Assembly (NCBI GenBank): GCA_001692895.1
Contig: KV748176.1
Location: 3,749,092 to 3,813,091, forward strand
Length of the DNA stretch: 64,000 nt
DNA from: Cenococcum geophilum 1.58
Lineage: Eukaryota; Ascomycota; Dothideomycetes; Gloniales; Gloniaceae
Direction of reading: 5' to 3'
The translations under genes and the position numbers were made by a program. This document shows positions 1 to 64,000 of the stretch, piece by piece (positions within the stretch are counted from its first letter, which is position 1; every line of letters begins with the position of its first letter). The notes under the pieces are model-generated. The model saw only the letters and a list, made by a program, of their open reading frames with translations. It was not told the origin of the DNA and did not search any database.

Positions 1-251
1 AAAATTTCTCCAGAAAATAGCAAGTTGAGTGATCTAGATGGTGAAACTAGGAGCATGGTCGAGAAGATGATGTTCGACCAGCGACAAAAGGAGTTGGGGA
101 AGCCTACAAGCGATGAGCAGAAGAAGATGGACCTGCTGGCTCAGTTTCAGAAGCAACACCCAGGTATGATCTAACTTGTGAATGGCTTCTTGTGTGAACT
201 CTACTAACCACGTCTGCAGAGATGGATTTCTCTAACGCTAAGATCGGTTAA
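1..251 (+). CDS. nudC: NudC C-terminal part (5' end outside window)
   Basis: Partial gene: the last 64 residues in two exons, 1-163 and 220-251, stop TAA at 249-251. The reading starts [20 protein letters not shown] and ends with an [10 protein letters not shown] tail, the highly conserved C-terminus of the nuclear-migration protein NudC, a CS-domain co-chaperone that supports the dynein/LIS1 pathway. The CS beta-sandwich itself lies upstream, outside the window; what remains is the helical tail after it. The 56-nt intron (164-219) has a GTATGA donor, a CTAAC branch site and a CAG acceptor, and splits the Glu codon before MDFSN. No regulation is visible because the promoter is missing. Family identification is from recognisable sequence; function is established for the family in Aspergillus, not shown here. 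Confidence 0.93.
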
Positions 252-1058
252 ACCAAGTCCTGGATGACGGAATCAGGCTATAACAGGAGTATGGAATTTT
301 CGTTAACTTTACAGCTATGGATCCCCAAAAAAAAGCGAAAAATATATGTTCAAAATGTATATTTAAAAATTTGAGGTGTGTGTATGCCAAATCAATTACC
401 CAAGGAGCAGCGTTCCTTAAATGCCCTTCATCATGCAGCTTGAATTAGGCTCCTAGGGTAAGTTGCTTGTATGATACCTTCAATCCCCTCTGTGACAGGT
501 GCAGAGACTCGTGAAGGCATCCCGGACAGGCACTGGAAATGGAGATTGGGAAAAGCTCGATCTGGTGAGATCCCAGATGCCTTGGAGCACACACTAAAAT
601 GTAGAGACTTGTTGCAAATAGCCCTTGTCACCCGAATACATGTCGTTATCCATGGGAAGAGGTCTCCCGAAAGCGCAGCAATAGCATGCCTTTGTTTACA
701 TATGGAAACAGGCGACAATTCCATGCTTGGCTTTCCTATCTTAAGCTTTTCAAGGGACCCTGCTGTAGTCGAAGCAAACGGCTGGTGCGAGACTATCGAA
801 ATAGCGCCCCACTAAGCTATCGCCAACAGTAAGCAAGTTTGATTATCCAGGAAACCGAAAGCGACTAAACTTTCTATAACCACAAGTCTTACAAGGTAAA
901 TATTATACAGAGAATAGCGGGGGTTAGGAAACCAAGATGCTATTACAGATATACAAGTGTGAGGATAACAGAATCTTGACTTTTGACGCCGACTCGACTT
1001 GGAGTCTCTGGAAGTTGTGTAGGCCATCTACGTTGTAACATAGTCAGATAATACAGAA
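252..1058. other. Intergenic between convergent genes
   Basis: This stretch separates the 3' ends of nudC (+) and the aspartyl-tRNA synthetase gene (-), so it should hold two 3' UTRs and terminators. Open frames of about 100 codons exist on both strands (431-815) but overlap each other, look like no family I know and have no intron or start context in their favour. I see no RNA gene or repeat in it. Confidence 0.6.
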
Positions 1059-3289
1059 TTACTCTTTCAATTCCAGGTGATACGTCTCAAGCTGTTCCTG
1101 AGTAAGTAAGTTTGGTGCTTTTACAAGCAAATCCTCACCCTTTCCACTCTTCGGGAAGGCAATGACATCTCTCACGGATTCTCTTCCCATCATAACAGCA
1201 ATGAGCCTGTCAAATCCAAGAGCAATGCCAGCATGAGGCGGACATCCTGCGCGCAAAACATCAAGTAGATGCCGGAAGTCCTGAAGACGCTCCTCGCTCA
1301 TTTTCAGAACATCTCGAAGGATATATTCTTGTACCTTTGCGTCATGGACACGCCGACTTCCGCCTCCAAGCTCTACACCATTAACAACAATGTCATAATG
1401 CTCGGCTTTAACAGCCAGAGGGTCAGTCAACAGTAGGTCAACGTCTTCTGGGGATTTGGGGGCCGTGAATGGGTGGTGAGTAGAAGATATTCCAGCCGTA
1501 CCGCCTTGTCCCGGATCGGTGCCGTTCGTCGGAGAAAACAGTGGAAAATCAGTGATCCAGAGGAATTTGAAACCCTTTGGTGCTGGGATATACTTTGTAG
1601 CAACCGCCGCTTTATGCAAAGCTAAGCGCAAATTGCCTATAAGTGTAGATCCACCTGCAAAAGGCGCCTTCTTTCTAGCCTGAAGTACAACCAGGTCGCC
1701 ATGTTTCAAATTTAGGATCTCCTCTACATGCTCTGCAGCCTCAAAACCAAATGGCTGAAGGCCTTGTAGGGGCTGTTTCAAATCATAAACAAAAATCCCA
1801 GGCTGGCCTTCCGGGTTGTTAAGGAACGGAGCGGCTTCAGGACTGTCCATAAAATTGCTAATAAACTTTCGACTTTCTTGAGGGTTGTCGGACACAGATA
1901 AGTTCATGACTTCAACTACAGGATCCAACAATGGGCCTATTTTACCAATGAGATCGACGGGAAGAAGGTGGCCTACGCGATGAATCTAGGCCAGGTTAAT
2001 CTTCATATCACAAGTTAATGCGGTTTGCTAACCTCCATTCCAAGCCGCAAATCAGGCTTATCTGACCCATATTGCGACATAGCATCATGATATGACATTC
2101 GAGGGAAATTAGACTCGGGGATTTTTTCGTCGATCATGGATATCCAAAGACGTCGTAAAATGGTTTCAATTTGCTGCATTACATCTTCACCTTTCGCAAA
2201 AGACATTTCCAGGTCAATCTATTAACAACTTAGACTTCGAAATATGAGACATTGTTCACGTTCTTACCTGGGTAAACTCAGGCTGACGATCGGCTCTATG
2301 GTCTTCGTCACGGAAACAACGAGCAATTTGGAAGTATTTCGGGATCCCGCTGGCCATGAGTATTTGCTTGTACTGCTGCGGACTTTGCGGAAGAGCATAA
2401 GCCAATCCTTTAGTCCGTGTCGGTACAAGAAATTCTCGAGCGCCTTCGGGTGTTGATTTGAACAACAAGGGCGTTTCAATTTCTAGAAATTCTTCTTCTC
2501 GAAGTTGTTGTCTGCAAATATCTGCAACCTTGGCCCTGAAAAGCAAAGCATCGCGAATCTCTTTGTTGGTTCGTATTTGAAGATGGCGCTGTTCCGGAGG
2601 AAAAAAAGTCTCAGATGTAACAATGATGTCCTTTGGGAATTTATTGAGAGGTTGAATATCTATAAGGTCGACTTCAACGTTATTAATCATCTTTATTCCT
2701 GAGGCAAAATCGCCCTTCGCCGGTTTCCGAGCCTTCAGGACACCTCGAATGACAACAGGAGTGTGGGAATTCAAAGTCTTCAGTTTCGAATGAGCCGGTT
2801 TGTCTTGGCCATCCCCACTGTGCGCAAAAGAAATAAGTTGGACACTACAAGAGAGATCTTTGCTCTGTAATGGAAGGAAGGACATATGCTTTGAGATATC
2901 TTTACGCGTTCCAAGGTAGCCATGAAGTACCACTAATTTTCCAGGGCTTTCTCTTTCTAAGGCAGAGACCTCATGAGTAAGCCGGGGAAATTCAACTAAT
3001 AAAATGAGCTCTCCATATAGGTAACATTGACTTGCTATAACGTACATGATTTTTTGAAGTCTTCAAGGATTTCAGATGTTGAGGAAGGCGCACTATGGTT
3101 AAGAGTTATTCTCGAAGAAGTGAATGTGCGCTTATTACCAAGGCACTGTCGTCCTAGATGGTATTGAATATTTCGTGGCCGATTTTGATTCAGAATTCCA
3201 GCAGCTCGAACGAATCTTGATATTTCGGCATAAGACCTCCATACTGAAACCCGCGATATGGCTACGGCAGAAAAAATCTGTGGCAACAT
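1059..3289 (-). CDS. MSD1: Mitochondrial aspartyl-tRNA synthetase
   Basis: Charges mitochondrial tRNA-Asp. Four exons read on the minus strand: 3289-3046, 2995-2268, 2218-2033 and 1985-1059, giving 694 residues with introns of 50, 49 and 47 nt, all with GT donors and AG acceptors and consistent phase. The first 40 or so residues ([12 protein letters not shown], then Arg-rich and Ser-rich) look like a mitochondrial presequence. An OB-fold anticodon-binding domain follows (HGYLGTRKD near residue 100). The class II catalytic core has motif 2 [16 protein letters not shown] (309-324) and motif 3 GIALGFDRL (639-647). The HHPFT motif and overall layout are of the bacterial/mitochondrial AspRS type, and the length is close to yeast Msd1. 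The 3' end is convergent with nudC. The first intron acceptor was chosen because it alone keeps frame and gives the expected FPRLTH start of the OB domain. Confidence 0.95.
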
Positions 3290-4459
3290 TGTTCTCTAGA
3301 AACAGTGAAAGACGCTACACTGATGAGCAACAAGAGTTCACAGAATGTGCCAAGACTGTTACTAAGCGAAACTAACACCAATTCATTTTCTTGCGCACTT
3401 TTGCTTTCGACTTTCCTTTCCTCATCCTTCCAGTTTAAAACCTGTGAGTATCACATTTTTTACCTTCCTGTATTTGGCTAATAGTACTCTCGTAGATGAT
3501 GAAAGCCTAGCGTGTACCCGATGAGCTGTCCTCTTCTTCTGCCTTCAAACTCTCCCTTTACCGGGCTTAAGTGGTTTGACTGTGGAATTGGATGCAGCAT
3601 GATATCGGCGTTCGGCACACCCCTCTTGTTACATTCACGAACGCGATGAAGGCATCTCTGAATAATCTGGAAGGTGTCTATTTTGCACTGATCTTCGGCG
3701 ATCGCGATATACCATACCACGGCCATGTACCGTTGCGATCGATTCTGTATATACATGAAGAACAAGAAAGTCCCATACCATTTTTTAACATTCGCAATGA
3801 TACGGTTTCGTACAATTAATGAGATGCTCATGTTTGCCGGCATTACCTTATAGAGATTATGAGGTTGCCATCCTCTGCTTTCTAACAGCTGAGCGAGAGT
3901 AATACTAGCACTGTCAACAGCCTCGCTCCTTGAGGTAGCTCATGTTGCCTCTGCAATAAGAGTTGGACGGTAATAGCATTGGCACATTCTGGTTCAGACT
4001 GTACTTGCTACCTCTGACTTTGGAACTCCTTGCCCAACGCAAAATTCGGGAATTTCTAACTATTCAGTATCCCGTCAAGGTGCTCCTTTTATTGTGGCCC
4101 GTCTCTACCGAAGTATCTATAGCTTCTCATCGTGATGAAACCACCACAATGGGCCGCAAACGTTCTTCCAATGATGCAGACCTTCTTCAACCTGGAGTCA
4201 AATTATATATTAAATTTAGGCTTTATTATCATAATATTGGGTTATAATTAATTGATCAAATCTACAGCTTTATTTTGCCAAGACTTAATTAAATCTAGAG
4301 CCTCTGGTTGGCTCGGTAAAAGGAGCACCTTTCGTGACGGCGCATGGGATAGTCTTCCGATCGACATTTATATTTAATCAAAATCCTTTCGGCCTATGAG
4401 AAGATGTAAGGGGATGGAAGAGTCTTTATAATAATACCACTGTTATAATAACTGAGTCT
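3290..4459. other. Intergenic, with AT-rich island near 4195-4450
   Basis: Upstream (promoter side) of the aspartyl-tRNA synthetase gene. Open frames at 3478-3843 and 3963-4247 match nothing I recognise. From about 4195 the sequence turns AT-rich with many TA steps, like the transposon block beyond 21.7 kb, and returns to normal composition by about 4450. It could be a small transposon relic; I found no terminal repeats or target duplication. Confidence 0.4.
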
Positions 4460-4657
4460 TCATCGAATATTGAACTCTACTACACGTTCGTCGGTGACTT
4501 CTTCTAGCATTCCATGCATGATCCTGTGAACATAGGCACTGCCAACAAAGGTATAGTAATCTAGCTCGGATCGCAGCAGGACTGGCATTGAATAACCATA
4601 CAACATACAGATATTACATTTTGGAGCTCCGAGACTCATGAAGCCAGTGGCAGTCAT
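4460..4657 (-). pseudogene. Probable HET-domain protein remnant (C-terminal end)
   Basis: A 65-residue frame contains GFMSLGAP, then a hydrophobic/Cys segment, VLLR, YYTFVGSAYVHRIMHGM and a short acidic tail before its stop. This order (GY.GLGP, PFVLR, Y.LVG..YVHGIMDGE) is the usual C-terminus of fungal HET-domain (heterokaryon incompatibility) proteins. No HET domain or other upstream exon is found; the sequence just upstream is a duplicated block (4697-4837) unlike that family. I read it as a fossil fragment. It could instead be a chance frame, but the YVHRIMHG match in the right order is hard to dismiss. Confidence 0.5.
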
Positions 4658-4696
4658 AAAGAGTCGATAAACCTATTCCACTGCCACATATCACTG

Positions 4697-4837
4697 TCTT
4701 GCTTCATTTCTCCTCAACACGAGGAGTCTTGTGGAAGAAACCGGTCTTGCATGAATAGAGGCCCATCACCATCTTGCTTCATTTCTCTTCGACATCAGAA
4801 GTCTGCTGTGGAAGAAGCCGGCCTCGCAAGAATGGAG
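4697..4837. repeat. Imperfect direct duplication, 2 copies of about 65 bp
   Basis: Copy 1 (4697-4760) and copy 2 (4772-4837) both run tcttgcttcatttctc..., a variable arm, then gtggaagaa(a/g)ccgg. They differ by several substitutions and small gaps. Copy 1 contains a small hairpin with arms ctcct and aggag. The duplication lies between the HET-like fragment and the 3' end of the coiled-coil gene, so part may be that gene's 3' UTR. Confidence 0.75.
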
Positions 4838-4879
4838 TAGTTGCGCTGCCGACTGCTACAGCCGCAACACATAGAGCCT

Positions 4880-5507
4880 TTATATTATTAGAAGGGAGAA
4901 TGTAGGAAATATAAGAACACTTGCAGCAAAGACAAAGCCCCACACCAATCGAGTTTCGCGCTCTATCAACTCCGTCTTGAGTATCAATATGCCACGTTCA
5001 AAAATTGCCCCAAGTCTATCGAACTTTGAGTCGAGGTTGGACTCAAGAGCGCCGATTTTGAAGCCAGGGGCATTGATTTTGGAGTCGCACTTGGACTCAA
5101 GAGCGCTGATTTTGAAGTCAAGGGCGCTGAGTTGTCCAGTGAGGCTGGTCTGGAGATTGTTCATTTCAATATTAGTAGACTCTTTGAGGCGATCTAGCTG
5201 TAACTTCGTCGTAGACATATCTGACTGAAGTGCGTTGATCTTGTCGACAGGTGAGCTCTGGTAAGAAGGGGCCTGAGAAGGGGCCTGAGAAGAGTCTTGA
5301 GAAGACGGACGGACGTCACTATCATCATATAGTGAACCTATAGAACTGTTAACGACTTTTTAAATTAGAGCTAGATGAATATATTTTACGTGTTATGGTG
5401 TAGAGAGGACCAGGTTGGGATCTGAATGCATAGACGCGACCGTGCAGACGGGCAGAGCTCTGTCGGAGAGCAGCGCGCTGGAAAGTCTGGATGGCTCTGT
5501 GCAGCAT
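4880..5507 (-). CDS. Mitochondrial coiled-coil membrane protein, uncharacterised
   Basis: Two exons, 5507-5390 and 5337-4880, make 191 residues. The 52-nt intron (5338-5389) has a GTAAAA donor, a GTTAAC branch site and a TATAG acceptor; the phase-1 join completes an Arg codon. Exon 1 starts MLHRAIQTFQRAALRQSSAR and has Arg but no acidic residues over about 40 positions: a strong mitochondrial presequence. A Ser/Pro/Gln linker with a doubled QAPS follows. From about residue 65 to 165 there is a heptad-like coiled coil with a recurring (F/D)KI.ALES..DSK unit. The last 22 residues (LVWGFVFAASVLIFPTFSLL) form one membrane segment. Layout resembles small CCDC90/DUF1640-like inner-membrane proteins, but I cannot assign a family. 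It sits between two mitochondrial aminoacyl-tRNA synthetase genes on the same strand. Function unknown. Confidence 0.82.
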
Positions 5508-5842
5508 TTCTAGTGAAGGTCGTAAAGTAGTAAAGAGCCGATATTAGAGGTGACGATGACTCAAAGTGCAAATGTCTGTTATTGAGTAGAGAAAGACAGT
5601 CGATATTAGAGGTGACAATGACTCAAAGTGCAAATTTTTGTTGTTGAGTAGAGAAAGGAAGACTTCTGAGGTTGCTTTAACTGACATCGACTATCACATG
5701 CTCCAAGGCTTTGCCAGCAAGCGAGATGTGACTCAGGCGATTAGATTGGAAGTGACATGCTGGATCGTTCTTCTACTTATACAGAACTCACCTTGATGTA
5801 TTTTGGAATACATGATATTTTACAAGTCTTTCTACATAGGCA
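5508..5842. other. Spacer upstream of coiled-coil gene, downstream of TyrRS gene
   Basis: This is the 5' region of the coiled-coil gene and the 3' flank of the tyrosyl-tRNA synthetase gene (both minus strand). It is largely filled by the 62-bp tandem duplication at 5539-5658. The rest shows nothing clear. Confidence 0.6.
5539..5658. repeat. 62-bp tandem duplication in a promoter/5' UTR
   Basis: Two head-to-tail copies, 5539-5600 and 5601-5658, both begin cgatattagaggtgac and end tgagtagagaaag. They differ at a handful of sites. Copy 1 begins 32 bp upstream of the start codon of the minus-strand coiled-coil gene, so any transcription-factor site or 5' UTR element it holds is doubled. Confidence 0.9.
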
Positions 5843-7879
5843 TCAAGCTGCTGCTTCCTTGAATTCCTGTTCTACAGCTTTTGCTTTCGCCTGCGCCGCC
5901 TTAAACTCTTCCCACCCGGGACACGAGTGGCCTTGTGTTTCGAACTCCTCATCATTGATAATGCGGCACATCCTAATATTCCACTTCCCCACCCTTAAAA
6001 CCAAAAGATTTTCCTCTATGAGAAACTGCTTCGGCAATTCTGGGTCAAAATTCTTAATTGGTAGCCATGTCAACGCATCTCCCATTGTACTAGCCCGGCC
6101 AGGGTCGCTTGCCACATATGCACCTTGATTCATAACTAGTTTATGACCCTCGCCTTTAGAAGATGCTAGCCCAGCCGCGTGTAAAATTTTAGGGAATGCC
6201 TGCCCGAAGACGAGAGATTTAGGGAGGACTATGTGCTTTGAGGGGGCATTATGAGAGCTGATTGCTGGTGCTTTTCTATTCAAAGAAGGGCTCATGTAAG
6301 ATTCTTGAGGGCTTTTGGCGTTCGTCCCTTCCTTCGTAGCAGGCCCACCTTCTATCTGCTTCTTGGGAAGCTCCTCTTTGATAGCGGATAGCTGAATAGT
6401 ACCTGTTCCTCGACTAAACATTTTCTTGTGCTGCATTTCGGCATTCTTTGCGGCTTGGGCTCCATGAGCAAGTTCGACGAATTCACGAGCTAGGAGGTGT
6501 TGTGCGGCTCGTTTTGAAGGGTCTTGAATGTGGCTTTGCATAACAAGCTCAATATGCTCTAGCGGAAGGAAAGTGAAGAGTTTTAGATAGCGCTCAACGT
6601 CTGAATCCGAACTTCGCAGGAAGAACTGAACATGCACTGTTAGTCAATCGAAACATTAGAACCCATCTCCCACAGGCATACCTGATATAAATCGAAAGAA
6701 CTTAGCATTTCTGGATCTAACCAGATTGCGTTACCTGCGCTCTTTCCAAACTTTGCTCCAGACGAAGTGGTGAGAAGTGGAGTAGTGAACCCGTATGGAG
6801 CCATCAATGGCTCTTCTTTTTCCTGTCGGATGCTTGGGTCGTGGTATGTTTTTCTGATATAATTTATCGCGTCCATCCCGGCACAGATGTTACCAAATTG
6901 GTCGGATCCCCCAATTTGTACTTGTACTCCTATAGTATTATACATGTGCCACCAATCCCAAGCTTGTAAGAGGGGGTAACAGAATTCTGAGAAAGACATC
7001 CCATTCCCACTTTCAAGTCTTGTTTTCACCCTATAATGCCGTCAGTGAGAAGGTCCTAACTCTGCCCCGCCAGAAGTGGGAGAGCTCACGAGTCTCTATT
7101 GAGCATTGTTCCAACGCGAGTCCCTGAGCCCAATACTTTCATCAAATCCATCATAGTGAGCTTATTAATCCAGGAATTGTTGTTCAGCAAACCCCGTTTC
7201 CACGACCAGTTCCTCCTATATCCATATTTGATTGCTAGGCACCCGACGTTCACCCATAGTTGCTTGAGCTGTAAATGCATGGATATCACATTTGCTTTGT
7301 GAACATCGGAGTGTTTTTGCTCTCGAGCAGTGGTTCTGCCTGTTGGGTCTCCGATTTTGGCCGTCGCTCCGCCTAGCTATCGAAAATTAGTCTTTTTGTT
7401 AAGACGGGGACTTCGCTGATGCACTCACTAAAGTGACGGCGTGAAAACCGTTCATATACATCCAGAAGAGCGTCATCAATGGAAGGAGGTGCCCCATGTG
7501 CAAAGAAGGAGCTGTTGGGTCTATGCCAACATATGCCCCTATCCGTTTCTCGGTCATGAGAGAACTAAGAGCATCTTTTTCCCTGGACAGGTTCTCAGTA
7601 TTTTTCAGCATTGTCTGAATTAAGGCTCAAGCTCACATACCCGGCGATATCCTTTACAAACCCTCGCTCTTCCAATATGCTCATCATATTTTGTTTCTTG
7701 CCCGCCTTAATCTTGACTGCCTGAGCTTTCCATTCTAATTCGGCATCGTACGTTTTACGGAGGAAATTTTGGGTTATAGCCCGCCGTGATTCTCGGGCAA
7801 TATTGCGATTTCGAATGCATCGCTTGCATATGTACGGCTGAGGTCGTGCTAGGTACTTGAAGAAAGATGTCGCCGCCAT
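5843..7879 (-). CDS. MSY1: Mitochondrial tyrosyl-tRNA synthetase (CYT-18 type)
   Basis: Charges mitochondrial tRNA-Tyr; the Neurospora orthologue CYT-18 also helps group I introns fold, a role I can only infer as possible here. Five exons: 7879-7641, 7582-7429, 7376-7090, 7030-6682, 6625-5843; 603 residues; introns of 58, 52, 59 and 56 nt. Start chosen at [20 protein letters not shown], an Arg/Lys-rich presequence in good ATGG context. Class I signatures: HIGH-like HMGH (108-111), the tyrosine pocket GGSDQFGN (267-274) and the KMSKS-type loop KFGKS (320-324). A long C-terminal part follows with a low-complexity insertion and an S4-like RNA-binding end ([18 protein letters not shown], then [10 protein letters not shown]). 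An in-frame ATG 33 codons upstream (7978) would make a longer N-terminus. Divergent from the GH36 gene. Confidence 0.94.
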
Positions 7880-8240
7880 TGGCAATACCTTTCCTCTACA
7901 TCCAAAGATCTCCGTGATGCGGTCCGCAGAAGTTTGACGGCCCGACTTGTTTCCGAGAAGCAAGGGTCTCGTGGACATCGGCTTGGCGAGGGTCCTCCAC
8001 TTTTCGCTGTCAATATGTCAAACTCATATCTAGCACCTTTGAAAATACCAGATAGTCTCGTCTTTGTACTGCGAGGCCCAAGATAAGTCGTACATCAAAT
8101 TCAGGAACTGTATTTCCATAGCCCGTGCCTCACCATACCGTTCCGTTTCTCGCAGTTGAGCGTCTATTATCTCAGACATTAACTCGCTTTTGCTTGCCTT
8201 CTTCAAAACCGCTGTGCCTCTGCCTTATATCATCTAAAAC
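7880..8240. promoter_or_regulatory. Bidirectional promoter region, TyrRS / GH36
   Basis: The 361 bp between the start codons of the tyrosyl-tRNA synthetase (-) and GH36 (+) genes must carry both promoters. I see no clear TATA box or named factor site. On the minus strand a protein-like frame (Met at 8179-8177, MSEIIDAQLRETERYGEARA..., 49 codons, open further upstream) occupies much of it and can be joined in frame to the synthetase by one possible 43-nt intron. It may be an upstream ORF, an N-terminal extension or chance. Confidence 0.5.
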
Positions 8241-11185
8241 ATGTATGCTAAGCTCATTTGCAATCCTCCGCTTGGGCAAGCAACCATTGTAACACCTCAC
8301 AGTCAATCTGTGAGTCTTTTCAAAAGCAGTTCTGCGTCCTGAGACTACATTGATTGACATAACTCAGGTCAAATTCACAGTTCTGATTGAAAGTTCTGCT
8401 TCGCCAGAAAAAACGTTGAATGTAGCTCTGTGGCATAATCACAATGATCCAAATAAATGGGAAAGTCTTGCTTTAAAAGAAATTAATAAGCCTGCAACTG
8501 TGGTATGAGAAGCCAGAATTGTTTCGGCAACTCCACTTAGTACTGACCAGCCTCAAAGCTAACCCTTCATTGTGGTCAAAATGAGAGCTTACAGCAACAA
8601 TGGTTCACAGTGGATCTCCACGGACAGTCGAGACCGAAAACACCAGTGTCTTTTACTATAACATTTCGAGCAGGGGAAGACGAACCCTGGAAATGGGCCA
8701 ATGATCACTTTTCCACCTCCGATGGCCAACTACTCTATCAAGCACTAGCTTTACAAGATCAAGACCTGACTGACTACGTAGACGGCCTCGGCCCTTATCT
8801 CGAAATTAATAAAGAGGCTAGTGAGACGCCGAATACGCTTTTATGGTCTGTCAATACTCCAGTTAATGCTGCATCTGGTGCTGTATCCGGTTACTCTGAT
8901 AGTAAACTCGGCACTCCCATTGCAGTTTCAAGGTGGTTCTCCTTAGTGCGATTGTGGAGCCCATGGTTAGCTCCGCGGCAAGGGAAAGGCCAATTTCGGC
9001 CAGACAAGGATGCTGTGATGGCGGCATTCCTACGGGATGATGGCTCTCATATGGTTGTGCTTGCCGTTAGTGGTGTTGATGATGTGCTGACCGCTCTTCA
9101 TCACGACGGACAAGGGGCCATTGTCATTAATTCACGCAATGATAGTGAGAAAGAAGGCACTGCTAAATTGATTGTTGCAGTTGCACAGACTTTTGAGGTA
9201 GCTAATGCGGCAGTCATGTACCATGCTCGGAAATTGGTCACAAAATATGAAGTAGGTTCTGGGGAGATCGAGGCTGAGATGAAAGCTATGTCTGACAATG
9301 GAATGAAACCTGCATGGTTAGAGAATTGGTATGACGGCCTAGCATATTGTACGTGGAATGGCCTGGGTCAGCATCTCACTGAGCAGAAAATATTTGATGC
9401 ACTGGACTCGCTTGAAAATAATGAAATCAATGGTAAAATCCAAAATCCGCAAACAAAATCCCATGCTAATAGAACCAGTTACAAATCTCATCATAGATGA
9501 TAACTGGCAGTCCTTAGTAAAAGCCCTATCATAGACTGACCATATTCGAATATTTGCTTATAGTCTACAGAACAATGAAGGTGCTAATCAATTTCAGCGA
9601 GGCTGGATTGAATTCGAAGCAAATAAGGAAGGCTTTCCTGGGGGTCTACAGCAGACAGTATCGGAGATCCGCAAGAAGCACAAGAATATTTCTCACATTG
9701 CCGTGTGGCATGCTCTGGTAAGTAACACACATATGTATCTCCACAGGTGCTAAGATCAGCCAGTTAGGGTACTGGGGAGGAATTGCCCCCGAAGGCAAGC
9801 TCGCCAAAAACTATAAAACGGTGTCTGTTCAGAAGAAAGATGGTGTTTCTGGAGGTAAAATGCTTGCAGTTGCCAAAGAAGACGTGCCACGATTCTACCA
9901 AGACTTCTACAGCTTCTTGAGCTCCGCAGGCATTGACTCCGTTAAGACGGATGCTCAATTCTTCCTCGACGAGCTTGAAAATGCAACTGATAGAAGAAAC
10001 TTCATCCGTACCTACCAAGACGCTTGGATTATCAACAGCCTCCGCTATTTCTCAGCAAAAGCCATATCTTGCATGTCTCAGATCCCACAAATCCTCTTCC
10101 ATTCCCAAATGCCGAGTAACAAGCCTCGCCTTCTTGTCCGCAACTCTGACGACTTCTTCCCCGAAGTTCCTGCCTCGCATCCTTGGCACATATTCTGCAA
10201 CGCTTATAACTCCCTCTTTACGCAGCACCTTAACGTGCTACCAGACTGGGACATGTTCCAGACGTCACATCCATGGGCTTCTTTCCATGCCGCTGCGCGC
10301 TGTGTTTCCGGCGGCCCTATATACATTACCGATGTTCCGGGAAAGCACAATGTTGAGCTCATCCACCAGATGACGGCTAAGACCGCACGCGGAGACACCG
10401 TGATCTTACGCCCCCATACTGTCGGTAAGACCATTGAAGCATACACTGGGTATGATGAGCACGTCTTGCTGAAAATCGGTACGTATGTCGGCATGGCACG
10501 TACCGGGACCGGTATCCTAGGCATCTTCAACGTCTCCCAGCGCAGTCTCACAGAAATGATCCGGCTTGACCAATTTCCTGGCACGGAAGAAGGCACTTAT
10601 ATTATTCGCAGCCACAACACTGGCCAGGTTAGCGAGCCTGTGAATCGGAACGACCACTTCTCTTTTGTGCAGGTGGAAATACCAATCCAAGGGTGGGAGA
10701 TCCTGTCTGCGTACCCGATGCGTACGTTCGAGCTTGAGCGCAAAGAACCTGCCGCAGGTCCCGCTTCCGTCAGTGTTTCGAACTTGGGTCTGTTGGGCAA
10801 AATGACCGGCGCCGCTGCCATAGTGAACATGGATATGTATATCGAAAAATCTTCGGGTAGACTGAGAGTTTGGACATCGCTGAAGGCACTTGGAATCTAT
10901 GGTGAGCTCAAGCCTCCGTTCTTCCTTCTTTCCATTTTCTTGCCAATGCTGAATTATATGCTTAATCTGTGGTATTCAGGCCTTTACGTTTCAGATCTAT
11001 CAGATCGTTCCTTAAAAGATGATTTCATGGCACTGCTCTTCGGACGACCCATCCCACTACACTGTGTCAAGATAAACGACCAACCGCCAAACGTGCTTGA
11101 GATTGATGTGGTGCGCGCTTGGAAGGAATCGGATTCAAAGGCTAGCTGGAGCAACGAGGTTGCAATTGAAATTGTTATACGCTAG
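8241..11185 (+). CDS. GH36 raffinose-synthase-like (Sip1 family) protein
   Basis: Seven exons: 8241-8309, 8368-8502, 8595-9432, 9479-9516, 9571-9717, 9764-10901, 10980-11185; 856 residues; introns 46-92 nt, all phases consistent. Start MYAKLICNPPLGQ matches the PPLGQ start of this fungal family. The GH36 barrel begins at YDGLAYCTWNGLGQHLT and IDDNWQ, runs through HIAVWHAL and GYWGG, and has the two catalytic aspartate motifs KTDAQ (Asp472, probable nucleophile) and RNSDDF (Asp538/539, probable acid/base). A C-terminal beta domain follows (GTGILGIFNVSQRS; LYVSDLSD). Plant relatives make or cut raffinose-series galactosides (raffinose synthase, alkaline alpha-galactosidase). The fungal substrate is not established; alpha-galactoside transfer or hydrolysis is the inference. 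No signal peptide is seen, so it should be cytosolic. The tiny 38-nt exon 4 is supported by the NLIIDDNWQSL motif it encodes. Confidence 0.94.
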
Positions 11186-11493
11186 GATGCCTCTCCACCT
11201 ATCATTAAAAGGGTGTCAAAAAGTCTGGTTTTAGTCCTACAAGATACCCTACAGTTCCTTAATATGCTGATCTGAGAATCCCTATGCCACAAACCTGAAA
11301 TACCTATTACTATTCGATAGATTTCCCATCCCACGACCCTGAGAAGCCGCTGAGTAGATGGCCTAAAAGCCAACATGCCATTCCACGAAGCGCCACGCTA
11401 GCCCAAATAAAAGCATCAAAATGTGCAACGAAAGTAATGTCTAAATCAGACTCTAAACCCCTATCCACTCTTTACCCATCTACCCGGATCCAT
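11186..11493. other. Intergenic between convergent genes
   Basis: Holds the 3' ends of the GH36 gene (+) and the large membrane-anchored protein gene (-). AT-leaning sequence with no recognisable gene; the 64-codon frame at 11182-11376 is unconvincing. Confidence 0.6.
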
Positions 11494-14400
11494 TCACACC
11501 CACAAAAACCACCTTATACCTCTGATCAATCCAACCACAACCCCCCTAGCCAATCTCACTAGCACTACCACAAACCAAACCCACCACATAACCGCGAGCA
11601 AGACCCACTCGACTAACATCCACCCAATCCGCCTTACCCACCTCATCCGCCGCCTCCGCATCCGCATCATCGCATCAACCTTATCGGCAACCCCCTTCAC
11701 AAGCAAGGGCGCCGTGCCCGCAACCTCGCTCGCAATCGCAAGCGCCTTATCCCCGCTCTCGCGCACGCGGGGGAACAGCTCGTCCTCGACCTTGACCCTC
11801 AGCACGCCGATGCGAGACTCCAGCGCGCCGCACGTCTGGCTGCGGAACCGCTCCGCCGCGTCCTGGAGCTGCTCGGCCGAGCGCTCGAGATCGCTGACCA
11901 GGATGCGGGCCGCGAGCACGTGCTCTTCTTTCTTGCTGACGGGATACAGCTTCGCGCCGGCGGTCCTGGCGGCGCGCCTGAGGAAGGCCGGGGGCGGGTT
12001 GCGCGTCGCGTGGGCGCGCCGGTCGATTTCGCGCGCTTTGATGCCCGAGCAGAGGAGCAGGGCGCGGATGCGTGCGATGTCTGCTTTCGTGATGGCGGTG
12101 GCCGAGGAGGTGGCGGGCCGGGAGGGAGAGGTCCTGTCGGTGATGCTCCAGTGGCGCTTTCCGTCTAGCTTGGGTCGGGAGGCAGAGCGGTGGGGGGAGG
12201 GCGACATGTTGGCTTTGGCGAGAGATGTGATGGGGAGGTTGCCGCGGCCGACTGTGCCGGGGCGTTCGAGAATCGCGTGGAGATGGGCGCGGGTTGTGGA
12301 GGGAGAGTGGTGCCGGGAGGATCTGGCTGAGTTTGAAAGGGAAGTTAAATCTATGCGAGGCGGTGCGAGGCGAGAGAAGCGTGGGGAGCGGGCGTTCTGG
12401 CGGGCGAGTGCCTGGCGGTAGATATGATGGTCTAGAATCTGAGAGTCAGTGACATTGGTGGGGTCGATGGCATCAGGCTGGTTTTGAGACGAGCTGGTGG
12501 ACTGGGAGACGGCTGAAGAGCGGAAAGATGGTAGGTCCATATGGTAACGACCGAATTTCTTGGACTTTGCACTACCGGCTGTGGTAGAAGTCGCCGTGCG
12601 GGTGATGGCGTTTAGGCGAAGTTTGTCATTGGACATTTCGTTTCCATCATCACTTTCAGAGTCATCCAGATATTGCTGGCTAGATACTGAGGAGGTTTCT
12701 GAATCTTCAGTCGCTGGTTCTCGTCTGAAGATGAACTCCCCAACTCGCGAACCCTCATTCCGCACAATCTCGCCGAAGCGGCTACCTTTGAAGAAACGGG
12801 ACACTGCAGATCCAGAATCCTTCGTATCCTTAGTATCTTTACGGGTTCTTCCCTCTGAGCTACCAACTAGACTACCGACACTATTATTTTTTTTGTGAGT
12901 AAGGAGATGTTTGACGGCGGTCGATTTAGTCTGCGCCCCATTCGCTTCTGCACCGTCGCCACTAGCATGTCGAGAACTTTTGTGTTTATGCTCATCTGTA
13001 GCAGATTCGTGTGGTTCGCTGCTGTGGCCTCGTACACTCCCCTCCGAGCGGAATATATCAAGTTTTGACTTCTTGGGCTTGCGTGTTACCGAGGGCCTGC
13101 GGCTATGCGGAGGTGATAGATCAACACCGATGCCTGGGACAAACTTAGTTATAACGGGAGTGTTGGGCCCAGTAGAGTCTAGATCTTCAAAAGAAGAACG
13201 AGGGTCCCTTATTGAGTCAGGAGAAAGAACGGTGTCGGTATGCCGCTTTGATAGACTGGATATTGCCTCATTGTGTCCAAGTTCATTCGTCTTCTGGTCA
13301 AGTTCATTCGTTTCTTCAACATGACCAGGAGCGACCATATCATTAGCCAAAAGAGGATGGCCATCTCCCCATTTATCAGGTGAACCTACACTTGGTGAGG
13401 TCATGTCGGCGTCTTTTGCTTCCTTTTCGAGCATTTCCTTCATCTGCCGTTCCAGCGGGCCTGTATTATCCTCGTTCGACGTGATCCGTTTTGATTTTCT
13501 CGATCTTCGGCTAGTAGAATGGTCTTCAGAATCTGACGTGTCTGCGTCGCTTCTGGAGTGTGTTCCCGACCCACGCCAGCCATGTCTTTTGACCCGCCCA
13601 ATGCTGTCTCCACGAAGCTTGGGTATCAAGAGACGCCTTTTTCGCCCACGTTCGCTGACACCTTCACTTTCGTCCCCAGTTTGAGGATCTGATGAAGTTG
13701 CGGAAATGATAGGTTCAATCCAACTCTTCCTTCGTTTATCTGAGTACTCTTTGCTAGAGCGTGGCTGAAGATCAACCTGCTTCTTGGGAGGGAATATCTT
13801 ATTTCCACGGCGATCCTCAATCACACTTTTGTGATCATCATGCTCCAGCCAATATGCATCTGCGAGGAGCTCCGCAGGAGAAAAGGCCCAGACCATTCTG
13901 GGCCTTGCTGGTTTGCTGGGGGCAGGCTCCTTTGCAGTGTTCTCTTCGCCGAAGCTCGGCAACATCGCCAAGTCTTGTTGACGGTAGTCAGGTTGGCGAG
14001 CATTCTTTTCTACCGTATCGACCCAATTTTTCACCTTCCCTACATCTTGAAACTCTTCTGTGTCGTATTCCAGAACTTCTCTATTCCGCGCCCTTGTTCG
14101 ACGGTTGCGGATAAATTGCAATGGATTGTAGTTTCTACCGAGCTCATATCTATGGTTAGCGTAAGACAGCGTACGAGACAACTGTGCATTTGATGTGCCC
14201 GGGATGTTGGAGGTTGAGACGATGAAATTTCCAGGTGCAGATGCATCTGGCTTTAGTGGAGGGAGGAACTGTAGTAGGCGGAGATACTCCATGGAGAGCT
14301 CTATATAAGCCCGAGCCTTATCACGCCTCGCTAGTGTTGCATCAGAGAACGTGTATCCGTACGTATGCCCTTGTAAAGCCGAGGTAGGCCCTGATATGTT

Positions 14401-15348
14401 CCTTGGGGTAGAGGTAGAAGCGTGTCTCGAAGCGGACGGGGAGCTTCTGCCTGTACCTGGTGATGCATTCCTGAAAATTCGCCTTTGCTGTTGTAGGTGC
14501 TGTCGAAGACTGCCTCCAGCGCCATAATTTTGGTGACTTCCGGATGGAGGACCAACGGAGGTTACTCGCCTAGGGCTGGTAACTGGCTGTGCAAGGAGTT
14601 GTCCAGCGCTGATGTTTCTCCGCCGACTCTCACTGAGATTCAAGGCCATATGGACTATTTGACTGGGGTCTATCGCTCCTCTAGAAAATTTTTGGTCAGT
14701 CGCAGAGCTCGGCTTGACTACTTTCGCATGCTCTGTGGAGGATCCTCCGTCAGGTTTGCTCGATTTTGGAACATGATGACCCTCAGACTGCGCAGTATAG
14801 GTTCCCTGAGCACGTCCCTCCGGCGTGGATTCTCCAGCATCATAACTTGCGCTTTCGACTTCCCGTGAAAGTGGGGAACTCCCTGAAGACCCAGCTTTGT
14901 CCCGTCTCAGTTTCCCAACCGTCCCTGCATCTAGTGACCGCGAAGCACCGTGCGCCTTCCGCTTGCCTTTGTTATCTACATCTTCTTGTGGAATGTGATT
15001 TGGAGGCGTTCTCATGCCTGTTGCTGGAGGAAATGCGGAATCCAGTAAGAACCCTCCAGACTTCCTACTGCGATGCCTCCTATGCACAAAATCCTGCTCT
15101 TCTACTGACTCCCTCCCTAGAGGACTAGACGATTGTGCCGATGAAGAAGCTTGGTTGCCTCCATGGCGTATACTACCATCAGCGCGACTGCTACTACCAA
15201 CTCGTGTAGGGCTTGAATGGAGGGGAGTATAGCTGCCCTCTCCATTGCTGGCATAAAGACTAGAGTATCTCGAATTAAGGGTATTTGAAGAGACCACAGA
15301 AGTCTCGGAGGAGAGGGAGGTTCGAGGTTCACTGGAGGGACCAGACAT
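11494..15348 (-). CDS. Large disordered protein with C-terminal membrane anchor
   Basis: Single uninterrupted frame of 1284 residues. About the first 335 residues are Ser/Thr/Gly/Pro-rich and disordered with basic patches (HRRHRSRKSGG, KGKRKAHG). Three blocks look folded and conserved: DATLARRDKARAYIELSMEYLRL (about 336-360), HRYELGRNYNPLQFIRNRR.RARNREVLEY (about 399-428) and a FSPAELLADAYWLEHDDHKSVIEDRRGNKIFP block (about 489-520). A second long acidic/basic disordered part follows. The end has helical segments (SDLERSAEQLQDAAERFRSQT; KVEDELFPRVRESG) and a very hydrophobic Trp-rich tail from about residue 1240 (WMLVEWVLLAVMWWVWFVVVL, then RGVVVGLIRGIRWFLWV) with Arg-rich flank: one hairpin or tail anchor. 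I recognise the type as a conserved filamentous-fungal protein but not a function. The last third is markedly GC-rich. Confidence 0.85.
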   Translation of the reverse strand: MSGPSSEPRTSLSSETSVVSSNTLNSRYSSLYASNGEGSYTPLHSSPTRVGSSSRADGSIRHGGNQASSSAQSSSPLGRESVEEQDFVHRRHRSRKSGGFLLDSAFPPATGMRTPPNHIPQEDVDNKGKRKAHGASRSLDAGTVGKLRRDKAGSSGSSPLSREVESASYDAGESTPEGRAQGTYTAQSEGHHVPKSSKPDGGSSTEHAKVVKPSSATDQKFSRGAIDPSQIVHMALNLSESRRRNISAGQLLAQPVTSPRRVTSVGPPSGSHQNYGAGGSLRQHLQQQRRIFRNASPGTGRSSPSASRHASTSTPRNISGPTSALQGHTYGYTFSDATLARRDKARAYIELSMEYLRLLQFLPPLKPDASAPGNFIVSTSNIPGTSNAQLSRTLSYANHRYELGRNYNPLQFIRNRRTRARNREVLEYDTEEFQDVGKVKNWVDTVEKNARQPDYRQQDLAMLPSFGEENTAKEPAPSKPARPRMVWAFSPAELLADAYWLEHDDHKSVIEDRRGNKIFPPKKQVDLQPRSSKEYSDKRRKSWIEPIISATSSDPQTGDESEGVSERGRKRRLLIPKLRGDSIGRVKRHGWRGSGTHSRSDADTSDSEDHSTSRRSRKSKRITSNEDNTGPLERQMKEMLEKEAKDADMTSPSVGSPDKWGDGHPLLANDMVAPGHVEETNELDQKTNELGHNEAISSLSKRHTDTVLSPDSIRDPRSSFEDLDSTGPNTPVITKFVPGIGVDLSPPHSRRPSVTRKPKKSKLDIFRSEGSVRGHSSEPHESATDEHKHKSSRHASGDGAEANGAQTKSTAVKHLLTHKKNNSVGSLVGSSEGRTRKDTKDTKDSGSAVSRFFKGSRFGEIVRNEGSRVGEFIFRREPATEDSETSSVSSQQYLDDSESDDGNEMSNDKLRLNAITRTATSTTAGSAKSKKFGRYHMDLPSFRSSAVSQSTSSSQNQPDAIDPTNVTDSQILDHHIYRQALARQNARSPRFSRLAPPRIDLTSLSNSARSSRHHSPSTTRAHLHAILERPGTVGRGNLPITSLAKANMSPSPHRSASRPKLDGKRHWSITDRTSPSRPATSSATAITKADIARIRALLLCSGIKAREIDRRAHATRNPPPAFLRRAARTAGAKLYPVSKKEEHVLAARILVSDLERSAEQLQDAAERFRSQTCGALESRIGVLRVKVEDELFPRVRESGDKALAIASEVAGTAPLLVKGVADKVDAMMRMRRRRMRWVRRIGWMLVEWVLLAVMWWVWFVVVLVRLARGVVVGLIRGIRWFLWV

Positions 15349-15537
15349 GATTTATGGCTGGAGGTATTGTTACCTCGGACGAGTACATAGAGGATCGTAC
15401 AGGGGAGGCAGCATGGCTGCGCGAATTCCGAGGAAGCTGTGGTTGAAGACTTTAAGTCATGTTGTGTTTGTACTAGCACGATTGGAGCGAATTCAAGGTA
15501 TTATGGAGGAGGTAGGAGATTCTTAACAAGCAGTTAT
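15349..15537. promoter_or_regulatory. Upstream region of the large gene
   Basis: The short interval between the start of the 1284-residue gene (-) and the 3' end of the broken reductase gene (-). It is pyrimidine-rich in places on the coding strand and must hold the promoter; no named motif seen. Confidence 0.4.
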
Positions 15538-16572
15538 GCGGTTGACGGCCAAGAGTGCGTTGATGGTTGACAGTTGACAGGTCCCCTGTCGGCGGTCGCA
15601 CGTACGTATGCATGTGATGCGTCAACGGCTCTCGCTAGCGCCCGTTCCAGGCCTTCAATTGACTCGGCAGTTTCGTTAGCCACAATTTCTCCCTCCTTCA
15701 CCTCTCCATCCGTGGCTTTAACTGTTCACCCACAGTCTGAATCCCCCCGAAATGAGCCTTCTTACCCTCTTCCGTCAGCACCGAAATCTTCCTCCCCTAG
15801 TAATCAAACACGACCTTAACCTCTCCATCTATGATCTCTAACCTACCCTTCGCCTCACACGTTGCGCAATCGACTTCCACCTGTCAACACGATAACATCC
15901 AAATGACAAAGCAGACACGTCCCGTCATGCTCCCCCACAAACTGCTTCTCCCTCAGAGCCTGCTCAACCACATCCCTTCCCAGCCGCCTCGCCTGCTCCA
16001 CCGCCTCCTTCGGCAACGCCGACCCCGTCAGCCCGCACCATACACACGAAACTGATCCGCGACCTTCACACCCAGCGGAAAGAACATCTGATGCATAGCC
16101 GGCAGCCCGAAGCTCGCCCACTCGCTGCCCATGCCCCGCCGACCGCCATCAGTCCCGCAACGCGCTTCTTCTCGAACCGCGCCGCCACGCCCTCTTTCCG
16201 ATGCCGCGCCATCACGCAGTCGACGAACGGCCCGAACGTCTTGTCCTGGAACAGCTTCACGGAGCCCGGGATGACGCGCGTGTAGATGGGGCAGCAGAGG
16301 ATGATGGCGCCGGCGTCGAGGATAGGTCGAGGACGAAGGGGCGGTCGTCGATGATGGGGGCGTCATGGGCTGGGGCGTTGAAGGCGTCTTTGTCTTTGGG
16401 GAGGACGTGGCTCGCGTTGAGAGAGTGCTTTGGGACTGATACGTTAGGGATGCGGACGAGGCTGATCGTCGGGTCCGGCGGGGCGGCGGCGGCTTTGACG
16501 GCTTCGAGAGCAAGCTTGAGGAGCAGCTGTGTTGCCGTTTGTGGAGCCGCCGAAGAGACCCAGGATCTTCAT
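15538..16572 (-). pseudogene. Broken NADPH-dependent FMN reductase-like gene
   Basis: Start MKILGLFGGSTNGNT is the phosphate-binding first strand and loop of the flavodoxin-fold NADPH:FMN reductase family. The rest appears in pieces in different frames: LLLKLALEAVKAA, PIYTRVIPGSVKLFQDKTFGPF, the MHQMFFPLGVKVADQFRVYG segment, ALPKEAVEQARRLGRDV with GEHDGTCLLCHLDV, then ECATCEAKG-like and KISVLTEEGKKAHFGGIQTV. In this fungal family these form one protein with a C-terminal CxxC..CxxC part. I count four or five frame changes (near 16550, 16325, 16130, 16045, 15875) and an in-frame TAG at 15797-15799. The changes are small indels, not RIP transitions, and the DNA is very GC-rich, so clustered assembly errors are an alternative to real decay. 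The 3' end is approximate. Confidence 0.75.
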
Positions 16573-17351
16573 TTCCTTGAAATAAGGAGCGGTTCTAGTA
16601 AAGATAAGAGAGGAGAATGAAGTATTGCTAGATGTGGTAAGTCAGGTAGGTTTCTGTTTTAATTCTCTCAGTCTTTTTAACTGGTAATGCTTCTTTCAAA
16701 TCGGGATTGTGGAGCTCCCAATTCGGAATGTGGGGATTCAAACTCCATGGATCCAGCTTCATCCTGAACTTATACCTTCCTAATCACCCTTCTCGTTGAT
16801 ATCATGCGTTTCCTGAAGAGGACTGGCGCATCCTGCAGAGGTGAGTCAATTAGCTAGCGGCCTTCTCGGACATCGAATACACCGAGCACAATGAGATGAT
16901 TTGAAATTGAATGTGAGAAATGGGTATGCGTTCAAAGGGATAAAGATAGGTGGTGGAATTAAAGTTATAATGTCCTCAGATGGGCTAGGCAGTCAATAAC
17001 CTCAACGACTCAAAAAATACTGGACCAATTCTGGTATTGTGAACATTTTTTCATTGTTTGTCTGTCAAGTGATTCCAAGGTACCACTGGCTGTGGCCGTC
17101 TGGTCCTGTAATCTTCCAAAGTCTCAAAGCCTTGCTAGTCCTCCTCCACATTCATCATCATCCTCTAGCCTCATCATTTTAGCTGCTCTCAACACTAGGC
17201 TACTCGTCCTTCGATTTCTGCCTGGACCAGCCCAAAGAAAAAAACCACAGAAGCATCAAAGTAGTAAACACAGTAAACGAATGCGCAGAAAGCCGTAATT
17301 CAACTAGAGACATACATTAAATGATTGTAGTCACTAGTCACCTGACTCTCC
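16573..17351. other. Intergenic
   Basis: Upstream side of the broken reductase gene and 3' side of the PAP2 gene (both minus). It contains short A/T runs and pyrimidine tracts; the 68-codon frame at 17092-17298 is low-complexity and unconvincing. No repeat or RNA gene seen. Confidence 0.55.
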
Positions 17352-19213
17352 CTACGCATGCGACTCCGTAGGCTGCGCACCCATCGCCCCGCCCGTCGTC
17401 CCTGACGCGTGCGCCGGCGGTTCCGGCGGCGGTGGGCTCCTGCTCGTCTCCGCGGGATCGCTAGTCGGCACCGCAGTGATGGGCTTCCTGGTAGTCGCAG
17501 GCAGCGGTGTCGGTATGGGCGAGATCACAGGGGCAAGGTATGCTGTGTCGCCGCCAAAGGAGGCAGCATGGACGGGGTCGTACGGGCCTTGCGCCTCGCC
17601 GTGCGGGTTAGAGAGCGTGTAGCTGCGCTGCAGCTCGTAGTTCTCGTCGTCCTCGGACGAAGAGTAGTCGTAGCCGTCGCCTTGCCTTCCGCGGTGTGCG
17701 GTCGGCTCTGAAAAGGGATTCGAGGCCGGGAGTGTGGAGGTGTAGGTTGAGATATTTGAAGACACGTTCGAGGGGCCACGCTGAGGCGCACTGTAAGCGG
17801 ATGACGGACCGCCGCGGTAAGGGTCTTCTGCTCTTCGGCGCTGTGAAGCAGAAATCTGTTGCCGGAAGACGTTGCCGCTGTGTTCATCCCCCATATTCGG
17901 CGGTGCGGTGGGCGAGGAGTAGCTGGATGCTACGCCTCGTTCTTCGTCGGCGGGTTTGGGCATGGGCGCTTGCAAACGCTCGGTGCTGTCGGTGGCGCGA
18001 GTGACTTCAGGCGGTGCAACTGGCTCGCGGCCCCAGCTGCGGATAGGATAGGCACGACCTTTGCGCCACACCTCGGTGACGGGAGGGAAGTACTGTCGAT
18101 ATGAGCCCCATGCGACAAGGATACCGAGGAGACTCCCGAAGATGACATCGAAAGGGTGATGACGAGCATCCATAATACGGGAGCCGGCAATGAGAGCAGC
18201 ACCAAGGGTGGGAACCATAATTATGAAAGTCTTCCAGACTTCGCCTTTGGAGTCGAGGACATGCATCTTGGCAGCAAGGTACAACGAGAGGTAGAAAAGG
18301 CCGCCGAAAGCAGCTGTATAAGAGTCAGCAATCGTGTATGATAAAATTTAGTTGGATTCAGAGTAGGAACTGACTACTACTATGACCCGACGGGAAGCTT
18401 CGGAATCCATCTTTGAGAATAGCATTGTCTTTTTGGGTGCATAGACCATGATCTGAAAGCCCAAAGGGTGGTGGATCCACTGAACCCGGTGGGGGTATAC
18501 AACTAAGAGTCGTTAGTTATGCTCTGAAGTACCTATTGGTAGAGTAGCCTACCGAGCTATAAGATCAGGCCGTGGCTTTCCAATAGCATTTTTCAGTGCG
18601 CCTGTGAAGTCGTTAACCTAATACCTCCTAAAACCAACGCTCGTAGCATCATACCAGTGATTGTAAAGGACGCTGCAACCGCCAATAGCAGACCCAATAT
18701 TCCGCAATTCAACTCCCACAGCCGATCCTTCAATCGGTATCTGCCTGACAACCGCCTCCTTCTCCCTGATGACATCGTTGTCGGTTGGTGTGAAAACAAT
18801 CCATCAATTACTAGAGTGTATACGGCGATGATGGCGGCTGGGCAAATGACTGCAATGAGGACAAGCGCGGGCACCGAAACCCTCTCTTTAACGGCGTACG
18901 GGTAATGAAGGGTATAGTTTTGTAGCGAGAAGTGCTGGTGAAATGGCTCAACGGCATCGAGAGCGTAGAAAACGGCGATTAAGACTCTGAACAAGGTATG
19001 TTAGTTTGGATACGGTTAGGGAAGGAGATCGTGTGTCCGGTGGAGTGGGGGCCAGACGCACATAATTATCACGTAGTCGAGGATATATCTACTGTAGTTA
19101 GCGTGTTGTTCGACGGTCGTGGGTTGCGCTGCTGTGGATACATACGATAGAACAACCTTCTTGGGGAGCTTTTTCTTGGAGAAGGGAAGTTTCTGAGGTT
19201 GCCATGAATCCAT
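17352..19213 (-). CDS. PAP2 lipid phosphate phosphatase (DPP1/LPP1 type)
   Basis: Dephosphorylates lipid phosphates such as phosphatidate or diacylglycerol pyrophosphate in an internal membrane. Six exons: 19213-19146, 19091-19062, 18986-18655, 18601-18553, 18502-18375, 18313-17352; 522 residues; introns 54, 75, 53, 50 and 61 nt. All three catalytic motifs of the PAP2/LPP family are present: KNAIGKPRP (147-155), FPSGH (196-200, His200) and SRIMDARHHPFD (247-258, His254/255 region). Membrane helices flank them: RYILDYVIIIVLIAVFYAL, VSVPALVLIAVICPAAIIAVY, CGILGLLLAVAASFTI, and others after PSGH. After about residue 280 comes a long Pro/Ser/Thr-rich cytosolic tail of about 240 residues, much longer than in yeast Dpp1, as is common in filamentous fungi. 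The 30-nt exon 2 is needed to complete the first membrane helix. Divergent from the alpha/beta hydrolase gene. Confidence 0.93.
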
Positions 19214-19901
19214 CACTGCCCACCTAACAACTCACCGAAGTGAGCTGCTTCCACTATTACTTCAATTTGAAGGTCTATGTAAGGCGAAGATGATGGTATC
19301 TTCGTCGAGCTGGTGTTGAAAGCGTCAGCGGCTTAACTGTCGGGTGTTTCAGCGTTTGCCGCTCCGAGGACCGGGGATGGTCACGAAGACTGAACAAGAT
19401 ATTGAGATATCGAGGCTAGGGAAAGTTCTGTATGTATTCGTACATCAAACTTCTATCTCTCTGACAAAATCTTCATCAGCCCCGGATTTAGAAGAAGATG
19501 CTGCTGTCAGCGCGCGCATTCACAATTGGATCGTCGTGAGCGGCTAAGCCACGGCACACTTGCAACAGCTCTAAGAGTCTTGGCCGTGTGCCAGCTAGCC
19601 TTGGCCTGCGTCCAACTCGCCTGGTAAAGCCTGGCAGAGCTCAGATCGAAACAGCGCCACGACTCCCAGACTGGCGAGACCATCCTGGACAATGCAATTG
19701 CCCTTCCACCATCAGTCTCATTCGACTTCATGTGGATATGGGGTGCGTGGTGGTTGCGCGGTCTCGCGGCTCTTTAGCGTTGACCTCCCTTGCGGCCGAT
19801 CAGTCGAAACGTGATTTCAGCTTACAATTCCGACGCCCATAATTCGTTGAAGTTAAAAGTTTCTATTTCGAGATACCGCCAGTCTTATTCTCTCCCTCAC
19901 A
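19214..19901. promoter_or_regulatory. Bidirectional promoter region, PAP2 / alpha-beta hydrolase
   Basis: The 688 bp between the divergent start codons of the PAP2 gene (-) and the hydrolase gene (+). The plus-strand start is preceded by the pyrimidine-rich stretch ttattctctccctcaca, typical of fungal start regions. No TATA box or named operator recognised; the short frames inside are unconvincing. Confidence 0.5.
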
Positions 19902-21588
19902 ATGGCTGGTCTCCCAGACATGGCCACGCATACCAACTTGCCTGCATACCGTCTATCACTCTGTCTATGTGCTGGTGTGGCATCTCTCGGCATCTTGTTA
20001 CTCAGATCATTCACAAATTCCCTGAAGTCTGACCACCCAAAGATCATTCTATCCCCTAAAGATACAGTACTCCCAAACCTACCGCGAGAGGAAATAAAAT
20101 CTCTGCCTTATCCTCCCGATGCTCTCCCGGGCGCCCGCGATGTCGACTCACCGTACGGGAGCACCAGAGTGTACGAGTGGGGTCCTGAGGATGGCAGGAA
20201 GGTACTTTTTGTCCATGGCATAAGCACTCCATGCATCGCCTTGGCAGGCATGGCACATAGGTTTGTGGACAAAGGATGCCGAGTCATGCTGTTCGGTGGG
20301 TTAATTTCTGACACGCCTCGTGTTCACTGCCAAGTGCCCGTCTAATCTCCTTGATGTCATACTGCGTGTCCATATTAATTTAAAACATACTTTGCGAGTA
20401 GAATTTTCAGGAGTATCTTGAACGTTTGGTATAGTCATTATGCATATGCGATTTTCCTGTCAATCATAGATGCGTGCAACCGGACTAAAATAATGAGTTC
20501 TTTGTCGCAACTTAGCAAAGCTTTCCAACGGGGGTATCTAAAAGTCCTTGGAAGCTTCGTTTTAAGGTTCTTGATCAAGAGCTGAGCGAGTTGCTGTACT
20601 GTATTTATTTTCTTTTATCCTCATTTATCTTTTGGCTTACCTGTCCCACTAATCTTACAATCGCCACTACTTCACTATATTATTCACTGGCCTCTTCTTC
20701 ACACTTCCAAACCCTCCATAATTACTCACACTCTTTCCAGACCTCTACGGCCGAGGCTTCTCCTCATCCCCTTCTCCAACCGGTCCCAATTCCATCCAAC
20801 ATGACTCCCGCCTCTACACCACCCAAATCCTCCTCAGCATCACCTCCTCACCCCTCCACTGGTCCTCCTTCTCCCTAATCGGCTACTCCCTCGGCGGCGG
20901 CCTCGCCGCAGATTTCACATCCCACTTCCCGCGCCTCGTCTCGAGCCTAATCCTGCTCGCCCCCAGCGGCCTCATCCGCACCTCGCACACAACCCTCAAA
21001 AGCCGACTCCTCTACTCGCCCACCAGCCCGCTGCCCTCCCGCCTCGTCGAGCGCCTCGTCGCCGCCCGCCTGCACACCGGCCCACCCACCGCGCAGAGTG
21101 TCGAGCCCGAAGCCGCCACACCCGGCATCCTGAGCGCCGGGAAAGACAGGACGGGGACGCAAGCCGTGCATGCGTCCTCGCACACCCCGCTGCTGCCTGG
21201 CGCTCCGGCCAGCACTGTAGCTGCGGTCGTCGACTGGCAGCTCGCGCACCATGCGGGCTTTGTCCCCGCGTTCGTGTCTTCGATCCGCTATGCGCCGATC
21301 CGTGGGCAGCATGCGCGGTGGCGCGTCATTGGTGAGCGTCTGAGTGCGCAGAATGCCGCGCCTGGAGATACGGTGGTTGCGCGGGAGGGGCTGGAGCGGG
21401 GGAAAGTGCTTGTGCTGCTGGGGGTGCGTGATCAGGTTGTCGTGGCGGATGAGGTGGCGGCGGATGTGGAGGCGGTGCTGGGGAGTGGGAATGTGGATAT
21501 TAGGGTGCTGGATGCGGGGCATGAGGTGCCGATTGAAAGGGTCGATGAGTGTGTGGGTGCTATCTGGGGGTTTTGGGGCTGTGCATGA
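19902..21588 (+). CDS. Membrane-anchored alpha/beta hydrolase
   Basis: Serine hydrolase of the alpha/beta fold; substrate unknown. Two exons, 19902-20295 and 20741-21588, 413 residues; the phase-1 join rebuilds the Asp of DLYGRG (132-137). Near the N-terminus LSLCLCAGVASLGILLL (19-34) is a single membrane anchor. Catalytic features: oxyanion-loop HGIS (105-108), nucleophile elbow GYSLGG (Ser181), a likely acid in LLGVRDQ, and the catalytic His in DAGHEVP (His392). The cap region between is Pro/Ala-rich. The intron, 445 nt, is about five times longer than any other in the window; it begins GGTGGG at the exon edge and ends CTCTTTCCAG. Exon 2 is C-rich in its first half and G-rich in its second. 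It is the last gene before the AT-rich block and is transcribed toward it. Confidence 0.85.
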
Positions 21589-21942
21589 AATAAGAGGGGT
21601 GAGACGCAGAAGCTAGGAGAAGTGAATATGTCTGGTGTGCATATAAATAGATGGAGGCGATAGACGGCTTTATACCTTTATGCAATATCTAGAGGTCTGG
21701 GCATGCTTGGTTTGGATTGAATCTCGCACCAAGGTAAGAGGTTAGATGATCACTAAATTCCATATTTACTTTAAATAGGTTTATTAGATTTTTAGGTATA
21801 TTAGATTTATATATATTTTTCCTAACATGCGGAACGTTAATCCCCCAACGTAAATTTTGACCCGAGTTTATAAGTAATAAGCCAATCAATTTTAGAGCTT
21901 TATTATATAGACTTTAATTAATATATATAGAGATAAGGTTTT
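21589..21942. other. Boundary into the AT-rich block
   Basis: Composition falls sharply to AT-rich, TA-dense sequence over about 21650-21760, just past the hydrolase stop codon. The first part is that gene's 3' UTR (TATAAATAG and TTTATACCTTTATG nearby). No gene beyond. Confidence 0.7.
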
Positions 21943-21961
21943 CCAGGGGGAGACCCCCTGG
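21943..21961. repeat. GC-rich 8-bp-arm hairpin
   Basis: Arms ccaggggg (21943-21950) and ccccctgg (21954-21961) around loop aga, followed by another C run. It stands out in AT-rich surroundings. Similar G/C palindromes sit near transposon ends in many fungi. The helicase fragment to the right is on the minus strand, so this lies on its 3' side, where a Helitron would carry its terminal hairpin; I could not find a CTRR end, so this stays a guess. Confidence 0.6.
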
Positions 21962-22012
21962 GACCCCCCTATATAGAGCCTTTGCTTAATTTAGAAGTAG
22001 TAATAAGATTAA

Positions 22013-22062
22013 GACGCCTTAGTTACTGCTAGGTAAGGATCTACTACAGTAACTAAGGCGCC
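22013..22062. repeat. Inverted repeat, 16-bp arms
   Basis: gacgccttagttactg (22013-22028) and cagtaactaaggcgcc (22047-22062) are complementary at 15 of 16 positions around an 18-nt spacer. The one mismatch is an A/G difference, as RIP would make. It could be a MITE or a paired transposon end. Confidence 0.85.
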
Positions 22063-22711
22063 CTACTTAAGCTGGGCTTAAGAATTATATTAGTTACAAA
22101 TCTAGTATATATTTAGACTGTAGAGCTTTAATACAGAGCCCTTTACGTAGGATTTAATATAGTAGATTATAATTCCAATTTAAAGCTTTATATACTAAAT
22201 ATTTTTAATACCTAATAACTAAATCGCCATATAGCTAGAATTAAAGTAAGTCTACTACCCTAACTCGATTAAATACGCGTATAGAAAGAGATATAACTAT
22301 ATATAAAGACGTCTAATATAATTAAGTAACCACGTTATTACCTACCCAGTTTAGACGTACGACGATGTAATAGCTCGGCAATAATATAATAGCTTAGCGC
22401 CGAGTAATAGAAGGGGGGAAAAGGGGGAGGAGATTAGGGGTAGCTTAGCCACTATAAGAAGGTTATAATATTAGTATAGTATTAAACTTTAAAAATTATA
22501 TCCCAAAAGCTTAATTAATAACCCCTATATAAATATTAATAACGTTTAATTATAGAGCTTTAAACCGGCAGATCTTTTAGGAATACCTATTATAAGTAAC
22601 TCCAAGTGCAAAATCTAAAATATTTAGTAGTAGTATAAGTATAGGATAGGGGTACATATTTACGTTCCCAAATGTTATTATATAATGCAATTTTTAGGTA
22701 ACGAAAACCGC
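22063..22711. other. AT-rich sequence, no gene seen
   Basis: TA-dense, stop-filled in all frames. Contains a short G-rich patch (near 22405-22440). No family recognised. Confidence 0.6.
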
Positions 22712-23458
22712 CATTAATATTACTCGACTAACACCTACTAGAGGTTCCTCCGTCCTTTCTATCTCCTTTATTACCCGTCTCCTTATCTAATACTATCTAT
22801 ATTACCATATTAACCAACAAATCCCTTAGTAGAGACTAGGGAGGGGTATTAGAGCGCCTTTAGCTCTTATAAGGAAGAGGAAAAAAGAAGAGAGAAAGGT
22901 ATAGAGGAGGGAGTATTTATAGATAGGAGGAAGCCTACGAATAGGAGATTAGGCAGCTATAATATAGACATTAACGTTACTTAACTAATACCTACCGGAC
23001 GCCCCTTTGTCCTTCCTATCTCCTCTCTTACCTATTTCCTTATTAGATACTATTTATATTACTACATTAACTAATAGATCCCTTAGTAGGGACTAAAAAG
23101 GAGTATTAGAGCACCTCTAGCTCTTATAAGGAAGAAGAAAAAAAGAGAGAAAAATATAAAAGAGGGAGTATTTATAGATGGGAGGAGGCCTATAAATATA
23201 GGAGATTAGGCAGCTATAATATAGCTAGTAACGTTACTCGACTAATATATACCGGAGGCTCCTCCGTCCTTCCTATCCTCTTTCGCCCGTCTTATTATTT
23301 AATACTATCTATATTGCTACGTTAACTAATAGATCCCTTAGTAGGGACTAGGGAGGAGTATTAAAGCACCTCTAGCTCTTATAAGGAAGAAGAAAGAAGA
23401 AAAAAGGAAGGTATAAAGGAGAGAGTATTTATAGATGGGAGGAGGCCCTATAAGTATG
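22712..23458. repeat. 257-bp tandem repeat, 2.9 copies
   Basis: Copies at 22712-22969, 22970-23226 and 23227-23458. Each opens attaa(t/c)(a/g)ttact..., then carries tccgtcctt(t/c)ctat, cccttagtag(a/g)gact, agctcttataaggaaga and gggagtatttatagat. Differences among copies are mainly C/T and G/A transitions with a few small gaps, so the array was amplified before RIP acted. Not part of any element I could identify. Confidence 0.92.
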
Positions 23459-23526
23459 TGATTTAGTAAGTACTAATAATATAAGATTCTTATATAAGAT
23501 AGGCTTAATTACTTACTAAAATATAG

Positions 23527-23570
23527 GGTGTCTCTATTACTATAGTGGCTACTATAGTAGTAGAGACGCC
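23527..23570. repeat. Long hairpin, 20-bp arms
   Basis: ggtgtctctattactatagt (23527-23546) pairs with the arm at 23551-23570 across a 4-nt loop ggct; two mismatches, both transitions. Just to the left a second inverted pair, atttagtaagta (about 23462) and tacttactaaat-like (about 23512), encloses 40 nt. Together they look like the fold-back end of a mobile element adjoining the tandem array. Confidence 0.85.
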
Positions 23571-24559
23571 TTAAATATTTAATATAACTAACTACTAAGG
23601 CTATTAATAAGTAAAAGGTAGGCTACTAATATAGTGCAAATAATGTAGTTATTAATATCGTTTATAGCCTGTTTTTACTTCTAGTATACGCGTAAATAGT
23701 CCTTATATTTAGCGTAGAGCTAGTTATAGGTAGTAAGCTAATTTAGGTCTAGCTTTACTATTAATATAGCCGTAGGTAGTATATCCCTTAGTATAGGCTA
23801 ACTTAATAGTTCTAGCTTTAGAAGATCGTCTTTCTTCTTAAATAGGTTGATATACTGCTATACCTTATTAGTTTTAGCTATATCTTAGATAATAAAGAAC
23901 TATTAAATCTAATTAGATGGCTTATTAAGGATAAGGATAATTTTTAATTTAATAAAGGTCGTTATTTTTAGAATTTAATAGGTTAGGAAGGGTTTAGGTT
24001 AGGGTTTAGCTAGCGTCTTAATAGAACTTTATTTAGACATTCTAAACTTTTAATTTAATTTATTAGTTTATTTATTAGTTAGATTTTATTACAGGAAGCG
24101 CAATTAATAACCCCTACTAATAGCTCTAACTATGTCTAATTTTTAATTTATAAATAGGCAGATCTATAGGTAATACTTATTTTAAGTAGCTCTAGGTATA
24201 GTATATATAAAATCTTAACTATAGTATAGAGAAGTCGTGGCTGCTAATATACGGTCCTAAGTAGCATATATTCTTAGAGGTTACGTAACTCCTTATATAA
24301 GCAACATTTCCGCCCTTTAAAAAAAATTTCAAAAATTTTAAAAATCGATTAACGCTATAGATAGCAGTAATATTAATCTAGTAAGACTACCAATTCTCCT
24401 TATATACTATTATATATATATCTAATAGCTCTAGAAGTGGTAAGAAGGTAAAATAGATAAGGGGGTTAAAATTTAGAAAATTGGATTTCGCGGTTAAGCT
24501 ATTTAAAAATTATAAAACTAAGATAAATGCTATATTCTCCGCTTACCTCCAAGTTAGTA
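23571..24559. other. AT-rich sequence left of helicase fragment
   Basis: TA-dense, stop-filled sequence with no recognised gene. Near 24310-24350 there is an A/T run (ccctttaaaaaaaatttc and following). It may be the 3' flank of the element that carried the helicase. Confidence 0.5.
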
Positions 24560-25800
24560 TATAATTTCCTATTTAGGAAAAGTCGTTTATAAATAGTTAC
24601 TACTGCCTCTATATAAAATCTTCTTATTATATCTCTTTAGTCTTACTTATAAATAACTAAAATTGTTTTATATTAAACCTATATTTAAATATAAGCCCTA
24701 AAAGCTTCTTAACTCGTAAGATTACTATATAGGTTAGCCCAGCTATTTTATCCTTTTCCTTAATATTTAGAACTACCTAGTTAAGTATTAGGCCCTAGCT
24801 TTTATATACAGTAAAAGTAAAAGCTAAAGTAATTGGAAATTAACGCCGTAAGTAAAAGCCTCTTATACCCTCCTACTTATAAAGTACAGAAAATATAGGG
24901 ACAACTTTCTTACTATCCTATTAAGTAAATAGGGTAGGTCCGCTATACCCATTTACTGTAATTAGTAGTAACTAAGGCTAATCCTTTTTAATACCCGCGT
25001 GTCCCTTTTATACAACATCTTTAACTATACTAGTAGTACCGTTTACTAAGCCTAGTTTAACCCAGATATTCTATATTAGCATTACTTTTACGCCAATATA
25101 TAGGGCTAGATTCTCTATAGTATTACACTAATTAGGAGTAACTTTCCGCGCACCTATACTAGTATTAATTAACTTAATAGCCACTACTAGCTGTAAAAGG
25201 TCGCGAAGCTAAATAGTGTTATACTTACCTATAGCAGCGCGTATACCATATAGCTAAATTGCGTTATTAAAGCCCGCAACCTTATTAGTGGATAGGCCCT
25301 ACTTACACCTAGTTAAAAGAAGCTTTTAGGTCAAATTACTTATAGAATTACTATATAGCTCTATAAAGGCGGTTCTAAACGCAGAGCTTTTAGCGTTATT
25401 ACCGCTCTACCGCATAACTTAATTTAGGACAGCTATTCGGTTAATCGCCTTATAGGCTCCCTTTTTATAGCTAGCGAGTACTAACGGCCTAGTGGGTAAA
25501 TTGCTGTATAAGGCCGCCTAACCTATAGGGGGAAGCTAATAAAAATCGCCTACTAGTAAGATGTTTAAGTCTCTAAAATAGTTATTATTACGCGTAGGGT
25601 AGATCTAACGGAGGCGGTAATTAATTTAGGCTAGATATACTTACCTAATTATAAATTTCTTATTAAGAATAAGATAGTAAATATCCTTAAAAGCTTATTA
25701 TAGAGGCGTAAGACTAGTAGTAGGTAATTTATTAAACAGACGGTTTACTAGTAACCTTAATAGATTATATATAGTCCTACTATGGTGGTATAATTTGGCC
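24560..25800 (-). pseudogene. RIP-damaged PIF1-like helicase
   Basis: Reading the minus strand, with stops scattered throughout, gives in order: TIYNLLRLLVNRLFNKLP with a degraded Walker B region (YYLILNKK), LNILLVGDFY.LPPIG (motif III region, near 25545-25500), a VMR segment, NKVAGFNNAI.LYGIRAA, NTSIGARKVTPN, IGVKVMLI.NIWVKLGLVNG and, near 24840-24775, PITLAFTFTVYKS.GLILN (motif V/VI). This is the order of fungal PIF1-family helicases, which are often carried by Helitrons. Stops fall at former CAA/CAG/TGG codons, as RIP produces. No Rep/HUH part is seen, so whether it came from a Helitron or a host PIF1 paralogue is open. Left and right limits are approximate. Confidence 0.85.
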
Positions 25801-26099
25801 CCCTAAATTTAATATTTAGATTAGGCGTAGCTTTGGGAGAGCCTAGGCCTTCTATAGTTATATAGGTCGGTTTAGAGCCCTTAAAGTCTTTAATAACTTA
25901 GGCGACACTAATAGATATACAACTTTCCTTTAATACACTCTTTTCTTTCTCTTTTTACTGCTTAATTCTAACTAATTATAACTAACTAACAGACTAACCG
26001 ACCGACTGACAGACAGCACTAAGACTTTCCTATCTTAGAGAGGTCGTACCCTCCTATATATTTTATAGCATTCTATATAGGGACAACGGTAAGCTCTTT
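25801..26099. other. AT-rich flank of Gypsy element 1
   Basis: Pyrimidine-rich and stop-filled, with a run of ctttctctttttactgc and an actaacagactaaccgaccg-like stretch that resembles an LTR or 5' leader. It joins 37649 onward if Gypsy element 1 is lifted out, so it may be the 5' end of the older retroelement whose gag follows at 37980. Confidence 0.35.
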
Positions 26100-26104
26100 A
26101 GATT

Positions 26105-26407
26105 TATAACGGGACTAGCCCAGTTATAGTAGGAATATCTCGGTAAAACACTTAACAGATAAATTCCGACGCTTTGACCAAAATCTACTAGATTAATTGA
26201 ATTACCGAAGTCCGTCGAAGACCGCGTGCGTATATGCGCACGTATCGACCACTAAGCCCCTAACTATTTAATTATATAATTCTCTTATTATTCCTTTCTC
26301 TTCTTTACGCAACGTCTTATTCTTAGCAAGAGCTATATACCCTTAGATTTAGATAGAATTTATATTATTCCTTCGAATCTTCCCTAAAGTCTCTCTGCGC
26401 CCTTATA
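26105..26407 (+). repeat. 5' LTR of Gypsy fossil 1
   Basis: 303 bp, aligned without gaps to the copy at 37341-37643. Starts tataacgggactagcc (TG end altered) and ends cgcccttata. The differences I see between copies are C/T or G/A. Confidence 0.94.
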
Positions 26408-29400
26408 CTACGTTACGTTATACTAATACCCTTAAAATAGTAAATAAACTTAAATCCGCCACAACAACTATTATAGCCCTAGTTAGGGAATAAATAACTA
26501 TAATGCAATAGTCCTTTATAGATGCCTTGGCCTAGTAACAAACTATACTAGAAGCTTAGTATTAGTAATTAATTAAAGTAATATATAAAGAACTCTATAA
26601 CGCTAAAGTACTCGCGTTAGAGACCCTAATAGTAACACCTATAAATAAAATTAAAATAACTATATATAAACCCGACCTATTAAATATAAACCCTAAATTA
26701 GTAATGGCAGCTTAACCTATACCTATAATAAACCTAATACCTACTATAAAATTTAAAAAGCTCCCTAACCCTCTAATATTTAATAGAAATTAAAATAACC
26801 TATATCCCTTTATAACTAAGCTCTATCTTAAACTTTTAACAAACTATAACTAATACCCTACTAAAGCCAGCAAGATTAGCTATAGAATATCCCGTTTAAA
26901 TAAAGACACTATATAAACTATAGACCTATTCTTCCGTAACGGCACCTTTATTAATTTTAAAATCTTTATCTCTCTACTAGAACGAATATATAATAACACC
27001 AGCTATAAATATATAGCTATTACTAAACTTAAAAACCTATAATAACGGAACCAAGACTTTACTAGCTTCTTTTTAGAATTTTTAGGCCTTATTAGTAAAC
27101 TAGATTAAAATAAAGCTGCTAGAGTTACTGCTCTCCGCCGAGCTATTTTAGATAAAATTAAAGTATAGTTAGTAGGTAGAGAACTGCTAAAGGACTTACC
27201 TAAATTTACTATAATATATTAACAAATTAATAAGGACCTTTAATATAATAAATAGACTTATTCCCTAAAGCCAACTACACCTTACGCTTAAAACTCTATA
27301 AAACTAGTATACACCCTAAAGCGCAATCCGTCTCTAAGACCTAAAAGCCCTTTATATAACCCTATAGACCTTAATGCCACCTAATTCTATATACCTTTAG
27401 GAACCAATAAATAAAGAATATAAGCCGCAAATAGAGAATGTTTTGGATATAGAAAAAAGGGATATATTTAAAGGGATTACCGAACTTACCCTTTTAAAAA
27501 GGTCCGCCGTAGCTCCTCTTAGTCCTTAAGTTATACTTATTTTATAAATTATACTTAGTTGCCACGAAGTATCTTACCTTTAGTTAACTTAGAAAATGAA
27601 TTATCCTAGGGCCAAGTCGCGCCTTAGGATAAAAAGTGGAAGAGTATAAGTGTCTAGGCTCTTTTAGCGCTAATATATAATATAACTCCCTTAATATACT
27701 CGGCAAAATTTAAATACTTAGAAAATAGAAGGAAGTATAAATCCTTATAGATAGCGGAGCTACTAGTATAGGCTTTATTAATATAAACTACGCGAAAACT
27801 TAACACTTAAATTTAAAAAAACTTAATAAGCCCTAAGGCCTATAAGGCTTTAATAGTAAGCCTTTAATATATAGCGAACTAACGCACTACGCTTTTATAA
27901 AAATGCGGATAGGCAAATACCTTAAATATATTTCCCTATTTATAACACCCTTAAAGTATTATAAGGTAATACTTAGATACGGATAGCTAAAATAATATAA
28001 CCCTTTAATTAGCTAGGTTAAAGAAATACTAAAATTCTATATAACCTACTGCTAAAGTTATTATTTAAAATACTACTTACCCTATAAACATGTATATAAC
28101 TATTGAAATTTAATATAATATGAATTACCCTTACTATAAACCTTAAACTAATATAATAAAGTTATAACTGCCAATTGCGGTAAAGAATGCGAAGATAATA
28201 TATTAAAACCTCTTAAAATTTATATAATACAAGCCGCACCCTTTTATTTATTAGTAAGAAAACGAGACTATAAGATCTTTACTATAACACTAGAAGATAT
28301 TAAAAAGGCGTTAGAACTGAAGCAATATATTAACCCCTAACCTCTTATACCTAAAGAATATTATAATCTAATTAATACATTTAAGAGATAATTTATAAAC
28401 CAACTACCCCCGTATTAAGACGAGCACAATTTTAAGATAAAATTTAAACTTAGTATAACGCTAAAGTTCGGCCCGTTATATGGTATATCGCGAGAAGAGC
28501 TACTTATAATATAATAATACCTTAAAGAGCACCTAAAGAAAGGATTTATTCGCCCTAATTAATTACTATTCGCCTTACCTATACTATTTATTAAAAAACC
28601 TAGAGGAGGCTTAAGATTCTATATTAATTATTAAGCCCTAAATATAATTACGATTTAAAACCAATATTTAATTCCTCTGCTTTAAGAAACGCTTAACTGC
28701 TTAGTAAAAGTATAATACTTTACAAAGCTTAACGTAGTTACCGCCTTTAATTAAATCCGTATTCGCGAAGGAGATAAGAAGTATACGGCTTTTCGTATAT
28801 AATAGGGACCTTTTAAATACCTAGTAATACCATTTGGCGTAAAGAGCGGTCCTAGTATATTTTAGTAATACGTTAATAATATACTTCGCGAATTTCTTAA
28901 TGTATTTATTACCGCGTATATTAATAATATCTTAATCTATTTATTTTCGCTTTTTAAGCATTAGAAGTATATCTAAATAGTTCTTAAATACCTATAAGAC
29001 GCGGGCTTATAATGCGACATTAAGAAATATAAGTTCTATACGTCCAAAGTTACATACTTAGGCCATATTATATCCCGCAATGGAATTAAAATAGACCCTA
29101 AGAAAATCGCTGTAATTATAAACTAAGAAAGTCCTAGTAGTGTATAAAACATCTAAGGATTTCTAGAATTCGCAAATTTCTACTATTAATTTATTAATTA
29201 CTTCTTAAAAATTATTTAGCTATTAGTAAACTTAATAAGAAAGAATGTAAGATTTAAATAAACTACTAAATATAAATAAGCTTTTAACAACCTAAAATAT
29301 CGTTTTATAACTACTTTAATCCTTACCTACTTTAATTCGGACCTTAAATATATTATTAAAACAGACTCGTCTAATTATATACTAGGAGGGGTGTTATTGC

Positions 29401-30818
29401 AGTACGATAAGAACGGCGAGCTACGCCTAGTAGCCTTTCTCTCCTAAAAACTTACCCCTACTAAATTAAACTATAAGATATATAATAAGGAACTACTTAC
29501 AATTATTAGATGCTTTAAATAATGGCGCCTAGAACTTAAAGGATTATTATTCCTAATATACGTATTAACGGACCATAAAAACCTATAGTACTTTATAACT
29601 ATAAAGCAATTAATACAGCGCTAAATTCGTTAGGCTAAATACCTTTTATAATTTAACTTTAAAATTATATACTAACCTAGTAAACTTAACTAGAAGCCTA
29701 ACTTATTAATATAATAATTATAGAACTTACCTATAAACGCCTCTAATAAACGGATTACAAATTAATTATAAATTCTACTGCCCCCTAAACACTTTAAGAA
29801 ACTACGCCCTATATTCCTAGATATGGAGCTTAATAGGAATAAATTAGAAATCAATAAGTGGGATATAAAAATTAATAAATTAATAGAATATAAATATAAG
29901 AATAACCCCTAGATAGTAGATATAATAAAAGCAATTTAAATAAGGAAATGGTAATATAAGGATATTACACTCGCTAAATGCAAAATCCGTAATAATCGGT
30001 TATACTATTAACAGAAAATGGTAGTCCTAAATTCCAAACCCTTACAATTTAAGATACTTAAATTTATACACGATTCCTCTATAGTAGGGCATCCTAGCTA
30101 TATAAAAACCTATAAGATTATCCAATAAGTATACTACTGGCCTATAATGTATAACTATATACGAAAATATATTTAAGTATACAGAATATGCGTATATAGG
30201 AAGACCTCTTATATAAAGAAGCAAGGAGTACTTTAACCGTTACCAATTCCAATATAAAGATAGCGAGATATCTTAATTAACTTTGTAGTTAACCTACCTA
30301 ATAGTAATAGGTTTACAAATATTATAGTAGTTATTAACTATCTTATAAAAATGCGATATATAATTCCTATAGACTTAATTAATGTAATATTAGTAGCCGA
30401 ATATTTTATTAAGTACGTCTTTAAGCTACACAGACTTCCTAATTTAATAATATCTAACTATAAAAGCTAGTTCATTTTAGACTTCTAGTAAGCCCTATAT
30501 AAACGATTAAGTATATAAATATAACTCTTAACCGTATTTTATCTAGAGATAAATAGTTAAACTAAAATTATAAACGCGATTATAGAACAATACCTATAAA
30601 TATACTACTCCTACCTATAAGACGACTGGGAGAAATAGCTACCGTTAGCTAAGTTTACTATAAATAATACGAGAAACGAATTAATAAGCGTAATGCCGTT
30701 TTACGCAACCTACGGACAAGACCCTTAACTTGGATTTAAACTATAACCTAAAATTAATATAATAGGACCTATAATTAAAAGGATTTAACTAATTAACGTG
30801 TATAACTTTACTAATTAA

Positions 30819-33800
30819 TAATAATAATTCATTGCTTAACGTCCGATTCGGATCCCTATTGGGCCCACACGGACTACTCCTTATATACATATGGGGAGAA
30901 AACTCTATTTAAGAAAACCCCGTGATCCATCTCCCTGCCTTTTAGGACTCGCCTATAGGGCGCCTGCGAGGCGCCTGCGAGTTACCTGTGGTGCTCCTAT
31001 TACCTTACTTTTTAACCTTTTTAGGAACCACTGCTGCCGTAATAAGCCTACGAACGCGCTAGTATTGTAAACTTTACTCTACTACTATAGAGTCATTAGG
31101 GGGCACCTGTTGCTCGCCCCCCTACCTTTTATTACCATTTCCTTTGCAACCTAGAACTAGTTTAGTATATTTTAGCTAATAAGCCACTAGGTAACCGCCT
31201 TAAGGCCTTTTTATATTAAGAGCAGTGTCTTATAGTTCTCTATACTAGCTACTAAAAGTATTACTTCTTAGTTAGTACGTAAGGGGCATAGTAGTATTAC
31301 GTGCTTTAGTGTCTGTCTTAGCTAGCTATATTTGCATCTTAGGCTACCTATTAGGATACCCACCTAGTAGAGCTAGTCTTTTAGTCCTATTACTCCTGTT
31401 CTTAAGAGTATTGCTATTATATTTTCTGCCTTTATTAGGCCTTCTTAGAGCCTTAGAGTGTTTACCCCCTATAGCGTTAACCATACTACGGCTTAGGTTC
31501 TTCTTGCCTTAATTAACCTCTGTATCTTTAACTCCTATACGCCTCTTTAGCGTTAGTCTAGCTAGTATTATATTACAGTAGTTAGTTTCCTGGCATTCTT
31601 TTATACTTTACTTTAGCTCTTTTCTCTCTTTTACTGTTATTCTTACTGGCCTCTTATGCGTTTCCCTTTCTCCTCTATATAGGCCTAGGCCCTAAAGTAG
31701 CACTATTCTTCTTCTACTTTCTTTACCTGTTTCTCCAATATATCTTCCCTACTTTAGGGTTATTAGTTTATTCTCCTATAAGGCGCCCTAAGGTCCTTCC
31801 ATAGTTTATTTAGGCGTGTCTTAATATACTTTATAATATTAGAGTTGCGTTCCTTTTACGCCCTTTATATTGTAGCGGCTTTAATATATAGTTATAGGGG
31901 GGGAATATTAGCTTCCTTCTCAAGTAGTGCTGTGGCCGTTCGCTTATATCCGCCTATTATACTCTAGAGGTAGGCTATTTAGACCTTTTAGAGTGGTTTA
32001 AGGAGCGATTTAGGGGAGCCTTTCTTAGATTCTCTAATGGCCTAAATACTGGACCTATACGTTATGGTTGGCCGGACAACTGCTGTATATAGTAGGCGTG
32101 ACCTCTAGAAGCATGGGCCCTATATAGAATTGACGATCCTAGATAATATAATATACTATACTTAGCCCTTATGGGCCGCTTAGGCCGCATATACGCTCCA
32201 CTAGAGCTTACTATCTACCTATACTCCTAATACTCTTAGGCCCTAAACTAGCTAACCCCTAAAGCCTTAGATATAAATTATATGCTAGAGATCTACAGAT
32301 TAGTTACGTTTTCTTATAAAATAGATTAGCTGGTACTTCTCTAGTGAGAATTGGACTCTATATTATCTTACCTATTCTATATAGGTATTATAAGCTTTCT
32401 CTAGCGTTCTGCAATTCTCTACGGCTATTAGCCCGTATATAATTAGGTTTGTGTTATTAACAAAGCCTATCCCCTAGGTCGCCCCTTCCTTAAAGGAGTT
32501 AAGTAGGTTGCTTATAAAGAAAAGGAAAAGTATAGGTAAGAGGGGTAATCCTTATGGTATTCCTGTTGTAACTGCGATAGGGGGGCTTTAGTATCCGCTA
32601 AAGACTAGCAATGTTTCTTTTTAGCCTGTAAACCCTTAAATAAATTATATAATCCATTCTAGGAAGCCTTTTGCTCTAAGGATATATAGGAGACGCTTAT
32701 AGGGTACGTTGTTATAGGCGCCACTAATATCTAGGCTAAGCATTAATACTATAAAGTCCCTTCGCATTGCCTATGCTGATTTAATAGTGGCAGCGAGTAG
32801 CATAAGTGCTAATAGTGTTAAGCGGTTCTTTCTTGCCCCTATTTAGCTTTGTAGTAGTAGGGCGTGTTCCTCTACTATGTCTACCATATAGTCCGCTATT
32901 ACCCTTTCTAAGATCTTACTAAGGGTATTCTCTAAGGCAATAGGGCGGTAGCTCCCTGGAAATAAGTAGTCTGCTTTACCTTCTTTGTATAGGATAAACG
33001 TTATTATAGCTCTTTCAAGTCTTAGGTAGTAGCTTATTATAAAGTATACTCTAGCTACATCCGTAAGCTAAGGTACTATTAGTGGTCTGTAGGTCTTTAG
33101 GGCTTTATTTAGGATCCTATCTGGTCCTAGTACTATGTTATTTAAAAGGCGGCTAATAGTTCTAGCTATTTCTTCGGTTGTTATATTACTATCGACCCTT
33201 AGGCAAGTTACCGGTGCTTTGCCTGTAATATTACTGAGGTCTACTAAAGCTAGTTAGGGGAAAAATCTTTCTATAAGGATTTTTGCCTTCTTATTATTAT
33301 TGTTTGTAGCCAGTAATTTACCTAGTCTTTGTAGGGGCGGAAGGTGTGGGTCTTCTACTAAATGTCCTGCCTTTCTCTTTACCCATTTCGCTATCCTTTA
33401 AAGACCTTTGTTATAGGGGAGGCTTAGGTTAGTAGTATACTTATTTATAAACTGTCTTTAGCTATTTCTTACTTCTTTTTTTAGGGTATTCTTTAGCTAG
33501 TTTCTTGTGTCTTTATAATGTCTCTCGTCTTTAGAATTATGGCTACTTATATATTTTCTTCTTGCTCGTTATTAGCTAGTAATAAGAACCGCGCATTATG
33601 CGGACTATACGTATTACGCGTAGGGGCCCACTTTTAAGACTAGGCAGTGCTCTTTTAACCCATTTTTAATTGCTGCCTAGATCCTTTCTAGTCTTTAGTC
33701 GATTTCCTTAGGGGTAGCCATTAAGCCTCGCTTATTTAGTATTAGGTAGATTTCTTCTAGGTCTTAAAGTTATTATTTAACTATATTAAGGAAGCTGTCT

Positions 33801-36385
33801 NTNTTAAGCTTTCTTATTACATATCTTTTGCTATTTAATTATGCCTTAATATCTAGATCTAGCTGTATTTAGATGGGGATATAGTCTAAAGCAAGTGCCT
33901 ATTCTTCTTTAGGGTTGCACCTTTTAAGTCTTTGGTATAGGCCTTTGTCTATAAATATAAGGTTAATTATGCTTCTGGCGGTGCCTTATTGCTATATAAT
34001 TGCTCCTAGGGGGGTAGCTAGCTTAAGGCCCTAAGTGTTTATAGCTTTTAGTAGGCACTCTGCCTGTCGTTCGGCAGCAATATAGATACCCTCCTACCGC
34101 GGGTAGTGGAGGTTTATGTCTCCTAATAGGATAGACTCTATATCTTTGGTTTCTAGTAAGCTTATTGCCAATATAATATTCTCTATTTATAGGACCCCTT
34201 TAACCCTAGGGTTATATACATTAATAATCTGAACCGGTCCCCTATATATCTGGATTATTATAACTATAATATCTAGGTTAACTGCCTACTATAACTATAA
34301 GGATAGGCTGATAGCCTTACTAATTATAAAGCACACGCGTGTAGCTGCTTTTGGTTTATATAGGAGCTGGAATCCTTAGGGGCAGTATATTAATTATATG
34401 TAGGCATTATAATATGGCTCTTATATAGTAAGGATGTGGTATTTCTCTAGGTCTAAGATATCTAGCAAGGGCCTTATAAGACGGTGGTTTGTGTTGCCGC
34501 AGTTATACTATATAATGGATAGGTGGCGGACCCCCGGCGGGGGTCCTTCGCCTCTTCTTCGTTTCTTACTTCCTCTATTTCTACTTTCTCTAGGACATTT
34601 AGAGCTTCTATCTCTTATATCTGCATCCTAGTTACTACTTATTTTATATAGAGCTTTCTATTCCTATATCTTGTGTTCCTAATAGCGCTTCTATATCTAA
34701 ATCTATTATTATCTCCGGTTCCTCCCCTATTCTTACTAGTTGGCTATATACCCTTTAAAAGTTAGCTATAAATATTATATTTGCCGCGTTAAGTCTAATT
34801 CTTAATTATCCTAGTCTTAAGCTTGCTGTAGCTGTCTATAATAGTCTTCCTATAGGGCGTCTTCTCCCTTGTGTCCCCTATAACCCTTATATCCCTATAC
34901 AGTCTAGTAATATCGCGCGGCGACGCTTCTGGCCTATTAAGGCTTAGGATGGCTGGCCTAGCCCCCCGGTATTAAAGGTAGGAAATGCTAAAAAGGCACC
35001 TACGCCCCCCTGGCTTATCGCCTATTATTTCCATTTATATAACCTAATATACAGTTATTCCCGCAGCTGTTAAGCCCTTACCTTCCGTCTCCTGTATTTA
35101 ATACAGTCTCCTCTCTCCTACGCCTTATATATGCTTTAGTAGCAGTTTACGCATTTTATTTAGTCTTAATTTAAGCAGTTTTTTATATTATAGGGGCCTG
35201 CATAGTGGCCGCAGCACACCTATACTGCGTATATGGATTAGGTATGTCTCTATTATACATAGCGGTAGCATTATTTTAGGCGGAGTTTATAGTTATAGAG
35301 CCTTACGTTATATATAAGGCCATTTATAATAATACCTTTTTAAATAAGGAGTTTTTGCATTCCTGGTGTATATATACTAACAATAAGGAAGCCATGCGTT
35401 TAACCAGCGTCTCCCTAGCGAGTCTCTAGCAACCCTTATGTTCTTTTATTGTTCTCATTATATACTTAGTTTATATTTTCCTGTTAAAGCTATTAGATTT
35501 AGGTAATCTTAAGTCCTGGTATAAGGCGTTCCGTTTATTTTACTATCTTATATATAGTTGCCGTATTGTCCGCCTAGCGTTCCTTTTTTACCCTAAGGCT
35601 TAGGGGAACCGCTAGGACTTCGACTAAATAATCTTTATAGAGCACTTTTATGCCAATACGTTCTCCTAGCCTATCCCCTACCCTTATAGCTCATTCCTTT
35701 ACCTATTAGTCCCTTAGGGTAACTCTAATATCTCCGCTCCTAAGGTATTAGACTATAACAGCGTTATGGACCTCTTTGCGAATTTCTATAAGGACTTCTA
35801 TTTCTAATTATCCCCTAAGCCCCTCTACTTTCTCTATATTTGGTTATATTATAATTATATATCCAGATATTATCTTTAGGGGGGTAGGCTCCCTATGCTA
35901 TAGAGGCGTAGCTACGGCGGCCCAGGTACGGTTTACCGGTAGGGAGGGGTTTTATTTATTTTTAATTTTGCTTAGCCGTTAGAGGATTTAGTTAAGGGTT
36001 TGCTAAAGGGGCGCCTAAGGTACGCTAGATTAGCGGAGCCATTCTACTAGCTATATTAGTTCGTTATAGCTAACGGTCGCTCCCCTATAACTGCGGATAC
36101 TAGACGCGTCTAATAGGCTTTATATTTTATTAGATGCCTGCTTAATAGAGGTCTTTCCGTTTTATAGTATGGTATTCACCTATTCTTGTTGTGGAGGGCC
36201 ATTGCTAGGCATGGTTCTGGTGGGCGCGCGCGAGTGCGAACCACCGTCGTTTGATGTGTGTCTCCCCTACGATGCATACATCTTAGGGGGATTCTCTAGG
36301 TGTTTTTCAGGGTTCTTTTGGTTGTTTTTGGTCTTTTTGGGCCGGGTGCAGCAAGAGCTCCTTTCTACCTCTAGTAAATAACTTG
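30819..36385 (-). mobile_element. LINE (Tad1-like), inserted in Gypsy fossil 1
   Basis: A 5.57-kb non-LTR retrotransposon on the minus strand. It is flanked by a perfect 15-bp target duplication aactttactaattaa (30804-30818 and 36386-36400). Its 3' end is at the left with a TTA-repeat tail. ORF1 lies at about 36300-34700 with a CCHC zinc-knuckle region near 35280-35170. ORF2 has an apurinic-type endonuclease (LLGDINLHYP near 34130-34095), reverse transcriptase (GIP.GLPLLPILFLF near 32575-32525; FVNNTNLI, formerly FVDD-like, near 32475-32446) and a C-terminal tail near 31900. Many stops arise at former CAR/TGG codons, consistent with RIP. The first 220 nt or so of its 5' end (about 36160-36385) keep many CA/TG dinucleotides and look unmutated. 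Two N bases lie near 33801-33803. Confidence 0.9.
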
Positions 36386-37340
36386 AACTTTACTAATTAA
36401 ATAAAGCAGTTAACGGAACTATTATAAAGTAAATTAGCGTATGCTTAAATAGTATAGGAATAGTATATAAATAAAAAACGAGCTCCCGCGTAGGACTTTA
36501 AGGAAGGTAATATAGTTTACCTAAATATATAAAACCTAAAGACTTAATAACCTTTAAAGAAACTAGACTAGAAGTTTACGGGTTTATACTAAGTTAAGAA
36601 GAAACTAAGCCTATACGCTTATAAACTTAAACTACTAACTAAGATAAAAATATATCCAATATTTTACGTAAACTTACTATAACCCTTAAAGGGTAAACCT
36701 ATAACTTACAAAGTACCACTACTACCTCCTATAATTATTAACAACGGCAACGGTTTTTACTTTATTAACTTAATTAACGATATATAATAGAAGACATAAT
36801 CTAAATAATTTAAACTTCTTATTAAATAGGAAGAATATAAAATATAAACTTAGGAAACCTATAACTAGATTAAAACTAATACGCCTTTCTTAGTAAAAGA
36901 ATTCTATAAGGACTATCCTTTGCGGCCTACTTTAGCTAAATAGACATAATATAAAAGTAAATAATTGCCACCTAATATAAATATATAAAACATAATAGTA
37001 GGAAGCTTAAAATTAAAAAAGACTTAAAATACGTTATAACGTTTATAATACGGTTATATAATACGCAAGATATTAAGGAACTTTAACCGCCAATTAAAGT
37101 TATCTAATTGGTTAGATTTGCCTTACTAAGACCTACTATAAAGATATTAGTTCTACTTACCGCCTTAACTAAGCTAATAGCGATTTTTTATCCCGGGGAT
37201 AAAAAATCCTAATTAGTCTATTTAACGATAGAATCGGCAAAACCCTATACTGCCACCCGACGCGAAAATACGACACGCAATAAGTTATAAGTCTTAACTA
37301 AAATTAAATTATTTGGACCTTTAGCTAAAAGGGGGGGTAC

Positions 37341-37643
37341 TATAACGGGACTAGCCCAGTTACAGTAGGAATGTCTTAGTAAAACACTTAATAGATAAAT
37401 TCCAACGCTTTAACCAAAATCTGCTAAATTAATCGAATTACCAAAGTCTATTAAAGACCGCGTGTATATATACGCACGCATTAACCACCAAGCCCCTAAC
37501 TATATAATTATATAATTCTCTTATTATTCCTTTCTCTTCTTTACGCAACGTCTTGTTCTTAGCGAGAGCTATATACCCTTAGATTTAGATAGAATTTATA
37601 TTATTCCTTTAAATCTTCCCTAAAGTCTCTCCGCGCCCTTATA
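37341..37643 (+). repeat. 3' LTR of Gypsy fossil 1
   Basis: Second copy of the 303-bp LTR, preceded by the polypurine tract and followed directly by the AGATT target duplication. Confidence 0.94.
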
Positions 37644-37648
37644 AGATT

Positions 37649-39308
37649 AGAAGTCTAGTGCTTTATATATAGGAGACGTATAGGAACGATCTGGAACTGC
37701 GATAAAATGACTAAGACAAAAAAGCACGGGCATATTAGCGACCTATGCGTAGCCACCGCCATAAAGAATAAATTAACGACACTTACTAAGCTCTCTATGC
37801 GGGAATAGTGGTCGGTAAGCAGCGACGAGGAGGCGGGTACGTAGTATAGTAAGACAAAGGATAAAAGGAAGGACTATAGCACACTAGGAACGGTAAAGAA
37901 AAATCTTTTATATTTCGTTTACTATATTTATAATAGTCTATACTATTATTCTCGCATTTATTAGAGCTACCTTTAAGTTTATAATAATGGCAACAGTACC
38001 AGTAAAGGGATTATTAGGAATGTTAGGCCTATTCTATAACAATAGTAAGGGCGCTAAAAAGGGAGAGGAAAGTAAGTAGCCTATTAAACTGTAAAGCTCT
38101 CCTAAACCAGGGCATGTAATACTAACTTTAACTCCCGTAATATTAGGGACCAATAACCCTTAATAGATAGAGGATAAGGGTTATAAGGTCCACTTACCTA
38201 TCCCCAGAGAAACTATAGGTTTATTACCTCCTACTAAACTACTAATAGAACGAGATAAGGTATATATTATAGCCCAGCCTATACCGGCTCTGGGAACCCC
38301 TAGGATTTTTTACTTTATGGCATAAAACGTATTACAATTTATTAAATAGTATAAGCGGCTATATATCTAGCACTGTGTTACGGATAATAAGAAGTATTAA
38401 GGACTTCTGAAGTATTATAACTATTAGATAGGGATATAAATCTAAAGTCTGCCTAAGTTTACTATTAGTAACTAGATGGAACTTATAGAAAAGCTTAGGA
38501 TAGACTACTAAGGAAGTAACTACTTTTAATAAGTTAAAATGGTAGAATTCTTAGAAGCTTATATACTATAGTATAGAAATAATCCACTTAGTAGTATACG
38601 CGAATACTATAGGTAGTTTACGTTAATCTCCTAGAAGGTTACTAAGGCTAGTAATTTAGAAAACTGCGAATGAGGGTACTGGTTTATAAAAGGACTCCTA
38701 TTTAAATACTAAAGATATATAATAACTAAAATAGGAGCTAACCCTAATAGGCGAGAGTCTTTTAACTTTTACCTGCTAAGGAGAGCTGTAGAAAATAGGC
38801 TTAATTTGTATAAAGGCGCCGATTAGTTATTAATAATAAATTCTAAGGAATAAGGCCTTTATTAGCTAGTTGGACAATTTTATAATTAGTAACTAGCTAT
38901 AATAAACTAAAGAGATGCTGCCCTTTAACTATCTATAGTCTTTTAGCTAAGTAAGTTAGCAAATACCTATTAAACGACTTAGGAAATAGATCCTAAACTA
39001 GAGAAACTTACTAATTAACTTTAGAAGCTTAATCTTAAGACGGTTAAATTAGCAAACGTTATATCTTTAATGCCATTCCTAAATAGGATTTGCTAAGATC
39101 TAATACGGTATATATAGCTCCTAAATAGGGCGTTAATGTATTAAGAATAAATGGACCTATAACCGGCACTAGGTAATAATAGACCGCAGCCGCCCTATAA
39201 GGGAGCGCTATAAGAACGATATAAGCTAGGCCTAGGAAGGTATAGAGGGCTAAGGAACTTTAGCGTATACTAAATATAAAATTAGACGTATTATAGATAT
39301 AGGGGTGC
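37649..39308 (+). mobile_element. Older retroelement, left part (gag region)
   Basis: From about 37980 (MATVPVKGLLGMLG...) the plus strand reads as a fungal retrotransposon gag region, broken in many places by RIP-type change: segments such as NPLSSIREYYR, NCEWGYWFIKGL and RRAVENRLNLYKGAD are typical. It is interrupted at 39313 by Gypsy fossil 2. The right part resumes at 54058. Family beyond retroelement with gag and protease is not settled. Confidence 0.7.
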
Positions 39309-39313
39309 CTATT

Positions 39314-39631
39314 TATAACGGAATCCCCTAAGAAGTACATATCCGATAAGACGGTAGGAGGTTTTATCTATGTCCTATCTATATTCCAGAAGACACAGTT
39401 AGATAGGTTAGGGGCGAAAGGTTTTACTAGTGTCTTAAAAAAACATATAGGAAGCTGGTTCCCCTCTAAAGAAGAACTAGCAATTAGTCTCTAAATAGAA
39501 GTGGTTAGAAGCATTTATCCTTTAATACGTAAAACTTATTCTACCTTTAACTTACCTTTAACTTACCTTCTACTTACCAGTAACACTGTCGATTAGATAA
39601 TTATACGTTTCGGTTAAACTAGCCTCTTATA
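39314..39631 (+). repeat. 5' LTR of Gypsy fossil 2
   Basis: Starts tataacggaatccccta and ends agcctcttata; pairs with 53734-54052. Contains a doubled ctttaacttac unit. The differences I see between copies are transitions. Confidence 0.94.
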
Positions 39632-42124
39632 ATTCTAATTATTTATAATCCGTTAGGAACGTACGGCTATTAATTAATAATAACGGACTATACTCCTGTA
39701 CCCTATAAAGCAACGCCCTTACCGTAAGAGGCTTAAAGAGTCTCCCTAGAGGAGCGCATTCCCTCTTCTTACGAAGAAGCCACGGCTGGTTTGTCTAACC
39801 TTGCGAGACCCTTAGAAACGATTACCGCTAGGGAGTTATTAGAGCGGTCGCTATACAAGACCCTATAAAAAAATAAAGGAGTTAGAGATATAATTAAGAT
39901 AAGCATATTAAGACTATTAAGAACAATTATAAGGACAATTAGGGGAAGTATAGACACCCTAGACATAAAGCGGACTTAAAGGGGTAACGCTATACTATAC
40001 TATAACGTTAGAAAAACCTAAATTCCGTATAAAGGAACCTAATAAGTACTATAGTAATAGTCTTCGGAACTATAATCGTTTTATCCAATAATATAAAACT
40101 AAGTTTTGGCTAGATCCGAAACGTTACTCTAATAAGTATAATTAGACACTAATTGCTTCTACCTTCCTGCGTGGCACCATTAAGAGTTTATAAACACGCT
40201 ATAAGAAGAAACTTACTATACCCTTTAAATTTAGCGAACTTAGGACCTAGTTAGTTAATTAGGTCTAAGACCCTACTAATTAAGGGATAGACTACAACTA
40301 GTAATACCATAACGCTAAACAGCGGGATAGTTAGACTGTGGTCTAGTTCGTAAACTACTTAGAAGAACTAGAAGATAATATACCCTACTTAGATCTATAG
40401 GATAACGCTATATAACTTTACTAGCTACTCGCTAAGCTATAACTTAAGATTTAATAGGCTATATAAGAGAAGGGCGAAATTTCTACCTCTTAAGAAAAGC
40501 TTATCTCTAAAGCTACTTAAATTAAGAGTACTAAAAGAGACTATTTAGGCAAGTAAAAGAAATAAGACGCTAACGATAAAGAGTGTAGGACTAGACCTAG
40601 CTTTAATAATAGGGGTAGATTCCGACCTAACCGCTCTATAGAAAGATAACGCGAGTAGGCCTCGCAGCCCTAGAGCAATGCTAGTTAACCCTAAAATAAT
40701 AATAGGTAGAGACCTAATCCGCAGGAGGGGAACCGGGAGACATATACCTATTATAACTGCGGCAAAAAGGGCTATATAAGCCGCTTCTGCCGGTAGAAAA
40801 AGTAAGAGTCGGCCTAATCGGGAAAAGAGATAGCCTAGTAGATCTTTACTCCCTTATACTAGGCTAGTAAGAAAAAGAGGGAGTAAACTGCTGCATAGTT
40901 ATTCCTGTCTCTATTTAAGTTAATAATAAATAGGTAACGCGAGACTGCCTTATGGACAGCGGCGCGAGTATAGGGTTTATTTCTTAATTACTGGTAAAGG
41001 AATTAGATTTAAACCTTAGCGGCTTATAGGTGCGCACTGTTTAAAGCATTAGAGGCTACTAAATTCCATACTATAGGGAACAGGCTTTTTCTATGGCCAG
41101 CCAGGACCGCGATGGTCTATAGAACACGCAGAAGATGCGCTTCTGTGCCGCAGAAATTAAGGGGTATAACCTTATTTTAGGATACCTATGGCTTCGCTAA
41201 GTCAATCTAGACATTAATTGGCCTTTGGCCTTGTATTAACATCGGAAGTCTTAACCGCGCATTATAGTTAAAGATTAAGAGACTTTCTTAAACTATATAT
41301 AAGAAAAAGGGTAGGCATATACTATGTATACTACTCTTAACACCAAGAACGGGGACACAGGATATTCATTTTTGGATATCCGGCTATATGCAGTTAAGGA
41401 ATTAGAGATTCTATAGGAATATATAGACTTAGAGGATGTTTCTAATAAAGAGGCTGTATAAACCTTACCCGACCCTATATTAGTTAAGTATAAGATAGAT
41501 ATAGGGGATAAATAACCTCCTTTTGGACCACTATATAACCTATTAGAAAATAAGCTAGTAGTACTACGTCAATATATAGTAGATAATTTTTAGAGAGAAT
41601 AGATTTGGCCCTTTATAAGCCTAGCAGGGGCACTAATTATATTTATACCTAAGAAGAACGGGACCCTTCGCCTCTATGTCGACTATTAGGCGCTAAATAA
41701 GATTACTATAAAAAATCGCTACCTATTACCCTTAATAGGGGAGCTTATTAATAGGCTATTAGGCGTAAAGATATTTATAAAATTAGATCTAAAAGCTATA
41801 TACTATTAAATCTAGATTAAAGCCGGCGATAAGTGGAAAACGGCATTTTAAATATGGTACGGCCACTTTAAGTACATAGTAATACTATTTAGGCTTACTA
41901 ACGCACCAGCGACATTTCAGGCCTATATTAATAAGGCATTGTCGGGCCTATTAGATATAATATATATAGTCTACCTTAATAACATTATAGTCTACTTTAA
42001 TAACTATAAAGTATATACGCACTACGTGCAAATAGTACTAGAAAGACTATAGGAATATAAGCTCTATATAAACCTAAAAAAGTACACATTCTATGCTACT
42101 AGCATTAATTTTTTAGGCTTTATT

Positions 42125-42308
42125 TGTCACGGCACTAACCTAACATATACTGTTCCATACTGTCTTGTACTGTTTCCTACTATTAGCTGGCCCACCACTA
42201 GTGCCTTGGCGGCTGGCCCTACTATTTATATATAATACCCCCTTTTTACCTTCTCCTCTTTATACCACAACGTAGTTATTCAGTCTACTTTATTACAGCA
42301 CTATAACA
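42125..42308 (+). repeat. 5' LTR of Gypsy fossil 3
   Basis: 184 bp, tgtcacggcactaacc to ctataaca: intact TG...CA ends. Pairs with 48852-49035. Keeps a GC-rich core (cttggcggctggccctac) and looks less altered than the element body. Confidence 0.95.
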
Positions 42309-45300
42309 GTTTGTAGTATCTTTAATTTACACCCCATCGCGATCACTAATTCCCTATACCCTAGCCAATTAACCTCCGCCCCAAAGTAATCGCGACCTAC
42401 GCACGCCTCTGCTAAAACCAACACGTCCCCAGCACAGTCCTAGAACGATCCTTAGTTTTTACCCAGCGCCTAGATAGGCGATACTAACGACGCTAAAATG
42501 GCCGAAACCTAGAACCCCCGCGACGTTTTTGTAGACCTCTTTATATAAATATACCCTAATATCGCGTAGATAATCCGCCGCTCCCTACCGTACCCTAAGA
42601 CCTTTAAGCCTAGTAAAGCGTACCTTACCCTTACTAACTATACCAACGAGTTCCTTAACAATATTAAAGTAGGACTATAGTGTATATATAACATAAACAC
42701 CGCTAATAAGAAAGCTAACAAAAACCTTAGTGCCCTTATTGCTTCCTAAATAGGAACTATTAACTCCTAGGTAGAGACTATCGCTATTCTAAAACAATTA
42801 ACCCCTATAACAACGGTAGTAACCTAGTAGAAAAAACGGAGGTTTAAAGACCTACTAATATTTAGTGGAAAAGGCACCCCGCTAGAACAATAAGCTAATT
42901 TTAAGACCTAGTATATTAAGATTAAGGGAGTCTTTAACCGCGACTGGGACTACTTTAACACAGTTTAGTCCTAGATCCTTTATATCTCGGATATACTAGA
43001 GGATAAGGCCTATAAGTTTATTAAGTAGGGTCTAGAGCTTATATATAAGAACCCAAACAATATATCTACATAGAAATGGCCCGCTAAGGAAGATATACTT
43101 AAAGACCTTACTACCTACTATAAGGTCCTTAATATAACCCAGGTTGTAAAGAATAAGCTTAACCATTTCCCCTAGGGCGAGCGTAATTACTAGTCCTAAA
43201 ACGAAGAGCTTAATAAGCTAATAGCCTACGCCAAAAAAATAAATAAATAGAAGGTGGACTTACTCCGGAAGTTTATCTCTCTAAAGATGGAAGAGCTAGT
43301 ACTTAAACTTGCCTATAAAATTAATAATAACGACTATATAGGTTAGAGTAAGCAAATAGATATATTTACTAAGAACCTCGCGAACCATGCACACCGAGCT
43401 AACCTTAAGAAGAACGCTAACCACCACCTACCTACTTAAGCCCCTGCCCCTATATTAACCCTAACCCTAGCAGTAACTAAAGAACCTATAGACCTTAATA
43501 GAATCTTAGATATGGAGCGTAAGCGCCGCTTTAATAATAGACTATACCTTACCTATAGCCTACCTGGCCACTAAAAGGACGCCTATAACCCCGCTAAGAC
43601 AGTAAACCTAGTCCCAATGCTACTCCGTTAAATAACGCGAACTAATAACCGCGGACGCGGTGACTATAGAGTCCATTATAGACGCGGCGACCGCGGAGCC
43701 TATTATAGCCGCGGCAGACAACCCCCCCCTTTAACCCTACGGCTTAGTTACTCCAAACAATACCCTATATAGGAGCTCAGCCCGTTAACAACGCCTAGTA
43801 TTAGTAACTCTGCGCTAACGAATACGAACACGGCTATGTTATTAGTGAGGTATCGTCTTCCTATACCCCAACAAACACTAATACTAACACCGCCAGCCAG
43901 ACGGACACTGGACCGCCCCGCTAAAACAGCCCTATACCCTAGTCGTTAAAAGGTAAACCCTTAGACTAAGTTATATTTAAGGGTCTAAACTATATAAGGA
44001 GGAAGATAAGAAGATTAGGTCCCTATTACTAGATTAATTAGTCCTTTCTATTAGTAAACTGCTACTTAATCTTAGATCAGCAAATAGTAATAAGAAATTA
44101 ATCCTTATTTAAACCTAACTCTCCTTACTACGTAACCTATACCCCTAAGTCTATATTAATACAGTAAGCCTAGTAGACTCCGGTAGTACTATAATGGCAT
44201 TTATTAACGCAGAGTCTATTATAAGAAAGTATAACGTTATAATTAAGAAGCTGCTAGCACCTAGGCCACTACGCCTTACAGATAGTATCCTAACTTCGCT
44301 TGTTATGGACTACTTTACCGCCCAAATGTTAATTAGCCTCTATACTAAAGCTATACTCTTTTTCGTCACCAAACTCTCGCCTACTACCCCAATTATTCTA
44401 AACATGCCTTAGCTTTAAAAGCACAAGCCTCGCCCCAGCTTTAGGAAGCTTAAGATCCGCTTTAACTCAGACTACTACTCTAGGCACTGCCTCCCGTAGG
44501 GGATAACCAACAGTAGTAGGGATGCCCCGCGTAGATACTCGGCACTACTAAGCCTAGTGCCTAAGACTATATATAAAGCCCTAATAGTAGAAGACGTTCC
44601 TAATAAAGGGGAGCTTATATAGCTGTAAAGTAATAAGATAGTAAAAGACCGGACTACCCTAGTACTTAAGACCGAAATAATGGACTAGCTAGCCTCGCCA
44701 AGACCAAGAAAGAAAGTCCGCTTTGCGCCGCTACTACTAAGAGTCTAACGCCAACCTAGACACCCTTTAAACCCTAGCCGCCTAGCCTAATACCTAGAAC
44801 TAAGCTATATACCATACACATACACTACAGCTCGCGTTATAGCAAGGACTGGCCATAAAACTACTAAGACCCAGATAATAGAAACCGAGCCATTATAACG
44901 CCTAACCTTATACCCACTCCCCGCACGCCTTGTGTAAGGCCGCCGCCTAGGAACCGCCCCTAAGAGCCGACTAAGACAAGCTAGCCCCGCCACAACGTCG
45001 GGAGAAGACCAAATACGCCCTAATCTGGACGATATTATAAATGTACACGCCGTAAACTTCGCCCAGTTTTATAAATAAAAAAGCGTAAAGGTAATAAGGA
45101 TCTATATAATAGAGCTAGTAGAACTAATAAAATAAGAAAAGCACCGATAGCTGCTTAAGGAACTGCCTATAGGCTTAATAGAGGTACCGAACCTATTAAA
45201 AGAATCCTTCCACCGGCTAGTAGAAGGTAACTATATAATAGAGGAAGCCCGTAAGGCGCTACCCCCCTATTTCTACGACTTCCTTAAGATAAATTTAAAA

Positions 45301-48300
45301 ACTAAGCCCGAGCTTCTACGCCGGAAGATAATTAACACTAATATTAAGAAATTCCTAAAAGGCAAACCAGGATTAACCCGTAAGAACATTTTATAACGCC
45401 TACTAAAGGAGGTTTATAAATATATTAAGCACTTCCTCCCTAAGAATATAGATAAGCTGCCCCCTTACCAACCATAGGACTATAAAATTAAGATCATCCC
45501 CGGAAACTAGGCCCTATACTATAAAAATAGACCACTCTTACCTGCTAAACTTAGGTGTGTAAACAAGTGGATTAATAAAATGCTAGATAAGGGTTTTATC
45601 TACAAATTAATCTTACTAGCTACCGTACCACTCCTCCTTACTACTAAGCCTGGCGGCGGTATATAAATCTACTATAACTACTAAGGCCTAAATATAGTTA
45701 CTATTAAGAATCGGTACCTATTACTACTAATCCGTAAGACACTTAACGCACTTTATAGTGCCAAGTACTTTATAAAACTTAATATAATTACTACGTTTAA
45801 CTAGATCCGGATTACGGAGGGCTATAAGTAGCTTATAGCATTTATTACCCGGTTTGGACTCTATAAGATACTAGTTATACTATTTAGCCTCTATAATACA
45901 CCCGCTATATTCTAGAACTATATTAACTATATTTTATATAACGCCCTTAACAACTACTATACTGCCTACCTTAATAACGTCCTTGTCTTTTCTAAAACAC
46001 GCGCCAAGTATACTAAGTATATAAATAAAGTCATCTAAAGACTCGGCAATACTAGACTTTAGATTAATATTAATAAGTCTAAGTTCTACTCTACTAAAAC
46101 AAAATACCTCGGCTTAATTATCTTAACTAATAGCATAACTATGGACCCTAAGAAGGTATAGGCCTTATAGAAATAGAAGGACCTAACGTCAATTAAAGAA
46201 CTATAACAATTTCTCGGCTTCGCGAACTTCTACTAATAATTTATCTAAGGCTACTCTGCCATCGCTACACCAATAACAAAACTCCTAAAGAAGGATATTA
46301 GATGGCTATAGGGACTAGAATAAGCTAAATCGTTTAAGGCCCTTAAGAGAGCCTTTACTTTAGCACTAGTACTAGCATACTACGACTATATAAAGAAAAA
46401 AGTGGTAGAGATAAACGTATTAAATTAGGCTTCTAGTGGAGTCCTTTCCTAGTATAGCGATGATAGTAAATTAAGACCGGTTATATTCTTCTCCGTAAAG
46501 TACTCTACGCTAAAGTATAACTATAAGATCTATAATAAAGAACTCTTAGCTATTATTAAGGCTTTAGAGAAATAGCGCCCTAAGCTATAAGGGACTAAGG
46601 AGCTATTTAAAATTATCACTAACTATAAGAACCTATAGACGTTTATAACTACTAAGTAGCTAAATTAGCGCTAAGTTTAGTAGGCAGAGTTCCTTTTACA
46701 GTTTAACTTTATAATTATATATAGACCTAGTAGTAAAGCCACGCTCCCTAACGCCCTAAGCTAGCTGCTAGGAATAAGACCTAAGGATACTAATAATAAA
46801 CACCTCCGCTACCGAGCCCAAGTCGTTATACCGCCCTAGAAAGTTAACCCTATAATCTTAGAAGAATTACTATATAAGTCCCATAACTTTAATAACGCGG
46901 AGTTTATAGCCGCTCTAGACCCTAAAATAGCCGAAAAGTCACTAAATAAGCTAATCTAGTTAGGATACTAGGAGAACAAACTCGTAAAAGATATAGCGGC
47001 GGCCCTGTAAGATTGGAAAGCTCACCATTAGCTAAAGAAGATTAGGAAATTACTCCATTGTAATAAGTTAGAATATAGTATTATTAACGGACAGATCTAC
47101 TTTCGCTAACGCCTCTTTGTCCTTAACGCCCTAGACCTCCGCCTAGAAGTTATCCACTAATCTTATAGTAGCGGCCCCGCTAGTTACCCTAGCCGGGTTA
47201 AGACCCTTAACCTCCTAAACTAAATATACTAGTAGCTAGGAATCTCCTAGTTTACGGCTACCTTTATTAAAGACTATACTCTATACTTTCGCACTAAGAC
47301 CCCCTATTCTACCCCGCCTAGTTTCCTAAAGCTATTAGAACTACCCGCTTGCCTATAAATAGATATTTTAATTAACTATATTATAACGCTGCCGGTATGC
47401 CAACGCTACGGCAAGGTATATAAACATATTCTTGTTATTATAGACTGCCTAACTAAAATGCGACACCTTATTCTAGTAACAGGACTCTTAATAGAGGAGC
47501 TAGTTAATAGCTTTATTAACAACGTGTATAAGCTCTACGGTGCACTAAGCACGATTATCTCCAATCGCGGTATATAATTTATTAGCAACTTCTAGTAATA
47601 ACTAAGTAAACGCCTTAAGACAACCTTATAACTAAGCTTAGCCTAGCACCTAGAAACGGACGGCTAAACCAAAATTATTAACGCCGCTATAAATAAGTAC
47701 CTTTATGCTTTTGTTAGCTTTATATAGGACGACTAAGTTAACTACCTACCGCTTACCAAGTTTACTATAAATAACTAAGTTAATAAGAGCACAGGCATCT
47801 CCCTATTCTTTATAAACTATAGCTTTAACCCTCGCCTTAGAATTAAGCCTGCTGGCCCCCGCCTACTAACACTATTAGCATAAGCAAAGAAGGAGTTCTT
47901 TCGCGTAGACTTTATGGCCAACCGCTTTAAGCGGATATTAACATAGCTTAAGGCCCTAGCCTAGATTTTATAGTAACGCTATAAAGACAACGCTAATACC
48001 CATAGGGATAAGAGCGCGTTATTCTATAAAGGCGATATAGTTATAGTTAGCTTAAAAAATATAAAGATAAATAGACCTAAGAAGAAATAGGACAATAAAT
48101 AGGACGGCCTGTACCCCGTACTCGCAGTATACTAAGGGGCAGTTATAGTAAACCTTCTAAACTATATCCGAGTAAACAAATCCTTCTATATATTTAAGGT
48201 CCGCCTCTAAGCTGCTAAAGAGATCCCTAGCTAAGCAAATATTAATATTATAGAGCGCCGTAATATACAAGGACGAGTAGCAGAGAGAGATAATAACGGC

Positions 48301-48851
48301 AATATAGAAGATAAATAGGAGTTTAAGAAAATCCTTAACGTATACAACGAAGACCCCTAAGGTCTAACTTATAAGATTAAATGGAAATATTATAAGGATA
48401 CTACCTAGCAGCTAAAAAAAGACCTAAAGGGTTGCGAATAAGCTGTATAGCGCTTCTATAAGTAACACCCTAAAAAGCTAGGACCTCCAGACTAGGCATA
48501 AGATAAGAAGAAGTCACACTAAGGTTGTAGCCGACTACCGTGTTAAAATTTGTGGTGGTTAAGATGTTATAGAACTTCAACCAGCGGTTAAAGTTGTCTA
48601 ATTAGCCAGATTCTTGCCAAGAAGCGCCATATAGATTGGTTTAGGTAGCGGTATAGAGTTCTACCGATATTACTCACTAAACTAACTAATTAGGATTTTC
48701 TATACCCGGCATAGAAAATCGCTATTGGCTTAGTTAAGGGCGGTAAGCGGAACCGATATCTTTGCAGTAAAAAATAGGTAACCCTATATACTACCTATTT
48801 TAGAGTTATCTATTTGGTTTAGAGACCAAACCATCTAAGAGAGAGGAGTAC

Positions 48852-49035
48852 TATTACGGCACTGACCTAACGCATACTGTTCCATACTATCTCGTACTAT
48901 TTCCTACTATTAGCTAGCCCACCACTAGTGCCTTGGCGGCTGGCCCTACTATTTATATACAATACCCCCTTTTTACCTTCTCCTCTTTATACCACAACGT
49001 AGTTATTTAGTCTACTTCATTGCAGCACTATAACA
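48852..49035 (+). repeat. 3' LTR of Gypsy fossil 3
   Basis: 184 bp, same length as its partner, preceded by the polypurine tract and followed by TTATT. Confidence 0.95.
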
Positions 49036-52000
49036 TTATTATTAGCGTTAATAGAGTATTAATAGAGAAAAGTCGGGTAGACGCTATTAGGGAATAGCCC
49101 TACCCTACGATATTTAGAGAAGTATAGGTTTTCTTAGGCACGGCGAACTTCTACCAAACGTTTATTATTTACTACTTACGAGTAATACTCCTAATTACCA
49201 ATCTACTAAAAGGATCTAAGAATGGCAAGAAGTTAGGACCCTTTATATTTAGGGAAGCTGCTAAGTAGGCTATAAACCGGTTAAAGAATTTATTTACGTC
49301 GGCGCCTATCCTAATATACTTTTGCTAGGAGCTATATATATACCTTAAAACGGATGCATCCGGCTTTACCCTAGGGGCAATTATATCTTAATTAAAAGAC
49401 GGAAAATGGCATCCTATAGCGTTTTAGTTAAGGAAAATAACCCCTATAGAGCAGCGTTACATAACGCACAACTAAAAGCTGCTTACGATAATCGCAGTAA
49501 TAAAGCACTAGCGATATTATTATATAGGAAGCAATTATCCTATTAAAGTCCTTACAGACTATAACAACTTGGAATACTTTATAACTATAAAGGTGTTAAG
49601 CGGTTAATAAGTAAGATAGATAGAGGTACTATTATAGTATGACTTTAAAATTACGTACCGCCTAGGGAAGACAAATCCTGCCGATAGGTTGTTAAGATAT
49701 CTAGATTATAAGATAGGGAGGATCTAGGACAGCATAGGGGAAATAATCCCCATATTACAAAATTTGCTTAGGAAGAAAAAAGACTCTTTCCCTAGAACTA
49801 TAGAATTTCGCGGTAGGGTAGAGGTCCTAGTAATGCAGCTATAAAGCGACACAATTATAGAGCTATCCCTTAACCCGTCAGCGCCCCCAGAGTAGGTGGT
49901 CCGTGCGGGTACGTCGTACTCTAAGCTTCGCAGTGGTTGGATTCTATAGCTCTAATTAGCTAGCTCTTATCAATAATACGGGGACGAAATCTAACGGGTT
50001 AAGGGATAGGATATGGTTATAAACTAGGTTATAGACTAAGCAGACGTTATAAAGTTGGTGTACCCTAGAATTAGCAAGAATTCTACGGGATGTGCTAGAG
50101 GTATTACGGCACCTTTAACTCGACGGCGTATTAGCTGCAAGTTTTTAAATCTAAGGGGGATAGGTAAGATGCCTATCCGTAGCGTGGCATACTATATAAC
50201 GGTAGGAGAATCTACTAGCACTAATGGTTTAAAACGTCTCGTACTACGCCTTAAGTCCGTAATGGCGGCAGGCGAAATAGAAGTAAGCGATCTATATAAA
50301 ACCTTTCTAGATCTTCTTCTTTAAGCTTAATAAAGGGACGCCTTCGCCTCTAGGGAGAGGTAGAAAGATATAGTAGAGACTAACTTAGCTAGAGTTACTA
50401 AGAAGCTGTGGCAGCAAGACTAAAAGGGTCTATTGCGCTTTAAGGGTGCTGTATATATCCTAAAGGACCAAGCGATTTAAGACGAAATTCTAAAGGTCTT
50501 CTATAATAACTCTCTTAGGGGTTACTATAGTGCCAACAGAACCCTTAAGGCCGTTTAAAGGAAATACTTTTAGGACGGAATGTCTAAAGAGGTTAAGGAC
50601 TATATATTAAGGTATAATACGTGCTAAAGGATACAGATATCTAGGCATCGCCTATATGGCGAGTTATTAGTGCTTTCTATTCCGCAGGGACCCATATTAG
50701 AATTAACAATGGATTTTATTATAGGCTTACCCCCTACTAAGACAAGAACTGGAGAGGTTGCTAACGCTATTCTAGTAATCGTCAATAGGTATATAAAGTT
50801 TTTAGGATACTTTGCTGTTATAATAATAATTACAGTAGCAGAACTGGCAGACCTGTTTTTAGAACAGTGGCTCTCATTCGGCACGCTAAGGGGAATTGTA
50901 TCTAATAGAGGTACCATATTTAACAGTATATTTTAGTCTTTATTCTATCTTTTATTAAAAATATAATAAAGGATAAGCACTACCTTTTACCCGTAAATAG
51001 ATGGGCAAACAGAGCATTTAAATATATTATTAGAACACTACCTCCGCTACTATATTAATTATTAATAGGATAATTGGACATTGTGGTTGGCTTTAGTGTA
51101 GTACGTATATAATATAAGTATCTATAGTAGTATAAAAATAACCCCTTATAAAGCATTATTTGGGGTAAAAGTAAATAACCCCTAAAACGTTAAGGACATT
51201 ATTCCTAAAAGAAAGGCACTAGCGGCGTCTAAAAGAATTAAGCAAATAAGAATTCGTAGAGAGGAACTTAAAAAGCACTTGCTAGACGCCCAGGCCGTGT
51301 AAAAAAGGTACTATAACGAAAAATATATGCCAAAAGAATTTAAGATAGGAGACGAAGTCTTACTATTTATAAAAAATATCTGAATGAAACGTATTAAGAA
51401 GAAGCTAGATTACCAGTAGCTCGGACCCTTTAAGATAGTTAAGAAAATTAAAGAAAACTAAGCCTATAAATTAGAATTACTGAAATCTTATCTAATACAT
51501 CCTATATTTTATGTTTCCTTACTAAAGCTATATTAAAGAAGAGATAGTACGGAACCGCCCCTACTTAGCAAAATTAATAGGGAACTAGAATGGAATGTAG
51601 AAGATATTCTAGACTAAAGATAGCGCCAAAAAAAGAGCAAATTTTTAGTTCGTTAGGAAGGATACTCTTAGGCGTATAATAGTTAGGAACCTAAGGAGTA
51701 CTTTTAGCTAGAATACGACACCGTAATTAAAACCTTTATAAGAACTAAAGGTAAAGACTTAGAAATAGTTCCGGATATACTATAGGTAAAGTAATAGGGA
51801 AGACCCCGTAAATTAAAACTATAGGATTAAGTATAGGCATTAAGAACGGAAATGTTTTGCTATTATAATAGGGATCCTAAAATCCTATAAGAGGAAGCCT
51901 ATAGGGATCCATAGGAGAACCACTAGGGATACTATTTAAAGAAGATGCTGTTTAAGAAGGAGTAGTAGTACTATAAGAAGTGGCCTTAGGGATTTAGAAA

Positions 52001-53733
52001 GATCCCTTAGGGATAAAAGGAGAGTATCTAGCCTAGCACTAGAGATATATAGTAGAGTTAATAGTACAAAGAGGAGCAAAAGGATAGCCTATAAAGAATT
52101 AGAAAATTTAAGGAATTATAAGGCACCTATAGGAATACTACCCGTTTATTATATATAGGGATTATAGTAGTATACTATGTTTATATAGATTATTACTAAA
52201 GCTTAGAATAAAGGTATCCCTAAAGTATAAAGTTAATTCCTAATAATAGGGCATTCTAGAGGCACCCAAGAGGCACTATATAAAGCTATTCTATAAAAAG
52301 AAGGAAAGAGCTAGGTAATAACTTAAATACTAGTAGTAGTAATAGGAGCCTCCTCTTCTATCTTAACGTTATTATTAACGGTATTATCGGCTCCTCTATC
52401 CCTAGAAGCATTAGTACTTCTACTAATATTCTTCTTAGAATAACGGGTACTGGAAGAACTAGTACGGGTAAGAGACTGGCAAGGAGAACGTTTATTTTAA
52501 CCTTTATTACTATCTTTAGTATCCCTAGGTTCCAAATCAGCGTCTAAGTAGGGATTAGAGAGATGTTAGCTAAAGAAGTTAACACAGTTCCTAAGTAAGT
52601 CACTAAAGAAACTTACCTAGCTAGAGTAGCCCGCGTAAGAGTATAAATATTATTATTAATAAGGACGAGCTATTCGCATATACGCTCCTAGACACTATAT
52701 ATNTAAGAACATTNCGTCTCTATAGTAGTAGAAACCCTTATNNAATTAAAGAGTTTATAAGNNAGGGAAGACACCTTCTATCCCCGCCTATTACTATTAG
52801 GATATTAGCGGAAATCTTAGATGGCGCGTTAGAGCCTATAAGTCTTATATATATAGATAGCGGGGATCTAGTATAATTAGCGAAATTTAGAATAGAATGG
52901 AATAGGAAATACCAGGACGTAGGTTTTTCTCCTACTGCGACAATAGGAGCACTTAAATTTATTTTTGCTGGAGTAAGGTATCTTATAGATGTGGGAAGGA
53001 TCCTATATAAGAGCATAAACGCAGTAATAATAGCATTTTAGAGAAACTGCCGTAGGAGTAACAGACGCTGTCTAGGGCGTCACTAGGAGATTAATAACAC
53101 TACTGCCGGTCTAGGGACGCATAGAAGGACCACGAGCCATTATAAGAGAATACTTTAAGAAGTTAGCATCGTTATAAGAGATAAGGTAGGGATCCTGTTG
53201 CTTATAGATACGTTAAGAAAAGATAACGAGGTAGTAATAGAAGTACGGCTGGAGATATAGAAGCTAAAAGGCGAGATATAATAAAAACAGCCTATTTAAG
53301 AACAAGACAAATAGTATTATTAATAGAAGGACGAGGGAGAGACGACGACTTATAAACAGAAAGAAATTAAAATTAAAGACGTCATTATTAAGGCCCATTT
53401 AGGTAAATAGGAATAGTAGTTAGTTAACGCGTTGCACCGGATAACCTCTAGATCCATTTATAACAAATTCCTAAAATTAAAAAGGTAAATCCTACTAAAT
53501 TTTTATTACTATTATTAAAATCCTATTATGAAAATACTATAAGGAGCTAGGGTAGGAGAAGAGTAGAGGAATAAAAGATAAAGTAAAGTTCCGCGCTAGT
53601 AAAGAGCTAGCAATAAGTCGCATTATAAAGTACCTTTCCACTAAGGGTTTCCCTAGTAATTTTAGCCGGAACTCTATAAAAGCTTAGTAGAGGCGAAGTT
53701 TTAGAGGACTAAGACCTTAAAAGGGGAGGCAAT

Positions 53734-54052
53734 TATAACGGAATCCCCTAAAAGGTACATATCTAATAAGACGGTAAGAGGTTTTATCTATATCCTATTT
53801 ATGTTCCAGAAGATACAGTTAGATAAATTAAGGGCGAAAGGTTTTACTAGCGTCTTAAAAGAAATATATGAGAAGCTAGTTCCCCTCTAAAGAAGAACTA
53901 GCAATTAGTCTCTAAATAGAAGTAGTTAGAAGCATTTGTCCTTCAATACGTAAAACTTATTCTACCTTTAACTTACCTTTAACTTACCTTCTACTTACCG
54001 GTAACACTATTAATTAGATAATTATACGTTCCGGTCAGGCTAGCCTCTTATA
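53734..54052 (+). repeat. 3' LTR of Gypsy fossil 2
   Basis: Partner of 39314-39631, one base longer; followed by the CTATT target duplication. Confidence 0.94.
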
Positions 54053-54057
54053 CTATT

Positions 54058-55336
54058 ATTTTATTAATTAGTATCTAGAGCTCTAAGAGTTAGTTTATTA
54101 TAGTTTCCTATATATAAATAAAAATAACTAAATATACGCTAGAATACGTAAGCGCCTAGGAAATATAATTCTATATTTACCGAGCGATAATTAAATCTAG
54201 TTCCTTAAAGACTAGCTAAGGTAAAACGTAAATATTAATCCTAATACGCTAGTAATAGGTGTTTAACTAAAGGCAGCTTCCGTAAAGCTTATAAAGGGTA
54301 GTAACGCTAAAAGTAAAGAGGAACTTAGTAAGTCCTAGGAAGATATATATTAAGTGGAGTCAATATATATTGATTTAGTAGGAGCTATAACCTAGTTATA
54401 GCCTACGCCACGGGTATATAATCTTAGGAGACCGTAAGGGAAAGTAAGGGTAATAAAATAGCCTCTAAAACCATCTAATCCGCGACCGGTAACGATTTAA
54501 AATATACAACTAGGAGGATATATCTAAATCACACTATAGCCCTAGTAGCAGGCTCCTCCACTACTATTAAGTAGTGACGAGGTTAATAAAATAAACTATA
54601 CTAAATAGCTAAGACAGATAGAGTAAATAATAGATATAATAATAATAGCTAAAGCATTATAACTAAAGCTAGTTAGGATAATAGATATACTAAAAAGAAA
54701 CGTTCTAAGCCTAATAGTAATGGCGGACAAGATCTTATTAAAAACTATTAAAGTTACTATTAGTGACTACCTTGTGTACATACCGAAGGTTATAAGGCTA
54801 TTCTTTAAGCCTCTCTTACTACCCCTTATAAAGCCTTACCAATAGAAGCAGGAGGACGTTAAGGCATCTATATTGTCAGCACACCTAATATTCTATGCTA
54901 ATTAAGCCGGCCTAACGACTGCTAAAGTGGACTAGATTAAATAAGAAGTAGGATTTATCTAGTTTTAAAGGCGGTGCCTAAAGGTAGAAGCGCAGATAGG
55001 AGACGGAAGGGCTAAATGCTTAATAGACTCTGGAGCTAAGCTTAACCTTATTAAGGAAAGCGTAGCCCTATAATACGGCCTACTAATATTAAGTTTACCT
55101 TTATAGTTATAAGGCGCGCGTTTAACGTCTATAAATAGAACTTAGTTTAAGTTTATTAGGCTAGTATATACGGTCCCTATAGTAATAGGTAACGTCTTAA
55201 TATCTATAACGTTTATTACTATAGGGGAAATGTTATATAAGGTAATACTTAGTAAGCTATAGTTGGTAAAGGCTAAACTGATAATAAAACAAACCGTAAT
55301 AGGTTAAGTATTAATCGGGAATAAGGCAAGCGGTCG
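54058..55336 (+). mobile_element. Older retroelement, right part (protease region)
   Basis: Continuation of the element interrupted at 39313. A retropepsin-type segment, GRAKCLIDSGAKLNLI, is readable at about 55010-55060, followed by hydrophobic strands typical of that fold (about 55150-55270). No reverse transcriptase follows before the next element begins near 55340, so it is truncated. Many RIP-type breaks. Confidence 0.7.
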
Positions 55337-55339
55337 TTA

Positions 55340-56993
55340 TATAACGCCGCGGCACTAGCGTGGCGAGGAGTCTTAGGCTCCTCGCCCTTCCTCATTCTAA
55401 TTAAATAAGCTTTATTAACCAATATCACTATAACCTACTCAAGTAGTTGTTATTAGTGAGTTACCCTATATAACTAACACTAATTAGTGGTTAAATATAT
55501 AGTTAACTATAGAGCAGCTAGGTTTTCAAATAGAAGAGACAGTCTCATATAGGGGTGCTATATACGCTTATATAAAATAGATCCCGGTAATACTATACTA
55601 CCTTAAACTTACGGAAAATTAGTAATAGAAATGTTACTAAGTACTAGGAGATACTAAGTTACGTCTATTATATAGAATAACCGCGTTTACAAAGATTTAG
55701 TTAAGTACTTTAGGTTAAAAGTATTACTAAACCTAGGGTCCTAAGTTAACGTCTAAAACACGTTAAAAAATAACCACCTTAATACCCTCTATATACCTTT
55801 ATAGACCGTAAGATTACAATTACTCCCTAATTACATATTAAATAACCCTTATTTTCCTTAATCTTTTTATTAAAACGCGTTAAACAACTACCTTAATACC
55901 CTCCGTATACCTTCGCAGATTCTATTATAGCGTTAACCTACCTAAAAAAGTATAAGAAAGACATTAACCTAAAAGTATAAAACACCGACATAACTAACCT
56001 TAAAGATGTTAATTAGTAAGACTTAAACGGATTTCTATTATACTATATAGTATACTATAAGGATAGCAAATATAACAACACTATGCTATAGTACTGTGTA
56101 AGGGAGAACTTTATTAGATGGATAAAGGGAATATAGACTCCTATAAAGAAGGATATTATATAAGACTTCTATAACTTCTTACGGGAGTATAGAGTGTTTA
56201 TATCTATAGACGGGGGTACTATTAGAGACAATATTTAAGAGTAGGTTATTAACGTAAAAAAAGAGCACAAATGGACTTAATAAGAGATTAAGCACTAACT
56301 ACGTACTATAAGGAAGCTTAACTTATAATAGAATCTAAGTAATACACCTCTAAAGGCAAATCTACCTCTACCTTTAATTCCTCTGTATCTAATTTAACCC
56401 GTAACCTTAATATTAGATACTATACCCCAATAAGAGCAGGCATAGGATCCCATTACTTTACAATTTAATAACCTTTAGACTCTACCAACTAGACCTACGT
56501 CCCTACTATAGCCTACAATGCAACTCCTACCTCCTCTATCTTAATCTTAAATCGAAGGCAGTTTAAAATTGCTTATAGAGCTTACGAAGCTCTACTTGGA
56601 TTAGAAGAAGAAGTTTAGCGGGGAATTATATAATATTCTTAATTTAAAACTATATATCTTCTATAACTATTGCTAAAAGGTAGGAATAAAGTCTAATTAA
56701 TACCATAACGCCTATTCCGTTATGCTTAAGGGCCAAGCTAGTACCTTCTATTATAATTATTTAGCAGGAAAATAATATAATTTTAACCGCATAATATATA
56801 AGTTAAAATACCACTTTAAAATAGAAGAGAATAAGTAGCAGTATATATTAGAATGGAGAGAGACTACCTTCCTAAGGATTATTACTACAAACCCAGGTAT
56901 CCCTCGGCTTAATTATCTTTAAAAGCTCTTTAATTAACTTTAGACAATTTAACGTGGTTTATCCAAATTATATTAAGAGGATTTTAGCCTACG
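55340..56993 (+). mobile_element. Copia-like fossil, left part
   Basis: From about 56550 the plus strand reads as the gag of fungal Copia-type elements (VMLKGQASTFYYNYLAGK, EWRETTFLRIITTNPG, then LSKLY near the right edge), in many pieces. The start, about 55340, may be an LTR beginning near taacgccgcggcac with the strong hairpin at 55362-55386; I could not prove the LTR because its partner is not in the window. Interrupted at 56993 by the non-coding LTR element. Confidence 0.65.
55362..55386. repeat. GC-rich hairpin, 9-bp arms
   Basis: Arms ggcgaggag (55362-55370) and ctcctcgcc (55378-55386), loop tcttagg. It sits in a short unmutated patch and may mark the start of a Copia-type LTR. Confidence 0.85.
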
Positions 56994-57177
56994 TGTCACA
57001 GCGACTCAGTCAATCGAGGCACGAGCGCCGTAAAGAACGTATGCAAGCCTGTATAATTGGAATTTCTATGGACCCGGATATCAAGATGAGGAGCAGAAGG
57101 TGGAAAAGGACACGTCTATATACATATGCCAAGGCTCAAGCGAGCCCCCTAACTAGATCCGTTACGGTGCTGTAACA
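56994..57177 (+). repeat. 5' LTR of non-coding LTR element
   Basis: 184 bp with TG...CA ends; pairs with 61509-61692 at most positions. Followed by ttaccctccc and a palindromic aagcttgccctcaagctt. Confidence 0.94.
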
Positions 57178-57260
57178 TTACCCTCCCTTTCAAAAAAGCT
57201 TGCCCTCAAGCTTTATCCTTAGGTGCTTGTCTTCTACCTCTTATACAGTTGTAGTTGTTT

Positions 57261-57309
57261 GCTGCAGGTAGGGCAGCAGTAGTCAATGAGATGCTGCAGG
57301 CAGAGCAGC
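57261..57309. repeat. Hairpin units, left of the hAT insertion
   Basis: Two units: 57261-57277 (gctgc, loop aggtagg, gcagc) and 57293-57309 (gctgc, loop aggcaga, gcagc). A third starting at 57326 (gctgtagg) was cut by the hAT insertion. They belong to the same series as 60447-60918. Confidence 0.85.
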
Positions 57310-57333
57310 GAGTGTCAGTTGGAATGCTGTAGG

Positions 57334-60300
57334 CAGACTTGCTAATAAGCAAGCAAGCAAGCAAAACACCCCTCTGCTTGCTTGATTGCCCGATTTAGAA
57401 GTCCTTTGCTTACTTACTTACTTATTAGCCTCAAATCACGTCTGCTTACTTACTTACTTATTTATTACTTGCCAAGACAGTCTAGAATTTAAAGTTAAGG
57501 TTCTATAGAAAATCCGCTATGGCTTCGCCCCCTAGTAGTATATTGCCCACTAAGCCCGTCTACTATTAATTAATTGTAGTATAAGCTCGTTTGCACTATT
57601 TGGAGGCAGTTTATAAGGTAGATGCGGTAAAGGCAGCGCGTATATTGTGATCTTAGTATAGTATAGAGGATTGGGAGGTAGTAGAGGAAGTAGGTATAGC
57701 AGCTGCTCCTTTATCAGCTATTAGCTTTGTATAAATTAATAGACTTACTACCTTTTCTAGCGGCCTTCTTATAGCCTATCTTCTTCCAAGAACGCGTGCA
57801 TTATAGAGCAGCAATTATTATTAGTTGTAACCTAGATTAACGAGGCTCTAATAGATTACCAGCTTTACTAAATCCTCGCTTACAATCTACGCTTATAGCT
57901 AGTATAGTTAGTATATTAAAGGCGAACTAGGCGAGGTATAGAAATTTAATTTACATCTACTACTAGTACCTAATTAGATCCTGGGCTAACGGGTGTTCCT
58001 TTAGTAAAGGATTAAGCAACTTCCACCGTGTATACTTATCCTTATAAGCTATCTGGCTTGGTATTAAGGTACTAGAGTAGGCATTAATATGGCTTTCACG
58101 ACCGGCGGAGGCTCGCACGCGCTTTAGAGGCGGTGCCTCTAGTTCTACTAATAAAGGTAGCGGATAATCTTTATACTAAAGCTAGAGAGTTTAAAAGGCA
58201 GCGTTGCCGCTAATAATCCAATCGGGCCTATCCTTCTACGTGTTTTAGCAAAAGCGCTTAAAATAAGGATATAGAAGGACTGCTGCGTAATATACTGGAG
58301 TATTATTAAGCTTAAGGTAATAGTCGTTTAGCTTTACCCAGGCTGCGTTTATATTAATTATAAAATAATCCTCTATAGCTTCCTAATTCGGATAGTCCTC
58401 TATTATAGCTTTAGAAACGTGATCCTTCTTTTCTTTAAAGACTCTAAGCAGCTAATTAAACGTAGGAATGACCTCCTAAATCGCGCCGTGTTTACCAGCC
58501 TTGCCTCTACCTTCTACTAAGCTCATAGCTTCTTTAAGAGGGCTAAGAATCTCCATATATTTATTAATAATTAACTAATTGTATACGTTTAAGCCGCCAA
58601 CGGCGATATAGCGGCGAGGCTTAGGCACCTTCTTGCCTTTAGATCTGAGGGAGGCCGTTTCCTTTTTGTACTTTATAATCTAATACTAGGCAAACGAATT
58701 AAGAGGCGCTTAGAGCTTAGTAGCTCGTTTAAAGGCAACGTAGTAGCTATTCTAGCGGGTCTTAACGGGCTTAATAAGCTGCTTAATTCGGAAGCCGTTC
58801 TGCGGAGGCATATTCTCGTTAACTTAATATTACTCGAATAGCTGCACAAGCTAAGGCGTGTTAATTAAATTAATAAGGTCACAAAGTGTTCCAAGCGGTC
58901 CTTCCTTCCGCCACTGCTTTAGGAACTCTTTTTCTTCTAGTATATTCGCATCCTCGTTTTTAAAAGCTTCTTTATCCTTTCTAAATATAAGCTACTAAGC
59001 AACTAGATTTAGGATATAGCAAGCACAGCGCGCGCACCTATAGGCCTTGTTAAAGCCGAATTTAACTGCCAGATAATCTAAATAAGTATTATTTATACAG
59101 GCGTTATTAGTAACAAAGTAGCCAAGCCGCTCCTTTATAATCTTAAACGTATTAAGGACGTTACTAATAACTTCCGCGTAGTTAATTCCTAAGTGCTAGC
59201 TAAGCTGCGCGGGCAGAGTGAGCATATAGTCCACTATACGGCCTTCCTTATTAAGGTAATGTGTATACACGCCAGTAAGAGCAAGTTTGCCGTTAGGAGT
59301 CTACTAGCCATTAAAGGATATATATAGGAGTAATCTAGCGGCAGCGAGAGCCTTAGTAATAGAGGGGAGGTATACTTCGTAGTTGGCTAGTATATAGTCT
59401 ACCACTAATTAATAATTAAGCCAGAGTACGCGCTCAGCCTTAGGATTTGCAATTTGTATTATATAGCGGAAAGATAGGGTTTTAAACTCTCGTAGTAGGT
59501 GGTTGTTTTTAGTAAGCTAATTAATAGCTGCTTGCCTAAATATAGATGCATTAAAGCCGTCGATAATTGTGTTAGCAGCTTCTTAAGAAACGTATTAACC
59601 TAAAGCCTAGAGATACTTAAGAACAGTTTACCCACGCTTCTTCAATATAATCTTTCCGTTTTTATTGTATCCGTAGCCGGGAGTATTTTTAGTAAGATGC
59701 GTTTGAGCAGCAGTATTAGCATTTAATATATTATAACAACCAAGGCCTCCGCAGTTAATAATTTTATATTAGTAGTAGTACTTACAAATAAAAATAATTT
59801 TCTCCAGCTTTACCCGACTTTAGCACCTATACCCGTATTTATAGATAAAGCTAGGCGTCCGCTTTAAGCTATAATGAGGCTTTTAAAGATCTAATAGTCG
59901 TTTCCAGTTAATGCCGTCGTAATTGTTAACATTATTGTCATCTATAAGCTCGTCAGGTGCGGCGACTTCTAACGGTGGAATTATAGGGGTTAGTAGGTTT
60001 TCTGCGGCTATCGCGCTCACGTTCGCGTCGGTAAGGTCTTACGTTATAGCCATAGCAGCGGCTAAGCGGGTTCTATCGAATTGGTGGAGTTAGTGGTGGA
60101 TAAAGATAGGAAGGCATTTATTGTTTACTATGAGCTACATAAGACTTTTAGTCGGCGCGGAAAAACGTTTTAAATAGGCTTAGCGATTGCCTAAAAGGGC
60201 TTATTTGCACTATTTGCATTACTTTAGACACCGGAAATTAACCCCAAAAACACCAAAGGTCTATTACCAACTACCGCTACTACTAAGTTAACTATATACA

Positions 60301-60446
60301 AGCAATTAACAAGCAAGCAAGCAAGTAAGGCCTTCCTTTGCTTGCTTAATTGCCCAAATAAGGTCTTCTTGCTTGCTTGCTTGCTTCCTGCCAAGACAAG
60401 CAAGCAAGCAAGCAAGCAGGGGTTTGCTTGCTTATTAGCAAGTCTG
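57334..60446 (-). mobile_element. hAT DNA transposon
   Basis: 3.1 kb with terminal inverted repeats beginning cagacttgctaataagcaag at both ends (about 23 bp perfect) and an 8-bp target duplication, gctgtagg (57326-57333) and gctgcagg (60447-60454), which differ only by one C/T. Just inside both ends are arrays of AAGC/CTTG units, subterminal repeats of the kind hAT transposases bind. The interior carries a degraded hAT transposase on the minus strand. It inserted inside one hairpin unit of the LTR element. Inner sequence shows heavy RIP while the ends do not. Confidence 0.95.
57570..60053 (-). pseudogene. hAT transposase, RIP-damaged
   Basis: From Met at 60053 (MAITYDLTDANVSAIAAENL) the frame stays recognisable to about 57570 with stops scattered along it, mainly at former Trp and Gln codons. 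Landmarks: QTHLTKNTPGYGY region, a DDE-type catalytic stretch with ISFNG.QTPNGKLALTGVY (the usual SxDGWT motif with Asp now Asn), a YFVTNNACINN segment (normally TDNASNN), CARCACYILNLVA (RCxxHxLNLxA-like) and PHYSLKRTPSFIYKYG near the N-terminus. A hATC dimerisation region is expected left of 57950 but is hard to see. No longer functional as read. Confidence 0.85.
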
Positions 60447-60918
60447 GCTGCAGGCAGAGCAGCGAGGGTCGATCGTAGTGCTGCGGGAGTAGCAGCAGAT
60501 GTCGGTTGTAGTACTGCAGGCAGGAGCAGTAGTGGTCGAATTAAGGTTTAGCTGCAGGCAGGAGCAGCAGATGTCCATTTGGGTAGTAGTACGGTACTAG
60601 CGGCGGTAACGATAGTGGTCGAGCACAGAGCTCGTCTATCGGTTGTCATGTGATAGCAGGTCGAACGTAGAGCTCGGGCTATCGATTGGTTGAGTGATCG
60701 TAGGCGTAGAGGCACGATCATTGTCTCGTCGACTGTGGCAGGGCAGTACAGTCGTTTGTTGTAGCAGTACGATGCAAGCGGAAGTCGTGGATCGCAGGCG
60801 TAACGGCACGATCGTACGGTCAGAAGACTGTAGGCGTATCGGCACAGTTGTAGTCAGGTCGTAGTAGCAGGCGTATTGGCGCTACTGTTGTCTAGATCGT
60901 ATGCATCTCGGCACGATC
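60447..60918. repeat. Array of hairpins with conserved loops and changing arms
   Basis: Nine units here. Short-loop type: 60447-60463, 60480-60496 and 60551-60568 (arms gctgc/gcagc) and 60513-60530 (arms actgc/gcagt), loops aggcagga-like. Long-loop type: 60696-60719 (gatcgt/acgatc), 60790-60813 (gatcg/cgatc plus one mismatch), 60827-60848 (actgt/acagt), 60863-60886 (agtagc/gctact), 60895-60918 (gatcgt/acgatc), with 12-nt loops of form aggcgtaNNggc except the last (atgcatctcggc). Loop sequence is kept while both arms change together, so pairing itself appears conserved. Confidence 0.85.
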
Positions 60919-61508
60919 GGTAGTCAATAGCAGAGTGATGCCAGCGTCGGTAGTCCTAGTGATTTCGTTCCTCAAAGCTCGTATTACTCAGTATCAGTCG
61001 GGGTCGTTCATCGCAGCCAGTGCANAGCACTAGTCTCAGTATCAACCGATTTCGTTCCTCACAGTATACGTGGCTTAGTGTCTGTCAAAAAGGACTATTT
61101 AGGTAGCAGTACGGTGCAAGCGTCCGTAGACGTACGGTCGGTCGGTCGGTAGGTAGGTAGACATACGCGTTCGGTTGACAGATACACGCGTCGTCATAGG
61201 ACCTTTTGTCGTTGTCGATCGAGTTCGTACGGTCGGAAAGAGGTTACTGTCTGGCACGTGCTTCCCCATAGCATAGGCGGCCGTTTAGTAGAGAATTGAA
61301 ATAAAAACAAAAAGAAACATGAGGGTGCCTATACGGTGTAGGGACTAAGCTTCTCGCAACCCAGCCACCATAGGACTTTAGTCCTTGCTTTGTTATAGAA
61401 GTGTGCATCTCCTTCCTTTGCCTGCGTGTAGGGCTCCGTCCACCCGTCCACTACAGGACTTAACCTGGATTACAATAGCCTGCGTCTAACTGAGGGATCT
61501 TGATATAA
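60919..61508. other. Non-coding interior of LTR element, low RIP
   Basis: Near-balanced composition with short repeats: a gatttcgttcctca unit twice, a gtagcagtacggtgcaagcg unit at 61103 that repeats 60761-60780, a small hairpin ccgta/tacgg (61124-61137) and a GGTC/GGTA microsatellite (about 61138-61160). One N at 61025. The last 200 bp before the LTR are unique sequence. No gene seen. Confidence 0.7.
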
Positions 61509-61692
61509 TGTCACAGCGACTCAGTTAATTAAGGCACGAGCGCCGTAAAGAACGTATGCAAGCCTGTATAATTGGAATGTCTATGGACCCGGATATCAAG
61601 ATAAGGAGTAGAAGGTGGAAAAGCACACGTCTATATACATATGCCAAGGCTTAAGCGAGCCCCCTGACTAGATCCGTTACGGTGCCGTAACA
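61509..61692 (+). repeat. 3' LTR of non-coding LTR element
   Basis: Partner of 56994-57177, same length, followed by the CTACG target duplication. No clear polypurine tract precedes it (gggatcttgatataa). Confidence 0.94.
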
Positions 61693-62524
61693 CTACGTAA
61701 TTAAGTTATTAGTGTATGCTAAGGCGTTAAAGAATGTAACCTTACTCTCTTTAATCCTGTAAATACTTATAAAGGAGTATATACTTAATTAAGATCTTCT
61801 ATTAGCACCGCTCTACGCTCTTAAGAAGTATAGCAATTTAACGCCTAACTCTAACCTACTTTAATTAACCTACCTAACTAATATAATTATAACTAGACTA
61901 ATCGAATATATAGTAGCCGTGGTAGGTAATATAGTAGAGGGTATAATTAACAACTATAAGGCAAAGGTAGAGGTCCTTGTAGAGGTTTATTTTAAAGTAA
62001 TTACTAAAAGAAGTGCTACGTTTGCGAGAAACCGAATTGCTAGTTAACTAGGCATTTTCTTAATAAACGAAAGGAGGTATATAATAAGTTTCGCCAGAGT
62101 ATAAGAAACGTTAAAAATTATAAGGCTACTATGGCCTACTTTTAAAGCTTCCTAATTTAATATAAAGGCGTAAAAGATCTTAAAGGTAAGGTTAATAAGG
62201 CTAAACGGCTCCTTATAGATATAGAAATTAAGGACTATTTACTTAACTAATACTTTACTAAGTATAGTGAGGTAGATGGCATATAAACTGTTACTATTCT
62301 TAATAACTAATCTACGCTCCATTCTATTACGAAGTTAGATATTTTTAATAAGCTAAAGGAGAGCTCCGCGTTCTCCTTTAATAATAAATACTTAGCGAAT
62401 ATCTTCTATAGTATTATACCAGATACTATAGCCGCAGGGGTACCTATAGTAGGAGAACCTTAAGTTCGAGCCCTTTAGTAGCTTAATAACTCTGTTTAAA
62501 TTAACCATTTAACGGCAGGCTAAT
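61693..62524 (+). mobile_element. Copia-like fossil, right part
   Basis: Resumes the gag region split at 56993. A zinc-knuckle segment KKCYVCEKPNC with a following TRH is readable near 62010-62060, and a KRKEVYNKFRQ segment after it, both typical of fungal Copia gag. A protease-like stretch (IIPDTIAAGVPIVGEP near 62410-62460) follows. Cut by the next LTR at 62525. Broken in many places by RIP-type change. Confidence 0.75.
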
Positions 62525-62914
62525 TGTTACGGACGCTTTAAGTACGATATTACGACTACTTGGAGAAGAGACGGAAGAAGCTAGTTGGTTAATTTAAGCA
62601 TGGTCTAGGATGGAGCCGATAGAACTATGTGACGAGGAATGGTAACCAAGGTTATATAACGTGCTACGTGTTAAATAAGAGGAACGGGAGGAACTTACGT
62701 ACCTTACGTATAAGACGTACATCACGTATAAGAAGGATTTCATAGGAGTACGGTTGTGTATTTAAGGACCCTTAGTCCCTACCTAGATAGTTCCTTCCTT
62801 ATAGTAATTCTTAGAATACAATTAGAGTTAATCTATTAGGCAACTACTCCACCAGTTATTATTACGTTGTTGACTTTTATTACTTATATTTCCTATATAC
62901 CTAGCCTAATAACA
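62525..62914 (+). repeat. Probable 5' LTR of Gypsy-type fossil 4
   Basis: About 390 bp between tgttac and aataaca, inferred from TG...CA ends, its position directly before a gag leader, and a pair of complementary acgta-rich stretches (near 62690-62740). The partner LTR is outside the window. Confidence 0.65.
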
Positions 62915-64000
62915 GGACCTACCGTAGTTCTTACTATAAGGTTCCGTTACATAATTACTACCTAGTTATAGTATTAAGTACAGAAAGTCGGATAATATGC
63001 CACCAAAAGCAGCCACCACAACGCCATTAACGGCGGCAACTACATTAAGGTTAGATAACGACACTAGTATAGCAGATACTAACTTATAGCAACCTATAAC
63101 GGTTAGACAGCTATAAGAGATAGTCGACTAGCTAACAGAAAATAATGTAATATTAGAAAACAGGATTAACGGGATAGGTGCAGTAAAGGTTAAGTTACTA
63201 TTAATCGAAAGATTCTTAGGAGAGAGATTAAAGCTTAAAGGATTCCTTACGCAAATGCACTTTAAGGTAGCGTAAGAGGGAGCTAAGCTAGCAATACCTA
63301 TGGATTAAATAGCGTACGCAGGATTGTTCTTAACAGGAAGGGCACTTAAATAGTTTAAATCTTACCTTATGGAAATCTAGGTAAACGGAATAACGACTAT
63401 AAACTAAGAGGTACAGTTTATGTTCTTAAGCTGGAACGGATTTATAGAGCGATTTACGCAAATGTTTAGAGACCCAGAGGCAGTAACTATAGTAGAAAGA
63501 AAACTCCAAGACATTACGCAACGGACCTTAGTAATTAAGTATACAATATAGTTCTAGACATTAGCAATATAAGTAGAGTGGAATAATAGGGCGCTTATAG
63601 CATAGTATAAATAGGGACTTAAGGCTAAAGTCTAGGACGTAATTATCCTAATAGAAGATGCGGATACCCTAAGGGAACTAATAAACTAAGTAATTAAGAT
63701 TAACAATTAGATCTACTAAAGGGAATAGACTAAAAAAGGTTAGGATAGAGTTCTATAGTTATATAAGGCGCAAAGTACGTAATAACTAAAGCTAAGTTAA
63801 AACCTATAGTATAGCGCAGAGCTAATAGACCTAAGTAGTACTAAAGAAGCCTATAAGAGATAGAGTAAGAAACTATAGAAACCTAGGGGATAAGGATTAA
63901 GTAATTAAAGGTCTAAGGAGTAGAGGCTAAACTAGGGATCTTAGCAGCAGAAGACGTTTAGGCGGACTCTATAGCAAAGTTAATAGTTTAGAGAGGGAGC
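62525..64000 (+). mobile_element. Ty3/Gypsy-type fossil 4, 5' part (runs off window)
   Basis: Begins with a 390-bp LTR (tgttacggacgcttt to ctaataaca) and continues into a gag region from about 63000 (MPPKAATTTPLTAAT), with segments such as IERFLGERLKLKGFL, MFLSWNGFIERFTQMFRDPEA and VERKLQDITQRTL typical of Gypsy gag. The rest lies beyond 64000, so integrity and target duplication cannot be judged. Several RIP-type breaks are already present. Confidence 0.82.

Follow-up and report, generated by a model that had tools for sequence, protein, structure and literature searches.

We found that the window (the whole 64,000-nucleotide stretch of Cenococcum geophilum 1.58 DNA analysed) contains a non-coding element of roughly 1.5 kb, delimited by two 184-bp direct repeats which start with TG, end with CA and are both bordered on the outside by CTACG (Table 1). 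Read in sense, it opens with an LTR and a primer binding site (PBS), followed by a leader of about 570 nt; the hairpins come next, class 2 before class 3 and class 1, and a further stretch of about 70 nt leads to the polypurine tract (PPT) and the second LTR. Since the PPT and the PBS share a strand with the TATA box, the sense strand of the element is, as judged by these three signals, the minus strand. The minus-strand PPT lies directly before one of the LTRs and reads GAAGGGGGGGGTAA or AAAGGGGGGGGTAA in many copies, while the TATA offset, -35 in the window copy, ranges from -35 to -44 in other copies with a match in place. The element is interrupted by a hAT-type DNA transposon, the ends of which match at 19 of the first 20 bases when measured from 57338/60442; its minus-strand read-through gives a Dimer_Tnp_hAT match (E=2.8e-9) in one of three frames. 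This insertion separates the two hairpin blocks of the window, which are adjacent in copies without it.

Table 1. Features of the hairpin-bearing LTR element and of its nested insertion (window coordinates)
Feature	Position	Strand	Description
Target duplication, 5 bp	61693-61697 and 56989-56993		CTACG; outer flanks of the LTRs
5' LTR in sense	61509..61692	minus	TG...CA; about 95% identical direct repeat of 56994-57177
TATA box	61633..61638	minus	TATATA; about 35 nt upstream of the primer segment
Putative RNA 5' end and self-primer	61593..61602	minus	LTR segment ATCTTGATAT; complementarity to the PBS
Primer binding site	61497..61506	minus	ATATCAAGAT; 2 nt past the LTR; complementary to LTR segment ATCTTGATAT
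Class-2 hairpin block	60690..60929	minus	sense: stem - GC CNNUAC GC CU - stem
Class-2 units	60695-60720, 60790-60813, 60826-60849, 60863-60886, 60895-60918	minus	last with variant loop
Further hairpin in class-2 block	60730-60754	minus	different loop
Class-3 hairpins, two	60610-60641, 60652-60683	minus	outer stem - CGAGC-UCUAC/UCUGU-GUUCG/GCUCG inner stem - outer stem
Class-1 hairpins	60447-60463, 60479-60497, 60512-60531, 60551-60568 (within 60447..60568)	minus	sense loops UCUGCCU, UACUCCC, UCCUGCCU, UCCUGCCU
Duplication around hAT, 8 bp	57326-57333, 60447-60454		GCTGTAGG/GCTGCAGG; one C/T difference
Nested hAT-type DNA transposon	57334..60446	minus	in a hairpin unit; TIR CAGACTTGCTAATAAGC; ends and flanks read by eye
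Two further class-1 hairpins	57260..57309	minus	same array, other side of the nested insertion
Polypurine tract	57178..57192	minus	sense GAAAGGGAGGGTAA; directly before 3' LTR
3' LTR in sense	56994..57177	minus	direct-repeat partner of 61509-61692

The genome (177 Mb in 162 contigs) was searched for further copies; a first look gave 275 candidates, of which 40 were scored and fetched as array copies. An LTR pair was present in 31 of them, and a script tolerating boundary shifts of up to 4 nt called a 5-bp duplication in 17 of these 31, as well as in the window copy. Among the 14 copies in which it was not called, the pair of L051 is another repeat and that of L031 belongs to an interrupted LTR. 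Of the 40 copies, 33 have a recognisable PBS and seven do not. A 10-nt complement between LTR and PBS (G-U allowed) occurs in 28 of the 33 PBS-bearing copies, the other five showing 7-8 nt, not all in place. In three copies (L033, L035 and L045) primer and PBS have changed as a pair, to AGCTTAATAT/ATATTAAGCT, a covariation that sets subfamilies apart. In turn, the 4.7-kb family of related elements described below combines AGCTTAGTAT with ATACTAAGCT (L058; in L057 the LTR bounds drawn by the script overran the PBS and gave no match like that of L058), and the apparently autonomous element L062 combines AGCTTTAGAT with ATCTAAAGCT. The matching pairs are thus four in number: two in the short family, one in L058 and one in L062.

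In Tf1, the first 11 bases of the RNA are complementary to the PBS and form the self-primer (PMC7175516, in part). The complementarity between LTR and PBS and its covariation are what self-priming of this type predicts, the putative RNA 5' end being placed here by the position of the TATA box, and such a compensatory primer/PBS series supports self-priming from sequence alone. Compared with the 11-base self-primer of Tf1 and sushi-type Ty3 elements (PMC7175516, in part), the segment found here is 10 nt long and has compensatory variants; moreover, the window element differs from these in carrying neither gag nor pol, and its priming is predicted. Thus it shares with the Tf1/sushi group the complementarity of the putative RNA 5' end to the PBS, but not an own chromovirus-type polymerase, and would work like a self-priming element while being at most a non-autonomous derivative.

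Inside the LTR bounds, tblastn with the L062 proteins returned no Gag/Pol match in any of the 40 copies or in L057 and L058, matches being confined to the flanks. When the L062 proteins and four copia-type ORFs were compared with L057-L060 and L067-L072 (the copia ORFs with these loci, not with the 40 short copies), Gag/Pol similarity was likewise seen only outside the LTR bounds or, for L059, outside the direct repeats. The original prediction of a non-coding LTR element is thereby borne out by the LTR pair, the PBS and the PPT and by the lack of Gag/Pol inside; together with the target duplication, these are the features of a non-autonomous LTR retrotransposon of the TRIM/LARD kind, and the conserved RNA secondary structure of that kind is supported here by stem covariation. 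L010-L015 appear to be solo LTRs of the short family with 5-bp duplications; they were considered as a helper with the same LTR and rejected, given this solo-LTR look and no array within the 1.5 kb fetched on each side.

Counting Watson-Crick stems of 5 bp and longer with loops of 3-13 nt, we found 12 hairpins without overlap in 60447-60918. Dinucleotide-preserving shuffles average 2.72 and never exceed 7, so that none of 1000 reached 12. For stems of at least 6 bp the count is 6 against a shuffle mean of 0.74 (0/1000), and the excess is absent from the adjoining 60931-61500 (570 bp; 3 against a mean of 3.95). Nine hairpins and an outlying pair at 57261-57309 had been predicted; hairpins do lie at these places, the array count is 12, and the pair (57260-57278 and 57293-57309) is present in a 153-bp stretch which is not significant on its own (3 against a mean of 1.38, reached by 112 of 1000 shuffles). 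The class-2 unit at 60790-60813 is outside the 12, its closing pair being U.G in sense.

Class-2 units are folded by the folding program into a 6-bp stem with a 2-nt 3' bulge, two inner pairs and a 6-nt loop, and the covariance model built from them matches the window at five places (60695, 60789, 60825, 60862 and 60894), all on the minus strand. The class-3 loops are UCUGU and UCUAC. Class-1 units consist of a stem, a YNYGCCY-like loop of 7 or 8 nt and the returning stem, and in the short family GAC precedes most of the listed ones by a few bases. Upstream of units from ten other loci, GAC was found within 9 nt in 23 of 64 cases, compared with 25 of 192 control windows. In units picked by their loop, two columns of the loop do not vary and six are conserved at 90% or more, figures which this choice inflates. 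A fourth repeated motif, TAGCAGTACGGTGCAAGCG-like, occurs in four copies at 60584, 60762, 60928 and 61104, and could represent a further class of small hairpins, its arms being GCA/TGC and GTA/TAC.

The fold of the whole array has a z-score of -4.61 on the sense and -1.97 on the other strand, and 150-nt windows show no consistent strand preference. Rfam covariance models gave nine matches to the window at E<=1, all below the gathering threshold: eight miRNA models in an end of the nested hAT and one lncRNA model outside the element. No Rfam match at E<=0.1 was found in L018, L058, L071 and L068, and no hammerhead ribozyme, the hallmark of retrozymes, was matched in these four loci or in the window. 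The class-3 pattern had no matches in a viral and none in a prokaryote contig collection.

Conserved loops on switching arms, as originally predicted, are a property of the paralogous units of the array. We aligned eight class-2 units, namely those of the five array positions of the window (two of these rows carrying the letters of the commonest copy instead of those of the window) and three alternative units from other copies. Six of nine pairs have changed on both sides and 87.5% of cells are paired; the covariation score is 0.552 against a shuffle mean of 0.235 (0/500) and at most 0.190 with the partners slid. Pair types are no more numerous than in shuffles (387/500). A second set, picked by loop regardless of pairing, comprises 64 distinct units from ten other loci (68 loop matches before deduplication). 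Here 83.0% of cells are paired, against 72.7 in shuffles (0/500), and the score is 0.377 against 0.188 (0/500); pairs changed on both sides (215/500) and pair types (150/500) are not above shuffles. Owing to relatedness among the units, and to some loci being members of a single family, these shuffle counts are not to be read as probabilities. Among the 100 loop matches listed of 1078 in the genome, 66 pair at five or six of six positions, compared with 30.5 (maximum 40) when the right arms are shuffled.

RIP-type C-to-T/G-to-A mutation leaves the purine/pyrimidine class of a base unchanged, and since it cannot alter this class, the test was redone in the purine/pyrimidine alphabet. Columns 3-24 are complementary in 59 of the 64 units (46.4 shuffled) and columns 5-22 in 61 (43.8 shuffled), neither value being reached in 2000 shuffles. 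The outermost pair gives no signal (47 against 44.3) and columns 4-23 give little (62 against 60.1, 80/2000); the last two pairs hardly vary. Complementarity is thus kept across units beyond chance, RIP-blind transversion pairs included, which points to selection on a folded form, as originally suggested. Covariation blind to RIP in this way could be used to part structure from mutation noise in other RIP-affected genomes. The sense strand shows no bias for G.U (24) over A.C (35), which RIP noise may hide; for want of such a bias, the sequence data do not by themselves tell RNA from DNA. The structure of the array is well supported; its function we infer.

The clear covariation lies between array units and between element families; within a single array position, the differences are of another kind. 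Each of ten array positions has one main arm pair (18-40 of the 40 copies align there gap-free), and departures from it are mostly C-to-T/G-to-A, many of them one-sided and some two-sided, with few transversions (e.g., G-A instead of G-C at 60551 in 5 of 40 copies). At the second pair of the 60695 unit, 11 of 32 copies have G-C, 10 have A-U and 11 are changed on one side; RIP on both arms can give such two-sided changes. Some departures are misaligned or replaced units, and the latter is what L043 and L046 look like near 60895, where both have a different, paired unit (GACTAT/ATAGTC). Copies with unpaired arms, named beforehand as grounds for rejecting the structure, do occur, mostly through C-to-T/G-to-A decay; because such decay is expected of dead copies, they do not refute the structure of the source. 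In the 4.7-kb family, transitions account for 461 of the 463 differences tallied between L057 and L058. With this extreme RIP-like signature, the two copies suggest that recent amplification was faithful and that decay followed.

Transversions per site were compared between subfamilies A, B and C (10, 3 and 5 copies, respectively) in seven regions, given in the order LTR, leader a, leader b, leader c (array side), class 2, class 3 and class 1. The values are 0.271, 0.160, 0.041, 0.024, 0.009, 0.008 and 0.032 for A and B; 0.046, 0.103, 0.051, 0.024, 0.014, 0.009 and 0.019 for A and C; and 0.270, 0.087, 0.058, 0.016, 0.003, 0.017 and 0.043 for B and C. The class-2 and class-3 blocks are among the slowest-changing parts of the element, to which recombination could contribute. 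Between A and C, the lead of the LTR over class 2 is only about threefold. For class 1, no clear slowing relative to the adjacent leader is seen, and in A-B and B-C there is none. Within the array, neither arms (0.000-0.014) nor loops (0.017-0.024) exceed the spacers (0.024-0.025), the difference being small, and part of the low array divergence could come from recent exchange or recombination between subfamilies.

Genome-wide, the exact loop pattern has 1078 occurrences and its reversed control 77. We found the array in at least four LTR backbones without Gag/Pol, in one orientation per locus: the short family with the window element; the 4.7-kb family, with related LTRs (L057, L058 and L060); elements with TGTCGGAA...TTCCGACA LTRs, represented by L071 (G000:C11:5000-8500) and L067; and L068/L070/L072, with yet other LTRs. 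The L071 insertion, flanked by AGTAT duplications, seems to be recent, since its LTRs are 99.0% identical. L069 has only the first part of the LTR in common with the L071 family and differs in its ends, whereas L059 reads as a composite with the module inside long direct repeats. Class-3-like stretches are found in L067, L068, L070, L071 and L072, and class-1 units in all of L067-L072 except L069; because of these similarities we take the arrays to be homologous.

A covariance model from the eight units has 59 matches at E<0.01 over 17 sources (L061 being outside these), five of them in the window, where they are partly the model's own input, and 54 in ten array loci; all 59 lie on one strand per source. 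Where the PPT of a family is readable, hairpin orientation agrees with the element's sense strand. No match at E<0.01 was returned by the six loci in which Pol frames are long and open, L062 being one of them; a single match stands at E=0.085. In L071/L069 and L068 the LTR ends are different (TGTCGG...), and a clear self-primer is missing. The assignment of these elements to Ty1/copia was tried and rejected: of four loci with long copia-type ORFs, three have an LTR pair, each with another PBS (gttatgagc), and neither the L071 LTR nor the L071/L068 stretches had a match in any of the four. Among the best 40 of 530 candidates for L071-type LTRs there are 14 pairs spaced 1.4-2.6 kb, and no autonomous partner of L071. 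The long family (L057, L058 and L060) has no ORF longer than 126 aa, a flat codon-phase pattern and no Gag/Pol match inside; as nearly all its tallied differences are transitions, frame analysis cannot decide on its coding status.

L062 (G000:C77:682000-689500) is a Ty3 chromovirus whose LTRs are 99.1% identical and start with TGTTACGGCACTG; it has a 10-nt self-primer of its own sequence and long open frames. Its domains are RT, RNase H, integrase, SH3_Tf2-1 and chromo, along with a zinc knuckle that narrowly misses the curated cut-off. The short element begins its LTR with the same 13 bases and also matches L062 in the U5 half (74%) and around the PPT (90% over 50 nt), which makes L062 a relative and a candidate partner. 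Neither sequence comparison nor the covariance model at E<0.01 revealed such a hairpin in L062, and the idea that the array copies a signal of this autonomous relative was rejected. L063 (G000:C77:754000-761500) has one class-1-like match; its first ~700 bases consist of tandem AGAGCTTCGTGTAGAGC-like repeats beside a Ty3 element with long open frames.

We tentatively propose, giving it somewhat less than an even chance, that the array is a multivalent cis-acting protein-binding RNA module for the capture of a protein-less RNA, most likely by packaging into the Gag particles of another element. In this RIP-affected filamentous fungus, the element RNA would be transcribed from the minus strand and primed by its own 5' end, as in Tf1-type elements, and would presumably be mobilised by a chromovirus-type Ty3 element. 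The array, presenting a constant loop or bulge on interchangeable co-varying stems, would bind the protein that lets this RNA be captured, and may have been passed between several LTR families by recombination or template switching. In its widest form, the proposal makes the array an exchangeable RNA 'passport' by which protein-less LTR families gain access to the particles of others or to host machinery, which we hold to be possible and on the doubtful side.

Since L062 has no such hairpin, the array would not simply be a copy of that element's own packaging signal, and one Gag for all carriers is not obvious, as L071/L069 and L068 differ in their LTR ends and have no clear self-primer. These points, and the missing G.U bias, leave room for roles at the level of host proteins or of DNA. 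Binding of a host RNA-binding protein instead of Gag, for nuclear export, stability, or evasion of or entry into RNA silencing, would suit a module that is the same in LTR families with different ends and no common priming mode, and that gives no match at E<0.01 in L062, the chromovirus, or in five further loci whose Pol frames are long and open; yet Rfam has no matching family and no host RNA with the motif was identified (none having been specifically sought), and we consider this rather unlikely. The array might also be passive, a spacer giving the RNA a packable length and compactness and keeping its structure in general only, in line with the widely varying lengths of the array-bearing families (1.4-2.6 kb and 4.7 kb). 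However, the conservation of the loop, even if inflated by loop-based picking, and its abundance over the reversed control exceed what compaction requires, and make this quite unlikely.

Action at the DNA level, with cruciforms or single-stranded cDNA hairpins guiding strand transfer, recombination or unit turnover, fits the lack of a sense-strand G.U excess and the gain, loss and replacement of units among copies. It is distinctly unlikely in our estimate, because a pure DNA palindrome needs neither the strand-asymmetric loops and bulges, turned one way per locus in every model match at E<0.01, nor the enriched sequence beside the stem (GAC). A copying mechanism that remakes the arms, akin to fold-back priming, had been offered originally as an alternative to selection and would render the covariation functionless. 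Arms which differ between units and still pair are what it would produce, but from copy to copy each position keeps its arm, the departures being mainly decay of the RIP-like type and some replaced units, and the almost exclusive transitions between the two long-family copies leave no remaking in that recent amplification; we regard it as highly improbable. The exchangeable 'passport', if true, would be a modular multivalent cis-acting signal set by loop and bulge, with stems free to co-vary, observed in dozens of elements and, from the 1078 loop matches, probably present in hundreds genome-wide.

To our knowledge, how protein-less LTR elements come to be copied by others is largely open. LARD and TRIM elements are non-coding, presumed to be trans-mobilised and described as specifying well-conserved RNA secondary structures (PMC7215508, in part), and the plant members, including Cassandra, resemble the window element in all three respects. 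The part of that source considered here does not mention a repeated loop-conserved unit (PMC7215508), in contrast to the tandem small modular hairpins seen here across several fungal LTR families. Retrozymes, which are non-autonomous plant retrotransposons with structured RNA (PMC4918200, in part), are like the window element in both properties and differ from it in the hammerhead, for which it has no match. Hammerhead ribozymes are what retrozymes carry. MS2/PP7-like coat-protein hairpins and retroviral packaging stem-loops combine a bulged stem, a conserved loop and free stem sequence with protein binding; the array resembles them in shape only, and no homology is claimed. Our literature search, with most subscription papers outside its scope, retrieved no hairpin-array LTR element and no stem-covarying, loop-conserved unit across LTR families. 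The original statement that no LTR element with such an array is described is thus uncontradicted, with the qualification that TRIM/LARD elements with conserved RNA structure are (PMC7215508, in part). What seems to set the array apart within the known TRIM/LARD kind is the tandem loop-conserved, stem-covarying unit common to several LTR families. As a natural set of co-varying hairpins, several per element and in several families, it allows the recognised letters to be read directly.

Elsewhere in the window, 28404-30251 and 45457-47346 show Ty3 polymerase similarity (34% and 30% identity to the L062 Pol), and 9821-11185 is a host gene (PF05691 in relatives) with a best match 97% identical.
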